Of a stretch of 64,000 nt of DNA, positions 1 through 64,000 are shown in pieces. The position numbers and the translations under genes were made by a program. The notes beneath the pieces were generated by a model. It was given only the letters and a program-made list of their open reading frames with translations, had not been told where the DNA came from and ran no database searches. Origin of the DNA: Desulfovibrio aminophilus DSM 12254 (GTDB lineage Bacteria > Desulfobacterota > Desulfovibrionia > Desulfovibrionales > Desulfovibrionaceae). The DNA is taken from contig NZ_KE383876.1 in assembly GCF_000422565.1 (NCBI RefSeq), positions 96,803-160,802 on the forward strand. Reading direction: 5' to 3'. Each line of letters begins with the position of its first letter. Positions within the stretch are counted from its first letter, which is position 1.

Positions 1-526
1 CCAGCAGGTCGCCGACCCAGCGACGGATGAGCCCGTTTCCGGCGTCGAGCACCTTGGATATCCGCAATACGGCGGCGCTCCGGGGCGAGTCTCCCAGGAT
101 CGCGGCCTCGGCCTCGGCCTTGAGCCCGCCGTAGACGGTCACGGGATTCGTCGGGGCGTCCGGCCCGGGCAGAGACGCGGAGCCGTCGAAGACCTGGCTG
201 GTGGAGGGAAAGACCACGAAGAAACCGCGCGCGGCCAGCATCCGGGCCAGCTCCCGGGGGGCCTCCAGGTTGAGCCGCCGGGCCCGCGCCGGGTCGGCCT
301 CGCAGGCCGCCGTATCCGTCAGCGCGGCGAGGATCAGGGCCGCGCCGCCCGGCCCGGCGTCCGGCAGACGCCAGGAGTCGGGCGGCGTTTCCAGGTTCAC
401 GTAGTACGGGCCGGAGTCCTCGCGACTGGTGGCCGTCAGGCCGTCCTCCCCGGCCGCCGCGGCGATGACCGCATGGCCCAGGCAGCCTTCGGCCCCCACG
501 AGCAGCGTCACGCGGCCCCGCCCCAT
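1..526 (-). CDS. Partial SDR-family sugar-nucleotide reductase, RmlD-like
   Basis: The 3' end lies beyond the window edge, leaving 175 codons. The N-terminus has a Rossmann nucleotide-binding loop, GAEGCLG, at residues 11-17. A serine-rich catalytic stretch ending in VFDG follows near 108-114, and the YxxxK pair is YGGLK at 132-136. This layout is typical of dTDP-4-dehydrorhamnose reductase and related NAD(P)-dependent sugar reductases or epimerases. The ATG overlaps the TGA of the upstream methyltransferase by one base (TGATG), so the two are probably translationally coupled. It is the last visible gene of a long minus-strand sugar cluster and probably reduces or epimerises a nucleotide-bound keto sugar. 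The substrate cannot be told from the sequence. Confidence 0.75.
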   Translation of the reverse strand, partial: MGRGRVTLLVGAEGCLGHAVIAAAAGEDGLTATSREDSGPYYVNLETPPDSWRLPDAGPGGAALILAALTDTAACEADPARARRLNLEAPRELARMLAARGFFVVFPSTSQVFDGSASLPGPDAPTNPVTVYGGLKAEAEAAILGDSPRSAAVLRISKVLDAGNGLIRRWVGDLL

Positions 527-1215
527 CACTTCGGCCCCACGCACAGACCGATGAGGTAATGAGCCATGGGGTAGAACCCGGTATGCACCACCTCGTCGTT
601 CATGCTGAACAGGAACACGTTGTGGAAGAAGTCCTGCAGAAGCGCCCTGAAGGGCTTGTGGCTCATGCAGTTCACGTGCCCTTCCTTGCTGGCGGGCGAG
701 GCGTAGGCCTGGCTCTCCAGGCTCGGCGTGCCGACGATGAGCACACCCTGGGGGGTCAGGCTCCCGGCCAGGTTGCCCATGAAAGTCCGCGCGTGGCGGG
801 CCTCGATGTGCTCGATGACGTCCATGGTGTAGGCCGCGTCGAACTTGCCGTCCGGCGCGTCGGAAACCACAGGGCCGGTGAGGATGTCGTGCTCGCGGCA
901 CTCCGCCTCCCACTTGCCCGCGCAAAGCCTGCGGGCGTCCTCGATGAACACCGGGTCGAAGTCCGCGCAGACCAGGCCGCCCACCTCGGCCCGCACGATA
1001 CGGGAACCGAAGGCGTCGGCGCAGCCGAGCTCCAGCACCCGGTTCTTGCCCGCGAGCATCTTGGCCACGAACTTGTAGCGCGACAGCAGGAACACCAGGC
1101 GCTTGGGATCATGCCGCCAGACCTGGTTGCTCATCAGGCCGAACCGCTCCAGCCCCTCGGTCTCGGCGCTCTCCACGTATCCTCGATATTGCGGCTCACG
1201 GGTCGCCTTGGTCAT
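526..1215 (-). CDS. Class I SAM-dependent methyltransferase
   Basis: This 229-residue protein carries the SAM-binding motif I as VLELGCADAFGS near residues 60-71. An acidic motif II (ADFDP) follows near 84, and there is a motif IV-like stretch (FDAAYTMDVIEH). The fold is that of small-molecule or sugar methyltransferases (Methyltransf_11/12 type). The open frame extends about 100 codons further upstream, but that part is a shadow of the neighbouring dehydrogenase. The ATG at 1215 leaves an 8-nt gap to the dehydrogenase stop and fits the gene spacing of the operon. It lies between a dehydrogenase and an RmlD-like reductase, so an O-, N- or C-methylation of a nucleotide sugar is the likely role (inference). 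Confidence 0.8.
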   Translation of the reverse strand: MTKATREPQYRGYVESAETEGLERFGLMSNQVWRHDPKRLVFLLSRYKFVAKMLAGKNRVLELGCADAFGSRIVRAEVGGLVCADFDPVFIEDARRLCAGKWEAECREHDILTGPVVSDAPDGKFDAAYTMDVIEHIEARHARTFMGNLAGSLTPQGVLIVGTPSLESQAYASPASKEGHVNCMSHKPFRALLQDFFHNVFLFSMNDEVVHTGFYPMAHYLIGLCVGPK

Positions 1216-1223
1216 GCGTCCAC

Positions 1224-2270
1224 CTACATTTTGATGAGCACCCGGCCCGCCTGGCCGGTGCGCACCGTGTCCAGGGCCTTGTTGATGTCCTCGAGCGCGA
1301 ACTCGTGGGTCACGAGCCCGTCCAGGCTCACCCGGCCCAGCTTGACCAGGTTGATCATGCGCGGGATGTCCAGCGCGGGCAGGCAGGAGCCGCCCTCGGA
1401 GCCCTTGAGCACCTTCTTGAAGTGCAGCGGCAGGGTGTAGATGTTCACCTTGTCGCCCTTGGTGGGCACGCCCACCAGGATGGTCCGGCCGTCGGCGTGG
1501 GTCAGCTCGTAGCACAGCTCGATGATCCGCGCGTTGCCCGTGGTGTCGATGACCACGTCGGCCCCGGCCTCGCCCACGATCTTTTTGATCTCGGCGGCGA
1601 TGTCGGTCACGTTCCTGGAGTTGAAGGCGTGGGTGGCGCCGAACTTCTTCGCCATCTCGGCCTTCTCGTCGGAGAGGTCCACGCCGATGACCGGGTTGCC
1701 GCCCACCAGGGCCGCCAGCTGGACGATGTTCAGGCCCACGCCGCCCACGCCGAAGACGACCACGCTCTGGCCGATCTTCACCTGGGCGTCGTTGTTGACG
1801 ACGCCCATGGCGGTGGTCACGGCGCAGCCCAGAAGCGGCACCAGGCGCGGATCGAAGTCCTCGGCCACCGGGGTCATGCGGTTCTCGCTGATGACCGCGT
1901 GGCGGTTGAAGGTGGTCACCCAGCCCGCGTTCACCACCTTGCCGTCCCAGTCGTACTTAGGCGGCTCGCACTGCAGGCCCGTTCCCGGACGCCAATGCAG
2001 GCACACGCGCTGGCCGGGCTTGACCGTCTTCACTCCCGGGCCGATCTCCAGCACCTCGGCCACGGCCTCGTGGCCCAGCAGGTGGGGCAGGAACTTGTCC
2101 GGACCCTTGGCGCCCGCGATCTCGTTGAGCTGCGCGCCGCAGATGCCGGAGTACAGGATCTTCACCAGCACCTGGCCGAAGGACAGGGCCTCCGGCAGGC
2201 CGATCTCGGCCACGACCAGGGGCTTCTTCTGCTCCACCAGGATGGCGGCGGTGGTCTTCTTCACTTGCAT
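1224..2270 (-). CDS. Zinc-type medium-chain dehydrogenase (MDR family)
   Basis: The 348 residues match the MDR alcohol/sugar dehydrogenase family. The catalytic zinc ligands are visible as Cys44 (GICGAQ), the GHE motif at 66-68 and a candidate Cys149 (LLGCAVTT). The NAD(P)-binding loop GVGGVG lies at 174-179 and is followed by an acidic Asp that favours NAD. The four-cysteine structural zinc lobe of classical alcohol dehydrogenases is not intact: only two cysteines occur around residues 90-101. The gene follows a methyltransferase with a 19-nt gap and belongs to the sugar operon. It probably oxidises or reduces a hydroxyl of a nucleotide-linked sugar, as related dehydrogenases do in polysaccharide clusters. 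The exact substrate is unknown. Confidence 0.85.
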   Translation of the reverse strand: MQVKKTTAAILVEQKKPLVVAEIGLPEALSFGQVLVKILYSGICGAQLNEIAGAKGPDKFLPHLLGHEAVAEVLEIGPGVKTVKPGQRVCLHWRPGTGLQCEPPKYDWDGKVVNAGWVTTFNRHAVISENRMTPVAEDFDPRLVPLLGCAVTTAMGVVNNDAQVKIGQSVVVFGVGGVGLNIVQLAALVGGNPVIGVDLSDEKAEMAKKFGATHAFNSRNVTDIAAEIKKIVGEAGADVVIDTTGNARIIELCYELTHADGRTILVGVPTKGDKVNIYTLPLHFKKVLKGSEGGSCLPALDIPRMINLVKLGRVSLDGLVTHEFALEDINKALDTVRTGQAGRVLIKM

Positions 2271-2289
2271 GATAGACTCCTTCGCGCTG

Positions 2290-2961
2290 CTATTCGAAGT
2301 AGATGAACTCGTAGTCGCCGGTGTAGCCGAAGTGGCGGTACAGCCAGATCCACTCCGCCGTGTCGAAGAAGCTCTCGCAGGTCAGCGCCCAGCACTGCAC
2401 GTTGAACAGCTCCTGCTCGTTGCGGTAGCTCTCGAGCATCACGTAGCCCTGCTTGCCCACGCGCTCGATCTCGGCCAGGGCGGTCTTCAGCTCGAAGATG
2501 CGCAGATTGTGCAGGGTGGCCAGGGAGATGACCAGGTCGAAGGACTTGTCGCCGAAGGGGTAGGCGTCCTGGGCCCGGTAGCGGAACAGGGTGGCCTTCT
2601 CCTTCACCTCGTCGGTGTTGGAGGCCAGGCCGTGCTCGGAGATGTCGAAGGCCGTGATCTCCAGGCCCGGTTCGAGGAGCAGCATCTCGTGCAGCAGGAA
2701 GCCCTTGCCGCAGCCCACGTCGAGCACGCGGGAACCGGCCTTCAGGCCGTAGGTCTCGATCATGGCCTTGGCCACGGGGGCCCAGCGGCCGGGCATGTAG
2801 CGGTAGCCGCCGTAGCCGAAACGGCGGTCGCCGTCCCAGTAGTCGAACTCGTATTCCTTGGCCTTGAGCATGCACGTCACCTTGTCGTCGACCATGCGGC
2901 CGATGTAGTCGCGCTTGGTGGCCTTGTGCAGCGGGGTCACGAAATTGCGAAGCTGTCCCAT
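2290..2961 (-). CDS. Class I SAM-dependent methyltransferase
   Basis: This 223-residue protein has a clear motif I, VLDVGCGKG, at residues 79-87. Motif II (ITAFDIS) follows, and FDLVISLATLHNLR is the motif IV region. The first 70 residues contain an aromatic and glycine-rich segment (FGYGGYRY) that may form a substrate lid. It is the second methyltransferase of the cluster and is not closely similar to the one at 526-1215, so two different methylations are likely. The 39-nt gap to the transketolase subunit upstream has a purine-rich GAGG ribosome-binding site a few bases before the ATG. The assignment to the methyltransferase fold is firm. The acceptor is inferred only from context. Confidence 0.85.
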   Translation of the reverse strand: MGQLRNFVTPLHKATKRDYIGRMVDDKVTCMLKAKEYEFDYWDGDRRFGYGGYRYMPGRWAPVAKAMIETYGLKAGSRVLDVGCGKGFLLHEMLLLEPGLEITAFDISEHGLASNTDEVKEKATLFRYRAQDAYPFGDKSFDLVISLATLHNLRIFELKTALAEIERVGKQGYVMLESYRNEQELFNVQCWALTCESFFDTAEWIWLYRHFGYTGDYEFIYFE

Positions 2962-3000
2962 GTGTTCCTCCGAAGTTTGCTGAAGAATAATGTTTCCGCG

Positions 3001-3924
3001 TCAGGCCAACAGACCCTTCACGGCCTCCGTCACGGCCTTCTGGTCGATGCCGAAACGGCTCATGAGCTGGTTCTGGGTGCCGTACTTGTCGGGAAAGATG
3101 TCCGGGATGCCCAGGCGCTTGAAGCGCGGCTGCCGCGCGAAGGGCGTCTCGGCCAGCAGTTCGGCCGCGGCGCCGCCCAGGCCGCCCACGACCGTGTGCT
3201 CCTCCACGCTGACCACGGCGCGCACCCCGCGGGCCATGTCCAGGAAGAGTTCCGCGTCGAAGGGCTTCACCGTGTGCATGTGCAGGATGGAGCAGGAGAT
3301 CCCCTCCCCGGCCAGCTCGTCGGCGGCGGCCTTGGCCGGGCCCAGGGTCACGCCGGTGCAGAGGATGAGCGCGTCGGTTCCCCGGCGGATCTCCATGCCC
3401 TTGCCGAGCACGAAGGGGATGGCCGGGTCGGAGACGATGGGGTCGTAGCCCTTGGCCAGCCGGATGTAGAGCGGCCCCGGCCAGTCCACGGTCTGGGGCA
3501 TCATGCGCTCCATCTCCTCGGCGTCGGCCACGGCCACGATGGCCATGTTCGGCAGGGCCCGGAAGATGGCGATGTCCTCGATGGCCAGGTGCGTGGAGCC
3601 CAGCGGGGCGTACACCAGGCCGCCGCCGTTGCCGATGAGCCGCACGTTGGCCTTGTGCAGGCAGAGGTCCAGCGCCACCTGCTCGAAGCAGCGCCGGGTC
3701 AGGAAGGTGGCGATGGTGTTCACGTAGACGATGCGCCCGTCGAAGGCCAGCCCGGCGGCCATGCCGATGGCGTGGGCCTCGTTGATGCCCTCCATGATGA
3801 AACGCTCGGGCAACTCCTCGCGGAATTTCTTCAGCGTGCCGAAGCCCAGGTCAGAGCCCATGAAGACGATGCGCTCGTCCTTGCGGGCCAGCTCATGGAC
3901 CATGTTGAGACACTTGCCGCGCAT
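3001..3924 (-). CDS. Transketolase C-terminal subunit (pyrimidine-binding half)
   Basis: The 307-residue protein corresponds to the pyrimidine-binding plus C-terminal domains of transketolase. The conserved Glu that activates thiamine diphosphate lies in GINEAHAIGMAAG near residue 46. A glycine-rich EEHTVVGGLGGA stretch marks the start of the C-terminal domain. Only one base separates its ATG from the stop of the N-terminal half, so the two subunits are made together and form one active site at their interface. Split transketolases are common in bacterial secondary-sugar clusters, where they transfer a two-carbon ketol unit. Here the pair probably builds or trims an unusual sugar rather than serving the pentose phosphate pathway; that is inferred from neighbours. 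Confidence 0.9.
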   Translation of the reverse strand: MRGKCLNMVHELARKDERIVFMGSDLGFGTLKKFREELPERFIMEGINEAHAIGMAAGLAFDGRIVYVNTIATFLTRRCFEQVALDLCLHKANVRLIGNGGGLVYAPLGSTHLAIEDIAIFRALPNMAIVAVADAEEMERMMPQTVDWPGPLYIRLAKGYDPIVSDPAIPFVLGKGMEIRRGTDALILCTGVTLGPAKAAADELAGEGISCSILHMHTVKPFDAELFLDMARGVRAVVSVEEHTVVGGLGGAAAELLAETPFARQPRFKRLGIPDIFPDKYGTQNQLMSRFGIDQKAVTEAVKGLLA

Positions 3925-3925
3925 C

Positions 3926-4783
3926 CTAGGCGCCCTCCTTCAGAGGGAAGGCCGCGCGCAGCCCGGCCATGTCCTCGTCGGTGAATTTGCTCTTGTGGTG
4001 CCAGGTGAGGTTGTTCTCCGAGGGAACGTAGCCCTTGCCCTTCACCGTGTGGCAGATGACGCAGGTGGGCCTGCCGGGCTCCAGGGGCTTCTTGAAGGCC
4101 TCGCGCAGGGCGCGGAGATCGTGGCCGTCCACCTCGGTCACGGCGAAGCCGAAGGCCCGCCACTTGTCGGCCAGGGGCTCCAGGTTCTGCACCTCGAAAG
4201 TGGTGTCGTAGGACTGCTGCTTGTTGTAGTCCACGATGGCCCAGAGGTTGTCGAGCCCGCGGTTGCCGGCGGAGAGCGCCGCCTCCCACACGCTGCCCTC
4301 GTTGATCTCGCCGTCGCCCATGGCCACGTAGACGCGGCTGTCGCGCTTGTCCATGCGGGCGCTCACGGCCATGCCCACACCGATGGACAGGCCGTGCCCC
4401 AGGGCCCCGGTGCTGGCCTCCACCCCGGGCACCTTGCCCGCCTCCGGGTGGCCGCCCAGGATGCCGTCGTAGGCGCAGAAGCGGCACAGCTCGTCGGCCG
4501 GGAAGAAGCCCTTGTCGGCCAGGACCACGTACAGCGCCAGACATCCGTGGCCCTTGCTCAGGATGAAGCGATCGCGCTTGGGATCCCTGGGATTCCTCGG
4601 GTCGATGCGCAGGATGTCGTCATAGAGCACCCGCACGATCTCGATGAGCGAGAAGGTGCTGCCCACGTGCCCGCGCCGGGAATGTTCGAAAATCTCCACC
4701 ACGTCCCGGCGCAGCTTCCTGCCCCGGTCGTCCAGGGGCGTCAGCCCGCCGGGCTGGGTCTCAACGCATACCATCTGTCGCAT
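3926..4783 (-). CDS. Transketolase N-terminal subunit (TPP-binding half)
   Basis: The 285 residues contain the whole thiamine-diphosphate binding signature: GDG at about 146-148 followed by the conserved Asn about 28 residues later (VDYN). Other transketolase landmarks are SKGHG near 76 and GALGHGLSIGVGMA near 126. An in-frame TTG lies one codon upstream. ATG 4783 is preferred because a GAGG ribosome-binding site lies 7 nt before it. The start overlaps the end of the upstream HAD-kinase gene by 23 nt. It pairs with the C-terminal half immediately downstream to give a complete, split transketolase within the sugar cluster. Confidence 0.9.
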   Translation of the reverse strand: MRQMVCVETQPGGLTPLDDRGRKLRRDVVEIFEHSRRGHVGSTFSLIEIVRVLYDDILRIDPRNPRDPKRDRFILSKGHGCLALYVVLADKGFFPADELCRFCAYDGILGGHPEAGKVPGVEASTGALGHGLSIGVGMAVSARMDKRDSRVYVAMGDGEINEGSVWEAALSAGNRGLDNLWAIVDYNKQQSYDTTFEVQNLEPLADKWRAFGFAVTEVDGHDLRALREAFKKPLEPGRPTCVICHTVKGKGYVPSENNLTWHHKSKFTDEDMAGLRAAFPLKEGA

Positions 4784-6479
4784 CAAATATCCTCGCTTGC
4801 TCCAACATCAGCCGGGCCTTGGACAGCTGCGCCCCGCGCCGGGCCGGATCGTCGTCCGCGCAGGCCGAGCCCGCCGCGAAGCGCCGACGGGCGTCCGCGC
4901 CGCGCAGAAACTCGTTCAACAGGATGAGGCACCACTTGATTCCGTAGAGGGGATACACCGCGCCCGCGCGGTCCCGCAAGCCGGAATCCTCCCGGCCGAA
5001 ACGCTCCAGGAACCCCGAGGCGAAACGCCGCCGCAACTCCTTGGGCAGGTTCATGGCCGGGTGCAGCGCGAAGTCGCAGAGGGTCTTGGCCGGGTCGTCC
5101 CAGCCGAAGTATTCGAAATCCACGAAACGCAGGCCCGCCGGGCCGCGCAGGGCGTTGTGCAGGCCGAAGTCCGAGGGCGAAAGCGTGCGCAGCTCCCGGG
5201 GCAGCTCACGCGACGGGTCGCCCAGGAGGTCTTCCGCCCGGGCGAGGCTCTCCGCCATGAAGGGCGCCAGCGCACCGGAGAGATATTCCGCGAGTTCGCG
5301 GCCCAGACAGGCGTCCTCCGGCACGGCCTGGAGCGCGGTCAGCCGCTTCCGCAGGTTGGCGGCCAGGGCGGCCAGGGAGAAACAGGCTTCGGAGGCGGCC
5401 GGGATCTCCGCCGCCTTCGCCTCCGGCAGCTCACGCGCCAGACGGCGCAGGCCGCACAGGAACTCCAGACAGGCGTCCATGTCGGCCCCGGTGGCGGGCG
5501 TCAGACTGGCCTGCACGCCGTCAAGAAAGGTGTACAGGGCCATGCCCCGGGAGGCGTCCCGGGCCACGGGCCGGGCCACGAAGGGGGCCAGATCCGGCCG
5601 CCCGGACAAGAGCGAGAGCGCGCGCCACTCCGCGCCCAGACGGTCGCGGGGGTCGTCCTTGTGCTGGTGGTAGTGTTTGCCCGCATACTCCCGGCCGGAA
5701 ACCGCGCGCACCCGGTAGACCCGGGAGTTGCGGCCGCCGTAGATGCGTTCGCGGGCGGCCAGGGGCTCGCCCGCCAGGGCCCCGAAGTCCGGCGGAACCG
5801 CGCCCTCGAGTTCCGCCAGCAGGGCGTCGGCGATCTCGTCCCAGGAGCCCAGGCGGCGCACTCCCTCCTGGGCCGCCGCGTCGCCCGCCGGGTCGTAGAG
5901 GATGCGCGTGACGCCCCGGGGAAACGAGGGCTCCGCGAAGGTCTCCTCCAGGTCGTCGACGAAATGCGTGCAGCCGAGCGCCGCGATGCGCGCCACCTTG
6001 GCCTCGCGCGTGGGCTCGAAGAACACCCGGCCGGGCTCCAGCCCGGCGCCCGGGGCGAAGAAGCCCTGGGCCTCGAGGAACGCCAGCGCGGCCCGGTGGA
6101 AGTCCGCGCCGTCGGAGTAGTTGTTGGCCACGCGGGTCTTGTGGCTCACGACGTACAGGGTGAACGCCGCGCCCGCCGCGCGCAGGGCCGAGACGCGGGC
6201 GAGGAAGCGGTCCACGCCGGGCATGAGCCGGGCGCGGGGCATGTGCGTGCCGTAGACCAGGGCCTGGAGCCTGCGCCACTCCTGTTCGCCCTGGTCGCCC
6301 TTGGCGCGCAGGCGGTCGCGCAGGGCCCGTTTGCCGAGCCCCGGCGAACCCGGCGACATCGGAGGGAGATAGCCCTCCGACACCGCCAGCTCGCAGAGCA
6401 GCTCGTCGTAGCCGACGAGCGTGTTGTCCAGGTCCAGCCCGATGACCGGGCTTCCACCGATCTCGGAAGCGGGACGCAT
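4761..6479 (-). CDS. HAD phosphatase / aminoglycoside-phosphotransferase-like kinase fusion
   Basis: This 572-residue protein joins two enzyme domains. Residues 1-220 are HAD-like, with the nucleophile motif DLDNT at 16-20, a Thr/Ser motif (VVSHKT) and a late acidic motif (FVDDLEET). Residues 240-572 resemble APH/choline-kinase-like phosphotransferases: a nucleotide loop (GGRNSRVYRV), a Brenner-type catalytic loop SDFGLHN at 436-442 and the metal motif DFEYF at 454-458. The open frame continues upstream but only as a shadow of the epimerase gene. The fusion places a sugar-phosphate phosphatase and a sugar kinase in one chain. This suggests that a phosphate is moved from one position to another before nucleotide activation (inference). 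Substrate unknown. Confidence 0.75.
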   Translation of the reverse strand: MRPASEIGGSPVIGLDLDNTLVGYDELLCELAVSEGYLPPMSPGSPGLGKRALRDRLRAKGDQGEQEWRRLQALVYGTHMPRARLMPGVDRFLARVSALRAAGAAFTLYVVSHKTRVANNYSDGADFHRAALAFLEAQGFFAPGAGLEPGRVFFEPTREAKVARIAALGCTHFVDDLEETFAEPSFPRGVTRILYDPAGDAAAQEGVRRLGSWDEIADALLAELEGAVPPDFGALAGEPLAARERIYGGRNSRVYRVRAVSGREYAGKHYHQHKDDPRDRLGAEWRALSLLSGRPDLAPFVARPVARDASRGMALYTFLDGVQASLTPATGADMDACLEFLCGLRRLARELPEAKAAEIPAASEACFSLAALAANLRKRLTALQAVPEDACLGRELAEYLSGALAPFMAESLARAEDLLGDPSRELPRELRTLSPSDFGLHNALRGPAGLRFVDFEYFGWDDPAKTLCDFALHPAMNLPKELRRRFASGFLERFGREDSGLRDRAGAVYPLYGIKWCLILLNEFLRGADARRRFAAGSACADDDPARRGAQLSKARLMLEQARIFDATDGMR

Positions 6480-6496
6480 CGCGGTCTGTCTTCCGG

Positions 6497-7495
6497 CTAC
6501 TTCAGCTTCACGGCCTGCATGAGCTTCACGTTGAAGTAGCGGATGTCGTCCATGCTGTTGGGCAGCTTGCCCGCCTCGAAGGCGTTCTTCAGGTCCAGGA
6601 TGGCCTCCTGGATGGTGTGCGTGGGCTCGAAGCCGAGCTCGTCCCTGATCTTGCGGCTGGAGACGTGGTAGCTGCGGTTGTCGTTGGTGGGGGTGGTCTC
6701 CACCGGGATGTCGCCGCCCAGGGTCTCGCGCACCATCTGCGCGATCTCCTTGACCTTGTAGTTCTCGTAGCCCACGTTGTAGATCTTCTTCTGGATCTTC
6801 TTGGGATCCTGCTTGAGCATGAACAGGTACACGTCGCACATGTCCTGGATGTGCAGGTTGGGGCGCTTCTGCTCGCCGCCGAAGACCGTGATCTTGCCCT
6901 TGTTGATGGCGTGGTTGGTCAGGATGTTCACGGTCAGGTCCAGGCGCATGCGCGGGGAGTAGCCGCACACGGTGCTGGGCCGGATGGTGGTGACGATGAA
7001 GTCGTCGGTGGCGGCCTTGTTCAGGTATTCCTCGCACATGGCCTTGTACTTGGAGTAGTCGGTCAGCGGTTCGAGCGGCAGATCCTCGGTGACCTCGGGA
7101 TCGTCCTTCAGGCCGTACACGCTGGAGCTGGAGGCGTAGATGAAGCGCTTCACCCCGCTCTTCTTGGAGATGTCCACCAGGGGCAGGAAGGCGTCGTAGT
7201 TGATGGAGCGGGCCAGGCTGGGGTCCAGCTCGTAGCTCGGATCGTTGGAGATGCAGGCCAGGTGGATGACCGCGTCGCAGCCGGGGAGGTGCTTCTCAAG
7301 CAGGGAGGCGTCGCGCAGGTCGCCCTTGATCTCCGTGAGGTTCGGATGGCCCTTGCCGCCCAGGATCACGTCGTCGCCGTAGAGGTACAGGTCCAGAACC
7401 TTCACCTTGTAGCCCGCGTCCAGCAGCTGGGGAACCAGCAGCGCGCCCACGTAGCCCGCGCCGCCGGTGACGAAGATGGTCTTGATCTCGCTCAT
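6497..7495 (-). CDS. NAD-dependent epimerase/dehydratase (extended SDR)
   Basis: The 332 residues form a typical extended short-chain dehydrogenase. The NAD loop GGAGYVG is at 11-17, the catalytic serine region is SSSSVYG near 122-128, and the catalytic pair is YSKYK at 147-151. These enzymes act on nucleotide-linked hexoses or heptoses as 4-epimerases, 4,6-dehydratases or reductases. The gene heads the tightly spaced downstream block (18 nt to the HAD-kinase fusion). A 122-nt gap upstream separates it from the deoxyhypusine-synthase-like gene. It is the most conserved sugar-nucleotide enzyme of the cluster, but which reaction it catalyses cannot be read directly. Confidence 0.9.
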   Translation of the reverse strand: MSEIKTIFVTGGAGYVGALLVPQLLDAGYKVKVLDLYLYGDDVILGGKGHPNLTEIKGDLRDASLLEKHLPGCDAVIHLACISNDPSYELDPSLARSINYDAFLPLVDISKKSGVKRFIYASSSSVYGLKDDPEVTEDLPLEPLTDYSKYKAMCEEYLNKAATDDFIVTTIRPSTVCGYSPRMRLDLTVNILTNHAINKGKITVFGGEQKRPNLHIQDMCDVYLFMLKQDPKKIQKKIYNVGYENYKVKEIAQMVRETLGGDIPVETTPTNDNRSYHVSSRKIRDELGFEPTHTIQEAILDLKNAFEAGKLPNSMDDIRYFNVKLMQAVKLK

Positions 7496-7617
7496 GCTCG
7501 CTCACCTGTCCTGTTTGGTTGCAGGCCGGGAAGCCTCCCCGGCCCTGTTCACGTGCCGCGGCGGAACGCCCGCCGAAATCCGAACCGACGCCGCGCCCGG
7601 AAAACCCGCGCGGCGGC

Positions 7618-8592
7618 CTACATTCCCTGAAGCGCCGTCCACAGCTCCGGCACGCTCTCGTCGTGCCGCGCCCGACAGTAGAAGCTCTCGCCGCCGTCGG
7701 CGACCGTGCGCACGAGCATGGTCTTCCAGGGGCGGAAATAATAGGCCGCGCTGCCCTTGGGGGCCTCGGCCCGGGTGTCCTCCGGCAGGTCGTGCAGGTC
7801 GCAGACCAGGGTGGTGAACCGGCGGATCTCCCGTCCCTCGCGGGCGGCGACGTTGCGCGCCATGGCCAGGGCCTTGAGATAGACCTCCGGGGCCATGACC
7901 GCGCTGCCCAGGTTCATGACCACCCCGCCCTCCAATCCCTCGACCTCGGCGGCGTAGATGAGGAAGTCCCGATGGCTGGCCGAGCCGAAGGCCGCGCCGC
8001 TGAAATTCGGATGCTGGTGGATGATGTCCTGGCCGATGCCCACGTGCACGGTCACGGGAATGCCCAGCTCCCAGGCGCGGGCCAGCAGCGAAAGATTCTT
8101 GTGCGGATACGCGCCCCGCGCGATCTCCCGGCCCACGGCCTCGCCCAGGCCCAGGCCCTCGGCGTCCCCGGCGGCCACGATGTCGTTGATCCGTCCGGTC
8201 TCCGTCCAGAGCCCGAACTCGCCGGCCTTGATGTAGCGCGCCACGCTCTCCGTGGTGGCCCCGATGAGCGCCAGCTCGAAGTCGTGGATCACGCAGGCCC
8301 CGTTCACGGCCACCAGGCTCACGAATCCCCGCCGCAACAGGTCGAGGAGGTAGGGCTGCACCCCGCTGCGCAGCACGTGCGCGCCCATCATGAGCACCCG
8401 CGCCGCGCCGCGCTCCCGCGCCGCAGCCAGGCGGGCGGCCACGCCGGCCAGCGCGGGCCGCACGGAGGCCGTCGGGGTTGGGGCCGTCCGCGCCGGGCAG
8501 GAGGCCGGGACGAAATCCAGGTCGTGGGCGCGGTCCGCCAGGGGCTGAAGCTTCAGCCGCGTCAGGTCGAAGAGTCTGTGGCGCGTGGGCAT
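7618..8592 (-). CDS. Deoxyhypusine-synthase-like protein
   Basis: The 324-residue sequence follows the layout I know for the deoxyhypusine synthase fold. GAHVLRSG lies near residue 70, a segment reading NGACVIHDFELAL comes next, then VHVGIGQDIIHQHP, and a late block reads NLGSAVMAPEVYLKAL. In eukaryotes and archaea this family transfers the aminobutyl group of spermidine to eIF5A. Bacterial members include homospermidine-synthase-like and uncharacterised proteins. I do not see the usual lysine-bearing block of the true enzyme at the C-terminus, so the classical reaction is doubtful. The gene stops 3 nt before the start of the adjacent HldE-like gene's coding end, showing shared transcription. 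A role in the sugar pathway is inferred. Confidence 0.6.
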   Translation of the reverse strand: MPTRHRLFDLTRLKLQPLADRAHDLDFVPASCPARTAPTPTASVRPALAGVAARLAAARERGAARVLMMGAHVLRSGVQPYLLDLLRRGFVSLVAVNGACVIHDFELALIGATTESVARYIKAGEFGLWTETGRINDIVAAGDAEGLGLGEAVGREIARGAYPHKNLSLLARAWELGIPVTVHVGIGQDIIHQHPNFSGAAFGSASHRDFLIYAAEVEGLEGGVVMNLGSAVMAPEVYLKALAMARNVAAREGREIRRFTTLVCDLHDLPEDTRAEAPKGSAAYYFRPWKTMLVRTVADGGESFYCRARHDESVPELWTALQGM

Positions 8593-8595
8593 GGC

Positions 8596-10119
8596 CTACT
8601 TCAGGAGCGAGGTCAGATATTTCTGGGTGCTCTGGCGGTCGACGGCCTTCTTGTTGCCGATGACCCCCACGGCCAAGCCGCCCACCACGTTGCCGAGAAG
8701 CGCGGTGATCTCCGCGGGCGCGTTCAACGCGGCGGCGAGCGCGGTGACGGAGAAGAAGGCGTCGCCGGAGCCGATGCGGTCCACGACCTTGATGGCGAAG
8801 GCGGGCACCTCCACGAAGCCGCCGCCGGGCGTGAAGACCATGCACCCCCGCTTGCCGCGCGTCACGGCCAGGGCCCGGCAGCCGAGGCGTTCGGCGGCCT
8901 GGAGCATCAGGGGCATGAGCGGGCCGGAAAGATCCCGGTCCTCCAGGCGCATCTCCGGCTCCGCCAGGCTCACGTAGTCCGCGCGCTGGTAGCGGCCGAT
9001 GGTGTGGTAGCCCCGGTTGCCCGCGTTGGCCTGGGTGTTCACGGCCAGGAACCGCGCCTTGCGCTCCAGCATGCGCCGCATGGCCGGGGAGATGGTCCCG
9101 TGGCCGAAGTCCGCCGCGATGACCAGGTCGTAGTCGGCCGCCTCGGCCTCCACCGCGGCGACGAACTCCGCGTCGTCGGCGGCGGGCAGGCCGGAGTCGT
9201 CCATGTGATAGATTTCAAGGAGCTTGTTGAAGGTGTAGCCTTCCAGGTAGCGGCGCTTCTCGATGGTGGGCGCGCCCTTGTGCAAGGCCAGATGCGGCCG
9301 CACCGAGGGGGCCAGGCTCTCGCGGATGAAGCCCTCGCGGCCGCCCAGCTCGCCCATGACGGAGAACAGCCGCACGTCGGATACGTAGCTCGACAGGTGG
9401 TTGGCCACCGCCAGCACGCCGCCCGCGAACAGGTCGCTCGAGCCGTGCTTGAGGGCCAGCACCGGCTCCTTGCTGGAAGTGCCGAGAACGCCGCAATAGT
9501 GGTAGTCGTCCAGGATCGTGTCCCCGATGACCAGCACCTTGAGATCGCGCATGGCGTCCAGCACGCCCTGCACGTCGGCCTCGGAGTAGCGGCGGCGAAA
9601 CAGGCTCAGGTAGTCCTGGACCTCCTCGGGGAAGGCCGAGAGAAAGCGGTTGATGAGGTTCGTGGAGCTGAAGACCACGTCCTTGCTGAAGGCCATCTCC
9701 GCGCCGACCTCGCGGGCCACGCGCTCCTCGGCCTGGAGCTTGCCCGTGGGGTCGCTCTGGGCGTCCTTGAAGTCGGAGCCCTTGCAGTACACGTTCGGGC
9801 GCAACAACCGGAGCGTCTCCTCGGCCGTGGGGTACTCGTTGATCGCCACGTAGTCCACGCAGTCCAGGCTGGCGATGGCCTCGGCCCGCAGGCTCTCGTT
9901 GAACGCCGGGCGGTGCGGCCCCTTGTCCACGTAGCGGTCCGGGCTGATGGTCACCACCAGCACGTCGCCCATGGTCCGGGCCTGGCGCAGGTAGCGGATG
10001 TGCCCGATGTGCAGGAGATCGAAGCAGCCGTGGCAGAGGACGATCTTCCTGTCCGCCCGGATTCCGTTCAGGACTTCGACGAGCCTATGAAGGGGAAGGA
10101 GCTTGGAATGAGCAGTCAT
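8596..10119 (-). CDS. HldE-like bifunctional sugar nucleotidyltransferase/kinase, reversed domain order
   Basis: The 507-residue protein starts with an RfaE-type cytidylyl/adenylyltransferase domain (residues about 20-150) carrying the HIGH signature at 37-40 and a KGSDF-type motif near 117. It ends with a PfkB/ribokinase domain (about 185-507) whose catalytic Asp is in GSGDAF at about 450-455. In E. coli HldE the kinase comes first and the adenylyltransferase second; here the order is reversed. ATG 10119 is chosen because GAGG lies 8 nt upstream; the longer frame is not supported. The enzyme probably phosphorylates and then nucleotide-activates a heptose-like sugar. Its neighbours (transketolase, phosphatase/kinase fusion, epimerase) support a dedicated activated-sugar pathway. 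Confidence 0.85.
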   Translation of the reverse strand: MTAHSKLLPLHRLVEVLNGIRADRKIVLCHGCFDLLHIGHIRYLRQARTMGDVLVVTISPDRYVDKGPHRPAFNESLRAEAIASLDCVDYVAINEYPTAEETLRLLRPNVYCKGSDFKDAQSDPTGKLQAEERVAREVGAEMAFSKDVVFSSTNLINRFLSAFPEEVQDYLSLFRRRYSEADVQGVLDAMRDLKVLVIGDTILDDYHYCGVLGTSSKEPVLALKHGSSDLFAGGVLAVANHLSSYVSDVRLFSVMGELGGREGFIRESLAPSVRPHLALHKGAPTIEKRRYLEGYTFNKLLEIYHMDDSGLPAADDAEFVAAVEAEAADYDLVIAADFGHGTISPAMRRMLERKARFLAVNTQANAGNRGYHTIGRYQRADYVSLAEPEMRLEDRDLSGPLMPLMLQAAERLGCRALAVTRGKRGCMVFTPGGGFVEVPAFAIKVVDRIGSGDAFFSVTALAAALNAPAEITALLGNVVGGLAVGVIGNKKAVDRQSTQKYLTSLLK

Positions 10120-10468
10120 GGTTGGATTCCTCGGAAATGATGTCGGGGAGTTCCCCGCGGCCGGCCGGAGGGCGCGCCCTCCCAACCCGGCCCACCCCGC
10201 CTCCACGAAAGGGAGCTGAATCCCATGCGGGAGATGAAACGTCTGCCGGGGCGGCGGGAAGCTTCCGGCCGACAAAGAACGCGTCCGCCACGCCGATCGA
10301 CATTCCCGGCAATGACCGTGGACGTCTTTACCCCATAACCTATTGCCCCACAACCCTGCCCCCCGGCATCGCGGGAGCATCGCCCCCGGAGGCCGTCGCG
10401 GCGGACGGGGCGGAGAGGACGGACCCGATGGAGGCTGACCGTGGGACGGGGAGAAGAACCGCCGGGCT
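10120..10468 (-). other. Intergenic region upstream of the HldE-like gene
   Basis: This 349-nt stretch between two minus-strand genes has no convincing coding potential on either strand. It holds one weak promoter-like pair (entered separately) and GC-rich inverted segments. I see no strong terminator with a T run. It probably separates the glycan-export and alpha-oxoamine synthase genes from the activated-sugar block. Confidence 0.5.
10325..10353 (-). promoter_or_regulatory. Weak sigma70-like promoter candidate for the sugar block
   Basis: On the minus strand TTGTGG and TAAAGA lie 17 nt apart, about 205 nt upstream of the HldE-like start. Spacing is right but both boxes match the consensus poorly, so this is only a candidate. 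Confidence 0.25.
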
Positions 10469-11545
10469 CTATTTGTCCAGAACGACCTTGACCCGCACAC
10501 CTTCACTGACGAACAGATCCAGATCCTTGATGAGAAAATGGACCAGGTAGGAAGCCGCCGCGGGCCCCTTGTCCTCGGCGGTCAGCGGCAAAGGCAGGAG
10601 CACTCCCTCGAACTCCCGATCCCCCAGGCTCTGGATGGTGACGCGCCCCGTGTCTCCCGCCGTGAGCCGAACGTAACGATCCGGCCCGATCCGGCATTCG
10701 GCGTGGAAAATCGGACGCGCCACGCTGAAGCAGAGCTTGTTCTTGACCATCTCCATCCGGGGGCCGAGCTTCAGGTCGGACACCAGTCCATCGGCGGGCG
10801 CGCGCAGAAGCGCCTCCCAGGGGACGTTCTCCGAGGAGACCGGCACGCCGCCCAACTCGCGGCGGACCCGGGCCCGTTCCTCGGCCAGATTCTCGGACAG
10901 TTCCCGGATCTCTTCCCGGAGCGCGGCCCGCTGCCGGTCGAGCATGTCCAGGCCAGAGGCCTCCCGTTCCAGCCGGGCCCGGCTCTCGACCCCGACGCGC
11001 ACGGCGTCCTCCAGCCGTTCAACCCGGGCGGCCGCCTCCTGGCTCTGGACGTCGAGCAGGCGCAATTCCTCCCGCCTGGCGTGAAGCTTCCCCGGACGCA
11101 GGGCCTGGCGGATCGCATCATGGTCCTGGTCGTCCAGCCGGTACACGGCCAGGACGTCTCCGGCCTTGACCGCATCGCCCAGGCGCACGCGAACCTCCTC
11201 GCAGGTTCCGGCATAGGGGTTGCGCAGCCAGAAGGTCAGGGCCGCGAAGATCAGGGCGGCCAGGCTGGTGCCCAGGACGCAGATCTTCATCTCCCGGGGC
11301 GGGTGGAGCAGCACCCGGTAGCCGCCGAGGGCGGCGTAGATCGCCAGATAGAGCCCGCTCAGGGGCCAGAGCGAGAAATAGGCCGAGAGAGGGAACGCGC
11401 CGCCCAGGACGTGGCGGACCAGGACGCAGACGGACCAGGCGGCGCCCACGGCCAGGAGATCGCCGGCGGCCAGGACCAGCGGCATGAGCCAGGGTCGGCA
11501 GGAAGCCTTCTTCAGTGCGCTCTCGATGAAAAGGCTCGCCTCCAT
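10469..11545 (-). CDS. WbaP-like membrane domain fused to an HlyD-like adaptor
   Basis: The 358-residue protein has two unlike halves. Residues 1-112 contain about four hydrophobic helices and resemble the N-terminal membrane domain of WbaP-type polyprenyl-phosphate sugar transferases (a Trp-Pro-Leu-Ser-Gly-Leu region, then ALTFWLRN). The catalytic transferase domain never follows. Instead residues 113-358 have a lipoyl/barrel-sandwich half motif (EEVRVRLGDAVKAGDVLAVY), a long charged coiled coil (about 150-240) and a second beta-barrel part, as in HlyD/membrane fusion proteins. ATG 11545 starts at the hydrophobic segment; the longer frame is a shadow. It may link inner-membrane glycan assembly to export. 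No outer-membrane partner or ABC protein is adjacent. Confidence 0.65.
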   Translation of the reverse strand: MEASLFIESALKKASCRPWLMPLVLAAGDLLAVGAAWSVCVLVRHVLGGAFPLSAYFSLWPLSGLYLAIYAALGGYRVLLHPPREMKICVLGTSLAALIFAALTFWLRNPYAGTCEEVRVRLGDAVKAGDVLAVYRLDDQDHDAIRQALRPGKLHARREELRLLDVQSQEAAARVERLEDAVRVGVESRARLEREASGLDMLDRQRAALREEIRELSENLAEERARVRRELGGVPVSSENVPWEALLRAPADGLVSDLKLGPRMEMVKNKLCFSVARPIFHAECRIGPDRYVRLTAGDTGRVTIQSLGDREFEGVLLPLPLTAEDKGPAAASYLVHFLIKDLDLFVSEGVRVKVVLDK

Positions 11546-11589
11546 GCGCCTCTGTCGTCCTTCTTTCCTCGGCCCGGTCCGGGCCGTCG

Positions 11590-12831
11590 TCAGTCCTCGA
11601 TGAGGCGGAACAGCCGGGCGGTTTCCGCGATGGCGTTCAGCACCGTGTCGATGTGCTTCCGGGTGTGGCGGCTGGTGAAGACCACCCGCAGGATGGCCTG
11701 CCCCTTGGGCACGGCCGGATAGACGGCCGGAAGCGCGAAGACGCCCCGGTCGAAGAGTTCGCGCGAGAAGTCGAAGGCGGCCATCTCGTCGCCGATGAGG
11801 ATCGACGTGATCGGGCTGCTGGACTCCTTGACGGTGAGCCCCAGGCGCTGCAAGCGCGACTGGGCCAGTCGGGCGTTGCGCCAGAGGCGCTCCACGCGGC
11901 GGGGCTCCTTCTCGATGATCTCCAGGCTGGCCAGCGCGGCGGCGGCGCTGGCGGCGGGCAGCCCGGCGGAAAAGATGTGCGTGCGGGAGTCGTGCTGGAT
12001 GTAGGTCAGCAGGTCCAGGTCGTCGGAGGCCACGAAGCCGCCCACCGAGGCCAGGGCCTTGCTGAAGGTGCCCATGACCATGTCCACGTCGGCCACGGCG
12101 TCGAACTCGTGCGCCGTGGTCCGGCCTCCGCCCATGACCCCCAGGCCGTGGGCGTCGTCCACGTAGAGGAACAGGTTCGGGTCCACCTCCCGCAGCCGGG
12201 CCAGGGCGGCCAGATCCGTGACCCGTCCGGACATGCTGAACAGGCCCTCGGTGATCAGGAAGATCCTGCCGGTCTCGGGCTTGGCGCGCAGGCGCTCCAG
12301 GGCCGCGCGGGCCGCGCCCTCCCGTTCTCCCTTGTAGGAAACCATGCGTGCGCCGCCCAGGCGGCAGCCCGCCATGATGCTGGCGTGGCACTCCCGGTCG
12401 CAGAGGAAGACGTCGCCGGGCCGGGTCAGACAGGCGATGGCCCCCGCGTTGGTCAGAAAACCCGTGGGATGGACCACGGCCCCGGCCTTGCCCGTGAAGC
12501 GGGCCAGCCGCTCCTCCAGCTCGTGGTGCAGGGTGATGTTGCCGCAGAGGAAGCGGGAGCCGCCGGGGCCGCTGCCCCAGCGCCGCATGGCCCGGGCCGC
12601 CGCCGCGAGCACGCGGCGGTCGTGGGTCAGGCCCAGGTAGTCGTTGGAGCTGGCCATGATCAGGGTGCGGCCGTCCACCACGGCTTCCACGCCGTTGCTG
12701 CGCTCGATGGGCTTGAAATAGACGTAGCGCTTCGAGCGCACGAGCGCCTTGACGCTCGCCGTCAATGTGGCCCGCTCCGTGGCGGAGACGGACTCCGTGC
12801 CCGTTGTTTTCGCCAATGCCTTGTGACTCAT
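11590..12831 (-). CDS. Alpha-oxoamine synthase family PLP enzyme
   Basis: This 413-residue protein belongs to the BioF/Kbl/serine palmitoyltransferase family, which condenses an amino acid with an acyl-CoA and releases CO2. The PLP-binding Lys lies in GTFSKALASVGG (Lys258), the cofactor Asp/His motif is DDAHG at 225-229, and SSNDYLGL at 61-68 is a family hallmark. There is no bio gene nearby, so biotin synthesis is not indicated. Adjacency to a membrane/adaptor hybrid and glycan genes allows a lipid-amine, sphingoid-like or amino-sugar-decorating role, but this is inference. A sigma70-like promoter lies about 45 nt upstream. The fold call is strong; the acyl and amino substrates are unknown. 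Confidence 0.85.
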   Translation of the reverse strand: MSHKALAKTTGTESVSATERATLTASVKALVRSKRYVYFKPIERSNGVEAVVDGRTLIMASSNDYLGLTHDRRVLAAAARAMRRWGSGPGGSRFLCGNITLHHELEERLARFTGKAGAVVHPTGFLTNAGAIACLTRPGDVFLCDRECHASIMAGCRLGGARMVSYKGEREGAARAALERLRAKPETGRIFLITEGLFSMSGRVTDLAALARLREVDPNLFLYVDDAHGLGVMGGGRTTAHEFDAVADVDMVMGTFSKALASVGGFVASDDLDLLTYIQHDSRTHIFSAGLPAASAAAALASLEIIEKEPRRVERLWRNARLAQSRLQRLGLTVKESSSPITSILIGDEMAAFDFSRELFDRGVFALPAVYPAVPKGQAILRVVFTSRHTRKHIDTVLNAIAETARLFRLIED

Positions 12832-12874
12832 GGATTATTCCAGACTCCAGCGTCTCGCATAAAAATTCTATGCT

Positions 12875-12903
12875 TATGTATTCGTAATGAGGGCCCGCGT
12901 CAA
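12875..12903 (-). promoter_or_regulatory. Sigma70-type promoter for the alpha-oxoamine synthase gene
   Basis: On the minus strand TTGACG is followed after 17 nt by TACATA, giving a predicted start about 37 nt before the ATG at 12831. A second -10-like box, TAGAAT, lies 5 nt further downstream. The AT-rich stretch stands out in a GC-rich region. Confidence 0.5.
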
Positions 12904-13081
12904 ACGCGTCCTGCCCGCCCCTTGATCGCGGAATCGACGGACGGCTGGCGGGAAACTCCTGCCGCGCGGGGAAAATCGGGCACTCCCACCGCTTCGTTCC
13001 CTCACTTTCCCCCCGCGCTTTTTTTTGAAACAGAAATCACGCCGGCCGACTTCCGGTAGAAAAACCGATAGCTCCGTCTTG

Positions 13082-13101
13082 GCAGACGCGCGGGGGTCTG
13101 C
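13082..13101. repeat. Inverted repeat just upstream of the flippase-like gene
   Basis: GCAGAC and GTCTGC form a perfect 6-bp dyad with an 8-nt spacer, 17 nt before the ATG at 13119. It overlaps a promoter-like pair (TTGGCA, 17 nt, TACGAA). It could be an operator or an RNA hairpin. Confidence 0.35.
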
Positions 13102-13118
13102 TACGAACCGGACACCGC

Positions 13119-14177
13119 ATGGAGAGCACCACACCATCCCCCCGGCCGCGTTCCCGCGCGGCGGTCCTGAAGGCCGCGATCTTCCTCGCCACGGCCTGCG
13201 GCATCATCATCGCCCTGTTCTCCCTGGCCGACTTCTCCCGCCTCACCGCCTCCCTGGCCCAGGCCCGCCCGGGACCGATCCTGGCCGCGGCCCTGCTGCA
13301 GGCGCTCGCCGCGGCCCTGCGCGCCGAACGGCTGCGCCGCATCCTGGGCGGCTCCCCGGCCTTCGGCCGGGTCTTCCACATCGCCAACACGGGCAACATG
13401 GTCAATTGCCTCATCCCCCTGCGCGCGGGGGAGTTCTGCATGACCTTCCTGCTGGCCGGGAGCCTGAAACACGGCGCGAGCGAGGCGCTCTCGAAAATCT
13501 TCGTGGACCGCCTGCTGGACCTGATGACCGTGACGCTCCTGTTCATCGCCACGGCTCTGTCCCTGCCCGGCGACGCGACGGCCGCTCCCGGCCTGCGCGG
13601 GGCGGCCGCGGTCTGCGCCGTGATCCTGCCCGCGACCTGGCTCCTGCTCTTCCTGCTCTCCCGCTTCCAGACCCCCATGCTGCGCCTGCTGAAACGCCTG
13701 GCCGCGCCCTTCCGCTTCCTGCCCTGGGACTCGCTGGAGGGCAGGATCCGCTCCGGCATCGCGGGCCTCGACGTCCTCTTCCGGCCCCGGGAGCTGTTCC
13801 TCCTGCTTCTCCGCTCCCTGCTCATCTGGACCCTCATCGCGGCCTCCTACCATTTCGGCATGGCCGCCCTCTTCCCGCCGCCCGCCTTCCAGGCCGCGCT
13901 CCTGGCCATGTGCCTCACCGTGGTGGGCCTGATGGCCGTGGCGGCCCCGGCCGGGATCGGCGCCGTCCACGGGGCCATCGTCCTGGCCCTCTCCCTGTTC
14001 GGCGTGCCGGTGGACCAGGGCCTGGCCTTCGCCCTGCTCTACCACGCCCTGGTCACGACGCTGAACGTGGCCCTGGGGCTCGTCGGGACACACGCCCTCG
14101 GGCTCAGGCCCGGCCGCCTGCTGCGCCTCTCGGCGCGGCGCGGCGCGGACTCTCCGGACGAGGCGGCCCCGCGCTGA
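13119..14177 (+). CDS. Flippase-like integral membrane protein (LPG synthase TM region / UPF0104)
   Basis: The 352 residues form about eight hydrophobic segments with the signature of the lysylphosphatidylglycerol-synthase membrane region. These include an early TGNMVNCLIPLRAGEF block near residues 89-105 and a KIFVDRLLDLMT block near 125. Proteins of this class without the catalytic domain are found beside glycan and lipid genes and are thought to move lipid-linked substrates across the membrane. The gene is divergent from the alpha-oxoamine synthase and is followed after 98 nt by the radical SAM gene on the same strand. A role in glycolipid translocation is inferred from context. Confidence 0.8.
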   Translation: MESTTPSPRPRSRAAVLKAAIFLATACGIIIALFSLADFSRLTASLAQARPGPILAAALLQALAAALRAERLRRILGGSPAFGRVFHIANTGNMVNCLIPLRAGEFCMTFLLAGSLKHGASEALSKIFVDRLLDLMTVTLLFIATALSLPGDATAAPGLRGAAAVCAVILPATWLLLFLLSRFQTPMLRLLKRLAAPFRFLPWDSLEGRIRSGIAGLDVLFRPRELFLLLLRSLLIWTLIAASYHFGMAALFPPPAFQAALLAMCLTVVGLMAVAAPAGIGAVHGAIVLALSLFGVPVDQGLAFALLYHALVTTLNVALGLVGTHALGLRPGRLLRLSARRGADSPDEAAPR

Positions 14178-14275
14178 ACCTCTGACCCGCCGGAGCCCGA
14201 TGACGCTGGACGCCCGGCCTCGGGACGGGCTATAGGAAACGGACCCCTTCATCCGCACCAACCAAGGCCGTCCGC

Positions 14276-15682
14276 GTGGAAACCGTCCTGCTGCTCAATC
14301 CCCCGGGGAAGAAACGCTATATCCGGGACTATTTCTGCAGCAAGGTCTCCAAGAGCGGCTATCTCTACCCGCCCACGGACCTGCTCCTGCAAAGCGGCCT
14401 CCTGGCCCGGGACTTCCGGGTGTCGGCCCTGGACGCCGTGGCCGAGGGACTCTCGCCCGAGGCCGCGATTGAGCGCGTCGCCGCGTCGCGGCCGGACCAT
14501 CTGCTGACCCTGGCCGGGGCGGTCTCCCTGGGCGAGGACGCGGAATTCCTGGCGCGGCTGCGGCGCGCGGTCCCGTCCATCCGCTCGGCGGTGGGCATCG
14601 GCGACCTCTTCCTGGAGAACCCGGCGGCCGCCCTGGAACGATTCGCGGGCCTGGACGCCGTGGCCGTGGACTTCACCGCCGACGGCCCGGGACGCTTCTT
14701 CGCCGGGCGCGACGATCACGGCCTGGCCACGCGCGGCGGCGGTCCGGGCGCGGCCCCGGCCCGGGGCGAGTTCTCCATCCCCGTGCCGCGCCACGACCTC
14801 TTCGCCTCCCCGCGCTACCGCTACCCCTTCGTGCGCCGCCGGCCCTTCGCCGTGGTCCTGACCAACTTCGGCTGTCCCTACCGCTGTTCGTTCTGCGTCA
14901 TGCCCGGCCTGGGCTTCAAATCCCGGGCGGTGGAGAACGTGCTGGAGGAGCTGGACCTGCTCAAGGCCCGGGGCTGCCGCGACCTCTACTTCAACGACCA
15001 GACCTTCGGCGCGGACCGGCCCCGGACGCGGGCCCTGCTGGAGGCCATGATCCGCCGGAAATACGGCTTCGGCTTCGTCTGTTTCACCCGCGTGGACCTC
15101 ATGAACCGGGAGTTCCTGCTTCTGCTCCGGCGGGCGGGCTGCCACACGGTCATGTTCGGGGCCGAGAGCGCCGACGACGCCTTGCTCGAATCCTACTCCA
15201 AGAACATCACCGCCGGGGGCGTCATGGCCGCCCGCGCGGCCTGCCGGGAGCTGGGCCTGCGCACGGTGGCCACCTTCATCCTCGGCCTGCCCGGCGAGAC
15301 CGAGGAGAGCGCGCTGGCGACCATCGCCTTCGCCAAGCGCCTGGACCCGGACTTCGCCTCCTTCAACCTGGCCGTGCCGCGCATGGGCACGCCCCTGCGC
15401 CGGGAAGCCCTGGACCGGGGCTACGCCGACCCCGAAAACCGGGAGATGGACCAGTCCGGCTCACGGGCCTCGCTGGCCACGGAGAGCCTCGCGGCCGAGC
15501 GGGCCGAGGCCCTACGCAACCGCGCCAGCCGGGAGTTCTACCTGCGGCCCGGGAAGATCCTCGGCAGGCTTCTGGACGTGCGCACCACGGTGGACGCCCT
15601 GAACCTGACCCGCGACGGGCTGGGGGTCATGGCCGACGCCGCGCGCGGCCTGTGGCGGGAACGGAAGGGGTCCGGGCGCTAG
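14276..15682 (+). CDS. B12-binding-type radical SAM protein
   Basis: The 468-residue protein has an N-terminal region (1-120) with the form of a cobalamin-binding Rossmann domain, starting VLLLNPPGKKR. A radical SAM domain follows whose cluster ligands are Cys200, Cys204 and Cys207 in CPYRCSFC. The canonical cobalamin motif DxHxxG is not evident, so B12 use is uncertain. Such enzymes (for example hopanoid, bacteriochlorophyll and lipid-modifying ones) catalyse methylation or rearrangement of unactivated carbons. The start is GTG. The stop overlaps the stop of the convergent glycosyltransferase gene in a shared CTAG. Its substrate may be a lipid or glycan of the neighbouring pathway (inference). 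Confidence 0.8.
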   Translation: METVLLLNPPGKKRYIRDYFCSKVSKSGYLYPPTDLLLQSGLLARDFRVSALDAVAEGLSPEAAIERVAASRPDHLLTLAGAVSLGEDAEFLARLRRAVPSIRSAVGIGDLFLENPAAALERFAGLDAVAVDFTADGPGRFFAGRDDHGLATRGGGPGAAPARGEFSIPVPRHDLFASPRYRYPFVRRRPFAVVLTNFGCPYRCSFCVMPGLGFKSRAVENVLEELDLLKARGCRDLYFNDQTFGADRPRTRALLEAMIRRKYGFGFVCFTRVDLMNREFLLLLRRAGCHTVMFGAESADDALLESYSKNITAGGVMAARAACRELGLRTVATFILGLPGETEESALATIAFAKRLDPDFASFNLAVPRMGTPLRREALDRGYADPENREMDQSGSRASLATESLAAERAEALRNRASREFYLRPGKILGRLLDVRTTVDALNLTRDGLGVMADAARGLWRERKGSGR

Positions 15683-16902
15683 GGCCGCCGCCCGAGGGCG
15701 ACCTGGGCCATCCCGAGCACCGACTCCACGGAAATGCCCTTCATGCAGCGGTTGTCCCGGCAGGGCGAGCGCTTCTGGTTGTAGGCCGAGATGCACGGGC
15801 TGCAGGCCAGCTCCAGGCTCACGGCCCGCACCCGGGGCCCCAGGGGCCGGAAGATCTTCGGCGTTTCCGGGCCGAAGAGGACGATCACGTCGATCTCGGC
15901 CGCGCCCGCCAGATGCGCCGGGCCGGAGTCGTTCGTCACCAGCAGGTCGGCGGCGTGGAACAGCTCCATGAGGTCCGGCAGGCCGGTGCGGCCCGCGAGG
16001 TTGTGGACGCGGGGATGCGGAAGCTCCCGCAGCAGCCGCTCCACGGCCGCCCGTTCCCCGGGCGCGCCGATGAAGCCCACCAGCACGTCCGGCGGTTCGG
16101 CCAGCCGGGCCGCCAGCTCCAGGTAGTTGGCTTCCGGCCAGCGGCGGTTGGGGGCCATGTCGCTGGCGTTCACGTTCAGCAGCACGAGCCGCCAGGAGGG
16201 CTCCCAGCCGGGGCACAGGCTCCGCAGCATCTCCTCCACCCGCGCGCGCAGGGCCGGATCCGAAGGCACGCGCGGCAACTCCAGATCCTCCAGGGGCACG
16301 GCGACCTTGGCCGCCGGTTCCGGGCCCGGCTCCTCGGCCAGGGACTCCACCAGGGCCGCGTAGGTCTGGGCCGCGTGCAGATGGGGCGAGTAGACCAGCC
16401 GGTGGGTGAGCAGGCCGCCGGTGTAGCGGCCCTCGTCGTGGAAACGGAAGAAGCCCGCCCGGATCGGGGCCCCGGACAGGGCGGCCAGGAGCGTGCTGAA
16501 GCGGGCGAAGGTCTCCAGGTTGACCGTGGCGTCGGGGGCCAGGGCGCGCATGCGGGCGATGGCGGCCAGGGTGTCGCGGCAGAAGGTCCAGAGGCCGTCG
16601 GTGCGGATGACGATGCGCCGGTCGCGGGGAAAGCGCAGGGCGTCGAGCACCTGTCCGCCCAGGCCGAAGGTCAGAACCCAGGGCTCGGCCCCGGGGTGGC
16701 GTTCCTCCAGGCGGCGCATGGCCGCCTGCGCGGCCACGAAGGCCCCGGACTCGGCCAGTTGGATGAAGATCACGCGGCGCAGGCGCTCGGGACGCGGCCG
16801 GGGACGTCGGAACAGGCGCGCGACCCGCAGCCAGAGCGTGAGCAGCAGGCAGCAGGGCGCGCCCAGCCAGAAGTCGATGAACCGCATGAACTGAACCGGC
16901 AT
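15679..16902 (-). CDS. Glycosyltransferase family 9 (heptosyltransferase-like)
   Basis: The 407 residues match ADP-heptose:LPS heptosyltransferases. The most diagnostic motif is NDSGPAHLAGAA in the C-terminal half, where the ADP-sugar binds. A cysteine-rich tail (ACSPC and later cysteines) follows. The first 35 residues contain a hydrophobic helix (FWLGAPCCLLLTLWL) ahead of the usual N-terminus, which may tether it to the inner membrane. The family uses ADP-activated heptoses and so fits the HldE-like enzyme of the neighbouring cluster. Its stop codon overlaps that of the radical SAM gene in a CTAG tetranucleotide. Acceptor sugar unknown. Confidence 0.85.
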   Translation of the reverse strand: MPVQFMRFIDFWLGAPCCLLLTLWLRVARLFRRPRPRPERLRRVIFIQLAESGAFVAAQAAMRRLEERHPGAEPWVLTFGLGGQVLDALRFPRDRRIVIRTDGLWTFCRDTLAAIARMRALAPDATVNLETFARFSTLLAALSGAPIRAGFFRFHDEGRYTGGLLTHRLVYSPHLHAAQTYAALVESLAEEPGPEPAAKVAVPLEDLELPRVPSDPALRARVEEMLRSLCPGWEPSWRLVLLNVNASDMAPNRRWPEANYLELAARLAEPPDVLVGFIGAPGERAAVERLLRELPHPRVHNLAGRTGLPDLMELFHAADLLVTNDSGPAHLAGAAEIDVIVLFGPETPKIFRPLGPRVRAVSLELACSPCISAYNQKRSPCRDNRCMKGISVESVLGMAQVALGRRP

Positions 16903-17026
16903 CCGCCTCTCCCGTCTCGTGCGTAAGCCCGCGCCGCGAGGCGGCGGAGGCTGGGCGGCAGGCTAAGCCATGCCCGCCGTTCTGGCAAGATTTTCGGCGC
17001 GGATCACGGGAAGGCGTCCCGGACGA

Positions 17027-17680
17027 TCAGCGCGGCGGCAGCCCGTTCCCGGCCAGAAAGGCTTCCAGGCGGTCCAGGCAGGCCTCCAGGCCCAAGGCGT
17101 CCGTGTCCAGCGTCAGGGCGGGATTCTCGGGCGCCTCGTAGGGCGCGGAAATCCCGGTGTAGTTCTTGATCCTGCCCTGGCGGGCCAGGCGGTAATAGCC
17201 CTTGATGTCCCGGCGTTCGCACTCCTCCAGGGAGCAGCGCACGTAGACCTCGTGAAAGTCGGCGTCGCCGAGGATGCGGCGCACGTTCTCCCGGTCCGCG
17301 CGCATGGGCGAGATGAAGGCGCAGAAGCAGACGATCCCGGCGTCCAGGAAGAGCTTCACGGACTCGGCGATGCGGCGCACGTTCTCGGTGCGGTCGTCGG
17401 CGCTGAAGCTCAGGTCGGCGCAAAGCCCGTGGCGGATCTTGTCCCCGTCGAAGACGTAGGTGCGCACGCCCCGGTCGTGCAGGCGCTTCTCCAGGGCATG
17501 GGCCAGGGTGGACTTGCCCGAGCCGGACAGGCCGGTGAACCAGAGGGCCAGGGAGCGGTGTCCGTTGGCGGCCTCGCGGTGGCGACGCAGAACCTGCGCC
17601 GGAGGCGGGCAGGTGGCGGCGTTGCTCGCGTGCCGGCACTGCTCGGTCAGGGTCTTCCCGTCGGGGTCGTCGTTCGTCAT
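17027..17680 (-). CDS. cysC: Adenylylsulfate kinase
   Basis: The 217-residue protein has the P-loop GLSGSGKST at 50-58, the conserved DGD(K/N)IRHGL block near 77-85 and FISPMRADRE, all hallmarks of APS kinase. It makes PAPS from adenylylsulfate and ATP. The first 40 residues are a variable tail. ATG 17680 is preferred to the longer frame because it has GGAG just upstream and starts the conserved region at the usual distance. No cysD, cysN or cysH gene is nearby. A dedicated APS kinase beside glycan genes often supplies PAPS for sulfation of polysaccharides rather than for cysteine synthesis; here that is inference, as no sulfotransferase is in view. Confidence 0.9.
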   Translation of the reverse strand: MTNDDPDGKTLTEQCRHASNAATCPPPAQVLRRHREAANGHRSLALWFTGLSGSGKSTLAHALEKRLHDRGVRTYVFDGDKIRHGLCADLSFSADDRTENVRRIAESVKLFLDAGIVCFCAFISPMRADRENVRRILGDADFHEVYVRCSLEECERRDIKGYYRLARQGRIKNYTGISAPYEAPENPALTLDTDALGLEACLDRLEAFLAGNGLPPR

Positions 17681-17879
17681 GGGCTCTCCCGGGCGATGGG
17701 GGGGCGCGGTCCCCGGTCGGGGCGCGTCCGATTCCGGCTTCCTATATACGACGAAGCTCCCTTGGTCCAGTTTCCACCCCGCCGAGCCCTCAGCAAACAT
17801 TCTTCAGGCCACGACGACGGCCGCGCCCGGACGGGCGCGAGGGAGGAAGACCCGCCGCATTCGGGCCGAGCGGGGGTCG

Positions 17880-18629
17880 TCAGCCCTTGCGGCCCTTGCA
17901 GACGAGATCGATGTCGAAGCTGATGGAGTCGCCGCGGTAGACCACGTTGGCGAAATAGAGCAGCCGCCCTTCCGCGCCCAGGACATGGCGGCGCACCAGG
18001 GCCACCGGGGCGTCCACCGCGATGTCCAGGCAGCGGGCGGACTCCGGGTCGGCCGTGCTGATGGTCAGGGTCTGCGCGCCCTCGGTCACCTCTTCCCGGT
18101 CGTTGAGCACGGAGAGCACGGTGATGCTCCGGTAGAGATCCGGGGCGCGGTCGAAGACCTCCTGGTCCAGGTAGATGTCCAGCACGGCGTAGGGGCGGCC
18201 GTCCCGGCCGTGGACCCGGCGCATGTACTGGTAGGCCGCCGCCGGGCGTCCGGGCACGTCGTCCAGGGGCGGCGGGGGCGCCTCCCGGCGCTCCGCGAGG
18301 ATGTCCAGGGAGGTGCCCGCGATCATGCGCGTCAGCGACTCCCAGCTCGTGCTCATGCGCAACCGCCGATTGGGATCCGCCTCGGCCACGAAGGTTCCCG
18401 TGCCCTGCTGCCGGACGAGACGGCGCTCCTCCACCAGGCTGGTCACGGCCTGGCGGGCCGTGATCCGCGAGACGCCGTGCTCCTGGGCCAGCTCGTCCAG
18501 GCTGGGGATGCGCGCGCCGGGAACCCACTCGCCGCTGTCGATGCGGCTGCGGATGGCGCAGGCCACCTGGAGATAGAGCGGACTGCGGCTGCGCCGCAGC
18601 AAGTCCTTCATCCGTCCGTCCTCAGCCAT
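17880..18629 (-). CDS. GntR-family regulator with UTRA sensor domain
   Basis: The 249-residue protein has an N-terminal winged helix typical of GntR (SPLYLQVACAIRSRIDSGEW, then a recognition region with GVSRITARQAV). A C-terminal UTRA ligand-sensing domain of the HutC subfamily follows. ATG 18629 is used because GGAGG lies about 10 nt upstream and the codons before it are not conserved-looking; a second Met six codons further in is possible. The gene is the last of the operon with the enolase-superfamily enzyme and TctABC, 52 nt after the enzyme. It very likely controls that operon in response to the transported carboxylate or a breakdown product. Confidence 0.9.
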   Translation of the reverse strand: MAEDGRMKDLLRRSRSPLYLQVACAIRSRIDSGEWVPGARIPSLDELAQEHGVSRITARQAVTSLVEERRLVRQQGTGTFVAEADPNRRLRMSTSWESLTRMIAGTSLDILAERREAPPPPLDDVPGRPAAAYQYMRRVHGRDGRPYAVLDIYLDQEVFDRAPDLYRSITVLSVLNDREEVTEGAQTLTISTADPESARCLDIAVDAPVALVRRHVLGAEGRLLYFANVVYRGDSISFDIDLVCKGRKG

Positions 18630-18681
18630 GCGCCCGGCGTCCTCCGTTCCTTGACAGCGGCCGTTCTGGGGGAACGGCCGA

Positions 18682-19845
18682 TCATCCGCGTACATAAGAG
18701 GATCGGAGGAATTCCGCAACCGCCGCGTCATCGGGCTCCACGCCGAGCCCCGGGCCCCCGGGCAGGGTGAAGACGCCCTCGTCGAGCCGGGGATGCGGGG
18801 CGGCCAGGCCCTCGCGCAGGGGGTTGGGGTTCACGTCGATCTCCAGGAGTCCGGGACCGCCCGCGGCCGCCAGCAGATGGGCCGAGGCCAACAGGCCCAC
18901 GCCGCCGCCGAGGTAGTGCGGGCAGTAGACCCGCCCGGCCTCCAGGGCCGCCCGGGCCGCCTCGAGGCAGCCGCTCACCCCGCCCCACTTGCAGGCGTCG
19001 GGCTGGACGAAGGCGAGATGGCCGAAGGCCGCGCGGAACTCCCCGAGGGAGCGGATGTTCTCGCCCGCGGCCAGGGGAATGGGCGAGGCCTCGGCCAGCC
19101 GCCGCCATTCCTCGATGGGCCGGTCGCAGCGCAGGGGCTCCTCGATCCACTCCACGGGGAAGGCCGCCAGCTCCCGGAGCATGGCCCCGGCCGTGTCCAG
19201 ATCCCAGGCCTGGTTGGCGTCGAGCATGAAACGTTCGCCGGGCCGCAGGGACTCCGAAATCATCCGGACGTTGGTCAGGTCGCGGTCGCGGCCGAAGCCC
19301 ACCTTGAGTTTGAAGGCCCGGTATCCGGCCGCGCGACAGGCCTCCACGGTCTCCAGGCAGCCCGCCGGATTGATGCCGCTGGCGTAGGCCGGGACCACGC
19401 CCTCGCCCTTTCCGCCGAGCAGGCGGTGCAGGGGCAGGCCCGCCTTCCGGGCCGCGAGATCCCAGAGCGCGTCGTCCGCTCCGGCCAGACACTGCTGGAT
19501 GGGCCCGTACTCGGCGGTCTGGAGCATCAGGGTGTGCGTGGCCCGGGTCAGTTCCGCGGCCGCCTCGGACGGCCCCCGGAATTCCCGTCCCAGCAGGAGC
19601 GGGGCGAAGACCGAGCGCAGCAGCCCGGCCCGGTGTTCGGCCCCGCAGTCGGGGAAGTTGCACCAGACCTCGCCCCAGCCGTGCGCGCCGCTTTCGTCCT
19701 CCAGGCGCAGAAGCACCGAGGGACGGTCGCGCATGACCCCGAAGGAGGTGGTCACGGGCGTGTCGATGGGCGCGCGGTAGACCCGGATCTCCACGCGGCG
19801 GACGCGCAGCGTGTCGGTTTCAATGACGGCGTTCCCGCTGTTCAT
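18682..19845 (-). CDS. Mandelate racemase/muconate lactonizing enzyme family protein
   Basis: The 387 residues fit the enolase superfamily. A KxK motif (FKLKVG) is followed by metal ligands in LDANQAW, WIEEPL and AAGENI, a Lys on a later strand in QPDACKWGG, and a His in CPHYLGGG. Members dehydrate sugar acids or racemise/cycloisomerise carboxylates after enolising them. The combination of lysines and a late histidine does not allow a safe choice of subgroup. The ATG overlaps the tctA stop by 4 nt (ATGA), so the enzyme is coupled to the transporter and probably processes its substrate. The N-terminal 20 residues include the start chosen here. Confidence 0.88.
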   Translation of the reverse strand: MNSGNAVIETDTLRVRRVEIRVYRAPIDTPVTTSFGVMRDRPSVLLRLEDESGAHGWGEVWCNFPDCGAEHRAGLLRSVFAPLLLGREFRGPSEAAAELTRATHTLMLQTAEYGPIQQCLAGADDALWDLAARKAGLPLHRLLGGKGEGVVPAYASGINPAGCLETVEACRAAGYRAFKLKVGFGRDRDLTNVRMISESLRPGERFMLDANQAWDLDTAGAMLRELAAFPVEWIEEPLRCDRPIEEWRRLAEASPIPLAAGENIRSLGEFRAAFGHLAFVQPDACKWGGVSGCLEAARAALEAGRVYCPHYLGGGVGLLASAHLLAAAGGPGLLEIDVNPNPLREGLAAPHPRLDEGVFTLPGGPGLGVEPDDAAVAEFLRSSYVRG

Positions 19846-21329
19846 GCCGCGCACCTCGCGGACCGGGACTTGCGGAAGGCCCGCAAGGCCGTGAAGAAGA
19901 TGCTGGCCACGGTGAGAATGATGAAGACCCAGCTGATGGGCGAAGCGAAGAACACCTCGTAGCCTCCGTTGGAGATGATCAGGGACCGGCGCAGGTTGTC
20001 CTCGAACATGGGGCCCAGGATGAAGGCGATGATGAACGGCGCGGGCGGCGTATGGGTGAGGAGCATGAGATAGCCCACGCCCCCGGCGACGATCATGACC
20101 AGCACGTCGAGCATGCTGTTGTTCACCGCGTAGACGCCGAAGACGCAGAGCACCATGACCGAGGGGAACAGGAGCCGCTTGGGGATGTTGACCACCTTGG
20201 AGAAGACGCGGATCACGCCGCGTCCGGCCAGGTACATCATGAACGAGCTGAACAGGATGCCGATGAACAGGGCGTAGACCAGGGGCGCGTTCTGCTTGAA
20301 GATCAGCGGGCCGGGGGTCAGGCCGTGGATCATGAAGGCCCCGAGCATGATGGCCGTGATCGGGTCGCCGGGCACGCCCAGGGAGAGCAGCGGGATCATG
20401 GTCGAGCCGCAGCAGCCGCTGTTGCCCGACTCGGCGGCGGCCACGCCCTCCAGTTCGCCCTTGCCGAACTCGTCGCCGTTCTTGGAGGTCCGCCGGGCCT
20501 CGCTGTAGGAGAGGAAGGCGGCCGGAGCCGGGCCCACGGCCGGGATCGCGCCCATGACCACGCCGATGAGGCTGCCGCGCAGGATGGTCTTCAGGCTGGC
20601 CCGGAACTCGGGCCAGGTGAGCCGCCCGGCGTCCACCTTGGCGATCTGGCCCGCGTCGCCGCCGCCCACGCCCTGAAGCATCTCGGGCAGGGCGAAGAGG
20701 CCGATGAGCACGGGGATGAAGTTGATCCCGGCCATGAGGTCCGCGTTGCCGAAGGTCAGGCGCTCGGTGGAGAACATGAGGTCCAGGCCCACGGTGGCCG
20801 CCAGCAGGCCCAGGCCCGCCGAGATGAAGCCCTTGATGGCCGAGCCGCCGGACACGCCCGCGATCATGGTCATGGAGAAGCAGATCAGGGTGAAGAACTC
20901 CGGCGGGCCGAAGCGCATGGCGAAGGCCGCGATCCAGCCGGTGCAGAAGATGAGCGAAAGGTTGGAGACGAAGTCGGCGGCGCAGGAGGCGTAGAGGGCC
21001 ATGTCCAGGGCCTTGCGGGCCTGGCCCTTCTCGGTGAGGGGATAGCCGTCGAGCACCGTGCAGGAGGCCGCCGGAGTGCCCGGGGTCTTGATCAGGATGG
21101 CCGAGATCGAGCCCCCGTAGATGGCCCCCTTGTAGAGTCCCACCAGCAGGAGCAGGCCGGTGATGGGGTGCATGTAGAAGGTGAAGGGCAGGGCCAGGGC
21201 CACGGCCATGTTGCCGGTGAGGCCGGGAATGGCCCCGATGACCACGCCGAAGATCATTCCGGCGGCGATGGCCGCCAGATTGTACCAGGTGGCGATCAGG
21301 GCCAGGGCGGCGGACAGGTTTTCGATCAT
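19842..21329 (-). CDS. tctA: Tripartite tricarboxylate transporter large permease TctA
   Basis: The 495-residue membrane protein has about twelve hydrophobic segments and the family blocks GAIPGLTGNMAVALALPFTF near residue 33 and PGTPAASCTVLDGYPL near 86, plus a related repeat GAIPAVGPAPAAFL in the second half. It is the permease of a TRAP-like, binding-protein-dependent secondary carboxylate importer. It lies between tctB and the enolase-superfamily enzyme, overlapping the latter by 4 nt. The substrate of the system (a di- or tricarboxylate or sugar acid) is set by TctC and cannot be told here. Confidence 0.93.
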   Translation of the reverse strand: MIENLSAALALIATWYNLAAIAAGMIFGVVIGAIPGLTGNMAVALALPFTFYMHPITGLLLLVGLYKGAIYGGSISAILIKTPGTPAASCTVLDGYPLTEKGQARKALDMALYASCAADFVSNLSLIFCTGWIAAFAMRFGPPEFFTLICFSMTMIAGVSGGSAIKGFISAGLGLLAATVGLDLMFSTERLTFGNADLMAGINFIPVLIGLFALPEMLQGVGGGDAGQIAKVDAGRLTWPEFRASLKTILRGSLIGVVMGAIPAVGPAPAAFLSYSEARRTSKNGDEFGKGELEGVAAAESGNSGCCGSTMIPLLSLGVPGDPITAIMLGAFMIHGLTPGPLIFKQNAPLVYALFIGILFSSFMMYLAGRGVIRVFSKVVNIPKRLLFPSVMVLCVFGVYAVNNSMLDVLVMIVAGGVGYLMLLTHTPPAPFIIAFILGPMFEDNLRRSLIISNGGYEVFFASPISWVFIILTVASIFFTALRAFRKSRSARCAA

Positions 21330-21344
21330 CGTCTTCTCTCCTGC

Positions 21345-21830
21345 TCAGCCGAACAGGCCGAGCGGCATGGGCACCTTGGCCACCCAGACGAAAAAGCCGT
21401 AGAGCGCCAGGGGCAGACCCAGGGCCACGGCGGACAGGACCAGCCGATTGCGCTCGCCGTACCGCACGGCCATGACGGCCAGGGCCAGGGCCGAGGCGCA
21501 GACGATGCCGATGACGTCGATGAGCAGATAGTAGGCCAGGAAAACCGCCAGGGTGAACGGCGGATTGAGGTTCCACCCCGCGGACGCGGCGCCCGCCTCC
21601 CGGCGGCGGGCCCCCTCGGCCAGGCGGCGGCGGAGGCCCCCGGCGGCCAGGGCGAACCCGGAAAGGGCCAGGAAAACCGCCACGACCTCGGGCCAGAAGG
21701 CCGGGGAGACCGCCGCGATCCTCACGCTGGAGGGCGTCTCGATCCAGGCCGGGATGCCCCAGGCGGCGAAGGCGGCGAACCCGAGGCCGACGACGCTGCC
21801 GTAGACGATGTCCTGCGTGCTTCGTGACAT
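21345..21830 (-). CDS. tctB: Tripartite tricarboxylate transporter small membrane subunit TctB
   Basis: This 161-residue protein has four predicted membrane helices, including ones around 15-32, 40-60, 90-115 and the C-terminal segment. This matches the small TctB subunit that pairs with TctA. Sequence conservation in TctB is weak, so position carries much of the call: it sits 52 nt after tctC and 15 nt before tctA, the standard order C-B-A. It has no enzymatic motif. Confidence 0.88.
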   Translation of the reverse strand: MSRSTQDIVYGSVVGLGFAAFAAWGIPAWIETPSSVRIAAVSPAFWPEVVAVFLALSGFALAAGGLRRRLAEGARRREAGAASAGWNLNPPFTLAVFLAYYLLIDVIGIVCASALALAVMAVRYGERNRLVLSAVALGLPLALYGFFVWVAKVPMPLGLFG

Positions 21831-21882
21831 GGGACGTCCTTTCTTCCGGGACGGCGGCGGGCCGCCGCCCCGGGTTCCGTTG

Positions 21883-22866
21883 CTACTTCTTGCCCGCGCC
21901 GATCTTCTTGCCGAAGGCCTGATAAACCTCGAACTGCTTGCGCACGAAGGCCTCGGTCTCGTCCGGGGTCAGGATGCGCGGCAGGGAGCCCAGGCTCAGG
22001 GTGATCTTGTTCCACTCCGCGTCGGCCTTGACCTGCTGCAGGGCCTTGGTCCAGACCGCCGCGACATCGGCGGGCAGATCCTTGGGAGCCCAGAGGCCGC
22101 TCCAGCCGAGCAGGAGGACGTTCAGGTCCGGATATCCGGCCTCGGCCAGGGTGGGCACGTCCGGCAGTTCAGGCAGGCGGATCTCGTTCGTCACGGCCAG
22201 GGCGCGCATCTGCCCGCCCTTGATCTGGTCCATGACCGAGGAGAGGTTCACGCCCAGGAAGTCCACGTGCCCGCCGAGCAGGGCGACCTTGGCGTCGCCG
22301 TCGCCGTTGTAGGGCACGTCGTTGGCCGCGTTCACCGGCAGCCCGGCGGCGTCCAGGAGCATCTTGGAGCCCACGGCCAGCAGGCCGAAGGGGCCGTTGG
22401 AGCTGAAGCTCAGCTTGCCGGGGTTCTTGCGCACCGCGTCGACCAGGTCGGCCAGGGTCTTGTACGGGGCGTCGGCCTTGACCACGAAGACGAAGGGGTT
22501 GATCTCCAGAAGGCCCAGGAAGGTGAAGTCGTTCCAGGTGAACGGAGTGTTGGCGTTCATGGCCGGAACCAGGCAGTTGCCGCCCACCCGCGAGAGCAGG
22601 AGGGTGTAGCCGTCGGCCTTGGACTTGGCCACGAAGGCCGAGCCGGTGATGCCGCTGGCCCCGGGCTTGTTCACGACCATGACCTGCTGGCCCACGTACT
22701 TCGGGGCCACCGAGGCCAGGGCCCGGGCCGCCAGGTCCGAGGCGCCGCCGGCGCTGTAGGGGGCCACCAGGGTGACCGGTTTGTCGGGGTACTCCGCCCG
22801 GGCCGTTCCCGGGACCAATGCCGCCATTGCCACACAGGCCATCAGAACGAGGAACTTGCGCATCAT
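21883..22866 (-). CDS. tctC: Tripartite tricarboxylate transporter substrate-binding protein TctC
   Basis: The 327-residue precursor has a signal peptide (MMRKF, hydrophobic core, cleavage likely after GTARA) and then the Bug/TctC start EYPDKPVTLVAPYSAGGASD. The second motif, KPGASGITG, binds the carboxylate. ATG 22866 is chosen over an upstream Met because AGGAG lies 7 nt before it and the signal peptide then starts cleanly. It is the first gene of the operon, with a sigma70 promoter about 60 nt upstream. The protein captures the substrate in the periplasm and hands it to TctA/B. Ligand unknown. Confidence 0.93.
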   Translation of the reverse strand: MMRKFLVLMACVAMAALVPGTARAEYPDKPVTLVAPYSAGGASDLAARALASVAPKYVGQQVMVVNKPGASGITGSAFVAKSKADGYTLLLSRVGGNCLVPAMNANTPFTWNDFTFLGLLEINPFVFVVKADAPYKTLADLVDAVRKNPGKLSFSSNGPFGLLAVGSKMLLDAAGLPVNAANDVPYNGDGDAKVALLGGHVDFLGVNLSSVMDQIKGGQMRALAVTNEIRLPELPDVPTLAEAGYPDLNVLLLGWSGLWAPKDLPADVAAVWTKALQQVKADAEWNKITLSLGSLPRILTPDETEAFVRKQFEVYQAFGKKIGAGKK

Positions 22867-22924
22867 CTCGACTCTCCTGGTCATTGGGTGGGCACACATG
22901 GTCAAACAGCCAGTAGTTCAGAGG

Positions 22925-22954
22925 TATATATTTTAATAAGACAAGAAGAGTCAA
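22925..22954 (-). promoter_or_regulatory. Sigma70 promoter of the tctCBA operon
   Basis: TTGACT and TATATA lie 18 nt apart on the minus strand in an AT-rich patch, about 60 nt before tctC. A partly symmetrical TATATA region overlaps the -10 box and may be bound by the UTRA-GntR regulator, but the match to the HutC consensus is weak. Confidence 0.7.
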
Positions 22955-23248
22955 CCCTCCGCCCCGAGAAATTCCCCGAAAAAACATCCTCGCGAATTCT
23001 TCACGGCGCAACGGAAGCCGCCGCATCAGGGAGGGCGCCATGACGCGCCGCGGCATTCTGGTCCGGGTTCCGGCCCTGGACTGGGTGCGCGGCCTGTGCT
23101 CCCCGGCTTCGCCGCCGACTTCGCCGGAGTATTGAAAACCGAAGAGAGACAGCGCCCTTCCGCCTTTCTCTAACGGGCCGAAGGCCCCGCGGCAGGAAAT
23201 CATTGCCTGTTTTCCCCCCGCCGATTAGGTTCCCGCCGGGGGGGATTC
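22955..23248. other. Intergenic region between tctC and the response-regulator gene
   Basis: No convincing gene is seen. A 31-codon frame at 23040-23135 has a GGAGG before its ATG, but its tail is made of the local hairpin repeat. The right half (about 23095-23185) holds a degenerate copy of the repeat family (GGCTTCGCC, then a CTCTAACGGGCCGAAGGCCC stretch). Confidence 0.45.
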
Positions 23249-24399
23249 ATGGAGCTGATCGATTCGTTCAAGGAAAGCAAGGCCTTTCGTCATTTCCGCC
23301 ACGTGGCCGTGATCTCGGCCAACAAGATCCACGCCAAGCGCGACGCCCAACAGATGAAGTGCTTCGCCCCGGAGCGGGTGAGCTTCTTCGAAAGCGCGGA
23401 GGAAGCGGTGGCGGCCCTGGAACGGGACCGCGCGGACCTGCTTCTCCTGGACTCCACCCTGGCCGACATGAACGGCCTGGACTTCCTGCGTCTCCTGCGC
23501 GGCCGCAAACCCCTCAAGGGCCTCCCGGCGATCATGATCACCCTGGAGAACAGCCGGGACTACATCCTGGACGCCATCGACGCGGGTTGCGCGGGCTACA
23601 TCCTGCGCCCCTACTCCCTGAAGACCCTGGAGCAGTATCTCCTGGCCGCCAAGCATCTCCAGGGCTACCTGGAGATCGAGGACGAACAGCTGCGCGAAGG
23701 CCGGGAACTGCTCGCGGCGGGCGACCCGGACGAGGCCATCGTGGCCTTCGAGGAGATCGTCGGCACCCGCGACGAGGCCCGGCGCTACTACGATCTGGGC
23801 TGCGGCTACCTGCTGGAGAACAAGTACGGCAAGGCCATCCTCTCGTTCAAGAAGGCCGTGAAGCTCAACGAGCTCTTCGCCGAGGCCTACAAGGGCCTGG
23901 CCGACGCCTTCAAGCCAAGGGCGACAATTCAAAATACCTGGAATACATGGAGCACGCGGCCCAGACCTTCGCCGAGACGGACCGCCTGGAGGAGGCCAAG
24001 CAGGCCTTCATCGAGATCCTCAAGCACGACAAGGACGTGCCCAACCCCTTCAATACCCTGGGCATACGGCTGCGCAAGGAGGGGGACTTCGAGGGCGCGC
24101 TGCATGCCTACATGAAGGCCGTCGCGCTGACCCCGCGCGACGAAAACGTCTACTTCAACATCGCCAAGGCCTACCATCTCACCGCCCGCTTCGAGGAGGC
24201 CGGGGAGTACGTGAAGAAGGCCCTGGTCCTCAATCCCTGTTTCGCCGAGGCCAGGAACCTGCACAAGCGCATCTTCGGCGCGGAGTTCATCACCCCGGCC
24301 GGAACCGCCGCCCCGCTCCCCCAGCCCGGCGACAACCGCCCCGCCGCCGCCATGGACTCCGACTCCCCCGGCTTCGCCGCCCCCTTCGGGGGTTCATAG
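23249..24399 (+). pseudogene. Response-regulator receiver/TPR protein with an internal frameshift
   Basis: The first 222 codons read as a receiver-like domain (1-125) plus a helical TPR start. After the Lys codon at 23912-23914 the frame is lost. Sense continues in the next frame from 23917 (KGDNSKYLEYMEH) through TPR repeats to the stop at 24399. One missing G in the AAG(G)CC stretch restores a continuous protein of about 383 residues. The receiver has the phosphorylatable Asp in LLLLDSTLADMNG, but the acidic pair at the N-terminus is replaced (SANK) and the usual Lys of KP is Arg (LRPY), so phosphorylation is doubtful. A related TPR protein lies at 41294. A sequencing error cannot be excluded. 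Confidence 0.75.
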
Positions 24400-24523
24400 A
24401 AAGCCATAGAGAAACCACGCCTTTTTTGCCTTTCTATAACGGGGCGAAGCCCCCTTCGGGGGTTCATGGAAAGCCATAGAGGGGCCACGCCTTTTTGCCT
24501 TTCTATAACGGGGCGAAGCCCCG
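24380..24523. repeat. Two tandem copies of a hairpin repeat
   Basis: Two nearly identical units of about 70 nt each start with a CCCCC-TTC-GGGGG hairpin, contain GCC-ATAGAG and a short T run, and end in TTTCTATAA followed by a CGGGGC-GAA-GCCCCG hairpin. The ends are roughly inverted copies, so each unit is REPIN-like. The first copy supplies the stop of the gene at 23249 and the second the last codons and stop of the gene at 24503. Confidence 0.8.
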
Positions 24524-24982
24524 CCCGAGGAGTTGGTCCAGGTGGTTGGCGAAGGTGTTGCGGTCGCGGGCCGAGAGGGGCGCGGGTCCGCCGGTGTTCA
24601 CCCCGCTCTCGCGCAGTTCGTAGAGCAGGTCGCGCACGGCCAGGCGGCCCCGGATGTTCTCGGGGGTGTAGATTTCGCCCCTGGGGTTGAGGCCCAGCGC
24701 GCCCTTGTCCACGATCCGCGCGGCCAGGGGGATGTCGGCGGTGACGACCAGGTCGCCGGGGGCCACGCTTTCGGCGATGACGTCGTCCACCACGTCGAAG
24801 CCCTTTTGCACCCGCAGGGCGTGCAGATACTCCGACTCCGGCGGATGCAGGGCCTTGTTGGCCACCATGGTGAGATGAATCTTCAGCCGCCGGGCCGCGC
24901 GATAGAGGATTTCCGCGATGGGGCCCGGGCAGGCGTCGGCGTCCACCCAGATGCGCCGGGCGCGGCCGTCGCCGCCGCTCAT
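24503..24982 (-). CDS. YaiI/YqxD family protein (UPF0178)
   Basis: This 159-residue protein starts with RRIWVDADACPGP and contains VVTADIPLAA and a GLNPRGEIYTPENI block, the known pattern of the YaiI/YqxD family (DUF188, NYN/PIN-like fold). The acidic residues in VDADACP resemble metal-binding nuclease sites, but the function is not established. Its ATG overlaps the stop of the YwbE-family gene by 4 nt. The last residues (RGFAPL) and the TAG are encoded by a copy of the local hairpin repeat, so the natural C-terminus may once have been different. Confidence 0.9.
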   Translation of the reverse strand: MSGGDGRARRIWVDADACPGPIAEILYRAARRLKIHLTMVANKALHPPESEYLHALRVQKGFDVVDDVIAESVAPGDLVVTADIPLAARIVDKGALGLNPRGEIYTPENIRGRLAVRDLLYELRESGVNTGGPAPLSARDRNTFANHLDQLLGRGFAPL

Positions 24983-25200
24983 TCCCGGCCGCCCAGGATT
25001 TCCCGCACCCGGCCCACTTCGCCGCTGGTCAGGCGGACCTTGATGCCCCGCGTATGCACGGCGGCGCTGGTCAGGATGTCGCGGACCACGCCTTCGGTGG
25101 TCTTGCCGCTGCGCTGGTCCTGCTTGCGGACCACGAGCACGCGCAGGCCCGGAACGATGTTCTTGCGGAACGTGCCGCTGGAGGAAGCCGTCTGTTTCAT
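24979..25200 (-). CDS. YwbE family protein
   Basis: The 73-residue protein matches the YwbE family: a small, basic, beta-rich protein with GLRVLVVRKQDQRSGK and GVVRDILTSAAVHTRGIKVRL. Start 25200 gives the normal family length; the frame extends 12 codons further but without support. No biochemical function is known to me. It overlaps the YaiI-like gene by 4 nt and forms a two-gene operon with it. Confidence 0.85.
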   Translation of the reverse strand: MKQTASSSGTFRKNIVPGLRVLVVRKQDQRSGKTTEGVVRDILTSAAVHTRGIKVRLTSGEVGRVREILGGRE

Positions 25201-25231
25201 GGGCCTCGACCTACGAGCCAAAAGCCCCGCC

Positions 25232-25560
25232 GTCAACCGGCTTCGCCGGTTTATAGAAAACCGGGGAGGGGCTACGGCTTAACAGCCGAAGAGAAACAGT
25301 GTCTTTCCAACTTTCTGAAAAGGGCGACGCCCCCCGGCTGCGACGCCCCCTTCGGGCGTTCATGGAAAGTCATAGAGGGACCACGCCTTTTTTGCCTTTC
25401 TATAACGGGGCGAAGCCCCCCGGCTTCGCCGGTTTATAAAAAAACATGGGGGGACAGGCCGTTCCGTATTTCTAGAGAGGGGCGGCGTCTTAACAGGCGA
25501 AGAGGAACAGTGTCTCTCTGATTTTCTGAAAAGGGGCGAAGCCCCTGGTTTTCTGAAAAG
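25232..25560. repeat. Cluster of hairpin repeats upstream of the YwbE gene
   Basis: The 25201-25646 gap has no gene. It holds several partial and full units of the local repeat: ACCGGCTTCGCCGGTTTATAG near 25236, a full unit around 25344-25420 (CCCCCTTCGGGCG to TTTCTATAACGGGGCGAAG), and further GGGGCGAAGCCCC hairpins near 25405, 25535 and 25555. The density suggests repeated insertion or duplication here. Confidence 0.75.
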
Positions 25561-25565
25561 GGTCG

Positions 25566-25593
25566 AAGACCCCCGGCGGCGGCCGGGGGTCTT
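25566..25593 (-). terminator. Strong hairpin downstream of lrgB
   Basis: A perfect 12-bp stem (AAGACCCCCGGC with its complement) and a 4-nt loop lie 54 nt after the lrgB stop. The T run is short, so the hairpin may act as a terminator or an mRNA-end stabiliser. Confidence 0.6.
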
Positions 25594-25646
25594 TGACTTG
25601 CCGCCCTTGGAGGAGTGGCGGCGTTCCCATGGGGGGGGAGTTTGGG

Positions 25647-26357
25647 TCAGTGTATCAACAAGGCGATGAGCGGGGCGGCCAGGACGTTGCACAGGCCCGC
25701 CAGGATCATCACCAGACTCGCGATGGCGCCTTCCTCGCCGCCCACCTGACGCGCCTGGGCCACGCCCGCGCCGTGGGCGCCCATGCCGAAGAGCGCGCCC
25801 CGGGCCAGGCTCGTGCGCAGGGGCAGCACGTGCAGAAGGATCTCGCCCAGGGCCGCGCCGAAGACCCCCGTGAGCACCACGAAGACGGCCGTCAGGTCGG
25901 GAATCCCGCCGATGTCGCCGGACACGGTCATGGCGAAGGGCGTGCTCACCGAGCGCGGCATGAGGCTCAGGCGCACGCTCTCGGACAGGCCCAGCAGCGA
26001 GGCCAGGCCCCAGGCCGTGAGCATGGCGATGGCGCTGCCCGCGACGACGCCCACGGTCAGCACGGGCCAGTGGCGGCGGATCATCTCGCGCTGCTCGAAA
26101 ATGGGCAGGGCGAAGGCCACGGTCACGGGGCCGAGCATGGTCAGCAGCCAGCGGGTGCCCTGGTTGTATTCCTCGTAGCCCTCGTGCAGGGCCAGGGCCA
26201 GGGCCACGATGAGGACCGGGGCCAGGGCCAGCGGCGAGGTCCACCAGCTGGGGCGGAGCCGATGGACCCGCCGGGCCGCGCAGTAGAGCGCCACGGTGGC
26301 CGCGGACCAGAACAGGCCGGCGGCCAGGGGGGAGTGCGGCAGGCTAACGGGCGTCAC
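25647..26357 (-). CDS. lrgB: LrgB family membrane protein
   Basis: The 236-residue protein has about seven hydrophobic segments and the LrgB/CidB blocks GTRWLLTMLGPVTVAFALP near residue 66 and FAMTVSGDIGGIPDLTA near 140. A late MGAHGAGVAQARQVG segment is also typical. LrgAB/CidAB systems are linked to murein hydrolase control and to small-metabolite export such as pyruvate or glycolate. The start overlaps the lrgA stop by 14 nt, showing coupled translation. It is divergent from a LysR regulator. Confidence 0.9.
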   Translation of the reverse strand: MTPVSLPHSPLAAGLFWSAATVALYCAARRVHRLRPSWWTSPLALAPVLIVALALALHEGYEEYNQGTRWLLTMLGPVTVAFALPIFEQREMIRRHWPVLTVGVVAGSAIAMLTAWGLASLLGLSESVRLSLMPRSVSTPFAMTVSGDIGGIPDLTAVFVVLTGVFGAALGEILLHVLPLRTSLARGALFGMGAHGAGVAQARQVGGEEGAIASLVMILAGLCNVLAAPLIALLIH

Positions 26358-26748
26358 GGCGGGCCAGCCTGCAGCAAAGGTCCACGGTCAGGGCCGTGCC
26401 GCCCATGACCAGCAGGGTTCCGGCCAGCACGGCGGCCAGGAGCTTGAGCCCCAGGGGGCCCAGGAACTCCTGGTGATCGAGCACGGCGGGCACGGCCGGG
26501 ATGAAGAAGAGAAGCATTTCGGCCAAAAGCCAGTCCGCGCCTCGGCGCAGGCTGGCGGCGTGCAGGCGGCCGCTGACAAGGAGGAGCAGGACCACGGCCA
26601 GACCCAGCACGCCGCCGGGGATGGGAAGATGCGCGGCCCGGGCGATGAGTTCGCCCAGGGCCCAGAAACCCGCCAGAAGGCCGATCTGGAGAAGACGACT
26701 GTGGCGCATGGCCAGACGGAAGGAAAGAAACAGCTTGCGAGAAAACAT
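26344..26748 (-). CDS. lrgA: LrgA/CidA family holin-like protein
   Basis: The 134-residue protein has four hydrophobic helices and the family motif HLPIPGGVLGLAVVLLLL. ADWLLAEMLLFFIPAVPAVL follows near residue 76. LrgA/CidA proteins are holin-like partners of LrgB/CidB. ATG 26748 has GAGGAG 6 nt upstream. The longer frames starting further upstream are not supported, because they run into the divergent promoter region. It forms an operon with lrgB. Confidence 0.9.
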   Translation of the reverse strand: MFSRKLFLSFRLAMRHSRLLQIGLLAGFWALGELIARAAHLPIPGGVLGLAVVLLLLVSGRLHAASLRRGADWLLAEMLLFFIPAVPAVLDHQEFLGPLGLKLLAAVLAGTLLVMGGTALTVDLCCRLARRDAR

Positions 26749-26833
26749 GTGACACTCCTCGGCGCGATCCCCGCGCGACACCTTCCCTCTAGCCAGGCCC
26801 CCAGCATATGTAAAATGAATTGACAGCATACGA

Positions 26834-26854
26834 TCCATTCCAATACGGAATGGA
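26834..26854. promoter_or_regulatory. LysR-type operator candidate
   Basis: TCCATTCC and GGAATGGA form a perfect 8-bp inverted repeat with a 5-nt AATAC spacer. It contains the T-N11-A signature of LysR-family binding sites. It overlaps the proposed LysR start and lies about 90 nt before lrgA, so it could serve both autoregulation and divergent control. Confidence 0.6.
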
Positions 26855-27752
26855 CATGGAACTGCGAACCCTGCGGGCCCTGGTGGAGGTGGTGCGCCGG
26901 GGCGGCTTCTCACAGGCCGCCGAGGCCCTGTTCACCACCCAGCCCAACGTGAGCAAGGCCGTGCGCCGCCTGGAGGACGATCTGGGCGTGCCCCTGCTGG
27001 AACGCATCGGCCACCAGAGCAGACTGACGGACGCCGGTCGGATCGTTTATCGACGGGCACGACGAATGCTTGCCGAGGGCGACGATCTGCTGGCCGAGCT
27101 GGACGAGCTGCGCGGGCTCCAGCGCGGCAGGCTGCGCCTGGGCCTGCCCCTGTTCGGCAGCAGCGTGCTCTTCGCGCCCATCTTCGCCCTCTTCCGGGTC
27201 CGCTACCCGGGCGTGGAGATCAGCCTGGTGGAGCACGGCAGCAAGCGCCTGGAGGAGCTGCTGCGCGCGGGCGAGGTGGACCTGGCGGCCTCGCTCCTGC
27301 CCGTGCCCGAGGAGTTCGAGTGGCAGGACGTGCGCGCCGAGCCCCTGGTGGCCCTGCTGCCGGGCGGCCATGCCCTGACCGGGCGCGAGGCCGTGAGCCT
27401 CCAGGAACTGGCCCATGAGCCGTTCATCCTCTTCGAGGAGGGATTCCTGCTCAACCAGGTCATCCTGGACGCCTGTTCGCGCCGGGGATTCCGGCCGTTG
27501 GTCGCCGCGCGCAGCGGGCAGATCGACTTCATCGTCAGCCTGGTCAAGGCCGGGCTGGGCATCGCGCTCCTGCCCCGGCTCATGGCCGAGCAGCGCCGTC
27601 AGGAAGGGGTGCGCCACGTGCTCCTGGATGAGCCGGACACGCTCTGGCACATGGCCCTGCTCTGGCGACGGGGCGGCTACCTGCCCCACGCCGCGCGGGT
27701 CTGGCTGGAGCTGGCCCGCGAGGCCCACGCCGGGGCGGGGGCCGAGAAATAG
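26850..27752 (+). CDS. LysR-family regulator, probably of lrgAB
   Basis: The 300-residue protein has the LysR winged helix (MELRTLRALVEVVRRGGFSQ and a TTQPNVSKAVRRLEDDLG recognition region), then a linker helix and a periplasmic-binding-protein-like effector domain. The start could be ATG 26850 or 26856. It is divergent from lrgAB with only about 100 nt between them, the arrangement of the CidR-type regulators. The operator candidate lies at its own start. The ligand is unknown. Confidence 0.92.
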   Translation: MDMELRTLRALVEVVRRGGFSQAAEALFTTQPNVSKAVRRLEDDLGVPLLERIGHQSRLTDAGRIVYRRARRMLAEGDDLLAELDELRGLQRGRLRLGLPLFGSSVLFAPIFALFRVRYPGVEISLVEHGSKRLEELLRAGEVDLAASLLPVPEEFEWQDVRAEPLVALLPGGHALTGREAVSLQELAHEPFILFEEGFLLNQVILDACSRRGFRPLVAARSGQIDFIVSLVKAGLGIALLPRLMAEQRRQEGVRHVLLDEPDTLWHMALLWRRGGYLPHAARVWLELAREAHAGAGAEK

Positions 27753-27760
27753 TTCCGCCC

Positions 27761-28552
27761 TTAAAGATTCATTTTTTTCTTGCGGTAGGCTATAACTGCC
27801 TGCTTACTAATTAAGTTGTACAATGAATTCAATGAGGCTGGCAGCTCCACCCTGGTGGAGTTGAACACTTCAACATCACTTTCGATTGGGCTTCTATACA
27901 AAAAAACTCTTATATCATCACCATTTGTCACCAGATAATAAGGCGTTCCAAGAAACATCGCATAGCTTCTCGCCTGGCTGACATGATCTGCTATTTTTTT
28001 CCCGACATTTTTTGCTTCAACAACAAGTAGTGCACTATCTTTACACCTATTAGCGCCATCAAAGAGAACAAAATCTGCTTCTGTTTTTGTCTTTCTAACT
28101 CCTACGACTTGTTCAACAGGATATCCATCAGCACGATCATCTTCAGAATAGCCTAAATGTTCAAGAAGAGGGATGACGAATCTAATCTCGACTTCTTTTT
28201 CGCTGTGGAAAATTTTATTCCCTATCGAAGACGCCCACGAATTCATTAATGCCTTATTACTAATACTTTCTTCGTCAATTTGTGAAGCTGTAAAATCTTT
28301 TACTGGGAGATTCGGGTCAGTTACGGAAAGGACAACCCAATCATCTCTCTCCAGGTCAACAAGCAGAGGAGACATCAATATGCCGACATCAGAAAAGCTT
28401 GATTGTATGGCTTCAACCCAATGTTTTTGTCGTGTCTTGTGGCCGAACATTTTAAGCAATGTTTTCAGCAAGACCCTTTTTGATTTCTTAGGTGATTCCG
28501 CAATTGCGTCGCGGATCGCTTCGGAAATTTGAAGATAGTCGACATCCCCCAT
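27761..28552 (-). CDS. HsdR_N-like nuclease-domain protein of foreign base composition
   Basis: This 263-residue protein is distinctly AT-rich compared with both neighbours. Its C-terminal half has the order seen in the N-terminal domain of type I restriction HsdR subunits: KEVEIRFVIPLLEHLGY, then KTEADFVLFDG, then LLVVEAKNVG. This gives a PD-(D/E)xK-like set (E/D, ExK). The N-terminal half is helical and unrecognised. No specificity or methylase gene is nearby, so it is an orphan, possibly a defence protein or a remnant. The start at 28552 is preceded by GGAGG. The base composition points to recent horizontal gain. Confidence 0.65.
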   Translation of the reverse strand: MGDVDYLQISEAIRDAIAESPKKSKRVLLKTLLKMFGHKTRQKHWVEAIQSSFSDVGILMSPLLVDLERDDWVVLSVTDPNLPVKDFTASQIDEESISNKALMNSWASSIGNKIFHSEKEVEIRFVIPLLEHLGYSEDDRADGYPVEQVVGVRKTKTEADFVLFDGANRCKDSALLVVEAKNVGKKIADHVSQARSYAMFLGTPYYLVTNGDDIRVFLYRSPIESDVEVFNSTRVELPASLNSLYNLISKQAVIAYRKKKMNL

Positions 28553-28599
28553 GACCGGCCTCCTGGTACGAAAGGATATTACAGCTTAGTTTATCTGCA

Positions 28600-28628
28600 T
28601 TGTTATCCTCCCGTCCTCGGTGGATCAA
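28600..28628 (-). promoter_or_regulatory. Promoter candidate for the HsdR_N-like gene
   Basis: TTGATC and TAACAA lie 17 nt apart on the minus strand, about 50 nt before the gene. A second AT-rich box (TAATAT) lies between it and the start but lacks a good -35 box. Confidence 0.35.
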
Positions 28629-28742
28629 GGAAAACATGAACTTCACCGACAGCAATTCCGCCGTGAGCCGGCGGACGCACTGAAATAAACAGCACGGAGA
28701 CGGGCTCCGCCCCCGCGCTTCGCGCTCCGTCGGGGAATGCCG

Positions 28743-29825
28743 TCAGGCCTTCTGGCCGCCTTCCTTGGCCGTGAACGCGGCGATGATCTTGTCCATGGCG
28801 GCGATGAACAGGTCCACGCTGTATCCGGCGATGAAGGCCAGGGCGAAGGGCGTCAGCGAGGCCAGCGGCGAGGCCGCGTCGCGCAGGAGGCCGAAGCCGC
28901 CGATCACCAGCCCCGCCAGGGCTCCGGTGAACAGACGGATTCTGTAGACCATGTTCTCTTCCGTGGAGTAGGACACGGCGCCGATCTCCTTGGCCAGGGA
29001 GCGCAGCACGAACAGGCAGGAGCCGAGCCAGCCGAAGAGCAGCGGCAGGACATACAACTCAAGCACCTCCAGGGCCAGGATGGTGTCCAGCCGGTTCCGG
29101 CCCAGCTCCTTGTGCGGGGGCTCCTTGACGGGATTCCGGCCGTCCCCGGCTTCGATCCGGTCGTCGGCGGTCCAGAAGGTCAAGACCTTGAAGACGGTCT
29201 TCCAGACCATGTTCCACTTTTTCAGCGAATCATTGCGCAAGGACAGCTCGTCGTTGAGCGCTTCGAGCCGCCCGGCGCGATCCTCGGCGTCGGCCCCCGA
29301 AGCGTCGCCGGAGATCTTCTCCTGGATTTCCTGTATGCCGGTCCGCAATTCCGTGACCTGGGCGTTGAGCCGCGACCCCACGCCCCAATAGGCCTGCAGG
29401 AGCAGGACGGAAACAAGCGCCACGGAGGCCCACCACTTGTAGCGCCGGATGGCCTTGTCCGAGGCCCTCCGCGGGCCGAACAACGTCTCCCGCAGGCGCG
29501 CGCAGAGGCCTCTCCTGGGCAGGACCGAGGTGATCGCCTCGATGCTCTCGGTGGTCACGGGCTGGACCGCGCTCGTCAACTTGTCGTAGGCGACCCAGAA
29601 CTCCACCTGCTGGGGGAACGTCGCGGGGTCGTTGGTGTTCAGGCAGAGCAGCTTCCCGGAGGCGACGATCTTCTCGATCACCTCCTTGTCCAGTTCCAGT
29701 CCCTGGGACGCGGCATAGGCCAGCAGCCTGGCCGCCGCATGCACGGACTGCTCCAGGGTGAATCGATCCCGGACGGCCGGTTGCTCCCCGCCCGGACACG
29801 GCGTCGCGGCTTGCTCCTCGCTCAT
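28743..29825 (-). CDS. Uncharacterised membrane protein
   Basis: I do not recognise this 360-residue protein. Residues 1-110 are soluble and contain a YKWWASVA start to the first membrane helix near 120-140. A charged, coiled-coil-like stretch lies at about 140-225. The C-terminal third has three hydrophobic segments, one with LYVLPLLFGWLGSCLFVLRS and one with ASLTPFALAFIAGYSVDLFI. No catalytic motif is seen. It stands alone: AT-rich DNA with the HsdR_N-like gene lies on one side and a divergent drug transporter on the other. The start at 29825 has a GGGGG ribosome-binding region a few bases before it. Confidence 0.75.
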   Translation of the reverse strand: MSEEQAATPCPGGEQPAVRDRFTLEQSVHAAARLLAYAASQGLELDKEVIEKIVASGKLLCLNTNDPATFPQQVEFWVAYDKLTSAVQPVTTESIEAITSVLPRRGLCARLRETLFGPRRASDKAIRRYKWWASVALVSVLLLQAYWGVGSRLNAQVTELRTGIQEIQEKISGDASGADAEDRAGRLEALNDELSLRNDSLKKWNMVWKTVFKVLTFWTADDRIEAGDGRNPVKEPPHKELGRNRLDTILALEVLELYVLPLLFGWLGSCLFVLRSLAKEIGAVSYSTEENMVYRIRLFTGALAGLVIGGFGLLRDAASPLASLTPFALAFIAGYSVDLFIAAMDKIIAAFTAKEGGQKA

Positions 29826-29978
29826 GGCTCATTCCCCCAGTTCAATCCAATACTCGCACTCCTTGTCCCCACCGTCCCTTGCGCTTCCGGGCCTCGCGGC
29901 CCGGTCCCCGATTCACGTCATGCATATCACATTTCCGCATGCGCGCAAACGCCCCGCCCGGCCGCGCGGCTTCGCCCA

Positions 29979-30007
29979 TTGACTTGCCCGGCCGGGATGC
30001 CTACCCT
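29979..30007 (+). promoter_or_regulatory. Promoter candidate for the Bcr/CflA transporter gene
   Basis: TTGACT and TACCCT lie 17 nt apart, 49 nt before the ATG at 30056. A 7-bp GC hairpin (CCGGGCC/GGCCCGG near 29887-29904) lies further upstream. Confidence 0.4.
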
Positions 30008-30055
30008 CCGGCATTTCCCGGCATCTCCGGCAACCATCGGCCCACGCGGAACTCC

Positions 30056-31210
30056 ATGCCCAATCTCCTGCTCATCATGCTTCTGGCCGCCTTCCCGGCC
30101 CTCTCCACGGACATGTACCTGCCCGCCCTGCCCACCCTGCAGCGGCTCTGGGGCGCGTCCGTGGCCGAGGTGAACCTCTCCCTGCTGTTCTTCTTCCTCT
30201 GCTTCAGCCTCTTCCTGCTCATCCACGGCCCGCTCTCCGACCGTTACGGCCGCAAGCCCGTGCTCGTGACCGGCATCCTGCTCTTCATGACCGGCTGCCT
30301 GCTCTGCGCCGCCTCGCGCTCCATCACCCAGCTCGTGCTGGCCCGCATGGTCCAGGCCACGGGCGCGGCGGCCGCGGCGGCCCTGGCCCTGGCCCTGGCC
30401 AAGGACCTCTACTCCGGCCTGAAGCGCCAGAAGGTTCTGGCCTACATCGGCGTCATCGTCCCGCTGTGCCCCATGCTCGCGCCCATGCTCGGCGGCCTGC
30501 TCCTGCGCGTGGTTTCCTGGCGCGCCATCTTCCTGGTCCAGTGCGTCCTGGCCCTGCCCGCGCTTTACGGCGTCCTGCGCCTCAAGGAACCGCCCTTCGA
30601 ACGCACCTCCGGCGGCCCCCTGGCCATGCTCCGGCGCTACCGCGTGCTCCTCGGCAACAAGCCCTACATGGTCCTGGCCCTGTCCTTCTCGTTCATGTCC
30701 GCCGGATTCTTCTCCTACATCGGCGGCTCGGCGGACATCTTCATCACCGGCTTCGGCCTGAGCGAACAGGCCTACGCCCTGTTCTTCGGCTTCAACGCCC
30801 TGGGGCTCATGCTCGGATCGCTGCTGGCCTCGCGGCTCTGCGTGGGCATGTCGCCCTCGGCCCTGATCAACGTCACCCTGGCCGGGCTGGGCTGCGGCGG
30901 CGCGGCCATGCTCGTCACCGGCGGCGGCGGTCCCTGGGGCTTCGCCCTGCCGATGTTCGCGGTCTCGCTCTTCCTGGGCATGAACCGGCCCATCAGCAAC
31001 AACATGATCCTGGACACGGTGCAGCGCGACGTGGGCGCGGCCTCGGCCGTGATGACCTTCGCCAACTTCCTGGTGGGCGGGGTCTGCATGGAGATCGTCT
31101 CCCTGGGCCTGGCCCCCAAGCCCCTGCTCATCGGCCTGCTGACCCTGGCCGGGACCGTCGTGCCCCTGGCCGCGCTGTTCCTTCTGGGCCACCCGCGCCG
31201 CGTCCGCTGA
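30056..31210 (+). CDS. Bcr/CflA-type multidrug MFS transporter
   Basis: The 384-residue protein has twelve predicted helices and the Bcr/CflA marks STDMYLPALPTLQ near residue 18, the MFS signature GPLSDRYGRKPVL near 60-72 and an ARMVQATGAA block near 100. It is a proton-coupled exporter of drugs or metabolites in the inner membrane. ATG 30056 begins right before the first helix; the frame continues upstream without support. The stop is followed by a GC-rich hairpin with a CCTTCGG loop, a member of the local repeat family. It shares no operon with neighbours. Confidence 0.88.
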   Translation: MPNLLLIMLLAAFPALSTDMYLPALPTLQRLWGASVAEVNLSLLFFFLCFSLFLLIHGPLSDRYGRKPVLVTGILLFMTGCLLCAASRSITQLVLARMVQATGAAAAAALALALAKDLYSGLKRQKVLAYIGVIVPLCPMLAPMLGGLLLRVVSWRAIFLVQCVLALPALYGVLRLKEPPFERTSGGPLAMLRRYRVLLGNKPYMVLALSFSFMSAGFFSYIGGSADIFITGFGLSEQAYALFFGFNALGLMLGSLLASRLCVGMSPSALINVTLAGLGCGGAAMLVTGGGGPWGFALPMFAVSLFLGMNRPISNNMILDTVQRDVGAASAVMTFANFLVGGVCMEIVSLGLAPKPLLIGLLTLAGTVVPLAALFLLGHPRRVR

Positions 31211-31219
31211 CCGCCCGGC

Positions 31220-31330
31220 CGGGGGGCCTTCGGCCCGTTATGGAAAGGCGGGGAATGGGGGCCCCTTGGCTTTCTGCAACCCGGCGAAGCCGGCTTCGCC
31301 CCGCTATGGAAAGGCAAGAAGGCGCTGATT
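31220..31330. repeat. Hairpin repeat between convergent genes
   Basis: GGGGCCTTCGGCCCGTTATGGAAAG-type and CCGGCGAAGCCGG/GGCTTCGCCCC hairpins follow one another, with TATGGAAAGGC boxes between. It lies between the convergent transporter and GGDEF genes and may end transcription from both sides. Confidence 0.7.
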
Positions 31331-31342
31331 CTCTCTGGCTTG

Positions 31343-32497
31343 CTATTCTTCGCTTTCTCCCGCGCGCTGAAGGCGCACGCGGTCGCGGCCCTGGGCCTTG
31401 GCCCGGTACATGGCCAGGTCGCTTTCGCGGAGCAGGTCGTCCAGTGTGGAGTGTTCGCCGAGGGTGGCCACGCCGATGCTCACGGTATAGGCGGGCAGGT
31501 CGCGGAAGGGTTCTCGCGGCATGGACGTGCGGATGCGTTCGGCCACGCCCACCGCGGCCTCGGCCCCGGTGGCCGGGAGCAGCACGCAGAACTCCTCGCC
31601 GCCGTAGCGGCCGAAGAGGTCGTAGGGCCGCAGCCGGGAGCGCACGCGGGCGGAAAAGTCGCGCAGCACGTCGTCGCCCACGGCGTGGCCGTGGGTGTCG
31701 TTCACGGCCTTGAAGTGGTCCAGGTCGAGCATGAGCAGGGACAGGGGCGCGCCGGTGCGGGCGGCCATGGAGACCAGTTCCCCGGCCCGGGCCAGGAAGG
31801 TGGCCCGGTTCAGGGCCTGGGTCAGGCCATCCACCGTGGCCGCGCGCCGCAGCTCGGCGTCGGCCCGCTCCTTGTTCAGGAGCACGAAGCCCACGTTGCC
31901 CACGAGCATGACCAGGTAGAGCATCAGTCCGGCGATGGTCTGGTCGGCTCCCGGAGTGTAGACGTGGCCCTCGGTGCGGACCAGAAGGAACACGGCCGCA
32001 TTGGCCAGCAGCGCCCCGGCGCAGGCCAGGTAGGCCGCGCCCATGAACCGGCGCAGGGTCGTGCCGCCGGGAGTGAAGGCCAAGAGGAAACCCGGCCGGG
32101 CGAGGCAGAAGGCCAGGGCCAGTCCGCCGAGGCATTGACGCAGGTTGGGGGAATCGAAGACCAGGATCTGGGCGGCCAGCACGCCGCACACCACCGCGAT
32201 CAGGAAGCGCCGCGACCAGGAGCCCAGAAGTCCGGAAAAGCGCAGCAGCGCGGCGCTCTCCAGGGCGAACCCGGCATAGAGCAGGCCGTTGCCCAACAGG
32301 ATGGGCAACATGTCCGCCTCGAGCCCGCGCAGGCCCATGAACAGCCAGCCCACGCTCTGGGCCAGCTTGCCGCGCAGGAACAGCCGCGACCCCCGGCCCC
32401 GTTCGCCCACTCCGTGGACGAGCAGCAAGACGGCGGCGCAGCAGTTGCCGAAGGCCAGGAGGAGAATGCCTGTGCGGATGTCGAGCATGGGGATCAT
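31343..32497 (-). CDS. Membrane-bound diguanylate cyclase (GGDEF)
   Basis: The 384-residue protein has six to seven hydrophobic segments (residues about 5-200) and a C-terminal GGDEF domain. The domain has LDLDHFKAVNDTHGH, the active signature GGEEF and a late SIGVA motif, so it should make cyclic di-GMP. No RxxD inhibitory site is obvious before the signature. Start 32497 is chosen because a promoter (TTGTTT, 17 nt, TATATC) lies directly upstream; a GTG 23 codons earlier would be inside that promoter. The membrane part probably senses a signal. The gene is alone and convergent with the Bcr/CflA gene. Confidence 0.88.
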   Translation of the reverse strand: MIPMLDIRTGILLLAFGNCCAAVLLLVHGVGERGRGSRLFLRGKLAQSVGWLFMGLRGLEADMLPILLGNGLLYAGFALESAALLRFSGLLGSWSRRFLIAVVCGVLAAQILVFDSPNLRQCLGGLALAFCLARPGFLLAFTPGGTTLRRFMGAAYLACAGALLANAAVFLLVRTEGHVYTPGADQTIAGLMLYLVMLVGNVGFVLLNKERADAELRRAATVDGLTQALNRATFLARAGELVSMAARTGAPLSLLMLDLDHFKAVNDTHGHAVGDDVLRDFSARVRSRLRPYDLFGRYGGEEFCVLLPATGAEAAVGVAERIRTSMPREPFRDLPAYTVSIGVATLGEHSTLDDLLRESDLAMYRAKAQGRDRVRLQRAGESEE

Positions 32498-32515
32498 GGG
32501 TGTATCGGGTTGGCC

Positions 32516-32544
32516 GATATAGCCGATCCCCGGCGCAAAAACAA
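32516..32544 (-). promoter_or_regulatory. Sigma70 promoter of the GGDEF gene
   Basis: TTGTTT and TATATC lie 17 nt apart on the minus strand, close to the ATG at 32497. Its position argues against the longer gene start at 32566. Confidence 0.5.
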
Positions 32545-32671
32545 GATACTTCGGCTTGTTTTTCACACTTCTTCAGCATGGCCGAAGAGACTGCCGGGCG
32601 GCCCCTTCCGGCCGGGTCCGGCGTGGGAGCCCGGCCCGGGCCGCTTCGCGGCGGACGAAAAATACGCGACG

Positions 32672-33289
32672 TCAGCGGGCGGCGGTCGCGGCGGCGGATT
32701 CCAGGAAGCGTTCCCTGGCCCTGGCCGCGGCCAGGGAGGCCACCCGGGACAGATGCCGGTCACGGGCCAGGACATAGACCCCGATCTCGCCGTCGGCATA
32801 GAACGCGGCCACCAGCCCGCCGAAGGACTCCAGGGCCTCGGCGTGGCTCCAGTCGTCCTTGACGTGGGCCTCGAAGGCGTTGCCGTGCACGGCCTCCTGG
32901 GGATAATGGCGGATGGGCAGGGACACGGCCAGCAGGCCGCTGTGCCCGAGGATGCGGCCGGCCAGGGCCAGGGCCTCCTCCTTGGTCATGTGCTCCAGCA
33001 CGTCCCCGGCCACGGCCAGGTCGAAGGGCCCCAGCAGGCCGTAGTCCACGTAGCGGGCGTCGGCCACCACCACGCGGTCGTACTTGGCCTCCAGGCCGAA
33101 GCGCTCCACGTAGGGGCCCCAGACCTCCACCCCGGTCCAATGCACATCCGGGAACGGCCCGCGCAGCAGGTCCGCGTAGGCGCCCCGGCCGGGGCCGATG
33201 TCCAGCACCCGGCGCAAAAGGCCGTGCTCGTGCAGGGTGGCGTAGAAGAAGGCGAACCATTCCTTTCCGTTGGGCGCGCTGTCGGGCAT
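32672..33289 (-). CDS. Class I SAM-dependent methyltransferase
   Basis: The 205 residues contain the SAM motif VLDIGPGRGAYADLL near 28-42, an acidic VEVW and a motif IV region FDLAVAGDVLEHM. This is a small free-standing methyltransferase of the Methyltransf_11/23 type. ATG 33289 has AGGAGG 6 nt upstream, so the longer frame is rejected. It is divergent from an EamA-type exporter by about 95 nt. No pathway partner is near, so the acceptor is unknown. Confidence 0.85.
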   Translation of the reverse strand: MPDSAPNGKEWFAFFYATLHEHGLLRRVLDIGPGRGAYADLLRGPFPDVHWTGVEVWGPYVERFGLEAKYDRVVVADARYVDYGLLGPFDLAVAGDVLEHMTKEEALALAGRILGHSGLLAVSLPIRHYPQEAVHGNAFEAHVKDDWSHAEALESFGGLVAAFYADGEIGVYVLARDRHLSRVASLAAARARERFLESAAATAAR

Positions 33290-33383
33290 TCTTTTCCTCC
33301 TGCCGGTCCGGGACGGATGGAAGCAAGAGCCGTTCCACGAATCCTCTTGCCCCCCGGAGGCTTTGCGGCCACAATGCGCCGCC

Positions 33384-34214
33384 ATGCGCGACGACAAGGC
33401 ACTTTTCGTCCTGGCCCTGGTGGCCGTGCTCTGGAGCAGCGGCGGGCTGGCCATCAAGCTGGTGGAGGCCCACCCCCTGGCCATCGCGGGCCTGCGCAGC
33501 GCCCTGGCCCTGCTGACCCTGCTGGCCATCACGCGCTTCCGGCCCGGGCTCACCTGGTCGCGCACGCAGATCCTGGGCGGGGTCTGCTACATGATCCTGC
33601 TCGTCACCGGGGTCACGGCCACCCGCCTGACCACGGCGGCCAACGCCATTCTCCTGGCCTACACCGCGCCGGTCTACGTGGCCCTGATCGCGCCGAGGCT
33701 CCTGGGCGAGCCCACGCGCCGCGCGGACTGGATCATGATCGCCGCGGTCCTGGGCGGCATGACCCTGTTCTTCATGGACCGGCTCTCCGCCGGGGGATTC
33801 TGGGGCAACGTGCTGGCCGTGGGCACGGGCGTGGGCTACGCGGGCTTCACCCTCTGCATGCGGGCCCAGAAGGACGCCTCGCCCCTGGGCACAGCCTGCC
33901 TGGGCCACGGCTTCTCCGCGATCCTGGGCCTGCCCTTCCTCCTGGCCGCGCCCTGGCCGGACGCGGCATCCTGGGCCGGGTTCCTCTACCTGGGCGTGAT
34001 CCAGCAAGGCGTGTCCCTGGCGCTCTACTCCTGGTCCATCCGCCGCCTGAACGCGCTCACGGCCATCATCGTCATGACCCTGGAGCCGATCCTCAACCCG
34101 GTCTGGGTGGCCATCGGCGTGGGCGAGACGCCCGGCCCCTTCGCCCTGGCGGGCGGCGTCGTGGTGCTCACGGCCGTGACCGTCCGGGGCCTGCGCAGCG
34201 CCCGGGGCGCATAG
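33384..34214 (+). CDS. EamA-family (drug/metabolite) transporter
   Basis: The 276-residue protein has ten hydrophobic helices in two homologous EamA halves. The first half has LWSSGGLAIKLVEAHPLAIA and NAILLAYTAPVYVALIA. The second ends in ALTAIIVMTLEPILNPVWVAI, the usual proline-glutamate block of the family. Such proteins export amino acids, nucleosides or other metabolites. ATG 33384 lies right before the first helix. After the stop a CCGGCTCCGCCGG hairpin occurs. Substrate unknown. Confidence 0.88.
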   Translation: MRDDKALFVLALVAVLWSSGGLAIKLVEAHPLAIAGLRSALALLTLLAITRFRPGLTWSRTQILGGVCYMILLVTGVTATRLTTAANAILLAYTAPVYVALIAPRLLGEPTRRADWIMIAAVLGGMTLFFMDRLSAGGFWGNVLAVGTGVGYAGFTLCMRAQKDASPLGTACLGHGFSAILGLPFLLAAPWPDAASWAGFLYLGVIQQGVSLALYSWSIRRLNALTAIIVMTLEPILNPVWVAIGVGETPGPFALAGGVVVLTAVTVRGLRSARGA

Positions 34215-34324
34215 CCCGGCTCCGCCGGGTCACGGAAGGACGGGGGGGGATGGGTGAAGTCGTCAGGAAAGGAATCGTCGTTTCTTTCACGACGCTGCAT
34301 TCATAAGGAAAAACTCTCGCCTTT

Positions 34325-35482
34325 TTACTCACCGTCCTCATCCGTCTCCTGGTTGAGGAACAGCCCATAGTATTTCTTGAAGAAAAACAATCGGTTTCTT
34401 TTCTGCCCCGTGATTTCGACGACAAGTCCCAGGCGGAGAAACTCCCGGAACAGGGCGTTCACCGTGGGAATGGACAGGTCGAGGGCCGCCGCGACCTGTT
34501 GAACGGTGACGAAGGGATTCAGGTAAAGCTGCTCCAGCAGGCGCATGCCGTTTGGCGCGCGCCCTCCCAGGCTCATGACCTGGCCCCGGCTCTCTTCCCG
34601 CAGCCTCATGATGGCCTGGAAGGTCCGCACGCCCGTCCGCGCCGTCTCCCGGACGGCCCGAAGGAAGAACCGCACCCAATGTCCGATGTCGTTGGAGGCC
34701 CGGACCACGGTGAGGGCGTCATAATAGGCCCCCTTGTGGCGCTCGATGTAGGCCGAAAGGTACAGCGACGGCTTCTTCAGCAGCCCCTTGCTGATGAGAT
34801 AGAGCGTGATGAGCAGGCGGCCGATGCGGCCGTTGCCGTCGAGAAACGGATGGATCGTCTCGAACTGATAGTGGCTGATGGCGATGCGGATGAGGTCCGG
34901 AACCTGGATGGTCTCGTTGTGCCAGAACTGCTCCAGATCGCCCATGAGCGCGGGCACCTCGTCGTGGTGCGGGGGGATGAACACCGCGTCCTGAAGCGAG
35001 GCCCCGCCGATCCAGTTCTGGGACCGGCGGAATTCCCCCGGAGTCTTGTGTTCCCCGCGAACCCCGCGCAGAAGCGTGGCGTGGGTCTGGCGCAGCAGCC
35101 GATTGGAGAGCGGCAGCCGCTCCAGTTCGCCGATCGCCGCGCTCATGGCCTCGATGTAGTTCCGCACCTCCTGCCGGTCGTCCCTCTTCTCCTCGGCCAC
35201 GAACTCCGCGTCGAGCAGGACGTCCTCCATTTCCGTGCGCGTCCCCTCGATCCGGCTGGAGGTGTTGGCCTCCTTGACCACGTGCATGGAGATGAAGCGG
35301 TCGACGTCGGGCACGAAGAGCGAAAAGGCGTTCAGCTCGGCAAGCGCTGCGGCCGCCTGCTCCAGCAAGGTATGGATGCGGGCGTCCTCCCAGGTCCACT
35401 CGTGGTTGACGGGGGATGGGGCGAAGCTCTTGTATTGATATTGCCGCACGAAGCTGCCGGAGACATAATCCTCGAAGCGCAT
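34325..35482 (-). CDS. Fic-domain protein with C-terminal winged helix
   Basis: The 385-residue protein has an N-terminal Fic_N region with the inhibitory-type motif SSRIEGT. The Fic core motif HPFLDGNGRIGR and a C-terminal winged-helix DNA-binding-like segment (VTVQQVAAALDLSIPTVNA) follow. The active His, Asn and Arg are all present, so AMP transfer to a target protein is expected, restrained by the SxxxEG helix. ATG 35482 has GGAGGAAGG just upstream; the longer frame is not supported. Fic proteins of this type may autoregulate. Two inverted AT-rich copies lie in its upstream region. Confidence 0.9.
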   Translation of the reverse strand: MRFEDYVSGSFVRQYQYKSFAPSPVNHEWTWEDARIHTLLEQAAAALAELNAFSLFVPDVDRFISMHVVKEANTSSRIEGTRTEMEDVLLDAEFVAEEKRDDRQEVRNYIEAMSAAIGELERLPLSNRLLRQTHATLLRGVRGEHKTPGEFRRSQNWIGGASLQDAVFIPPHHDEVPALMGDLEQFWHNETIQVPDLIRIAISHYQFETIHPFLDGNGRIGRLLITLYLISKGLLKKPSLYLSAYIERHKGAYYDALTVVRASNDIGHWVRFFLRAVRETARTGVRTFQAIMRLREESRGQVMSLGGRAPNGMRLLEQLYLNPFVTVQQVAAALDLSIPTVNALFREFLRLGLVVEITGQKRNRLFFFKKYYGLFLNQETDEDGE

Positions 35483-35534
35483 GTCCCTTCCTCCCCGATC
35501 TGTTCGGACGCCCGGATTTTTCATACCGAACAAG

Positions 35535-35607
35535 TTAATTAAATTTTTAACCATTTATTTTATTAAAGGCAATAGAAAATTAAAAACTCTAGGCTAGATT
35601 TAATTAA
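35535..35607. repeat. Inverted TTAATTAAAT copies upstream of the Fic gene
   Basis: TTAATTAAAT at 35535-35544 and its exact reverse complement at 35598-35607 flank an AT-rich patch. The patch contains a promoter-like pair (TTGCCT, 17 nt, TAAAAA on the minus strand). They may be operator halves for the winged-helix part of the Fic protein. Confidence 0.4.
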
Positions 35608-35624
35608 TCCTTCCTGAAATGAAA

Positions 35625-35650
35625 AAAGGCGGGAGGTTTCTCCCGCCTTT
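35625..35650 (-). terminator. Rho-independent terminator of the DJ-1/PfpI-like gene
   Basis: An 11-bp stem AAAGGCGGGAG with its complement, a GTTT loop and T runs on both sides can act in both directions. The same stem sequence occurs again at 37580-37606. Confidence 0.8.
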
Positions 35651-35654
35651 CGTT

Positions 35655-35751
35655 TTTCTATGGTGGAGCGAAGCTCCCCCGCCTTCGGCGGTCTTCGGAG
35701 CCGCTGAAAGGCGAGAGTCTCCCTGGCCTTTCCGTAAACCCCCGAAGGGGG
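35655..35751. repeat. Hairpin repeat downstream of the DJ-1/PfpI-like gene
   Basis: Members of the local repeat family: GGAGCGAAGCTCC, CGCCTTCGGCG and a terminal CCCCC-GAA-GGGGG hairpin at 35739-35751. The terminal hairpin abuts the stop codon of the gene at 35752 on the minus strand. Confidence 0.7.
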
Positions 35752-36339
35752 TCAGGGGTTGATGGTGGTGCCCAGGACCTGGAGGAACTTGCGCATCCAT
35801 TCGGGATGGGCGGGCCAGGCCGGGGCGGTGACGAGGTTGCCGTCGACCACCGCGTTGCTGAAGGTTGCGTTGGGGCCGACATAGGCGCAGCCCGAGCCCT
35901 CGATGTCCGGCTGCACCGCCGGGTAGGCCATGCAGGTCCGGCCCTTGATCACGCCCGCGCTCACGAGCACCTGCTGGCCGTGGCAGATGGCGGCGATGGG
36001 TTTCTTGGCGGCGGCCATCTTCCTCACGATGTCGATGACCTTGGGGTCCAGGCGGATGTACTCCGGGGCGCGGCCGCCGGGGATGACCAGGGCGTCGTAG
36101 TCCTCGGGCTTCACCGCGTCGAAGTCCGCGTTCAGGACGAAGTTGTGGCCCGGCTTCTCGCTGTAGGTCTGGTGGCCCTCGAAGTCGTGCACCGCCGTGG
36201 CGACCTTGTCCCCGGCCTTCTTGCCCGGACAGACGGCGTGGACCTCGTGGCCGACCATGAGCAGCATCTGGAAGGGCACCATGACCTCGTAGTCCTCCAC
36301 GAAGTCGCCCACGAGCATGAGGATCTTCTTCACAGCCAT
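35752..36339 (-). CDS. DJ-1/PfpI family protein
   Basis: The 195-residue protein has the DJ-1/PfpI fold marks: [13 protein letters not shown] near residue 14, the [15 protein letters not shown] block near 82 and the nucleophile Cys in [10 protein letters not shown] near 117. A glutamate/histidine partner arrangement is typical of the PfpI subgroup, which includes deglycase/chaperone and protease-like members. AAGGAG lies 8 nt before the ATG. A CCCCC-UUCG-GGGG hairpin follows the stop directly, then a terminator. The gene is single and its role, perhaps in stress, is inferred from the family. Confidence 0.9.
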
Positions 36340-36477
36340 CGGCTTGTCTCCTTGTCTGGGGGTTGCGCCAATAGCCTGCCGTATAACCCGGCGGGGGGGA
36401 GGAAGTCCAGCCCGAAGGCCGGAAGCCCGCGACCGGCAAGGGTTTGTGACGAATCAGCAAGGCTTGCTCCACGGGAC

Positions 36478-36506
36478 TTGACGAGACCGGCGACCCTGCG
36501 TATATC
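36478..36506 (+). promoter_or_regulatory. Sigma70 promoter of the TraR/DksA-like gene
   Basis: TTGACG and TATATC lie 17 nt apart, giving a start around 36513 and a leader of about 100 nt before the ATG at 36616. Confidence 0.6.
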
Positions 36507-36555
36507 CCGCCGCTCCCGGCAACCGGCCGGGAGGAGAGAGAGCCACACCTTGGGA

Positions 36556-36600
36556 CCGGGCGCGCGCCCGGCCCTTTTCGTTCCCGGACCCGAATCCGGG
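36556..36600 (+). promoter_or_regulatory. Structured leader of the TraR/DksA-like gene
   Basis: The leader holds a perfect GC hairpin (CCGGGC-GCGC-GCCCGG) followed by CCCTTTT, then a second hairpin (CCCGGA-CCCGAA-TCCGGG) ending 3 nt before the AAGGAGG ribosome-binding site. It could act as an attenuator. Confidence 0.45.
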
Positions 36601-36615
36601 TACAAGGAGGTTGTC

Positions 36616-36837
36616 ATGGCCGACGAAGTCGATATGGCCCAACAGGTCCACGAACGCGAGGTGGCCGCCGCCATCTCCCTGATCGTCCATCGCCGCGAGG
36701 ACGAAGGCCCGGAATACGTGGACGGCGTTCCCTGCTGCCGCGACTGCGGCGATCCCATCCCGGCCCGGCGGCTGGCCGCGCTCCCCGGCATCGGGCGCTG
36801 CGTGGCCTGCCAGGAACTGGCCGACCGCGCCGCCTGA
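36616..36837 (+). CDS. Small TraR/DksA-type C4 zinc-finger protein
   Basis: The 73-residue protein has a C-terminal zinc finger: CRDCGDPIPARR, then CVACQ, i.e. two CxxC pairs separated by 17 residues. This is the TraR/DksA finger. The usual long coiled coil of DksA is missing; only about 30 residues precede the finger, as in phage and plasmid TraR proteins. It may bind RNA polymerase in the secondary channel. A perfect AAGGAGG lies 5 nt before the ATG, and a promoter and hairpin leader lie upstream. No phage genes surround it, so it is either a remnant or a host regulator. Confidence 0.85.
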   Translation: MADEVDMAQQVHEREVAAAISLIVHRREDEGPEYVDGVPCCRDCGDPIPARRLAALPGIGRCVACQELADRAA

Positions 36838-36946
36838 GCCGCGGCGGCAACCCGCCGGAAACGGGGGACATTCCCCCGGCGGTCTTGCGCATCGCCCGCA
36901 CCCGGCGCTAGAGTGTTCCGGGCCGCATGACGGCCCGGGAGCACCG

Positions 36947-37423
36947 GTGAAACCCTTGACCCTCGCCTTGCTGGCCCTCGCGGTCCTGGTTCTGGCCCGC
37001 CCGCCCGAGGGGCGGGCCTGGACCGGCCGCGTGGTCGAGGCCGCCTCGGGACAGGCCTTGCTCGTGCGCGCCCAGGACGGCTCCGACGTCCTGGTCCGGC
37101 TCTACGGCATCGAGGCCCCCGGTCCGGCGGAAAAGGCGGGGCGCGCCTCCCGCGAGGCCCTGGACGCGATGGCCCGCGACCGCGAGGTGGACGTGCTGCC
37201 CCTGGCCGGAAGCGGTTCGCGCGTGGACGGCCACGTCATCCTCGACCTCCAGGATCTCAGCTCCGAGATGGTCCGCCTGGGCCTGGCCTGGGTGGACTGG
37301 CGGCACTGCGCCAGGGGCGTGTGCGAGCGCTGGCTCCTCCAGGAACAGGAGGCCCGCGCCGCCGGGCTCGGCTACTGGCGCGACCATCCCCTGGGCAAAT
37401 CCGCCGGACGCGGCGTGTTCTGA
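36947..37423 (+). CDS. Secreted staphylococcal-nuclease-like protein
   Basis: The 158-residue protein starts at a GTG with a signal peptide (MKPLTLALLALAVLVLA). An SNase-like OB fold follows: VLVRLYGIEAPGPAEKAG, then SREALDAMA and REVDVLPL. Late residues WVDWRHCARGVCERW hold two cysteines. The catalytic Arg/Glu set of true thermonucleases is not clearly complete, so nuclease activity is uncertain. The Arg of RLYGIEAP is present. It is likely periplasmic. A strong terminator lies 156 nt after the stop. Confidence 0.75.
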   Translation: MKPLTLALLALAVLVLARPPEGRAWTGRVVEAASGQALLVRAQDGSDVLVRLYGIEAPGPAEKAGRASREALDAMARDREVDVLPLAGSGSRVDGHVILDLQDLSSEMVRLGLAWVDWRHCARGVCERWLLQEQEARAAGLGYWRDHPLGKSAGRGVF

Positions 37424-37579
37424 ACGGGCCCGCAGCCGGGCGGGGGCTACGCGCCCCCGGACCCCGCGCCAGGCCTGAGGCCTGGACCCGATAGCGGCGC
37501 GGTCTTTCGCGGGTCCGTCGCGCCGCGCGCTCGCCCCGTGAAACCCCGCGCCGCCAAGGGCCTGTGAAAACACAAAAAG

Positions 37580-37608
37580 AAAGGCGGGAGATGATCTCCC
37601 GCCTTTTT
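37580..37608. terminator. Bidirectional Rho-independent terminator
   Basis: Stem AAAGGCGGGAG with its complement, loop ATGAT and a T run on the plus strand (A run on the other side). It can end the nuclease-like gene and the convergent chemoreceptor gene. The same stem occurs at 35625-35650. Confidence 0.85.
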
Positions 37609-37624
37609 GGGTTTTCTGTCGCGG

Positions 37625-37670
37625 GCCGAAGGCCCCCCGTCTTTCGTTTTCTGAAGACCGGCGAAGCCGG
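37625..37670. repeat. Hairpin repeat abutting the chemoreceptor stop
   Basis: GGGCCGAAGGCCC and then CCGGC-GAA-GCCGG (37658-37670) lie directly beside the TAG of the gene at 37671, another stop-linked UUCG-type hairpin. Confidence 0.75.
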
Positions 37671-39698
37671 CTAGGCGTTCTTCATCTGGTCCACGAGGCG
37701 CTGGAGTTCCTGGGCCATGGCGGCCAGTTCGGACACGGCCTGGGCGGACTGACCCATGGCCTGGGCGGTCTCGGCCGCGATGCGGTTGACCTCCTCGGTG
37801 CCCCGGCTGATCTCCTCGCTGGCGGCGGACTGTTCCTCGGAGGCGGTGGCGATGGCCCGGACCTTGTCGGCGGTGGATTCGACGCGGCCCACGATGTTGG
37901 TCAGGGCCTTGCCCGCCTCTCCGGCCAGCTCGGTGCTCTTGGCCACGGCGGCGCCGGAGGACTCCATGCTCTTGATGTTCTGCTGGGTGCCGGTCTGGAT
38001 GCCGGACACGGCCGCGCCCACTTCCTTGGTGGCGGTCATGGTCTTCTCGGCCAGCTTGCGGACCTCGTCGGCGACCACGGCGAAGCCGCGTCCGGCGTCG
38101 CCCGCGCGGGCGGCCTCGATGGCCGCGTTCAGGGCCAGGAGGTTGGTCTGGTCCGCGATGTCGGTGATGACGTTCATGATCTGGCCGATGCCCTTGGCCT
38201 GCTCGCCGAGTCCGCCGAGGCTCTCGCGCATGCGTTCGCTCTGGGCCTGGACCTCGTTGATGGCCGCGATGACCTTGTTCACCACGTCCGCGCCCCGGTT
38301 GGCCTCGTCGCGGGCCTCGTCGGCGTTTCCGGCGGCCTCGGAGGCGTTGCGGGCCACCTCCATGACCGAGGCGTTCATTTGCTCCATGGCCGTGGCGGAT
38401 TCGGAGGTGCGTTCGCGCTGATTCTCGGTGCCCCGGCTGGACTGCTCGATCTGGGCGGCCAGCTCCTCGGAGGCCGAGGTCACGCGCTCCACGATGGCCT
38501 CGATGCGCCGGGCGGCGTCGAGCATACCCTCGCGCTTGGCCTGCTCGGCCTGACGGGTGGCCTCCTCGGCGACCCGGGCGGCCTCCTCGGCCTGGCGGGT
38601 CTTTTCACCGGCCTGGCGGGAGGCCTCCTCGGCGTGGGCGATCTTGTCCTGCAGGTTGGCGACCATGCCGCGCAGGGCCTCGGCCAGGGTGCCGATCTCG
38701 TCGTTGCGGGTGAGATCCAGGCGCTCGTCCAGCCTGCCCTGAGCCACGGCGGTGGCGAAGGCCGTGGCGCGCTTGAGGGGCCGGGCCAGGGAGACGGAGA
38801 AGCCCAGACCCAGGGCGACCATGACCAGGGCGATGACCACGGAGACGGTCAGGGTGGAGTAGGTGATGCCGTCCTCGGCGGCCTGGATGGTTTCCGAGGA
38901 CTTGCCGATGAACCACATGCCCGCCGCCTCGCCGGAGGGGCTGCGGATGGGCCAATAGGCGGTCTGGTAGAACTTGCCCAGGATGCGGTTGCTGGACAGG
39001 AAGAGTTCGCCCTTCTCGAGAACGGTCTCAAGCACCTTGGGGTTGTCCATCTTGGTGCCGATGGCCCGCTTGCCGTCCTTGATGATCGTGGTGGCCGCGC
39101 GGGTGTCCTTCTCGAAGATCGTGACCTCCAGGCCCGTGTAGGCCTTGACGCCGTCCACGAAGCCGTCGCCGGAGAGGGACTCGCCGATGGTCACCGAGCC
39201 GATGACCTGGCCGTCGACCCTGATGGGCGCGCCCACGCGCAGGGAGAACTTGACCACGGTGCCCGGCTCGATGCCCACGTTCAGCTCGCCCTTGAGGGCC
39301 TTCTGCACGTTGACCTGCTTGAGCACGCTGTCGCCCTTCTTCTCCGAGTGGGCGCGGATCACCACGTTGCCCTCGGTGTCGGCCACGGTGACGAACTCGG
39401 CGCCGTGGCGCTTCATGTAGGAGGTCACGATGGGCTTCAGGCCGTCCAGATCGCGGGAGCGGAACGCGGAGACGAAGGCGCTCTCCTGGGCCAGCTGCTC
39501 GCCCAGTTGGAGATACTTGTCCTTGGTGTCCTGGATTTCCTTGGCCACCACCACCTGCAGAGCCTTGATGTTCTGTTGGGCCTCTTCCTGGAGGCCCTCA
39601 TGCACGAAGTAGCGGGCGGTGAAGAAGACTCCCATGCTGGTGACGGCCACGGCGGCCACCACCATGACCACGATCTTGACGAGAATGGACACTCTCAT
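37671..39698 (-). CDS. Methyl-accepting chemotaxis protein with periplasmic Cache-type sensor
   Basis: The 675-residue receptor has an N-terminal helix ([21 protein letters not shown]), a periplasmic sensor of the single-Cache type (residues about 35-290), a second membrane helix near 300-325 and a HAMP domain. A coiled coil leads into the signalling tip, with [20 protein letters not shown] and [16 protein letters not shown] in the hairpin that contacts CheA and CheW. Glutamine/glutamate pairs for methylation are visible around it. ATG 39698 has AAGGAG 6-7 nt upstream; the longer frame is a shadow. A sigma28-type promoter 40-70 nt upstream places it in the flagellar regulon. Confidence 0.93.
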
Positions 39699-39738
39699 GA
39701 CAGGCTCCTTAGTGCTCGAAATGGCGATTCCCTCCGCT

Positions 39739-39765
39739 TGATCGGCCGGGGCGGCGAAAAGTTGA
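39739..39765 (-). promoter_or_regulatory. Sigma28 (FliA) promoter of the chemoreceptor gene
   Basis: On the minus strand TCAA and GCCGATCA are separated by 15 nt. The flagellar sigma consensus is TAAA, 15 nt, GCCGATAA, so 10 of 12 bases match. The spacing to the start is suitable. Confidence 0.7.
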
Positions 39766-39800
39766 GGCCCTCTCGCTCGGGCCCCGCCGAAACCGGCATT

Positions 39801-39823
39801 CGCGGCCCCGCCACGGGGCCGCG
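39801..39823. repeat. Perfect 10-bp inverted repeat between divergent genes
   Basis: CGCGGCCCCG and its complement are separated by CCA. It lies between the chemoreceptor and glycosyltransferase genes. It has no T run, so it is a possible operator or mRNA hairpin. Confidence 0.5.
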
Positions 39824-39940
39824 ACATTTTCGCCCCGACAAAAGCACTTTTTTTCACAAGTGTCCAGACGACTCCCGGATATATGCTGGACGAATCACCC
39901 TTCCGTTGCCGAGGAGCGGGCTTTCGGGGTAGGAGAAGTC

Positions 39941-41167
39941 ATGCGCGTGCTCCTCGTCCATTCCAATTTTCCGGCCCAGTTCCGCCACCTCTGCGTCGCC
40001 CTGGGAAGCGACCCGGCCGACGAGGTGGTTTTCCTGACCATGAACCCCAGGCCGGAGTGGAACATTCCCGGGGTGCGCAAGGCCGTGTTCCTGCCCGACG
40101 GCGAGGCCGCGCCGGGCGTGCATCCCCTGGCCGCCCAAGGCGAGGAGGCGGCCCGGCTGGCCGCGGGAGCGCTCAAGGCCGCCCTGGCCCTGCGCGACCA
40201 GGGCTTCGTGCCGGACGTGATCTACTCCCACTCGGGCTGGGGACCGGGACTCTACCTGGGCGAGGTCTTTCCCGAGGCGCGGCGGCTCTGCTACTTCGAG
40301 TGGTTCTACGACCCGGACGGGGCCGACGCCCGCTTCGGCGGCGCGACCCAGCAGCCCATGGACCGGGCGCGGGCGCAGGCCCGCAACCTGCCCATCCTCA
40401 TGGATCTGGCGAACTGCCGACAGGGAATCTGCCCCAGCCGCTGGCAGGCCGAGCAGTTCCCTCCGGACCTGCGCCGCAAGCTCACCGTGCTGCCCGACGG
40501 CGTGGACACGGAATTCTTCCGTCCGGCCCCGGACGAGCGCCTCGTGCTGCCGGGCCTCGACCTTTCCGGCGCGGCCGAGATCGTGACCTACGCCACCCGG
40601 GGCATGGAGCCCTACCGGGGCTTTCCGCAGTTCATGGAGGCCGCGGCGCGGCTCATGGCCACGCGCCCGGCCTGTCACGTGGTCGTGGTGGGCGACGACC
40701 GCTCCTGCTACGGCCCGCCGCCCGGTCCGGGCCGGACCTGGAAGCAGGAGGTGCTGGAGCGGCTCCGGTTCGATCCGGCGCGCATCCACTTCACCGGCTC
40801 CCTGCCTTACGGCCTGTACCGCAAGGTGCTCCGGGCCGGGAGCGTGCACGTCTACCTGACGCGGCCGTTCGTGCTCTCCTGGTCCTTCCTGGAGGCCCTG
40901 TCCTGCGGCTGCCTGGTGGTGGCCTCGGACACGGAGCCGGTGCGCGAGGTGGCCCGCGACGGGGTCAACGCCCTGCTCACGGACTTCCACTCGCCCCAGG
41001 CCATCGCCGCCCGGGTGGCCGAGGCCCTGGACCGGCGGGAGGAGTCGGCTCCGCTGCGCGCGGAGGCCCGCCGCACCATCCTGCGCGACCACGACCTGCG
41101 GCCGCTCCTGGCCCGGCACGTGGCGCTGGTGAAGGGAACGGAAGACGGGGGGACCGCCGCGGGCTGA
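39941..41167 (+). CDS. Glycosyltransferase, GT4-like
   Basis: The 408 residues start with MRVLLVHSNFPAQFRHL, a short beta-strand/loop typical of GT-B glycosyltransferases. The second half has VTYATRGMEPYRGF, then IHFTGSLPYGLY and the sugar-nucleotide motif EALSCGCLVVASDTEPVREV (the EX7E-like block of GT4). ATG 39941 is used because AGGAG lies 6 nt upstream; the frame extends 27 codons before it without support. It may add a sugar to a surface glycan or glycoprotein. It is separated by 127 nt from the TPR-protein gene. Confidence 0.85.
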   Translation: MRVLLVHSNFPAQFRHLCVALGSDPADEVVFLTMNPRPEWNIPGVRKAVFLPDGEAAPGVHPLAAQGEEAARLAAGALKAALALRDQGFVPDVIYSHSGWGPGLYLGEVFPEARRLCYFEWFYDPDGADARFGGATQQPMDRARAQARNLPILMDLANCRQGICPSRWQAEQFPPDLRRKLTVLPDGVDTEFFRPAPDERLVLPGLDLSGAAEIVTYATRGMEPYRGFPQFMEAAARLMATRPACHVVVVGDDRSCYGPPPGPGRTWKQEVLERLRFDPARIHFTGSLPYGLYRKVLRAGSVHVYLTRPFVLSWSFLEALSCGCLVVASDTEPVREVARDGVNALLTDFHSPQAIAARVAEALDRREESAPLRAEARRTILRDHDLRPLLARHVALVKGTEDGGTAAG

Positions 41168-41213
41168 TCCTCGGCCCGCTTTTCCACGCCGCCGCTCGAT
41201 TCGCGGCCAAAGC

Positions 41214-41235
41214 GTGATTTTGTTGCCAAAATCAC
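41214..41235 (+). terminator. Inverted repeat after the glycosyltransferase gene
   Basis: GTGATTTT and AAAATCAC form a perfect 8-bp hairpin with a GTTGCC loop, 47 nt after the stop. No T run follows on the plus strand. It overlaps the promoter entered next, so it could also be an operator. Confidence 0.4.
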
Positions 41236-41252
41236 CCCTTCCGGCGTACACT
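41223..41252 (+). promoter_or_regulatory. Sigma70 promoter of the TPR-protein gene
   Basis: TTGCCA and TACACT lie 18 nt apart, about 42 nt before the GTG at 41294. Confidence 0.55.
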
Positions 41253-41283
41253 GCGAGGTAATCCAAGGATCAGTCCGCCAAGT

Positions 41284-41288
41284 GGAGG
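41284..41288 (+). promoter_or_regulatory. Ribosome-binding site deciding the TPR-protein start
   Basis: GGAGG lies 5 nt before GTG 41294. The GTG 12 nt further upstream lies across this site and has no ribosome-binding site of its own, so 41294 is the better start. Confidence 0.6.
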
Positions 41289-41293
41289 CATCT

Positions 41294-42049
41294 GTGCCCA
41301 TCGAGGAATATCCCCAGATACTCGGCGTCTATTCCCTCCAGGTGGAGGAGGTCGCCGGCATGGGCGGCACGTCCGTCAAGCACGCCCAGGTCACCTACTG
41401 GTACGTCCGCGCCCTCGGTCCCGAGCGCTACGAGGTCCAGCCCCTGAACATCCACCATGTGCCCTCGGGCATCCGCAAGGAGGTGGCCGAGCTGGAGTTC
41501 CTCAAAAGCTACGTGCCCGAGCCCGCCTACTACCGCACCCACACCGTGCCCGCCCTGAAGACGCTGGCGCGCAAGATCGCCGAGGGCGAGAAGTTCTTCA
41601 AGGAAGGCCAGCTGGACGACGCCGAACGCGAGTTCCTCAAGGCGCTCATGATCGACGACCTGAACGTGCGGGCCAACTTCGGCCTGGGCGAGGTCTACGC
41701 GGAGCAGAAGGAATTCGGAAAGCTCAAGAAGATCGTCGACACCCTCATGGGCATCTCGGAGGCCTTCCAGGAAGAGCAGCGGGAACGCTTCAACACCTTC
41801 GGCATCAACCTGCGCAAGAACGGCCACTTCGACGAGTCCCTGCGCTTCTATCACCGGGCCCTGGAGTTCAACGACCGGGACGAGAACGTCTTCTTCAACA
41901 TCGCCCGGGTGCATTTCGACAAGGGCGACCGCGTCGGCTGCGTGGAGCATCTGCGCAAGGCCCTGGACATCAACCCCGGGTTCCACGAGGCCCAGAAGTT
42001 CCTCAAGTTCTGCGAGGGCAGTCGCCTGGCCAAGAGCCCCAGGGCCTGA
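41294..42049 (+). CDS. TPR-repeat protein
   Basis: The 251-residue protein has an N-terminal beta-rich part (1-80, with SVKHAQVTYWYVRALG) and then TPR helices. These include FFKEGQLDDAEREFLKALMI, a helix pair beginning FNTFGINLRKNGHFDESLRF and NVFFNIARVHFDKGD. It resembles the second half of the frameshifted protein at 23249, including the words FNTLGI/FNTFGI and LRK, so the two are probably related. TPR proteins bind partner proteins. The start is GTG 41294 with GGAGG upstream. It has its own promoter. Confidence 0.8.
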   Translation: MPIEEYPQILGVYSLQVEEVAGMGGTSVKHAQVTYWYVRALGPERYEVQPLNIHHVPSGIRKEVAELEFLKSYVPEPAYYRTHTVPALKTLARKIAEGEKFFKEGQLDDAEREFLKALMIDDLNVRANFGLGEVYAEQKEFGKLKKIVDTLMGISEAFQEEQRERFNTFGINLRKNGHFDESLRFYHRALEFNDRDENVFFNIARVHFDKGDRVGCVEHLRKALDINPGFHEAQKFLKFCEGSRLAKSPRA

Positions 42050-42068
42050 GCCGCGCCGCCCCGGACGG

Positions 42069-42515
42069 TCAACGCAGGTCGAGCACCGTGGCCGCGCTCG
42101 GTCCCTCCAGCAGTTGCAGGATTTCGGCGACGAAGAGCAGAAACGCGGCGTCCGGCGCATCGACGAACCCCCGCAGATGCGGATGGCGCGCGGCAATGGC
42201 CGCGGCCGCCGGGCGCTCCTCCTCCCCTTCCAGGACGCGCACCCGGCCCAGGACCGTCAGGGCGCGCACCGCGCCGGGCTCCGGCCGGGGGTCCGCCGCG
42301 CGGTCGTCCAGAAGCAGGGCCGCCCGGGGATCGGCCAGCAGATTTCGGAACTTGCGCGAGTTCCGGCCCGTGACCAGGTACAGGCCCGGACCCGCGCCCG
42401 CCGGGGCCAGCCCCATGAGCGAGGCGTGCGGCCCGCCGGGGCCGGTGGTGGCCAGGACGCCGTGGGAGGCGCCCAGGAACAGCTCGCGCAAGGTGTCGGG
42501 GATGATGTCGCTCAT
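42069..42515 (-). CDS. Pyridoxamine 5'-phosphate oxidase-like flavin protein
   Basis: The 148-residue protein has the split-barrel flavin-binding pattern: GVLATTGPGGPHASLMGLAP near residue 19, then GLYLVTGRNSRKFRNLLADP and RVRVLEGEE. It belongs to the PNPOx-like family, whose members bind FMN, F420 or heme. It is too short for true PdxH. The stop lies 20 nt after the convergent TPR gene. It is divergent from the hybrid histidine kinase. Substrate unknown. Confidence 0.8.
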   Translation of the reverse strand: MSDIIPDTLRELFLGASHGVLATTGPGGPHASLMGLAPAGAGPGLYLVTGRNSRKFRNLLADPRAALLLDDRAADPRPEPGAVRALTVLGRVRVLEGEEERPAAAAIAARHPHLRGFVDAPDAAFLLFVAEILQLLEGPSAATVLDLR

Positions 42516-42671
42516 GCTTCAGGCTAACCCGCCCGGCAATCCGCCGCAAGAGTCCTCCGGGTTCGCCGCGGCTGCTTTCCGGCGCGTCGTTCTGATTTTT
42601 TTCGCTCCGCCCTTTGCGCTTGCGCCTTCGTTGGAGTAATGCGGAAAAGAATCAGGATTCCCGGAGCAGAC

Positions 42672-46162
<3,491 letters not shown>

Positions 46163-46166
<4 letters not shown>

Positions 46167-46327
46167 GCCCGGACCTGCGCTTCGGCGCGTTCACCTTCGC
46201 TTCCGCGCCGGACCCGGCGGACCCCAAGCGGCTCATCCTCTCCGTCTTCCGGGACGGCAGCCCCTTCAAGGGCTTACGGGAAGGCCAAAGACGATTTCGG
46301 CGTTTCGCTTTTCTGAAGAGTCCCTAA
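46163..46327 (+). CDS. Small ORF translationally coupled to the histidine kinase
   Basis: The ATG overlaps the kinase TGA by 4 nt (ATGA), so translation could restart here. The 54 residues start MSPDLRFGAFTFASAPD and show no family I know. The last 20-odd codons come from a copy of the local hairpin repeat: a CCCTTCAAGGG-like hairpin, and a TAA stop inside the AGTCCC-TAA-GGGACT hairpin. The gene may be the truncated start of a longer protein cut off by the repeat and the AT-rich island that begins just after it. It may also be an accident of composition. Confidence 0.4.
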
Positions 46328-46333
46328 GGGACT
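46255..46333. repeat. Hairpin repeat at the left edge of the AT-rich island
   Basis: Degenerate copy of the repeat family: CCCTTCAAGGGCTTACGGGAAGG, then CTTTTCTGAAG and the AGTCCC/GGGACT hairpin with a TAA in its loop. It marks the change from GC-rich to AT-rich sequence. Confidence 0.55.
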
Positions 46334-46367
46334 TCTCCACGCCCCGTAGACAGATCACAGGACTCTA

Positions 46368-46396
46368 TTGACGACATACTTTTTAGCAGATATAGT
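46368..46396 (+). promoter_or_regulatory. Near-consensus sigma70 promoter of the RiPP precursor gene
   Basis: TTGACG and TATAGT lie 17 nt apart, with a predicted start about 15 nt before the ATG at 46418. This is the best-matching sigma70 promoter in the window. Confidence 0.75.
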
Positions 46397-46417
46397 TAAA
46401 CAAAATGGAGCACGAAT

Positions 46418-46537
46418 ATGAGATACGAAAAGCCTAAAATTCTGGCCCAAGGCACCGAAAGGATGGCTGATTGCCGTCCCAACAGCAAGCCGAGCGGGAG
46501 GCCCTGTAACCCTCCAGGACCTCGCGGCGGCAAATAA
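46418..46537 (+). CDS. Putative RiPP precursor peptide
   Basis: This 39-residue ORF is short but well equipped: GGAG 7 nt before its ATG, a strong promoter just upstream, a hairpin after it and a radical SAM/SPASM enzyme as the next gene. The N-terminal part has YEKP at residues 3-6 followed by Ile8 and Gly12. This is the YxxP-type leader pattern recognised by RRE domains in lasso peptides and other RiPPs. The tail, from Cys19, has two cysteines (19 and 30), five prolines between residues 21 and 33, one more at 35, and Gly-Gly-Lys at the end. It would be the modified part. I infer leader cleavage near residue 18. I do not recognise the precursor family. Confidence 0.7.
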   Translation: MRYEKPKILAQGTERMADCRPNSKPSGRPCNPPGPRGGK

Positions 46538-46608
46538 GTTCTGCCCTCCCGTCTGTGCGAGGGGATTTAAGAGATTTGGCTTCTCGGGAACTCATTGGTA
46601 ACCCGCGT

Positions 46609-46670
46609 AACAATACCGCTCAAAGTTCAATGGCAAGATGACCATTGGCTTGAGCGGTATTGTTATTATA
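46609..46670 (+). terminator. Long hairpin between precursor and radical SAM gene
   Basis: AACAATACCGCTCAA at 46609-46623 pairs perfectly with 46650-46664 (15 bp). Inside the loop CAATGG and CCATTG pair again. TATTATAA follows. It probably terminates most transcripts after the precursor and lets some read through to the enzyme, giving more peptide than enzyme. Confidence 0.8.
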
Positions 46671-46818
46671 AAATAACTACACCTTACAGCTCAAGCATTT
46701 CACAGCGTTGTCATTTTAATGCAATTCAAATCCAACCACCAGTTATGGTCCTCAAACAACCAATAAGTCAGTCATTAACACACCCATGACATGCCACAAT
46801 TAGTTAGGATATGGCGCA

Positions 46819-48294
46819 ATGTTTTTCAAAATAAAGTCAAATATCATTTTCAGAAACCATAATTCGTTCGGATATATAACAGATAATAGAAATTTCGGCT
46901 ACACAAGCAAGAATCACAATGAACGTCACGTCGGCGACAAAATATTATCTGAAAGCGGGGCGGTATTTTTTTCTGCTTTGGATAGAAAGCCAAAATCTAT
47001 CGATGAAATTGTACTAAAAATTAGTAAACAATTTTCAAACTCTAAAATCCTGACGATTAAGAACGATGCTATTGAATTTTATCGTACGCTTGAACATGAC
47101 GGATTCGTTGTTTCTGGTAAAACACTACACGAATGCGAAAATAATGATATAAAATTTTCATATAAAGTATTTGAGCCAGAAATACTGTACAATGCAAACG
47201 CATCTGCGAACTCATATAAATCTACACAAGATTTTTTTGAAGAACATTTCAAAAATAGACCACAACTAACAAATTTGCACATTGAGATCACAAGCAAATG
47301 CAACGAAAGATGCTTACACTGCTATATACCTCACGAAAATAAAACCAGCGAAATGGACAATGAATTATTTCATAATATAATACGACAATGCGCGAATATG
47401 AAGTTGCTGCATTTGACATTGAGTGGCGGCGAACCAATGTTACACAAAAGTTTTTGCGATTTTTTAAAAAAGTGCAGAGAGCACAATTTTTCTATAAATA
47501 TTCTTAGTAATCTCACATTGCTTAATGATAAAATCGTTAGAGAAATGAAAAAAAATCCTTTATTGGGGGTTCAAGCCTCATTATATTCCATGAACCCGAG
47601 CATCCACGATGAGATAACTCAAAAAAAAGGAAGTTTTGAACAAACAAAAAAGGCAATCTTGAAGTTAGTCGAAAATGACATCATCTTGCAAATTAGCTGC
47701 CCAGTAATGAAACAAAATAAAAACTGTTACCAAGATGTTATAACATGGGCGAAGAAGCACAATATCCACGCCGGAGATGATTACGTCATCATAGCAAGAT
47801 ACAATCATACAATACAAAATACTAATTGCCGTCTATCAATTGCCGAAGTTAAAAAAATGGTCATCGACAAAATAGCCAGCAACTCAAAATATTTTGAGCA
47901 AATAGAGAAGGAAACCAAGGAGAATAAGACACGTACTCCAGACGATTTTGTTTGTAGTGTTTGCAGTTCTTCTATTTGTATATCAGATAATGGAAACGTA
48001 TATCCTTGTGCTGGTTGGCAGGATTATATCATTGGTAATGTGAAAGAGACTTCTTTAAACGACATTTGGAACCATTCTGAGGACATAAAATATCTAAGGT
48101 CGTTGAAGAGACGTAATTTCCCAAAATGTGTCCACTGCGTTGACAAAGATTTTTGTACCATGTGCATGGTCAGAAATGCGAACGAAAATCCAGATGGTGA
48201 CCCGCTGATAGTCAATGAATACTTTTGTAATATCGCAAGACTCAACAAAGAGATATTTTATGAATTGAAGAATAAGCATACGTGTTCGTCATGA
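46819..48294 (+). CDS. Radical SAM/SPASM peptide maturase with N-terminal PqqD-like domain
   Basis: The 491-residue enzyme has three parts. Residues about 18-100 look like a PqqD/RRE domain, which binds the leader of a precursor peptide. The radical SAM core has cluster ligands Cys161, Cys165 and Cys168 in CNERCLHC and GGEP at 203-206. The C-terminal SPASM part has many cysteines (379, 382, 387, 397, 437, 440, 446, 449, 470) for auxiliary Fe-S clusters. Such enzymes form thioether or C-C cross-links in RiPPs. AGGA lies 9 nt before the ATG. The gene is strongly AT-rich, so it was probably acquired by transfer. The precursor ORF lies 281 nt upstream, across a hairpin. Confidence 0.85.
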   Translation: MFFKIKSNIIFRNHNSFGYITDNRNFGYTSKNHNERHVGDKILSESGAVFFSALDRKPKSIDEIVLKISKQFSNSKILTIKNDAIEFYRTLEHDGFVVSGKTLHECENNDIKFSYKVFEPEILYNANASANSYKSTQDFFEEHFKNRPQLTNLHIEITSKCNERCLHCYIPHENKTSEMDNELFHNIIRQCANMKLLHLTLSGGEPMLHKSFCDFLKKCREHNFSINILSNLTLLNDKIVREMKKNPLLGVQASLYSMNPSIHDEITQKKGSFEQTKKAILKLVENDIILQISCPVMKQNKNCYQDVITWAKKHNIHAGDDYVIIARYNHTIQNTNCRLSIAEVKKMVIDKIASNSKYFEQIEKETKENKTRTPDDFVCSVCSSSICISDNGNVYPCAGWQDYIIGNVKETSLNDIWNHSEDIKYLRSLKRRNFPKCVHCVDKDFCTMCMVRNANENPDGDPLIVNEYFCNIARLNKEIFYELKNKHTCSS

Positions 48295-48570
48295 CCCGCA
48301 CCAAGTTTATGTAGCGGGCTTATGTTGGTCTGTAGTCCGAGTGAACTCGTCCCTCTCTATCGCAAACTAGTCAGCTTTGAATGGCCGATGAGGGCAGAGA
48401 ACTAACTCAATCTAGACTAGCCCACATTACAACACATACATCCTGACCACAATTTTGCTCCAATTCTTTTCCCATGTAGGATTAGTCGTGGTTAATTTGG
48501 ATTAATGCATTGTATTTGACTTTTTATTGATACAAATTTTCTCAAATTATTCCGGCGCGATTTAAACGGA
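48295..48570. other. AT-rich intergenic right end of the island
   Basis: This stretch between convergent genes has no clear gene. A weak CCCGC/GCGGG hairpin follows the radical SAM stop, and a 27-codon frame (ATG near 48322) lacks a ribosome-binding site. I see no direct repeats or integrase remnant that would define the island boundary. GC content returns to high at about 48550. Confidence 0.5.
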
Positions 48571-51500
48571 TTATGAAGGGCCGGAGGCCTCGAAGACCCG
48601 CTGGTCGAGGTAATAGAGCAACGGAACCACCATGCGCGAGAAGAGCGTGGCCGCCACCTCGCCCGCCAGGAGCGAGATGGCCAGTCCCTGGAAGATGGGG
48701 TCGAAGAGGATCACGAAGGCCCCGGCCACCACGGACAGGGCGGTCAGGAGCATGGGCCGGAAGCGCACGGTCCCGGCCTCGATGACCGCGTCGTGCAGGC
48801 TCTCGCCGTGGGAGCGGCGCAGCTCGATGAAGTCCACCAGGATGATGGAGTTGCGCACCACGATGCCCGCCCCGGCGATGAAGCCGATCATGGACGTGGC
48901 CGTGAAGAAGGCCCCGGCCAGGGCGTGGGCCGGGACGATGCCGATGAGCGAGAGCGGGATGGGCGACATGATGGCGATGGGCGTGGTGTAGGACCGGAAC
49001 CAGCCCACCACGAGAATGGCGATGAGCACGAGGACCACGGCGAAGGCCAATCCCATGTCGCGGAAGACCTCGTAGGTGATCTGCCATTCGCCGTCCCACT
49101 TGAGGGACCAGCGGTCCCCGGGCGCGGGCTCCCCGGCGTAGACCCGGGTGAGCGGGTCGGTGCGGCCCGGGGCCTGCCAGACGCCCTTGCCCTCGGCGGC
49201 CAGTTCGTCCAGGGCCGCGTCCACCCGCAACATGCCGTAGACCGGGCTTTCCTCGGCCCCGGCCATGTCGGCGGTGACGTAGACCACGGGCCGCAGGTTC
49301 TTGTGGTAGATGGCCGGGGGCACGACGCGCTCCTCCACCCGGGCCACCTGGCCCAGGGACACGGGCCGTCCGCCCTCGCCGCGCAGGGGGATGGACGCCA
49401 GATCCGCGCCGGTGATGCGCCGGGACAGGGGCAGGCGGACGATGATCGGCACGTCCTCGCGGGCCGAGTCGTCGTGCAGCAGCCCGACTTCCTCCCCGCC
49501 CACGGCGGCGGCCACGGCCCGGCGGGCCCGCTCGGGCTCCACCCCGCTCAAGAGCGCCTTGTCCGTATCCACCACGATGCGCCGTTCGGCCCGGGGGCCG
49601 GTGACGTACCAGTCCACATCCACCACGCTCGGAGTGGCGGCCATGACCGACTTGACCTGCTCGGCCAGGCGCAGGCGGCCCTCCGGGTCCGGGCCGTAGA
49701 TCTCGGCCACCAGGGTCTGGAGCACGGGCGGCCCGGGCGGAACCTCGACCACCTTGAGCCGCGCGCCGGTGCGCGCCGTCGCCTCGGCCAGCTCCCGGCG
49801 CACGCGCCCGGCGATCTCATGGCTGGAGGCCTCGCGCTCGCCGCGCGGCAGGAGGTTGACCTGGATTTCGGCCTGGTCCGGCCCGCCGCGCAGGTAGTAG
49901 TGGCGCACGAGGCCGTTGAAGGAGAACGGGGCCGAGGTTCCGGCGTAGACCTGGAAGTCCGTGACCTCGGGCTGCCGGAGCAGCACCGCGCCCATCTCCT
50001 GGCAGGCGGCCGCGGTGTTCTCCAGGGCCGTGCCCTCGGGCATGTCCAGCACGAGTTCGAACTCGGCCTTGTTGTCGAAGGGCAGCATCTTCACCAGCAC
50101 CCCGCGCAGGGGGAACAGGCTCAGGGCCGCCACCAGCAGCAGGACCACCAGCCCCAGGAAGCTCCAGCGCCAGGCCGGACGCTCCAGGAGCCGGGTCATG
50201 AGCGCGGTGTAGAGGTGCGTGAGCCGCCCGCCCTCTTCCCCCTTGTGCCCGGCGTCACGGTCCAGGACGTGGAAGGAGGTCCAGGGCGTGACCGCGAAGG
50301 CCACGGCCATGGACAGGAGCATGGCCACGGACGCGCCGATGGGCATGGGCCGCATGTACGGGCCCATGAGCCCGCCCACGAAGGCCATGGGCATGATCGC
50401 GGCGATGACCGTGAAGGTGGCCAGAACCAGGGGGGCGCGGACCTCGTTCACCGCGTCCACGATGACCTCGGCGAAGGGGCGGCCCCGGGACTCGGGCAGC
50501 CGCGCGCGGCGGACGATGTTCTCCACGTCCACGATGGGGTCGTCCACCAGGATGCCGATGCAGAAGATGAGCGCGAAGAGGGTCACGCGGTTGAGCGTGT
50601 AGCCCATGAGCCAGTAGGTGGCCAAGGTCACGGCCAGGGTCACGGGCACGGCCACCATGACCACGAAGCCCGCGCGCAGGCCCAGGAACACGGCCACGAT
50701 GGCCCCCACGGAGAGGGCCGCGATGAGCAGGTGCTCCAAGAGCTCGTTGGACTTGTGCCGGGCCGTCTCGCCGTAGTCGCGCACCACGGTCATGCGCACG
50801 TCGTCCGGGATGATCCAGCCGCGCAGGGCCTCCACCCGGCGCAGCACTTCGCGGCAAAGGACGTCGGCGTTGACCCCGGCGCGCTTGGCCAGACTCAGGG
50901 TCACGGCCGGGAACACGCGGCCCGGGGCGTCATGGATGCCCTTGGCGGCGGCCGCCGGGCCCGGAGTGAAGAGCACGTAGTCCGAGGGCTCGTCGAAGCC
51001 GTCCGAGACGCGGGCCACGTCCGCGAGATACACCGGACGGCCGTCGCGCACGGCCAGGACCACCCGCGAGACGTCGGCGGCCGTGCGCAGGAAGCTGTCC
51101 AGCCGCACGTTCACCGAGGCCCCCTCGCGGGTCAGGGCCCCGCCCACGGCGGCCTGGTTCTGGGCCCGCAGGGCGTCGCCCACGTCCAGGATGTCCAGGT
51201 TCAGGTTGCGCAGCCGCTCCGGGTCCACCTCCACGGTCAGGCCGCGCCTGCGGCCGCCGATGAGCGTGACCTCCGAGACCCCGGGCACGGTCCGGGCCGT
51301 CTCCGCCGCCTCGGCCGCCACCTGGCGCAGGGTCCGGCCGTCCCGGCCCTCGCCGTGGAAGGTCAGGGCCAGCACGGGCACGTCGTCGATGGAGCGGGGC
51401 TTGAGAATGGGCTCGGAGCAGCCCGGCGGAATCCAGTCCAGGTGCTGGTAGAGCTTGGCGTAGGTCTTGACCATGCTCTTCTCCACGTCCTGGCCCACCA

Positions 51501-51828
51501 GGAAGCGCACCACGGCCAGACACCGGCCGTCCGAGGAGGTGGTGTAGACGTACTCCACCCCGGGAATCTCCCAGAGCAGCTTCTCCATGGGCCCGGCCAC
51601 GCGGGCCTCGATCTCCCGGGGCGTGGCCCCGGGCATGGAGACCATGACGTCGATCATGGGCACGATGATTTGCGGTTCCTCCTCGCTGGGGGTCTTCACG
51701 ATGGCGAAGACGCCCAGGAACAGGGACGCCAGGATGATCAGGGGCACGAGCTTGGAACGGACGAAGGTCGCCGTGACCCGGCCCAGGAGGCCGTGGGAGT
51801 GGTCGCGGGGGGCGCGGTCCTCGGCCAT
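48571..51828 (-). CDS. RND-family efflux transporter permease
   Basis: The 1085-residue inner-membrane pump has the RND layout of twelve helices and two large periplasmic loops. The conserved helix with ILVDDPIVDVENIVRRARL carries the proton-relay Asp residues. Helix blocks in the second half include LSLIGIVPAHALAGAFFTATSM and VVRNSIILVDFIELRRSHG. It is of the HAE1-like rather than heavy-metal type, because the metal-site motif is absent. It is 6 nt after the adaptor gene stop. The pair would need a TolC-like outer-membrane channel, not present here. Substrate unknown. Confidence 0.9.
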   Translation of the reverse strand: MAEDRAPRDHSHGLLGRVTATFVRSKLVPLIILASLFLGVFAIVKTPSEEEPQIIVPMIDVMVSMPGATPREIEARVAGPMEKLLWEIPGVEYVYTTSSDGRCLAVVRFLVGQDVEKSMVKTYAKLYQHLDWIPPGCSEPILKPRSIDDVPVLALTFHGEGRDGRTLRQVAAEAAETARTVPGVSEVTLIGGRRRGLTVEVDPERLRNLNLDILDVGDALRAQNQAAVGGALTREGASVNVRLDSFLRTAADVSRVVLAVRDGRPVYLADVARVSDGFDEPSDYVLFTPGPAAAAKGIHDAPGRVFPAVTLSLAKRAGVNADVLCREVLRRVEALRGWIIPDDVRMTVVRDYGETARHKSNELLEHLLIAALSVGAIVAVFLGLRAGFVVMVAVPVTLAVTLATYWLMGYTLNRVTLFALIFCIGILVDDPIVDVENIVRRARLPESRGRPFAEVIVDAVNEVRAPLVLATFTVIAAIMPMAFVGGLMGPYMRPMPIGASVAMLLSMAVAFAVTPWTSFHVLDRDAGHKGEEGGRLTHLYTALMTRLLERPAWRWSFLGLVVLLLVAALSLFPLRGVLVKMLPFDNKAEFELVLDMPEGTALENTAAACQEMGAVLLRQPEVTDFQVYAGTSAPFSFNGLVRHYYLRGGPDQAEIQVNLLPRGEREASSHEIAGRVRRELAEATARTGARLKVVEVPPGPPVLQTLVAEIYGPDPEGRLRLAEQVKSVMAATPSVVDVDWYVTGPRAERRIVVDTDKALLSGVEPERARRAVAAAVGGEEVGLLHDDSAREDVPIIVRLPLSRRITGADLASIPLRGEGGRPVSLGQVARVEERVVPPAIYHKNLRPVVYVTADMAGAEESPVYGMLRVDAALDELAAEGKGVWQAPGRTDPLTRVYAGEPAPGDRWSLKWDGEWQITYEVFRDMGLAFAVVLVLIAILVVGWFRSYTTPIAIMSPIPLSLIGIVPAHALAGAFFTATSMIGFIAGAGIVVRNSIILVDFIELRRSHGESLHDAVIEAGTVRFRPMLLTALSVVAGAFVILFDPIFQGLAISLLAGEVAATLFSRMVVPLLYYLDQRVFEASGPS

Positions 51829-51834
51829 GACCGC

Positions 51835-53022
51835 TCAGGGCCGGGCGAGGCGGTCGCCCTCGCGCAGGGTCTGGTCCGCCGAGACGACCAGCACGTCGCC
51901 CTCGGACAGGCCGGAGAGCACCTCGCGCAACATGCCGGGGGCCTCTTCCCCGGCCTGGGCCTGGAGGATGTAGGTCACGCCCTCGATCTCGGCCTGGAGG
52001 TAGCCGCCGCCGAGCTTGAGCAGACGCAGCCGGAGCACGCCGTCCGTATCCGCGACGAGCGCGGTGGGCAGTTCCCCGCGCATCCGCACGGCCTGGGCCG
52101 GGACGAGCAGCTTTTTGGCCGGATTCAGGGGCACGCAGACCTTGCCGAACAACCCGGAGCGGGGCTTGGCGTCGCCGGGCAGGGGCGGCAGCGGGGCCTT
52201 GACCCGGAAGGTCCGGGTGGCCGGGTCCACGCGCGGGATGACCGCGCCGAGGCTGGTCAGGAAGGGCTCGGGCGAGAGCGAGGGGGCCAGGCCGAGCACG
52301 GTCATGCCGATATGCAGCCGGGACAGGAGGCTTTCGTCGGCCTGGGCGTCCAGGTCGTAGCCGCCCTGCGCGTCGTCGATCTCGGCCAGGGGCGATCCGG
52401 CGCTGACGAAGGCCCCCTGGTCCACGTGGCGGCGAGCCAGGACGCCGGTGAAGGGCGCGGTGACGGTGCTGTAGGAGAGCAGCGAGCGGACCTCGGCGCT
52501 CTGGTGCGCGGCGGAGGACTCCTGGGCCGCCAGGGCCTCCTCGCGGCTCTTGAGGGCCAGGTACTCGGCCTGGGCCTTGTCGAAGTCCTCCCGGCTCACG
52601 GCTTGCTGGTCCAGCAGGGTCTTCATGCGCGCGAGCGTGGTCCGGGCCAGGGCCACCTGGGCGGCCAGCGCCTTGCGCTCCATGGCCGCCTGCCCCACTC
52701 CGGCCTGGGCCCCCTGCTCGCGCTGGCGCAGCTCGGAGTCGTCGATCTGGAGGATCGGCGCGCCCTTCCGGACCAGGTCGCCCTCCTCGGCCAGGACCGC
52801 CGTGACCGTGCCGGAGATCTTGCTGGAGAGCACGGCGCTCGTGCGCGGCTCCACCCGTCCGGGCAGACTGCGGCACTCCAGGGCCCGGCGCGCGGCGAGC
52901 GTCACGGTCTCGGCGCGGACCTCGCGGGGTTCGGGCGCGGCGGGAGGTTCGCCGCCGCAGGAAGCGAGCAGGAGGAAGGCCGCCAGAAGCAGCGGGAAAA
53001 CGAGCCGGGGGGGGAGTATCAT
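51835..53022 (-). CDS. RND efflux membrane fusion lipoprotein
   Basis: The 395-residue periplasmic adaptor starts with a lipoprotein signal (MILPPRLVFPLLLAAFLLLASC) and a lipobox LLASC. Half-lipoyl motifs flank a helical hairpin (GTVTAVLAEEGDLVRKGAPI near 75, and GVLARRHVDQGAFVSAGSPL). An ATG 9 nt earlier would place GGGAG only 1 nt upstream, whereas 53022 has it 10 nt upstream, so 53022 is preferred. It forms an operon with the RND permease directly downstream. It probably exports toxic compounds or a metabolite. Confidence 0.9.
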   Translation of the reverse strand: MILPPRLVFPLLLAAFLLLASCGGEPPAAPEPREVRAETVTLAARRALECRSLPGRVEPRTSAVLSSKISGTVTAVLAEEGDLVRKGAPILQIDDSELRQREQGAQAGVGQAAMERKALAAQVALARTTLARMKTLLDQQAVSREDFDKAQAEYLALKSREEALAAQESSAAHQSAEVRSLLSYSTVTAPFTGVLARRHVDQGAFVSAGSPLAEIDDAQGGYDLDAQADESLLSRLHIGMTVLGLAPSLSPEPFLTSLGAVIPRVDPATRTFRVKAPLPPLPGDAKPRSGLFGKVCVPLNPAKKLLVPAQAVRMRGELPTALVADTDGVLRLRLLKLGGGYLQAEIEGVTYILQAQAGEEAPGMLREVLSGLSEGDVLVVSADQTLREGDRLARP

Positions 53023-53068
53023 GTTGCGCATACTCCCGCCCCGGGCCCGTCCTGTCAAGCCGGGAAGA

Positions 53069-54775
53069 CTAGATTTCCATGCCCAGCGCGCGCACGGCGG
53101 CCATGCCGCCCTCCACGTCGACGGCGGCGGCGAAGCCGTTGTGCAGCAGCGTCACCAGGGCCTCGTAGGAGCGCGCCCCGGTGTTGCAGATGACCACCAC
53201 CGGCCGGTCGCGCGGCAGCTCGTCCAGACGTCCGGCCAGTTCGCCCTGGGGGATGTTGTGCCAGTCGCCGGGATGGCGGGCCAGGAACTCGGCGGCGTTG
53301 TCGCGCTCGCGGCAGTCCAGGAAGAACACGCCGTTGTCCGCCCGGCCGTCCCACAACTCCTCGAAGCGGTCCACCTCGATGCCCCGGTTGCGGCCGTCGA
53401 GCACGTTCACGGCCACGTTGCCGAGCACGTTCAGGATGTCCAGGGCGGCGGAGAACGGCGGGGAATAGGCCATCTCCACGTTGCTCAGGTCGTCGCAGAC
53501 CGGGGCGTGGGGCAGCATGGCCGCCAGGGCGTCCACCTTGCCCACCAGGGCGTCGCCGTTGGCGCCCAGGCCCTGCATCCCGAGCACGCGGCGCGTGGCG
53601 CGGTCCAGCACCAGCTCCAGGCTCATCAGGGCCCGGTCGGGGTAGAAGTGAGCCCGGTCCACCTGGGTCACGTGCACGCTCACCGCGTCGTAGCCCTCGC
53701 GCAGGGCCGCGTTCAGGTTCAGGCCCACGCCCGCGGCGGCGCGCTCGAAAAGCTTCACGCACCAGGAGCCGACCACGCCGTCGAAACGCGCATGGCCCCC
53801 GGCCAGATTGTCGCCGATGACCCGGCCCTGGCGGTTGGCCATGGAGCCCATGGGCAGGTAGGCGGGCTTGCCGGTGACGAGGTTCTTGACCTGCACGCAG
53901 TCGCCGCCCGCGAAGATGTCCGGGTCCGAGGTGCGCATGGTCTCGTCGACCACGATGCCGCCGCGCTCGGACACGGTGAGTCCGGCCGCGCGGGCCAGCT
54001 CGGAGTTGGGCCGCACGCCCACGGACATGACCACGAGGTCGGCCTCGATCTCGCCCTTGTCCGTGACGAGCCGCTCCACCTCGCCGTCGCCCTCGATGCG
54101 CAGCAGCTTCTCGCCCAGGCGGAAGGTCACGCCCTTCTCCTCCATGTGCAGGCGGGCCATGCGCGCGAGGTTCTTTCCGGCCACGGCGGGCAGGATCTGG
54201 TCCATGTATTCGAGCACCGTGGTCTCGATGCCCCACATGTCGGCCAGGGCCTCGGCCATTTCCAGGCCGATGAAGCCGCCGCCCACGACCACGGCCGAAC
54301 CGACCTTGCCCGAGGAAACCCGCTGGCGGATGGCCGTGGCCTCCTCCAGGCTGCCCACGGAGAACACGCCCGGCAGGTCCGCGCCCGGAATGGGCAGGCG
54401 CACCGGGCTGCTGCCCGTGGCCAGGACGAGCTTGTCGTAGGACAGCACTTCCTCCGCGCCCGTGGGCAGATGGCGTAAGGTCACGGTCTTGGCCGCCCGG
54501 TCGATGGACACGGCCTCGGTCTCGGTGCGCACGTCCACGCCCTTGGTGGCCTTGAAGAAGGCGGGGTCGCGGACCATGTGGAAGGCCGTGGACTGGAGCG
54601 CCGAGGCGTCGGAGACGTCGCCGGAGACGTAATAGGGGATGCCGCAGCCGCCGTAGGAGATGGTCCGGCCGCGATCGACCATGGTCACGCGGCTGTCCGG
54701 CTCCAGGCGCTTGAAGCGGCAGGCGGCCTTGGGGCCCAGGGCCACCGCGCCGATGATGACGACGTGTTGGGGCAT
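53069..54775 (-). CDS. CoA-disulfide-reductase-like FAD enzyme with C-terminal rhodanese domain
   Basis: The 568-residue protein has an FAD domain (GAVALGPKAA near residue 9, a relaxed GxGxxG), the redox Cys in YGGCGIPYY near 41-48 and an NAD(P) domain (VVVGGGFIGLEMA). The FAD-binding block TSDPDIFAGGD comes next, then a dimerisation domain. Residues from about 460 form a rhodanese domain with the active Cys in VVICNTGARSYEAL. This matches the CoADR-rhodanese/NADH polysulfide reductase type, which acts on CoA disulfides, persulfides and polysulfides, as expected for a sulfur-metabolising anaerobe. ATG 54775 begins the conserved nucleotide-binding strand. Confidence 0.9.
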   Translation of the reverse strand: MPQHVVIIGAVALGPKAACRFKRLEPDSRVTMVDRGRTISYGGCGIPYYVSGDVSDASALQSTAFHMVRDPAFFKATKGVDVRTETEAVSIDRAAKTVTLRHLPTGAEEVLSYDKLVLATGSSPVRLPIPGADLPGVFSVGSLEEATAIRQRVSSGKVGSAVVVGGGFIGLEMAEALADMWGIETTVLEYMDQILPAVAGKNLARMARLHMEEKGVTFRLGEKLLRIEGDGEVERLVTDKGEIEADLVVMSVGVRPNSELARAAGLTVSERGGIVVDETMRTSDPDIFAGGDCVQVKNLVTGKPAYLPMGSMANRQGRVIGDNLAGGHARFDGVVGSWCVKLFERAAAGVGLNLNAALREGYDAVSVHVTQVDRAHFYPDRALMSLELVLDRATRRVLGMQGLGANGDALVGKVDALAAMLPHAPVCDDLSNVEMAYSPPFSAALDILNVLGNVAVNVLDGRNRGIEVDRFEELWDGRADNGVFFLDCRERDNAAEFLARHPGDWHNIPQGELAGRLDELPRDRPVVVICNTGARSYEALVTLLHNGFAAAVDVEGGMAAVRALGMEI

Positions 54776-54854
54776 TGCGGATTCCTTCCTTGGCTTCAAA
54801 TGGTTGCGCGGCACAGCCCGCGCGGCTCGGCCGAATCCATACCAATCATCCATG

Positions 54855-54988
54855 ATTTCCGAAAGGGGCTTCGCCCCTCTCCAGAAACGCGGGGGGCTTC
54901 GCCCCTCTCCAGAAATGCGGGAAGAGGCTCTCGACTCCTTTTCCAAGCCGAGAGCCTCCCCCGCCTTTTCGTAAACCCCCGAAGGGGG
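54855..54988. repeat. Hairpin repeat cluster beside the ORP-type gene
   Basis: Two GGGGCTTCGCCCC units, a larger hairpin (GAGGCTCTCG/CGAGAGCCTC inside GCGGG/CCCGC) and a terminal CCCCC-GAA-GGGGG hairpin (54976-54988). The terminal hairpin abuts the stop codon of the gene at 54989 on the minus strand. Confidence 0.75.
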
Positions 54989-55327
54989 CTAGTGGTCGCA
55001 GGTGTTCGCGCCGGTGACCAGTGAGCCGCCGAGAAAGGCGGTGACGAGCTGTTCGGCGGTACCGCCCTGGGCGCCGACGGTCACGCTGACCCCGGCCTCC
55101 TCGAAGAGCTGGCGGGCGCGGGCGCCCATGCCCCCGGCGATGACGTGGGTCACGCCGCGCTCCTTGAGCCAGCGGGGCAGCAGGCCCGGCTCGTGGGGCG
55201 GGGGCAGAAGCATCTGGGTCTTGGCCAGGGCCTTGGAGGCGTCGTCCACGTCGATGACCGCGAACTGCTCGCAGTGTCCGAAGTGCATGCAGATCTGGCC
55301 CTGGGCCATGGGAACGGCGAAACGCAT
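54989..55327 (-). CDS. NifX/ORP-type dinitrogenase iron-molybdenum cofactor family protein
   Basis: The 112-residue protein has the family block MHFGHCEQFAVIDVDD near residue 14 and GVTHVIAGGMGARARQLFEEAGV near 58. These small proteins (MTH1175/ORP/NifX/NafY) bind metal clusters; the orange protein of Desulfovibrio holds a Mo/Cu-S cluster. Its stop is followed directly by a UUCG-type hairpin. It is the last of a minus-strand block of small ORP-type and zinc-ribbon genes read from a sigma54 promoter. ATG 55327 begins the first strand; the upstream frame is not conserved. Confidence 0.85.
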   Translation of the reverse strand: MRFAVPMAQGQICMHFGHCEQFAVIDVDDASKALAKTQMLLPPPHEPGLLPRWLKERGVTHVIAGGMGARARQLFEEAGVSVTVGAQGGTAEQLVTAFLGGSLVTGANTCDH

Positions 55328-55358
55328 CACATGTTCTCCTTGTCTGGGTGTCGAATGT

Positions 55359-55610
55359 TCAGGATGAAGCCCGGCCGCAGCAGAAGCCGGGTACACAGCC
55401 CCGGTCCTTGGGCCGGTCGCCGCAGCAGCCGTGGCCGCGCGCGTCGGGCAGGACGCCGGACTCCTTGCCGGTGAGGGACGAGGAGGCCGAGAGCAGGCGC
55501 TCGGAATCGGCGGCTCCGCAGCCGGGGCAGGCCGGGACGTCGTTTGCGGACAGTTGCAGTTCTTCGAAGACGCGGCCGCAGGCGCGGCAGCGGTACTCGA
55601 AAATGGGCAT
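55359..55610 (-). CDS. FmdB-type small zinc-ribbon protein
   Basis: The 83-residue protein begins MPIFEYRCRACGRVFEEL and continues with CPGCGA, giving the two CxxC knuckles of FmdB family zinc ribbons. The C-terminal half is rich in glycine and cysteine (GHGCCG and GFCCG) and may hold a further metal site. It lies between two ORP-type proteins with short gaps (31 and 8 nt), so it is probably co-transcribed and takes part in metal-cluster handling. Exact role unknown. Confidence 0.8.
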   Translation of the reverse strand: MPIFEYRCRACGRVFEELQLSANDVPACPGCGAADSERLLSASSSLTGKESGVLPDARGHGCCGDRPKDRGCVPGFCCGRASS

Positions 55611-55618
55611 GTTTCCTC

Positions 55619-55987
55619 CTACCAGTGGCCGTCCTTGTCCGCGCCCTGGGCCTCGGGGAGCTTTCCAGCGCGGAACAGCTCCAGGGCCTGGGCGGCGGTG
55701 GCGGCCGCGCCCTGGGGCACGAGGTGCACGGCGATGCGGCCCTTGTTCAGGGCCAGGAAGGCCTTGGGGCCGACGTGGCCGGTGATCACGGCCCGGGCCC
55801 CGGCTCCGGCCACGGTCTGGGCGGCCTGCAGGCCCGCGCCCTGGGCCAGACTCATGTTCTGGCTGTTGGGCACGTAGACGGGCTCCCCGCCCTCGGTGTC
55901 GCAGATCAGGAAGCCCTCGGCACGGCCGAAGCGCGGGTCAAGCGGGCTTTGCTGGTCCTTTCCCTGTACGCTGATGGCTATCTTCAT
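55619..55987 (-). CDS. NifX/ORP-type protein
   Basis: The 122-residue protein starts MKIAISVQGKDQQSPLDPRFG, the typical N-terminus of the dinitrogenase iron-molybdenum cofactor family. It continues with an ARAVITGHVGPKAFLALNKG block that forms the RNase H-like fold. AGGAGG lies 4-5 nt before the ATG. The gene start is inside the end of the upstream ORF (50-nt overlap). Part of the ORP locus, it may carry or insert a metal-sulfur cluster. Confidence 0.88.
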   Translation of the reverse strand: MKIAISVQGKDQQSPLDPRFGRAEGFLICDTEGGEPVYVPNSQNMSLAQGAGLQAAQTVAGAGARAVITGHVGPKAFLALNKGRIAVHLVPQGAAATAAQALELFRAGKLPEAQGADKDGHW

Positions 55988-56378
55988 CGTTCCTCCTTCG
56001 TTTCCGGCAGCAGACGCGGCGGCCCGGAGGCGGACAGCCCCCGGACGCGGGTCCGCAGCCCGGCATGCGCAATTCGTCCAGGCTCCCGGCGGCCCAGGCC
56101 GCCAGAACCTCGTCCAGCCCGCCGCGCAGCCAGGGGCGCACGTCCACCCCCGCGGCGCGCAGACAGTGCAGCAGCCGCCCGGTGACCGCGCCGCAGAGCA
56201 GAACCCCGGCTCCGGCCCGCTCCAGGAGCTGGGGCAGGGCGTGGCAGCCGCCCGGCGGCAGGACCATGCGGCCCCGCGCCTCGGCCCCGCCGTTCTCCAG
56301 GCGGAACAGGCGCAGTTCCGTGGCCGTGTCCAGAAGCGAGGCCAGACGGTCTTCGTAGCAGGCCAGACAAACCAACAT
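55938..56378 (-). CDS. ORP-type small protein, first gene of the sigma54 operon
   Basis: The 146-residue protein has a NifX-like start (MLVCLACYEDRLASLLDTA) and a GAGVLLCGAVTGRLLHCL block. A cysteine-rich, basic tail (GCPPPGRRVCCRKRRRN) extends 50 nt into the next gene. The first frame position with ATG is 56378; a TTG at 56405 lies inside the sigma54 promoter and is rejected. With the promoter as drawn, the ATG would be at or very near the transcript start, so the mRNA may be leaderless. The unusual overlap and tail could also reflect an old frameshift. Confidence 0.65.
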   Translation of the reverse strand: MLVCLACYEDRLASLLDTATELRLFRLENGGAEARGRMVLPPGGCHALPQLLERAGAGVLLCGAVTGRLLHCLRAAGVDVRPWLRGGLDEVLAAWAAGSLDELRMPGCGPASGGCPPPGRRVCCRKRRRNDEDSHQRTGKGPAKPA

Positions 56379-56388
56379 GCTCTCGGAA

Positions 56389-56405
56389 AGCAGAACCCGT
56401 GCCAA
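56389..56405 (-). promoter_or_regulatory. Sigma54 promoter of the minus-strand ORP operon
   Basis: On the minus strand TGGCACG, four bases, then CTGC: the GG and GC doublets are separated by exactly 10 nt, as sigma54 requires. The start of transcription is predicted about 12 nt after the GC, at the ATG near 56378. Confidence 0.75.
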
Positions 56406-56454
56406 AATTAAAACCTAGGGATGAAAGGAGGTTATAAATGGGGGCGAAGCCCCA

Positions 56455-56471
56455 GGGCGTGAAATGCGCCC
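56455..56471. promoter_or_regulatory. Activator-binding dyad upstream of the minus-strand sigma54 promoter
   Basis: GGGCGTGAAATGCGCCC is a dyad with a GAAAT core, about 80 nt before the predicted transcript start. It shares the pattern RRCGYGAAAYRCGYCC with two copies near 57830 and 57860 and so is probably a site for the local enhancer-binding protein. Confidence 0.65.
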
Positions 56472-56490
56472 ACTGGAGGAGCGGGACGGA

Positions 56491-57813
56491 TCAGGCCCCG
56501 GAAGCGCGGGACAGGATGCGGCGCAGGGTGTCCTTGGAGATGTTCAGCTCCCGGCAGGCGGCCATGCGTTTGCCGCCGTGGCGCTCGATGGCGGCCAGCG
56601 CGGCGCGGCGCTTGATCTCCTCCAGGGTGCCGGGGGCCGGGGACGGGACCGCGCCCTCCACCGGGCGGATGTACTCCGGCAGGTGCGCGGGCCGGATGAG
56701 CCCGCCGGGGCAGAGAATGAAGGCGTACTCGATGATGTTCTCCAGCTCCCGGACGTTGCCCGGGAAGGGATGGGAAAGGAGGATGCGCAGCACGTCCTCG
56801 TCCGGCCCGGCCACGTCCTTGCCCTGGAGCAGGTTCTGGCGGTTCACGAACAGGTCGGTGAGCAGGGGGATGTCCTCGGTGCGCTCGCGCAGGGGCGGCA
56901 GGACGATGCGGGCCACGTTCAGGCGGTAGAAGAGGTCCTGGCGGAAACGGCCCCGGCCGACCATGTCCTCCAGGTCGCAATTGGTCGCGGCCACGATGCG
57001 GGCGTCCGCGGGCAGGGACTTGGTGCCGCCCAGGGGCTCGAAGGTCTTCTCCTGGAGCACGCGCAGAAGCTTGACCTGCAGGGCCAGGGGCATGTCCCCG
57101 ATCTCGTCCAGGAAGAGGGTTCCGCCCTGGGCGGCCTGGAAGCGTCCGGGCTTGTCCTTCTTGGCGTCGGTGAAGGCCCCGGCCTTGTAGCCGAAGAGTT
57201 CGGACTCCAGGAGGTTCTCGGGCAGGGCCCCGCAGTTCACGGCCACGAAGGGGCCGTCCTTGCGGGCGCTCAGGTTGTGCAGGGCGCGGGCGAAGAGTTC
57301 CTTGCCGGTGCCGGACTCGCCGAGCAGGAGCACGCTCACGCCGCTGGCCGCGATCTGGGGCAGGTGCTCCAGGGCCCGGGCCAGGGCCGGGCTCTTGCCG
57401 TGGATGTCCTCCAGGCTGTAGCGGCCGTCGAGCTTGCGGCGCAGCAGCTGTACTTCGGAGAGGTCGCGGAAGGTTTCCACCCCGCCGATGACGCGGCCCT
57501 TGCGGTCCTTGAGCGGGGCGGCGCTGACGCTCACGGGCACCTTGTCGCCGTCGGCGCGCACGAAGTAGATCGAGGCCACGCCCTGGGGCAGGTCGCTCTC
57601 CAGGCAGGAGCGCAGCACGCAGGCCCCGTCACAGACGCTGGAGCGGAAGACCTCCCAGCACTTGCGGCCCACGGCCTCGGCCTGGGGCACGCCGGTGATC
57701 TGGGCCGCGCGGCGGTTGAAGAAGGTGATGTTCCAGTCCAGGTCCACGGTGAACACGCCGTCGGCCAGGGACTCCATGATGGCCTCGCAGGGCACTTCTC
57801 TGGGGATGGCCAT
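56491..57813 (-). CDS. PAS/AAA+/Fis sigma54-dependent activator of the ORP locus
   Basis: The 440-residue protein has an N-terminal PAS domain ([18 protein letters not shown] near 21) with cysteines ([13 protein letters not shown]) that may sense redox or metal. An AAA+ domain follows with the Walker [10 protein letters not shown], the sigma54-contact loop as GAFTDA (not the usual GAFTGA) and Walker [10 protein letters not shown] Fis-type helix-turn-helix ends it ([18 protein letters not shown]). ATG 57813 is chosen because the extra codons upstream lie in the operator region. It sits between two divergent sigma54-controlled operons, as the cognate regulator does in the ORP locus of D. vulgaris. 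Confidence 0.9.
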
Positions 57814-57825
57814 GTCCGCTCCATC

Positions 57826-57841
57826 GGACGCGAAACGCGCC
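57826..57841. promoter_or_regulatory. Activator-binding dyad, copy 1
   Basis: GGACGCGAAACGCGCC, matching RRCGYGAAAYRCGYCC. It lies directly upstream of the regulator start and about 120-135 nt before the plus-strand transcript start. Confidence 0.6.
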
Positions 57842-57855
57842 CGTTTTTTCCTTTT

Positions 57856-57872
57856 CGACGCGAAATACGTCC
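57856..57872. promoter_or_regulatory. Activator-binding dyad, copy 2
   Basis: CGACGCGAAATACGTCC, exactly 30 nt (about three helical turns) from copy 1, so both sites would face the same side of the DNA. This is typical of enhancer sites for AAA+ activators. Confidence 0.6.
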
Positions 57873-57933
57873 ACTCAAAAGCTAACACATCTCGCCGACA
57901 AGGCAAGTCCACTGGAATCACTGAACAATCCTG

Positions 57934-57952
57934 TGCGGCACGGGAAATGCTT
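57934..57952 (+). promoter_or_regulatory. Sigma54 promoter of the plus-strand ORP operon
   Basis: CGGCACG, then GGAA, then ATGC: the GG and GC doublets are 10 nt apart. It lies 42 nt before the first gene (57994), with the two activator dyads 60-110 nt further upstream. Confidence 0.75.
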
Positions 57953-57993
57953 TATCCCCGGCAAGGCCGCCCAGCGGCGGCCGGGAGGAAAAC

Positions 57994-58323
57994 ATGCCCA
58001 ATCAGGACAGGACGGGCCCGCTCGGACAGGGCCCCATGACCGGCGGCGGATTCGGCCGCTGCGGGGCGGCCCGCGAGGCCGGGAACGACGTCGACCAGCC
58101 CGGCTCCGGCCGGGGATTCGGACAGGGCCTGGGGCTCGGACAGGGCCGGGGACGCGGCCGCCGTTGCGCCGCCGGAACCGGACAGGCCCGCGCCGGACAG
58201 GGACGGGGCTTTTTCGGCTTCGGCCGGAACCCCCGGACCGTGGAGCCGGAGCAGGACCGCCTGGCGGCCCTGGAGAACGAGATCGCCGAGCTGAAGCGGC
58301 AACTTCAGGAAGCGCGGAAGTAA
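57994..58323 (+). CDS. Glycine/arginine-rich DUF5320-type protein
   Basis: The 109-residue protein starts MPNQDRTGPLGQGPMTGGGF and has a glycine/arginine-rich middle (GLGQGRGRGRR). A short coiled coil ends it (VEPEQDRLAALENEIAELKRQL, about residues 83-104). This matches the small DUF5320-type proteins that accompany ORP and NifX-type genes in anaerobes. GGGAGG lies about 5-6 nt before the ATG. It is the first gene of the plus-strand sigma54 operon and may bind a metal cluster or scaffold the complex. No enzymatic motif is seen. Confidence 0.8.
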   Translation: MPNQDRTGPLGQGPMTGGGFGRCGAAREAGNDVDQPGSGRGFGQGLGLGQGRGRGRRCAAGTGQARAGQGRGFFGFGRNPRTVEPEQDRLAALENEIAELKRQLQEARK

Positions 58324-58418
58324 CCAGCCGCTTCCGCACAGCGGCGGCGACCGGGTCCCGCCGGCCCGGCCGCCGCCATCCGCAACCAACAGCAACCGAC
58401 CGCAAAGGAACTCGCGGC

Positions 58419-59282
58419 ATGAAACTCGCCATCGCCAGCGGCAAGGGCGGCACGGGAAAGACCACCGTGTCCGTGAACCTGGCCGCGCAACTGGCCCGCT
58501 CCGGACAAACCGTGGCCCTCGTGGACTGCGACGTGGAGGAGCCCAACGCCCATCTCTTCCTCAAGCCCGGCTGGTCCTTCTGCCGCCAGGAATACCTGCC
58601 CGTGCCGGAGATCGACCCCAAGAAGTGCCTGGGCGAATCCTGCCGGGCCTGCGTGGACCTCTGCCGCTTCAAGTGCCTCATCTGGATGGCCGGGGAAGTG
58701 CTCGTCTTTCCCGAGCTCTGCCACGGCTGCGGGCTCTGCGGCCTGGCCTGCCCGGCCGGGGCCGTGCGCGAAGGCAAGCGGAGGCTCGGCGTGGTTCGCT
58801 TCGGCGCGGCCGGAGCCCTGCACCTGCACGGCGGCCGCCTGCGCGTGGGCGAGGCCATGGCCACCCCGCTCATCAAGGCCGTGAAGGAGAACGCCGCCCT
58901 GGCCCCGACGCAGATCTGGGACTGCCCGCCGGGCACGGCCTGCTCGGCCATCGCGGCCCTGGACGGCGCGGACTTCGTGCTCCTGGTGGCCGAGCCCACG
59001 GCCTTCGGCCTGCACGACCTGGACCTGGCCGTGCGCCTCGTGCGGAGCATGAATCTCCCCCACGGCGCGGTGGTCAACCGGGCGGGCATGGGCGACGAGC
59101 GCGTGGAACGCTGGCTGGAGGAGCAGGGCGTGCCGCTGCTGGCGCGCATCCCCTACAGCGCGAACGCCGCCGCCGTGTGCGCCGAGGGCGGGGTGCTGGT
59201 GGAGGAGCTGCCGGATATGGCCCGGGCCTACGGCGATCTTTGGGATGCCGTGCGCGGCCGGATCGGGGAGGTGGCGGCATGA
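58419..59282 (+). CDS. MinD-type ATPase with ferredoxin insert
   Basis: The 287-residue protein has the deviant Walker A KGGTGKTT at residues 9-16. A ferredoxin-like insert holds two groups of cysteines (CLGESCRACVDLC and CHGCGLCGLACP), enough for two [4Fe-4S] clusters. It is the MinD/Mrp-type ATPase of the ORP locus. The second ATPase overlaps its stop by 4 nt. ATP-driven insertion of metal clusters or a role in positioning the complex is expected from the D. vulgaris ORP system. Confidence 0.88.
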   Translation: MKLAIASGKGGTGKTTVSVNLAAQLARSGQTVALVDCDVEEPNAHLFLKPGWSFCRQEYLPVPEIDPKKCLGESCRACVDLCRFKCLIWMAGEVLVFPELCHGCGLCGLACPAGAVREGKRRLGVVRFGAAGALHLHGGRLRVGEAMATPLIKAVKENAALAPTQIWDCPPGTACSAIAALDGADFVLLVAEPTAFGLHDLDLAVRLVRSMNLPHGAVVNRAGMGDERVERWLEEQGVPLLARIPYSANAAAVCAEGGVLVEELPDMARAYGDLWDAVRGRIGEVAA

Positions 59283-60169
59283 GACAAATCGTGGTCATCA
59301 GCGGCAAGGGCGGCACGGGCAAGACGAGCGTGACCGCCGGGCTGGCGACGGTCGCCGCGCCCCTGGTCCTGGCCGACTGCGACGTGGACGCCGCGGACCT
59401 GCATCTGGTGCTCTCCCCGGAGAAGCGCGAGATCCACGACTTCACCAGCGGGGCCCTGGCTTCGGTGGACCCGGACCTGTGCACCGGCTGCGGGGCCTGC
59501 GTCCAGGCCTGCCGCTACGGGGCCGTCGACCCCGAGACGTTCGCGATCCGGCCGGAGCACTGCGAGGGCTGCGGAGCCTGCGAATTCGTCTGCCCGGCGG
59601 GCGCGGCCCGGCTGTCGCCCCGGCACTGCGGCCAGTGGTTCGTCTCGGAGACCCGCCTGGGCCCCCTGATCCACGCCGAGCTGGCCGCCGGGGCCGAGAA
59701 CTCCGGCAAGCTGGTCAGCGCCGTGCGGGCCAAGTCCGCCGAACTGGCCGGGGAAAGAGGCCTGTCGCACGTCCTGGTGGACGGCTCGCCGGGCATCGGC
59801 TGCCCGGTCATCGCCTCGCTCACCGGCGCGGACGCGGCCCTGCTGGTGGCCGAACCCACGGTCTCGGCCCTCCATGACCTCTCCCGCGTGGCCCGGCTCC
59901 TGGACCATTTCCGCATCCCGGGCATGGTGCTGCTGAACAAGTGCGACGTGCACCCCGGCCAGGCCGGGCGTGTGCGCGCCTTCTGCTCCGAGTCCGGCCT
60001 GCCCCTGGTGGGCGAGCTGCCCGTGAACCCGTTCTTCGTGGAGGCCCAGCTCAAGGGCCTGAGCGTGGCCGAGCTGGACCCCTCGGGACTGGGCGCGGAG
60101 CTGGCCGCCATCTGGGAACGCCTGAACGCGGCCGCCGAGGAACGCGTCAAGGCCGCCGCCGCGACCTGA
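59279..60169 (+). CDS. MinD-type ATPase with ferredoxin insert, second copy
   Basis: The 296-residue protein has Walker A KGGTGKTS at residues 10-17 and a ferredoxin insert with CTGCGACVQAC and CEGCGACEFVCP (two [4Fe-4S] sites). It parallels the gene before it but is not identical in the insert. The start ATG overlaps the previous TGA by 4 nt. The two ATPases probably work as a pair in building or moving the ORP metal cluster. 13 nt after its stop the metallo-beta-lactamase-like gene begins. Confidence 0.88.
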   Translation: MRQIVVISGKGGTGKTSVTAGLATVAAPLVLADCDVDAADLHLVLSPEKREIHDFTSGALASVDPDLCTGCGACVQACRYGAVDPETFAIRPEHCEGCGACEFVCPAGAARLSPRHCGQWFVSETRLGPLIHAELAAGAENSGKLVSAVRAKSAELAGERGLSHVLVDGSPGIGCPVIASLTGADAALLVAEPTVSALHDLSRVARLLDHFRIPGMVLLNKCDVHPGQAGRVRAFCSESGLPLVGELPVNPFFVEAQLKGLSVAELDPSGLGAELAAIWERLNAAAEERVKAAAAT

Positions 60170-60182
60170 CGCGGGAGAAGCC

Positions 60183-61031
60183 ATGCCCGACGACGCCCGC
60201 CCCGCCCTCGGACTGCGACTGGCCGTGCTGGCGGACAACGAGGCCCTGCCGGGGTTCCAGGCCGAGCACGGCCTGAGCCTGGCCCTGACGCTGCCGGACG
60301 GCGGACTCTGGCTCTGGGACACCGGCCGCACCGACCTCTTCCTGGAACAGGCCCGCCGCCTGGACGTCGAACCCGCCACGGCCCGGGGCCTGGCCCTGAG
60401 CCACGGGCACTACGACCACACCGGCGGCCTGGAGCACCTCCTGCGCGACCCGCGCTTCCAGGGGCAGGTGGCCGCCCATCCGGCCTTCGCCATCCGCCGT
60501 TGCCGCCGGGGCCAAAGCCCCTTGGCCTGCGACATCGGCTGCCCCTGCCCCCCGGGCCTGCTGGACGCCTGCCGCCTGCGGCCCGCGCATTCCTGCCTGC
60601 GCCTGGACGAGGGGCTGTACATGGTCGCTGCCATCCCCCGCGAACCCGGCCGGGCCCAGGCCGTGGACGGCATGTGCCTGGACCCCGAGGGCCGCTGGCC
60701 GGACGGCATCCCGGACGACGCCTGCCTCGTGTTCGCCCGCGGCGACCGCATGGGCGTGATCCTGGGCTGCTGCCACTCCGGCCTGGCCAACACCCTGGCC
60801 CGGGTGCGGCACTTCTTCGGCGACCTGAAACCGGCCTTCGTGCTCGGCGGCCTGCACCTGAACGGGGCCCCGGCCGCCACCCTGGACGAGACCGCCCGGA
60901 CCCTGGTGGAGCACGGCGCGGAGCGGGTCTTCCCGGGCCACTGCACGGGCCGGGAGGCCTCCGAATTCCTGCGCCGGGAGCTGCCCGTGCCGGTGGCCCC
61001 CCTGGCCTCGGGGCTCGTTCTCGACCTCTGA
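60183..61031 (+). CDS. Metallo-beta-lactamase-fold hydrolase
   Basis: The 282-residue protein has the metal motif SHGHYDHTGG at about 73-82 (an HxHxDH-like site), then GCCHSG with a later His and a final PGHCTG. The LNG/ASL spacing resembles the small MBL proteins near 7,8-dihydropterin synthase genes. It is joined to the ATPase genes (13-nt gap), so it belongs to the plus-strand sigma54 operon. Its substrate is not known; possible roles include a hydrolase in cluster or cofactor handling. Confidence 0.85.
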   Translation: MPDDARPALGLRLAVLADNEALPGFQAEHGLSLALTLPDGGLWLWDTGRTDLFLEQARRLDVEPATARGLALSHGHYDHTGGLEHLLRDPRFQGQVAAHPAFAIRRCRRGQSPLACDIGCPCPPGLLDACRLRPAHSCLRLDEGLYMVAAIPREPGRAQAVDGMCLDPEGRWPDGIPDDACLVFARGDRMGVILGCCHSGLANTLARVRHFFGDLKPAFVLGGLHLNGAPAATLDETARTLVEHGAERVFPGHCTGREASEFLRRELPVPVAPLASGLVLDL

Positions 61032-61374
61032 GCCGTCGCCCGGCGGCGAATCCCTCCCAACCTGGTAGGGCTTATCCTCCCGCAATCAGAAGAGTTTTCC
61101 TTGTCCGCTCCGCACGGGACATGCTAAGAAAGGAAGAACCCGGTTCCGGCCTGTCGCGGACTGGCCGCCTGCGTAAGCACCTGCATAGTCACCTGCAGAA
61201 GGCGGCGCGGGCCGAGACCTCGACGGCGGACCGGGATCAGGTCGGGAATCGTGCTCGATCTCTTTCATTTCATTGCCTTTTCACAGGTTCCCGACAGGAT
61301 CGCGGATCTGGCACGATCCTTCCAACGATCCCGGTCCACGGGGAGGCGGGAACGCAAACCGAGAGGAGGACGGC
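61032..61374 (+). other. Intergenic region before the octaheme cytochrome gene
   Basis: About 340 nt without a gene. A partial sigma54-like site lies near 61109-61125 (CCGCACG, GGAC, ATGC): spacing of the conserved parts is right, but the first G of the -24 GG is missing. No convincing sigma70 pair or T-run terminator is seen. Confidence 0.4.
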
Positions 61375-63030
61375 ATGATCGGATGGACATGGCGCACGGC
61401 CCTGCTGCTGGCGGCGGCCCTGCTCTTCCACCCCGGCGGCCTGGAGGCGGCCGAGGCGCCGTCCGGCGGGGCCCCGGAGGCCCAAGGGCGGGTCATGGCC
61501 CGCCAGGCCACCAAGGAGCGCCAGCTCTGGGTCACGGCGGACCACACCAAGCACGAGGCCCTGAAGAAACACTTCGCCTCCGGCCCGGAGGTGACCCAGA
61601 CCTGCCTGTCCTGCCACAACCAGGCGGCCCTCCAGTTCCACCGCACCATCCACTGGACCTGGCTCGATCCCAGCGAACCGCCGGAGCGCAAGGTGGGCAA
61701 GGGCGGATTCACCGTAAACAACTTCTGCGTGGCCCTGCCCTCCAACGAACCCCGCTGCACCTCCTGCCACGCGGGCTACGGCTGGAAGGATAAGAACTTC
61801 GACTTCAGCGACCCGACCAAGGTGGACTGCCTCGTCTGCCACGAGACCACGGGCACCTACAAGAAGTTCCCGACCATGGCCGGAAACCCCGCCACCGAGC
61901 CCACGGTCTTCCCCGAGGACAAGATGGAGTACCTGCCCCCGGACTGGAACGCCGTGGCCCAGAGCGTGGGGCGGCCGTCGCGCAACAACTGCGGCGCCTG
62001 CCACTTCCACGGCGGCGGCGGCGACGGCGTGAAGCACGGCGACCTGGACTCCTCCCTGACCAATCCGGTCAAGAGCCTGGACGTGCACATGGGTTCCAAG
62101 GAGTCCGGCGGCCAGGACTTCGACTGCGCCCGCTGCCACACCACGAAACTCCACAACATCGCGGGCCGCATCTACTCCACCCCGGCGGCCAAGGAGCGCA
62201 AAAGCCTGGTGCAGGACGACCTGACCTCCAAGATCACCTGCGAGTCCTGCCACACGGCCTCCCCGCACAAGTCCGCCAAGATGAACGACCACACCGACAA
62301 GGTGGCCTGCCAGTCCTGCCACGTGCCGGAATACGCCCGGGTTCTGCCGACCAAGATGTACTGGGACTGGTCCACGGCGGGCAAGATGAAGGACGGCAAG
62401 CCGTTCAAGACCATGGGGCCGTTGGGCAAGCCCTCCTACGACTCCAAGAAGGGCGACTTCGTCTGGGACGAGAAGGTCGTGCCCGAGTACTACTGGTTCA
62501 ACGGCAGCATCACCAACACCACGGCCAAGGACAAGATCGATCCGTCCAGGACCGTGCGTCTGAGCTGGCCCGTGGGCGAGCGCTCGGACCCCAACGCCCG
62601 GATCATGCCCTTCAAGGTCCACCGGGGAAAGACGCCCTATGATCCGGTGAACCGGAACATGCTCATCCCCCATCTCTTCGGCAAGGACGACGCGGCCTAC
62701 TGGAAGACCTACGACTGGAACGCCGCGCTCAAGGCGGGCATGGACTACGTGGGACTGCCCTACAGCGGCCGCTACGAGTTCGTGGAGACCGAGTACGTCT
62801 ACCCCATCACCCATATGGTCGCGCCCAAGGACAAGGCCCTGGCCTGCGAACAGTGCCACGCCCGCGTCGGACGCCTGGCCGGCCTGGCCGGATTCTACAT
62901 GCCCGCCCGCGACGGCTCCCGCCTGCTCGATTGGCTGGGCTGGAGCGGTGCGGTGGCGGCCCTGGTCGGCGTGGCCCTGCACGGCCTGGGCCGGGTCGTC
63001 TCCCGCCGCAAGAAGGAGGACAACCAGTGA
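61375..63030 (+). CDS. Octaheme c-type cytochrome, tetrathionate reductase (OTR) family
   Basis: The 551-residue precursor has a signal peptide (MIGWTWRTALLLAAALLFHPG), then eight CxxCH heme sites (CLSCH, CTSCH, CLVCH, CGACH, CARCH, CESCH, CQSCH, CEQCH). A hydrophobic C-terminal anchor ends it (AVAALVGVALHGLGRVV). This heme count and the extra C-terminal helix fit octaheme tetrathionate-reductase-family cytochromes, which reduce tetrathionate, nitrite or hydroxylamine in vitro. GAGGAGG lies upstream of the ATG. It forms an operon with a cytochrome b and a further membrane protein, so electrons probably come from the quinone pool. Confidence 0.92.
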   Translation: MIGWTWRTALLLAAALLFHPGGLEAAEAPSGGAPEAQGRVMARQATKERQLWVTADHTKHEALKKHFASGPEVTQTCLSCHNQAALQFHRTIHWTWLDPSEPPERKVGKGGFTVNNFCVALPSNEPRCTSCHAGYGWKDKNFDFSDPTKVDCLVCHETTGTYKKFPTMAGNPATEPTVFPEDKMEYLPPDWNAVAQSVGRPSRNNCGACHFHGGGGDGVKHGDLDSSLTNPVKSLDVHMGSKESGGQDFDCARCHTTKLHNIAGRIYSTPAAKERKSLVQDDLTSKITCESCHTASPHKSAKMNDHTDKVACQSCHVPEYARVLPTKMYWDWSTAGKMKDGKPFKTMGPLGKPSYDSKKGDFVWDEKVVPEYYWFNGSITNTTAKDKIDPSRTVRLSWPVGERSDPNARIMPFKVHRGKTPYDPVNRNMLIPHLFGKDDAAYWKTYDWNAALKAGMDYVGLPYSGRYEFVETEYVYPITHMVAPKDKALACEQCHARVGRLAGLAGFYMPARDGSRLLDWLGWSGAVAALVGVALHGLGRVVSRRKKEDNQ

Positions 63031-63671
63031 ACGGCATGACCAAGATCTACCTCTACACCCGCTACGAGCGGTTCTGGCACTGGATCCAGGCCCTGCTCAT
63101 CGTGCTCCTGCTCGTCACCGGCCTGGAGGTCCACGGGGCCTTCACCCTGCTCGGCTTCAAACGGGCCGCGGCCTGGCATGAAACCCTCGGCGTCACCTGG
63201 CTCGTGCTCTTCGCCTTCTTCGTCTTCTGGCTCTTCACCACGGGCCAGTGGAAGCAGTACATTCCGACGACGAGGAAGCTCTTCGAGGTGATCCGCTACT
63301 ACGCCGTGGGCATCTTCCGGGGTGAGCCCCACCCGGTGAGGAAGCGCCCGGACGCCAAGCACAACCCCCTGCAGCGCCTGACCTACCTCGGCCTGGCCGC
63401 CCTGCTCCTGCCGGTGCAGATGATCTCCGGCCTGCTCTACTGGACCTACAACCAATGGCCCGCCTGGGGCCTGGGCTTCCTGAGCCTGGAGGCCGTGGCC
63501 GTGGTGCATATGGCCTGCGCCTTCGCCATCCTCATCTTCTTCGTGGTCCACGTCTACATGACCACCACGGGCCACACCCTCACGGCCCACGTGGCGGCCA
63601 TGTTCACGGGCTGGGAAGAGGTCGAGGAGGGCGAGGTGCAGGATTGGGAACGCGCCGGAAAGGGCGCATAG
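63027..63671 (+). CDS. Cytochrome b-type membrane subunit
   Basis: The 214-residue protein has four hydrophobic helices. Histidines suited to bind two b hemes occur in ERFWHWIQ near residue 18, AWHETLG near 51, VVHMACAF and VVHVYMTTTGH. It matches the thiosulfate-reductase/hydrogenase cytochrome b type. GTG 63027 is preferred to the ATG nine nt later because GGAGG lies 7 nt before the GTG. The start overlaps the OTR stop by 4 nt. It probably passes electrons from menaquinol to the octaheme cytochrome. Confidence 0.88.
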   Translation: MNGMTKIYLYTRYERFWHWIQALLIVLLLVTGLEVHGAFTLLGFKRAAAWHETLGVTWLVLFAFFVFWLFTTGQWKQYIPTTRKLFEVIRYYAVGIFRGEPHPVRKRPDAKHNPLQRLTYLGLAALLLPVQMISGLLYWTYNQWPAWGLGFLSLEAVAVVHMACAFAILIFFVVHVYMTTTGHTLTAHVAAMFTGWEEVEEGEVQDWERAGKGA

Positions 63672-63698
63672 CGACCTCAACGTCAACGGAGAAACTCA

Positions 63699-64000
63699 TG
63701 CGGAGAATCGTCTCACTGACCGCCCTGCTCTCGCTGGTCCTCGTGCTGCTGACCAGCGTGGTCCTCTACATCGAGCCGCCGGGCCGCGTGGCCTACTGGT
63801 CGGGCTGGCGGCTCATGGGCCTGAGCAAGGAACAGTGGGGCGCGGTGCACATCAACACCGGCGTCCTCTTCCTCGTCGCCCTCGGTCTGCACGTCTGGTA
63901 CAACTGGACGCCGCTCGTCTCCTACCTCAAGGACAAGGCCAGGAACTTCCGGCTCTTCACCAGGGAATTCAACTGGGCCGCCGGAATCACCCTGGCCTTC
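63699..64000 (+). CDS. Partial DUF4405-type membrane protein
   Basis: The gene runs out of the window after about 100 codons. It begins with a hydrophobic helix (MRRIVSLTALLSLVLVLLTS), then ARG/Tyr-rich and GWRLMGLSKEQWGAVHINTG, and a second helix with His (VALGLHVWYNW). This is the start of DUF4405-type cytochrome b-like proteins. It follows the cytochrome b by 27 nt. It is probably the third part of an electron-transfer complex with the octaheme cytochrome. The rest cannot be judged. Confidence 0.7.

Follow-up and report, generated by a model that had tools for sequence, protein, structure and literature searches.

A probable self-contained, mobile radical SAM RiPP cassette in an AT-rich island of Desulfovibrio aminophilus

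The window analysed here is a stretch of 64,000 nucleotides from Desulfovibrio aminophilus DSM 12254, whose genome assembly comprises 3.42 Mb in 25 contigs. It contains a short AT-rich block with a small open reading frame (ORF) and a large radical SAM enzyme gene in the same orientation, and the features of this locus are as follows:

46275 to 48572, no strand: AT-rich inserted block, missing at the same place in two congeners; the left edge is approximate
46368 to 46396, forward strand: sigma-70-like promoter, TTGACG-17-TATAGT, with 10 of 12 consensus bases
46418 to 46537, forward strand: predicted 39-residue RiPP precursor, with a leader containing YxKPxILAQ and the core CRPNSKPSGRPCNPPGPRGGK; a homologous ORF lies upstream of the enzyme in 24 of 24 loci of the clade
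46608 to 46665, forward strand: hairpin in the gap between precursor and enzyme, with perfect 16-nt arms (46608-46623 and 46650-46665), containing GCTCAAAGTTCAATGGCAAGA
46819 to 48294, forward strand: predicted 491-residue radical SAM/SPASM peptide maturase with a PqqD-like (RRE) N-terminus, assigned from Pfam, conserved cysteines and a structure model

The preliminary description, made from sequence alone, had reported a 2.2-kb AT-rich block in GC-rich DNA, and this held: positions 46340-48570 have a G+C content of 37.6%, whereas the 2-kb stretches on either side reach 68.6% and 71.1% and the window as a whole 67.6%; the precursor ORF by itself (56.7%) lies above the island mean. The block is bordered by the ends of two genes, one at 42639-46166, which we take by eye to be of the PAS/histidine-kinase type, and a convergent one at 48571-51828, which we likewise take to be of the RND-efflux type. 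Both flanking genes are present in the two same-genus genomes of our sample, G001 and G002, and the cassette is absent from both, leaving empty sites; at the left edge, similarity to G001 fades at about 46257-46275. The claim that the island holds no protease, transporter or immunity gene was also borne out, and the RND efflux gene that adjoins the island is kept in both congeners without the cassette. No convincing pair of terminal inverted repeats or other recognisable element ends was found around the window copy. A 26-nt inverted pair (81%) was considered as element ends; it starts at the enzyme start and was taken as chance.

The “strong promoter” of the same description held only in part: 10 of 12 consensus bases are matched, but the region contains 6 promoter-like matches against a mean of 6.2 in shuffled sequences. 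The promoter is therefore plausible and not proven. A GGAG sits 7 nt 5′ of the precursor ATG. The single Rfam match in the region is at chance level (E 0.91) and falls inside the enzyme gene.

Pfam searches of the enzyme returned Radical_SAM (6.4e-21) and SPASM (7e-11; 42.7 bits against a cut-off of 21.5), both above their cut-offs, so these two parts of the proposed maturase are confirmed. The third, an RRE, rests on weaker grounds: the PqqD match (0.001) scores 19.8 bits against a curated cut-off of 23.4, although the N-terminal domain is modelled with confidence. The CX3CX2C motif is formed by C161, C165 and C168, which are kept in all 27 aligned homologues, as are the SPASM-region cysteines 379, 387, 397, 437, 440, 446, 449 and 470; C382 is found in 24 of the 27. 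The structure model, built from a 17-row alignment, has a mean pLDDT of 66.5 and a pTM of 0.69, with block means of 82-94 for residues 1-20 and 41-110, 52-54 for the residues between them, and low confidence for the SPASM part.

The whole enzyme model is matched best by RiPP maturases in Foldseek searches, namely SuiB (7.2e-11) and SkfB (1.4e-8), and SkfB is also the best solved structure by sequence (9.6e-11). SuiB, the streptide maturase, is the closest structural match, including entries with the precursor SuiA bound. However, identity to SuiB is only 14-16%, the full-length superposition is loose (TM 0.38-0.49, rmsd 9-11), and the core encoded here lacks the Lys-Trp pair on which streptide chemistry is based. 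The domain order is that of SkfB and other sactisynthases and ranthisynthases (AlbA, CteB and PapB; RRE with SPASM or twitch), and, as in SkfB-type systems, a Cys-containing precursor is encoded next door. Unlike in those systems, the enzyme lies far below the cut-offs of known maturases: none of the 25 NCBIfam maturase models shown (of 53) reached its cut-off, with 57 of 300 bits for SkfB, 60.7 of 850 for AlbA and 63.8 of 340 for PapB. The precursor here likewise has no model match, and the cassette has no exporter or immunity genes. We also considered the enzyme as a viperin and rejected this, as the PADLOC match is limited to residues 155-302 (generic radical SAM, 1.9e-17) and the features are those of a maturase. 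This generic domain is all that it has in common with prokaryotic viperins (pVip), radical SAM enzymes with anti-phage function; the present enzyme adds SPASM, an RRE-like domain and a peptide precursor.

The preliminary description had proposed that a small ORF next to homologous enzymes would support the RiPP reading. Among the first 15 homologous loci, 11 had a near-identical small ORF upstream, and after plasmid, genome-search and viral loci were added, an ORF was present upstream in all 24 loci read from the enzyme’s clade. These 24 are the loci that were fetched and read and are no census: L064 (a partial enzyme) and plasmid matches H4, H5, H6 and H8 were left out, L006 and L066 share a contig, L024 hardly differs from L023 and L025, and L058 first came to light through its core. 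The typical peptide reads MxYxKPxILAQSTxxMAxCRPNSKPSGRPCNPPxPxGR, and the core pattern of the clade is C-x3/x5-P[S/C]GRPC. PSGRPC occurs in 23 of 24 precursors and PCGRPC in L071, while the first cysteine precedes this motif by 3 residues in L006, L042 and L049 and by 5 residues elsewhere. Two core cysteines are present in all 24 precursors, with three in L071, which is compatible with thioether formation and no more.

The core is far more constant than the rest of the system. In 74 pairs with enzyme identity below 57%, mean identity is 52.3% for the enzyme, 49.7% for the leader and 88.4% for the core; these pairs are not independent, being drawn from 19 rows (171 pairs in the overall enzyme comparison). 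Change is biased to synonymous sites, with pS/pN of 0.67/0.09 for the core and 0.52/0.22 for the leader over 21 precursor rows (L024, L066, L049 and L071 left out). Eight enzymes form a sister clade, with about 38-52% identity to the window enzyme; a similar leader and a cysteine core of the A[AG][GS]C type accompany them in 7 of 8 loci, and in the eighth, L069, we looked for a precursor and found none. The enzyme tree splits the window enzyme’s clade from the sister clade with support of 100/100, each with its own type of core. This tree has 31 rows (L024, L066 and L050 omitted), leaves 11 inner branches unresolved and carries a long-branch warning for L037, L049, L071 and L009. That the leader is kept while the core switches with the enzyme clade follows RiPP logic.

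The homologous ORFs at the clade loci and the conservation statistics rule out a chance ORF. The 39-codon ORF with a leader and a core thus held as described, and the test of a small ORF beside homologous enzymes was passed: the ORF is upstream, leader and core are conserved and change is synonymous-biased. We consider it very likely that the 39-codon ORF and the 491-residue enzyme are a conserved RiPP precursor-maturase pair. The RiPP reading is supported by sequence conservation, and the present data do not show peptide modification; neither modification, expression nor activity has been observed.

The gap between the two genes is 281 nt long in the window. The long hairpin proposed there held (16-nt arms): the fold of 46600-46680 has −33.9 kcal/mol and a z of −7.07, with none of 200 shuffles as stable, while the fold of the stretch directly 3′ of the precursor is no more stable than that of shuffled sequences (z −0.32). 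The preliminary description did not notice that a gap hairpin is conserved across loci. Aligned on 18 gaps, a 13-pair stem has 87.8% of its cells paired, against at most 60.1% in slid controls; 8 of the 13 pairs show changes on both sides, and the covariation score exceeds all 500 of 500 shuffles. The 18 were drawn from the 24 loci without the window, L024, L042, L048, L049 and L071, and L003 and L058 were cut to the 3′ hairpin before the covariation analysis. L042, L048, L049 and L071 have hairpins of different sequence, and T runs end some versions (L048, L049 and the plasmid copies). The simplest role that we infer for the hairpin is partial termination or processing of the transcript after the precursor, which would yield more precursor than enzyme.

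An alternative reading of the conserved hairpin directly 3′ of the ORF treats the small ORF as a leader peptide with a regulatory function: translation of its proline-rich end would, by way of the hairpin, control the enzyme gene, while the enzyme has some other target. A proline-rich C-terminus can slow ribosomes. We regard this attenuator as very unlikely: the N-terminal part shows the conservation of a leader and persists in the sister clade despite a wholly different core, the architecture of the enzyme is that of a peptide maturase, and a tight attenuator would not tolerate the longer gaps and divergent hairpins of the window, L042 and L048.

The window’s own long hairpin differs from the common form. 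GCTCAAAGTTCAATGGCAAGA also occurs in the gap of L003 and, in altered form, in that of L058, and the longer gaps of the window (281 nt), L003 (437 nt) and L058 (266 nt) share an extra element with AAAGTTCAATGSCAAGA. No plasmid record resembles the window gap. We considered AAAGTTCAATGSCAAGA as a widespread element and set this aside: 31 viral contigs match it, which by our estimate is about chance for a 17-mer. L058 is the sole known cassette locus among the 31, and the other 30 were outside that check.

What the preliminary description had not noticed at all is that the pair is spread across phyla. As labelled, hosts of the clade are Bacteroidota (including a Kapabacteria MAG), Pseudodesulfovibrio, Deferribacteraceae, Oscillospiraceae, a Parcubacteria MAG and Gammaproteobacteria; further carriers are a genome from the phylum of a Treponema MAG and two viral contigs. 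Several of these host assignments rest on small MAG contigs, for which mis-binning is possible (e.g. L007, 3.3 kb). Occurrence is scattered. At E 1e-50 or better the enzyme was found in 2 of 99 relatives and in 1 of 395 genomes of the window’s phylum, this being the window’s own, and the same threshold gave 5 of 344 genomes around a Bacteroidales genome, 2 of 295 around Pectobacterium, 2 of 395 around a Bacteroidota genome and 6 of 247 around Treponema. These counts include the centre genome, some of the matches belong to the sister clade, and the wide searches scored few candidates per genome.

Between unrelated hosts, DNA similarity stops at about −330 and +1530 relative to the enzyme start, except among the enterobacterial plasmid copies and within the L045/L046 pair. 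The carriers include Tn3-type transposons, plasmids, a phage contig and an integrase element, in several labelled phyla. On an IncF plasmid of E. coli (L023), 49-nt inverted repeats enclose the cassette together with a Tn3 transposase and a resolvase, without a 5-bp target duplication; L024 and L025 each keep one repeat of this type. On a Photobacterium plasmid (L022), the cassette is bounded by a different set of repeats, of 55 nt, with a TATAT duplication on both sides; a resolvase is present, and the Tn3 transposase domains are split over two reading frames. The viral contig L058/L070 encodes members of the terminase, portal, head and endolysin families, and its cassette precedes the endolysin gene; we take the contig to be Mu-like, judging from such gene sets. 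In L071, three phage-integrase-type recombinases surround the pair. The phage copy was found by the core pattern and then again by enzyme alignment; the initial viral scan with the window protein gave no match, and a search of phage records for the enzyme returned none. A near-mode search of E. coli complete genomes with the L023 cassette also returned none, despite five matching E. coli plasmid records in PLSDB. The precursor and enzyme thus very likely constitute a mobile unit.

The pair moves with its promoter region and intergenic hairpin and with no other widely shared cargo gene. Among 178 flanking ORFs from 19 loci (the window, L024, L058, L065 and L071 not included), serine recombinases (four loci) are the only family shared by more than two loci, and no exporter, peptidase, immunity gene, metal gene or dependent enzyme is recurrent. 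A TPR protein is encoded 3′ of the pair in two Bacteroidales loci, L045 and L046. This supports the earlier suggestion of a minimal system relying on host functions, and we interpret the locus as a likely self-contained, horizontally mobile RiPP cassette.

Defence genes are found near some of the chromosomal copies. PADLOC matches include HsdM and HsdS beside L004, an AriA-like ATPase beside L006, CARF and a methylase beside L041, LmuB, TIR-like and Orf5/HEC-06-like proteins beside L046, and HsdR, PrrC and a type IIG enzyme beside L048; L039 and L040 have less specific matches nearby, the neighbouring ORF tested at L044 has none, and no defence neighbour was recognised at the window copy. These details come from 20 ORFs at 8 of 13 loci, chosen by eye out of 112. 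Over 112 ORFs each, 301 PADLOC families were matched near cassettes and 31 in a control drawn at random from 163 ORFs (those above 1500 residues excluded) on 13 stretches of nine of the genomes. The counts are of families rather than proteins and are inflated by proteins that match many models, such as restriction enzymes, and the control stretches share contigs with the cassettes. This defence context counts as a pointer and no proof.

As to what the enzyme does, RRE domains bind leaders, SPASM clusters may hold a substrate cysteine, and enzymes of this kind form alpha, beta or gamma thioethers (PMC8326336). We infer that the N-terminal domain likely binds the leader, with the caveat of the PqqD match below cut-off. 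The radical SAM cluster would generate a 5′-deoxyadenosyl radical that abstracts hydrogen from a core residue, and an auxiliary SPASM cluster would hold a core cysteine so that one or two thioether cross-links form around P[S/C]GRPC. Thioether cross-linking is the likeliest chemistry, though as an inference, with no modification observed, it could equally well prove wrong.

The product, on a weaker inference, would act inside the producer on a conserved target and benefit the carrier element. A near-constant core on transposons, conjugative plasmids, a phage and distant chromosomes suggests a conserved target and carrier benefit, and the absence of an exporter, protease or peptidase and immunity gene, together with the near-fixed core, leads us to favour intracellular action. 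The competing explanation is a secreted bacteriocin or signal, with cleavage, export and immunity supplied by unlinked host genes. Most radical SAM RiPPs of known role are antimicrobial (PMC8326336), and the core, being short, cationic and rich in proline, bears a slight resemblance to proline-rich antimicrobial peptides. However, genes for export, peptidase or immunity functions do not recur next to the pair, the core is near-constant while enzymes diverge to about 50%, which is unlike most bacteriocin cores, and the hosts have very different envelopes. On balance we consider secretion less likely than not.

A metal-binding or cofactor-like peptide, giving metal tolerance to the carrier or serving a host enzyme, would fit the two conserved cysteines and a core as strongly conserved as in cofactor peptides, and metal resistance is often found on Tn3 transposons. 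We consider it unlikely, as the flanks hold no recurrent metal gene or dependent enzyme, the scattered presence (e.g. the single genome among the 395 of the window’s phylum) ill suits a general cofactor, and the cysteine spacing varies (x3 in L006, L042 and L049; x5 elsewhere).

Our preferred reading, by inference, is a product that works inside the cell to the advantage of its carrier, perhaps in conflict with phages or plasmids. The cargo status of the cassette and its defence neighbours speak for a role in conflicts with phages or other elements; we hold such a role to be less likely than not. A bolder reading, possible and no more, is a modified-peptide conflict module with a near-fixed core, carried as two-gene cargo by transposons, plasmids and phages, in which the hairpin sets the precursor excess. 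By analogy only, the cassette resembles the toxin-antitoxin or defence modules that mobile elements carry as two-gene cargo: it is small and self-contained, travels on transposons, plasmids and a phage contig and has defence genes nearby in some copies. It differs in encoding no toxin, antitoxin or known defence protein. To our knowledge, and in the literature searched, no RiPP has been shown to act as a mobile intracellular defence or addiction cassette.

The preliminary description had known of no precursor of this form, and we found none: the precursor matched no Pfam, NCBIfam or PHROG model at the limits used, and among 5.39 million open-access papers (figures, supplements and subscription papers out of reach) none contained KPSGRPC, SYAAGC or GRPCNPP; PSGRP combined with further terms likewise gave no paper. 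RiPPs have been linked with phages in ocean data (PMC11118758), with no such cassette in the relevant sections of that paper. Radical SAM RiPPs themselves are known, and what is likely undescribed is a minimal, mobile system of this kind with a near-fixed core. No family model covers the peptide in the libraries searched, and it is absent from the (incomplete) plasmid gene tables, so the system has probably been overlooked. The usual picture of a RiPP system is a factory for antibiotics or signals that comes with export and immunity genes; in this cassette a single peptide and a single enzyme are enough, and its small size makes for quick testing.

Three long gaps between precursor and enzyme genes, those of the window, of the homologous cassette locus L003 and of the phage contig copy L058, share an additional element consisting of AAAGTTCAATGSCAAGA and flanking bases:

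Window site of the additional element, and extent of the two other gaps containing it.
46618-46638, window
537-973, gap of L003
1531-1796, gap of L058

The element was not seen in the remaining cassette gaps, and may be a structured RNA or the remnant of an element.

A sister family of precursors lies upstream of the enzyme at seven loci (L011-L014, L037, L067 and L068) in Spirochaetota and Bacteroidota hosts. The leaders are similar and the cores differ, belonging to the A[AG][GS]C type and containing additional cysteines; none of the four precursors tested matched an NCBIfam model. At a further homologous enzyme locus, L069, a search before the enzyme gene found no precursor. The gene there is immediately preceded by that of an additional protein whose N-terminus is PqqD-like, as judged by a sub-threshold match, and which has no radical SAM match:

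Gene pair of L069.
6771-8090, PqqD-like protein
8092-9564, enzyme

The enzyme is present in five E. coli plasmid records of PLSDB, and despite these records the cassette of the E. coli IncF plasmid copy (L023) had no near match in the E. coli complete-genome collection. On the Photobacterium plasmid copy (L022, 6562-9014), the Tn3 transposase looks interrupted, as its domains occupy two adjacent frames, with DUF4158 in one and the DDE part in the other.

Immediately left of the island, window 46163-46274 resembles a small coding stretch of the cassette-free congener G001, and in the window this stretch appears truncated at the island edge; a second such congener, G002, carries different sequence at the matching place. 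Away from the island, G+C content also dips at window 28001-29000 (0.506 vs ~0.69).

In two Bacteroidales genomes, the cassette is closely followed by TPR-repeat proteins homologous to each other, that of L045 containing DUF2971:

TPR-repeat proteins behind the cassette.
4248-5762, minus strand, L045
7603-9396, minus strand, L046
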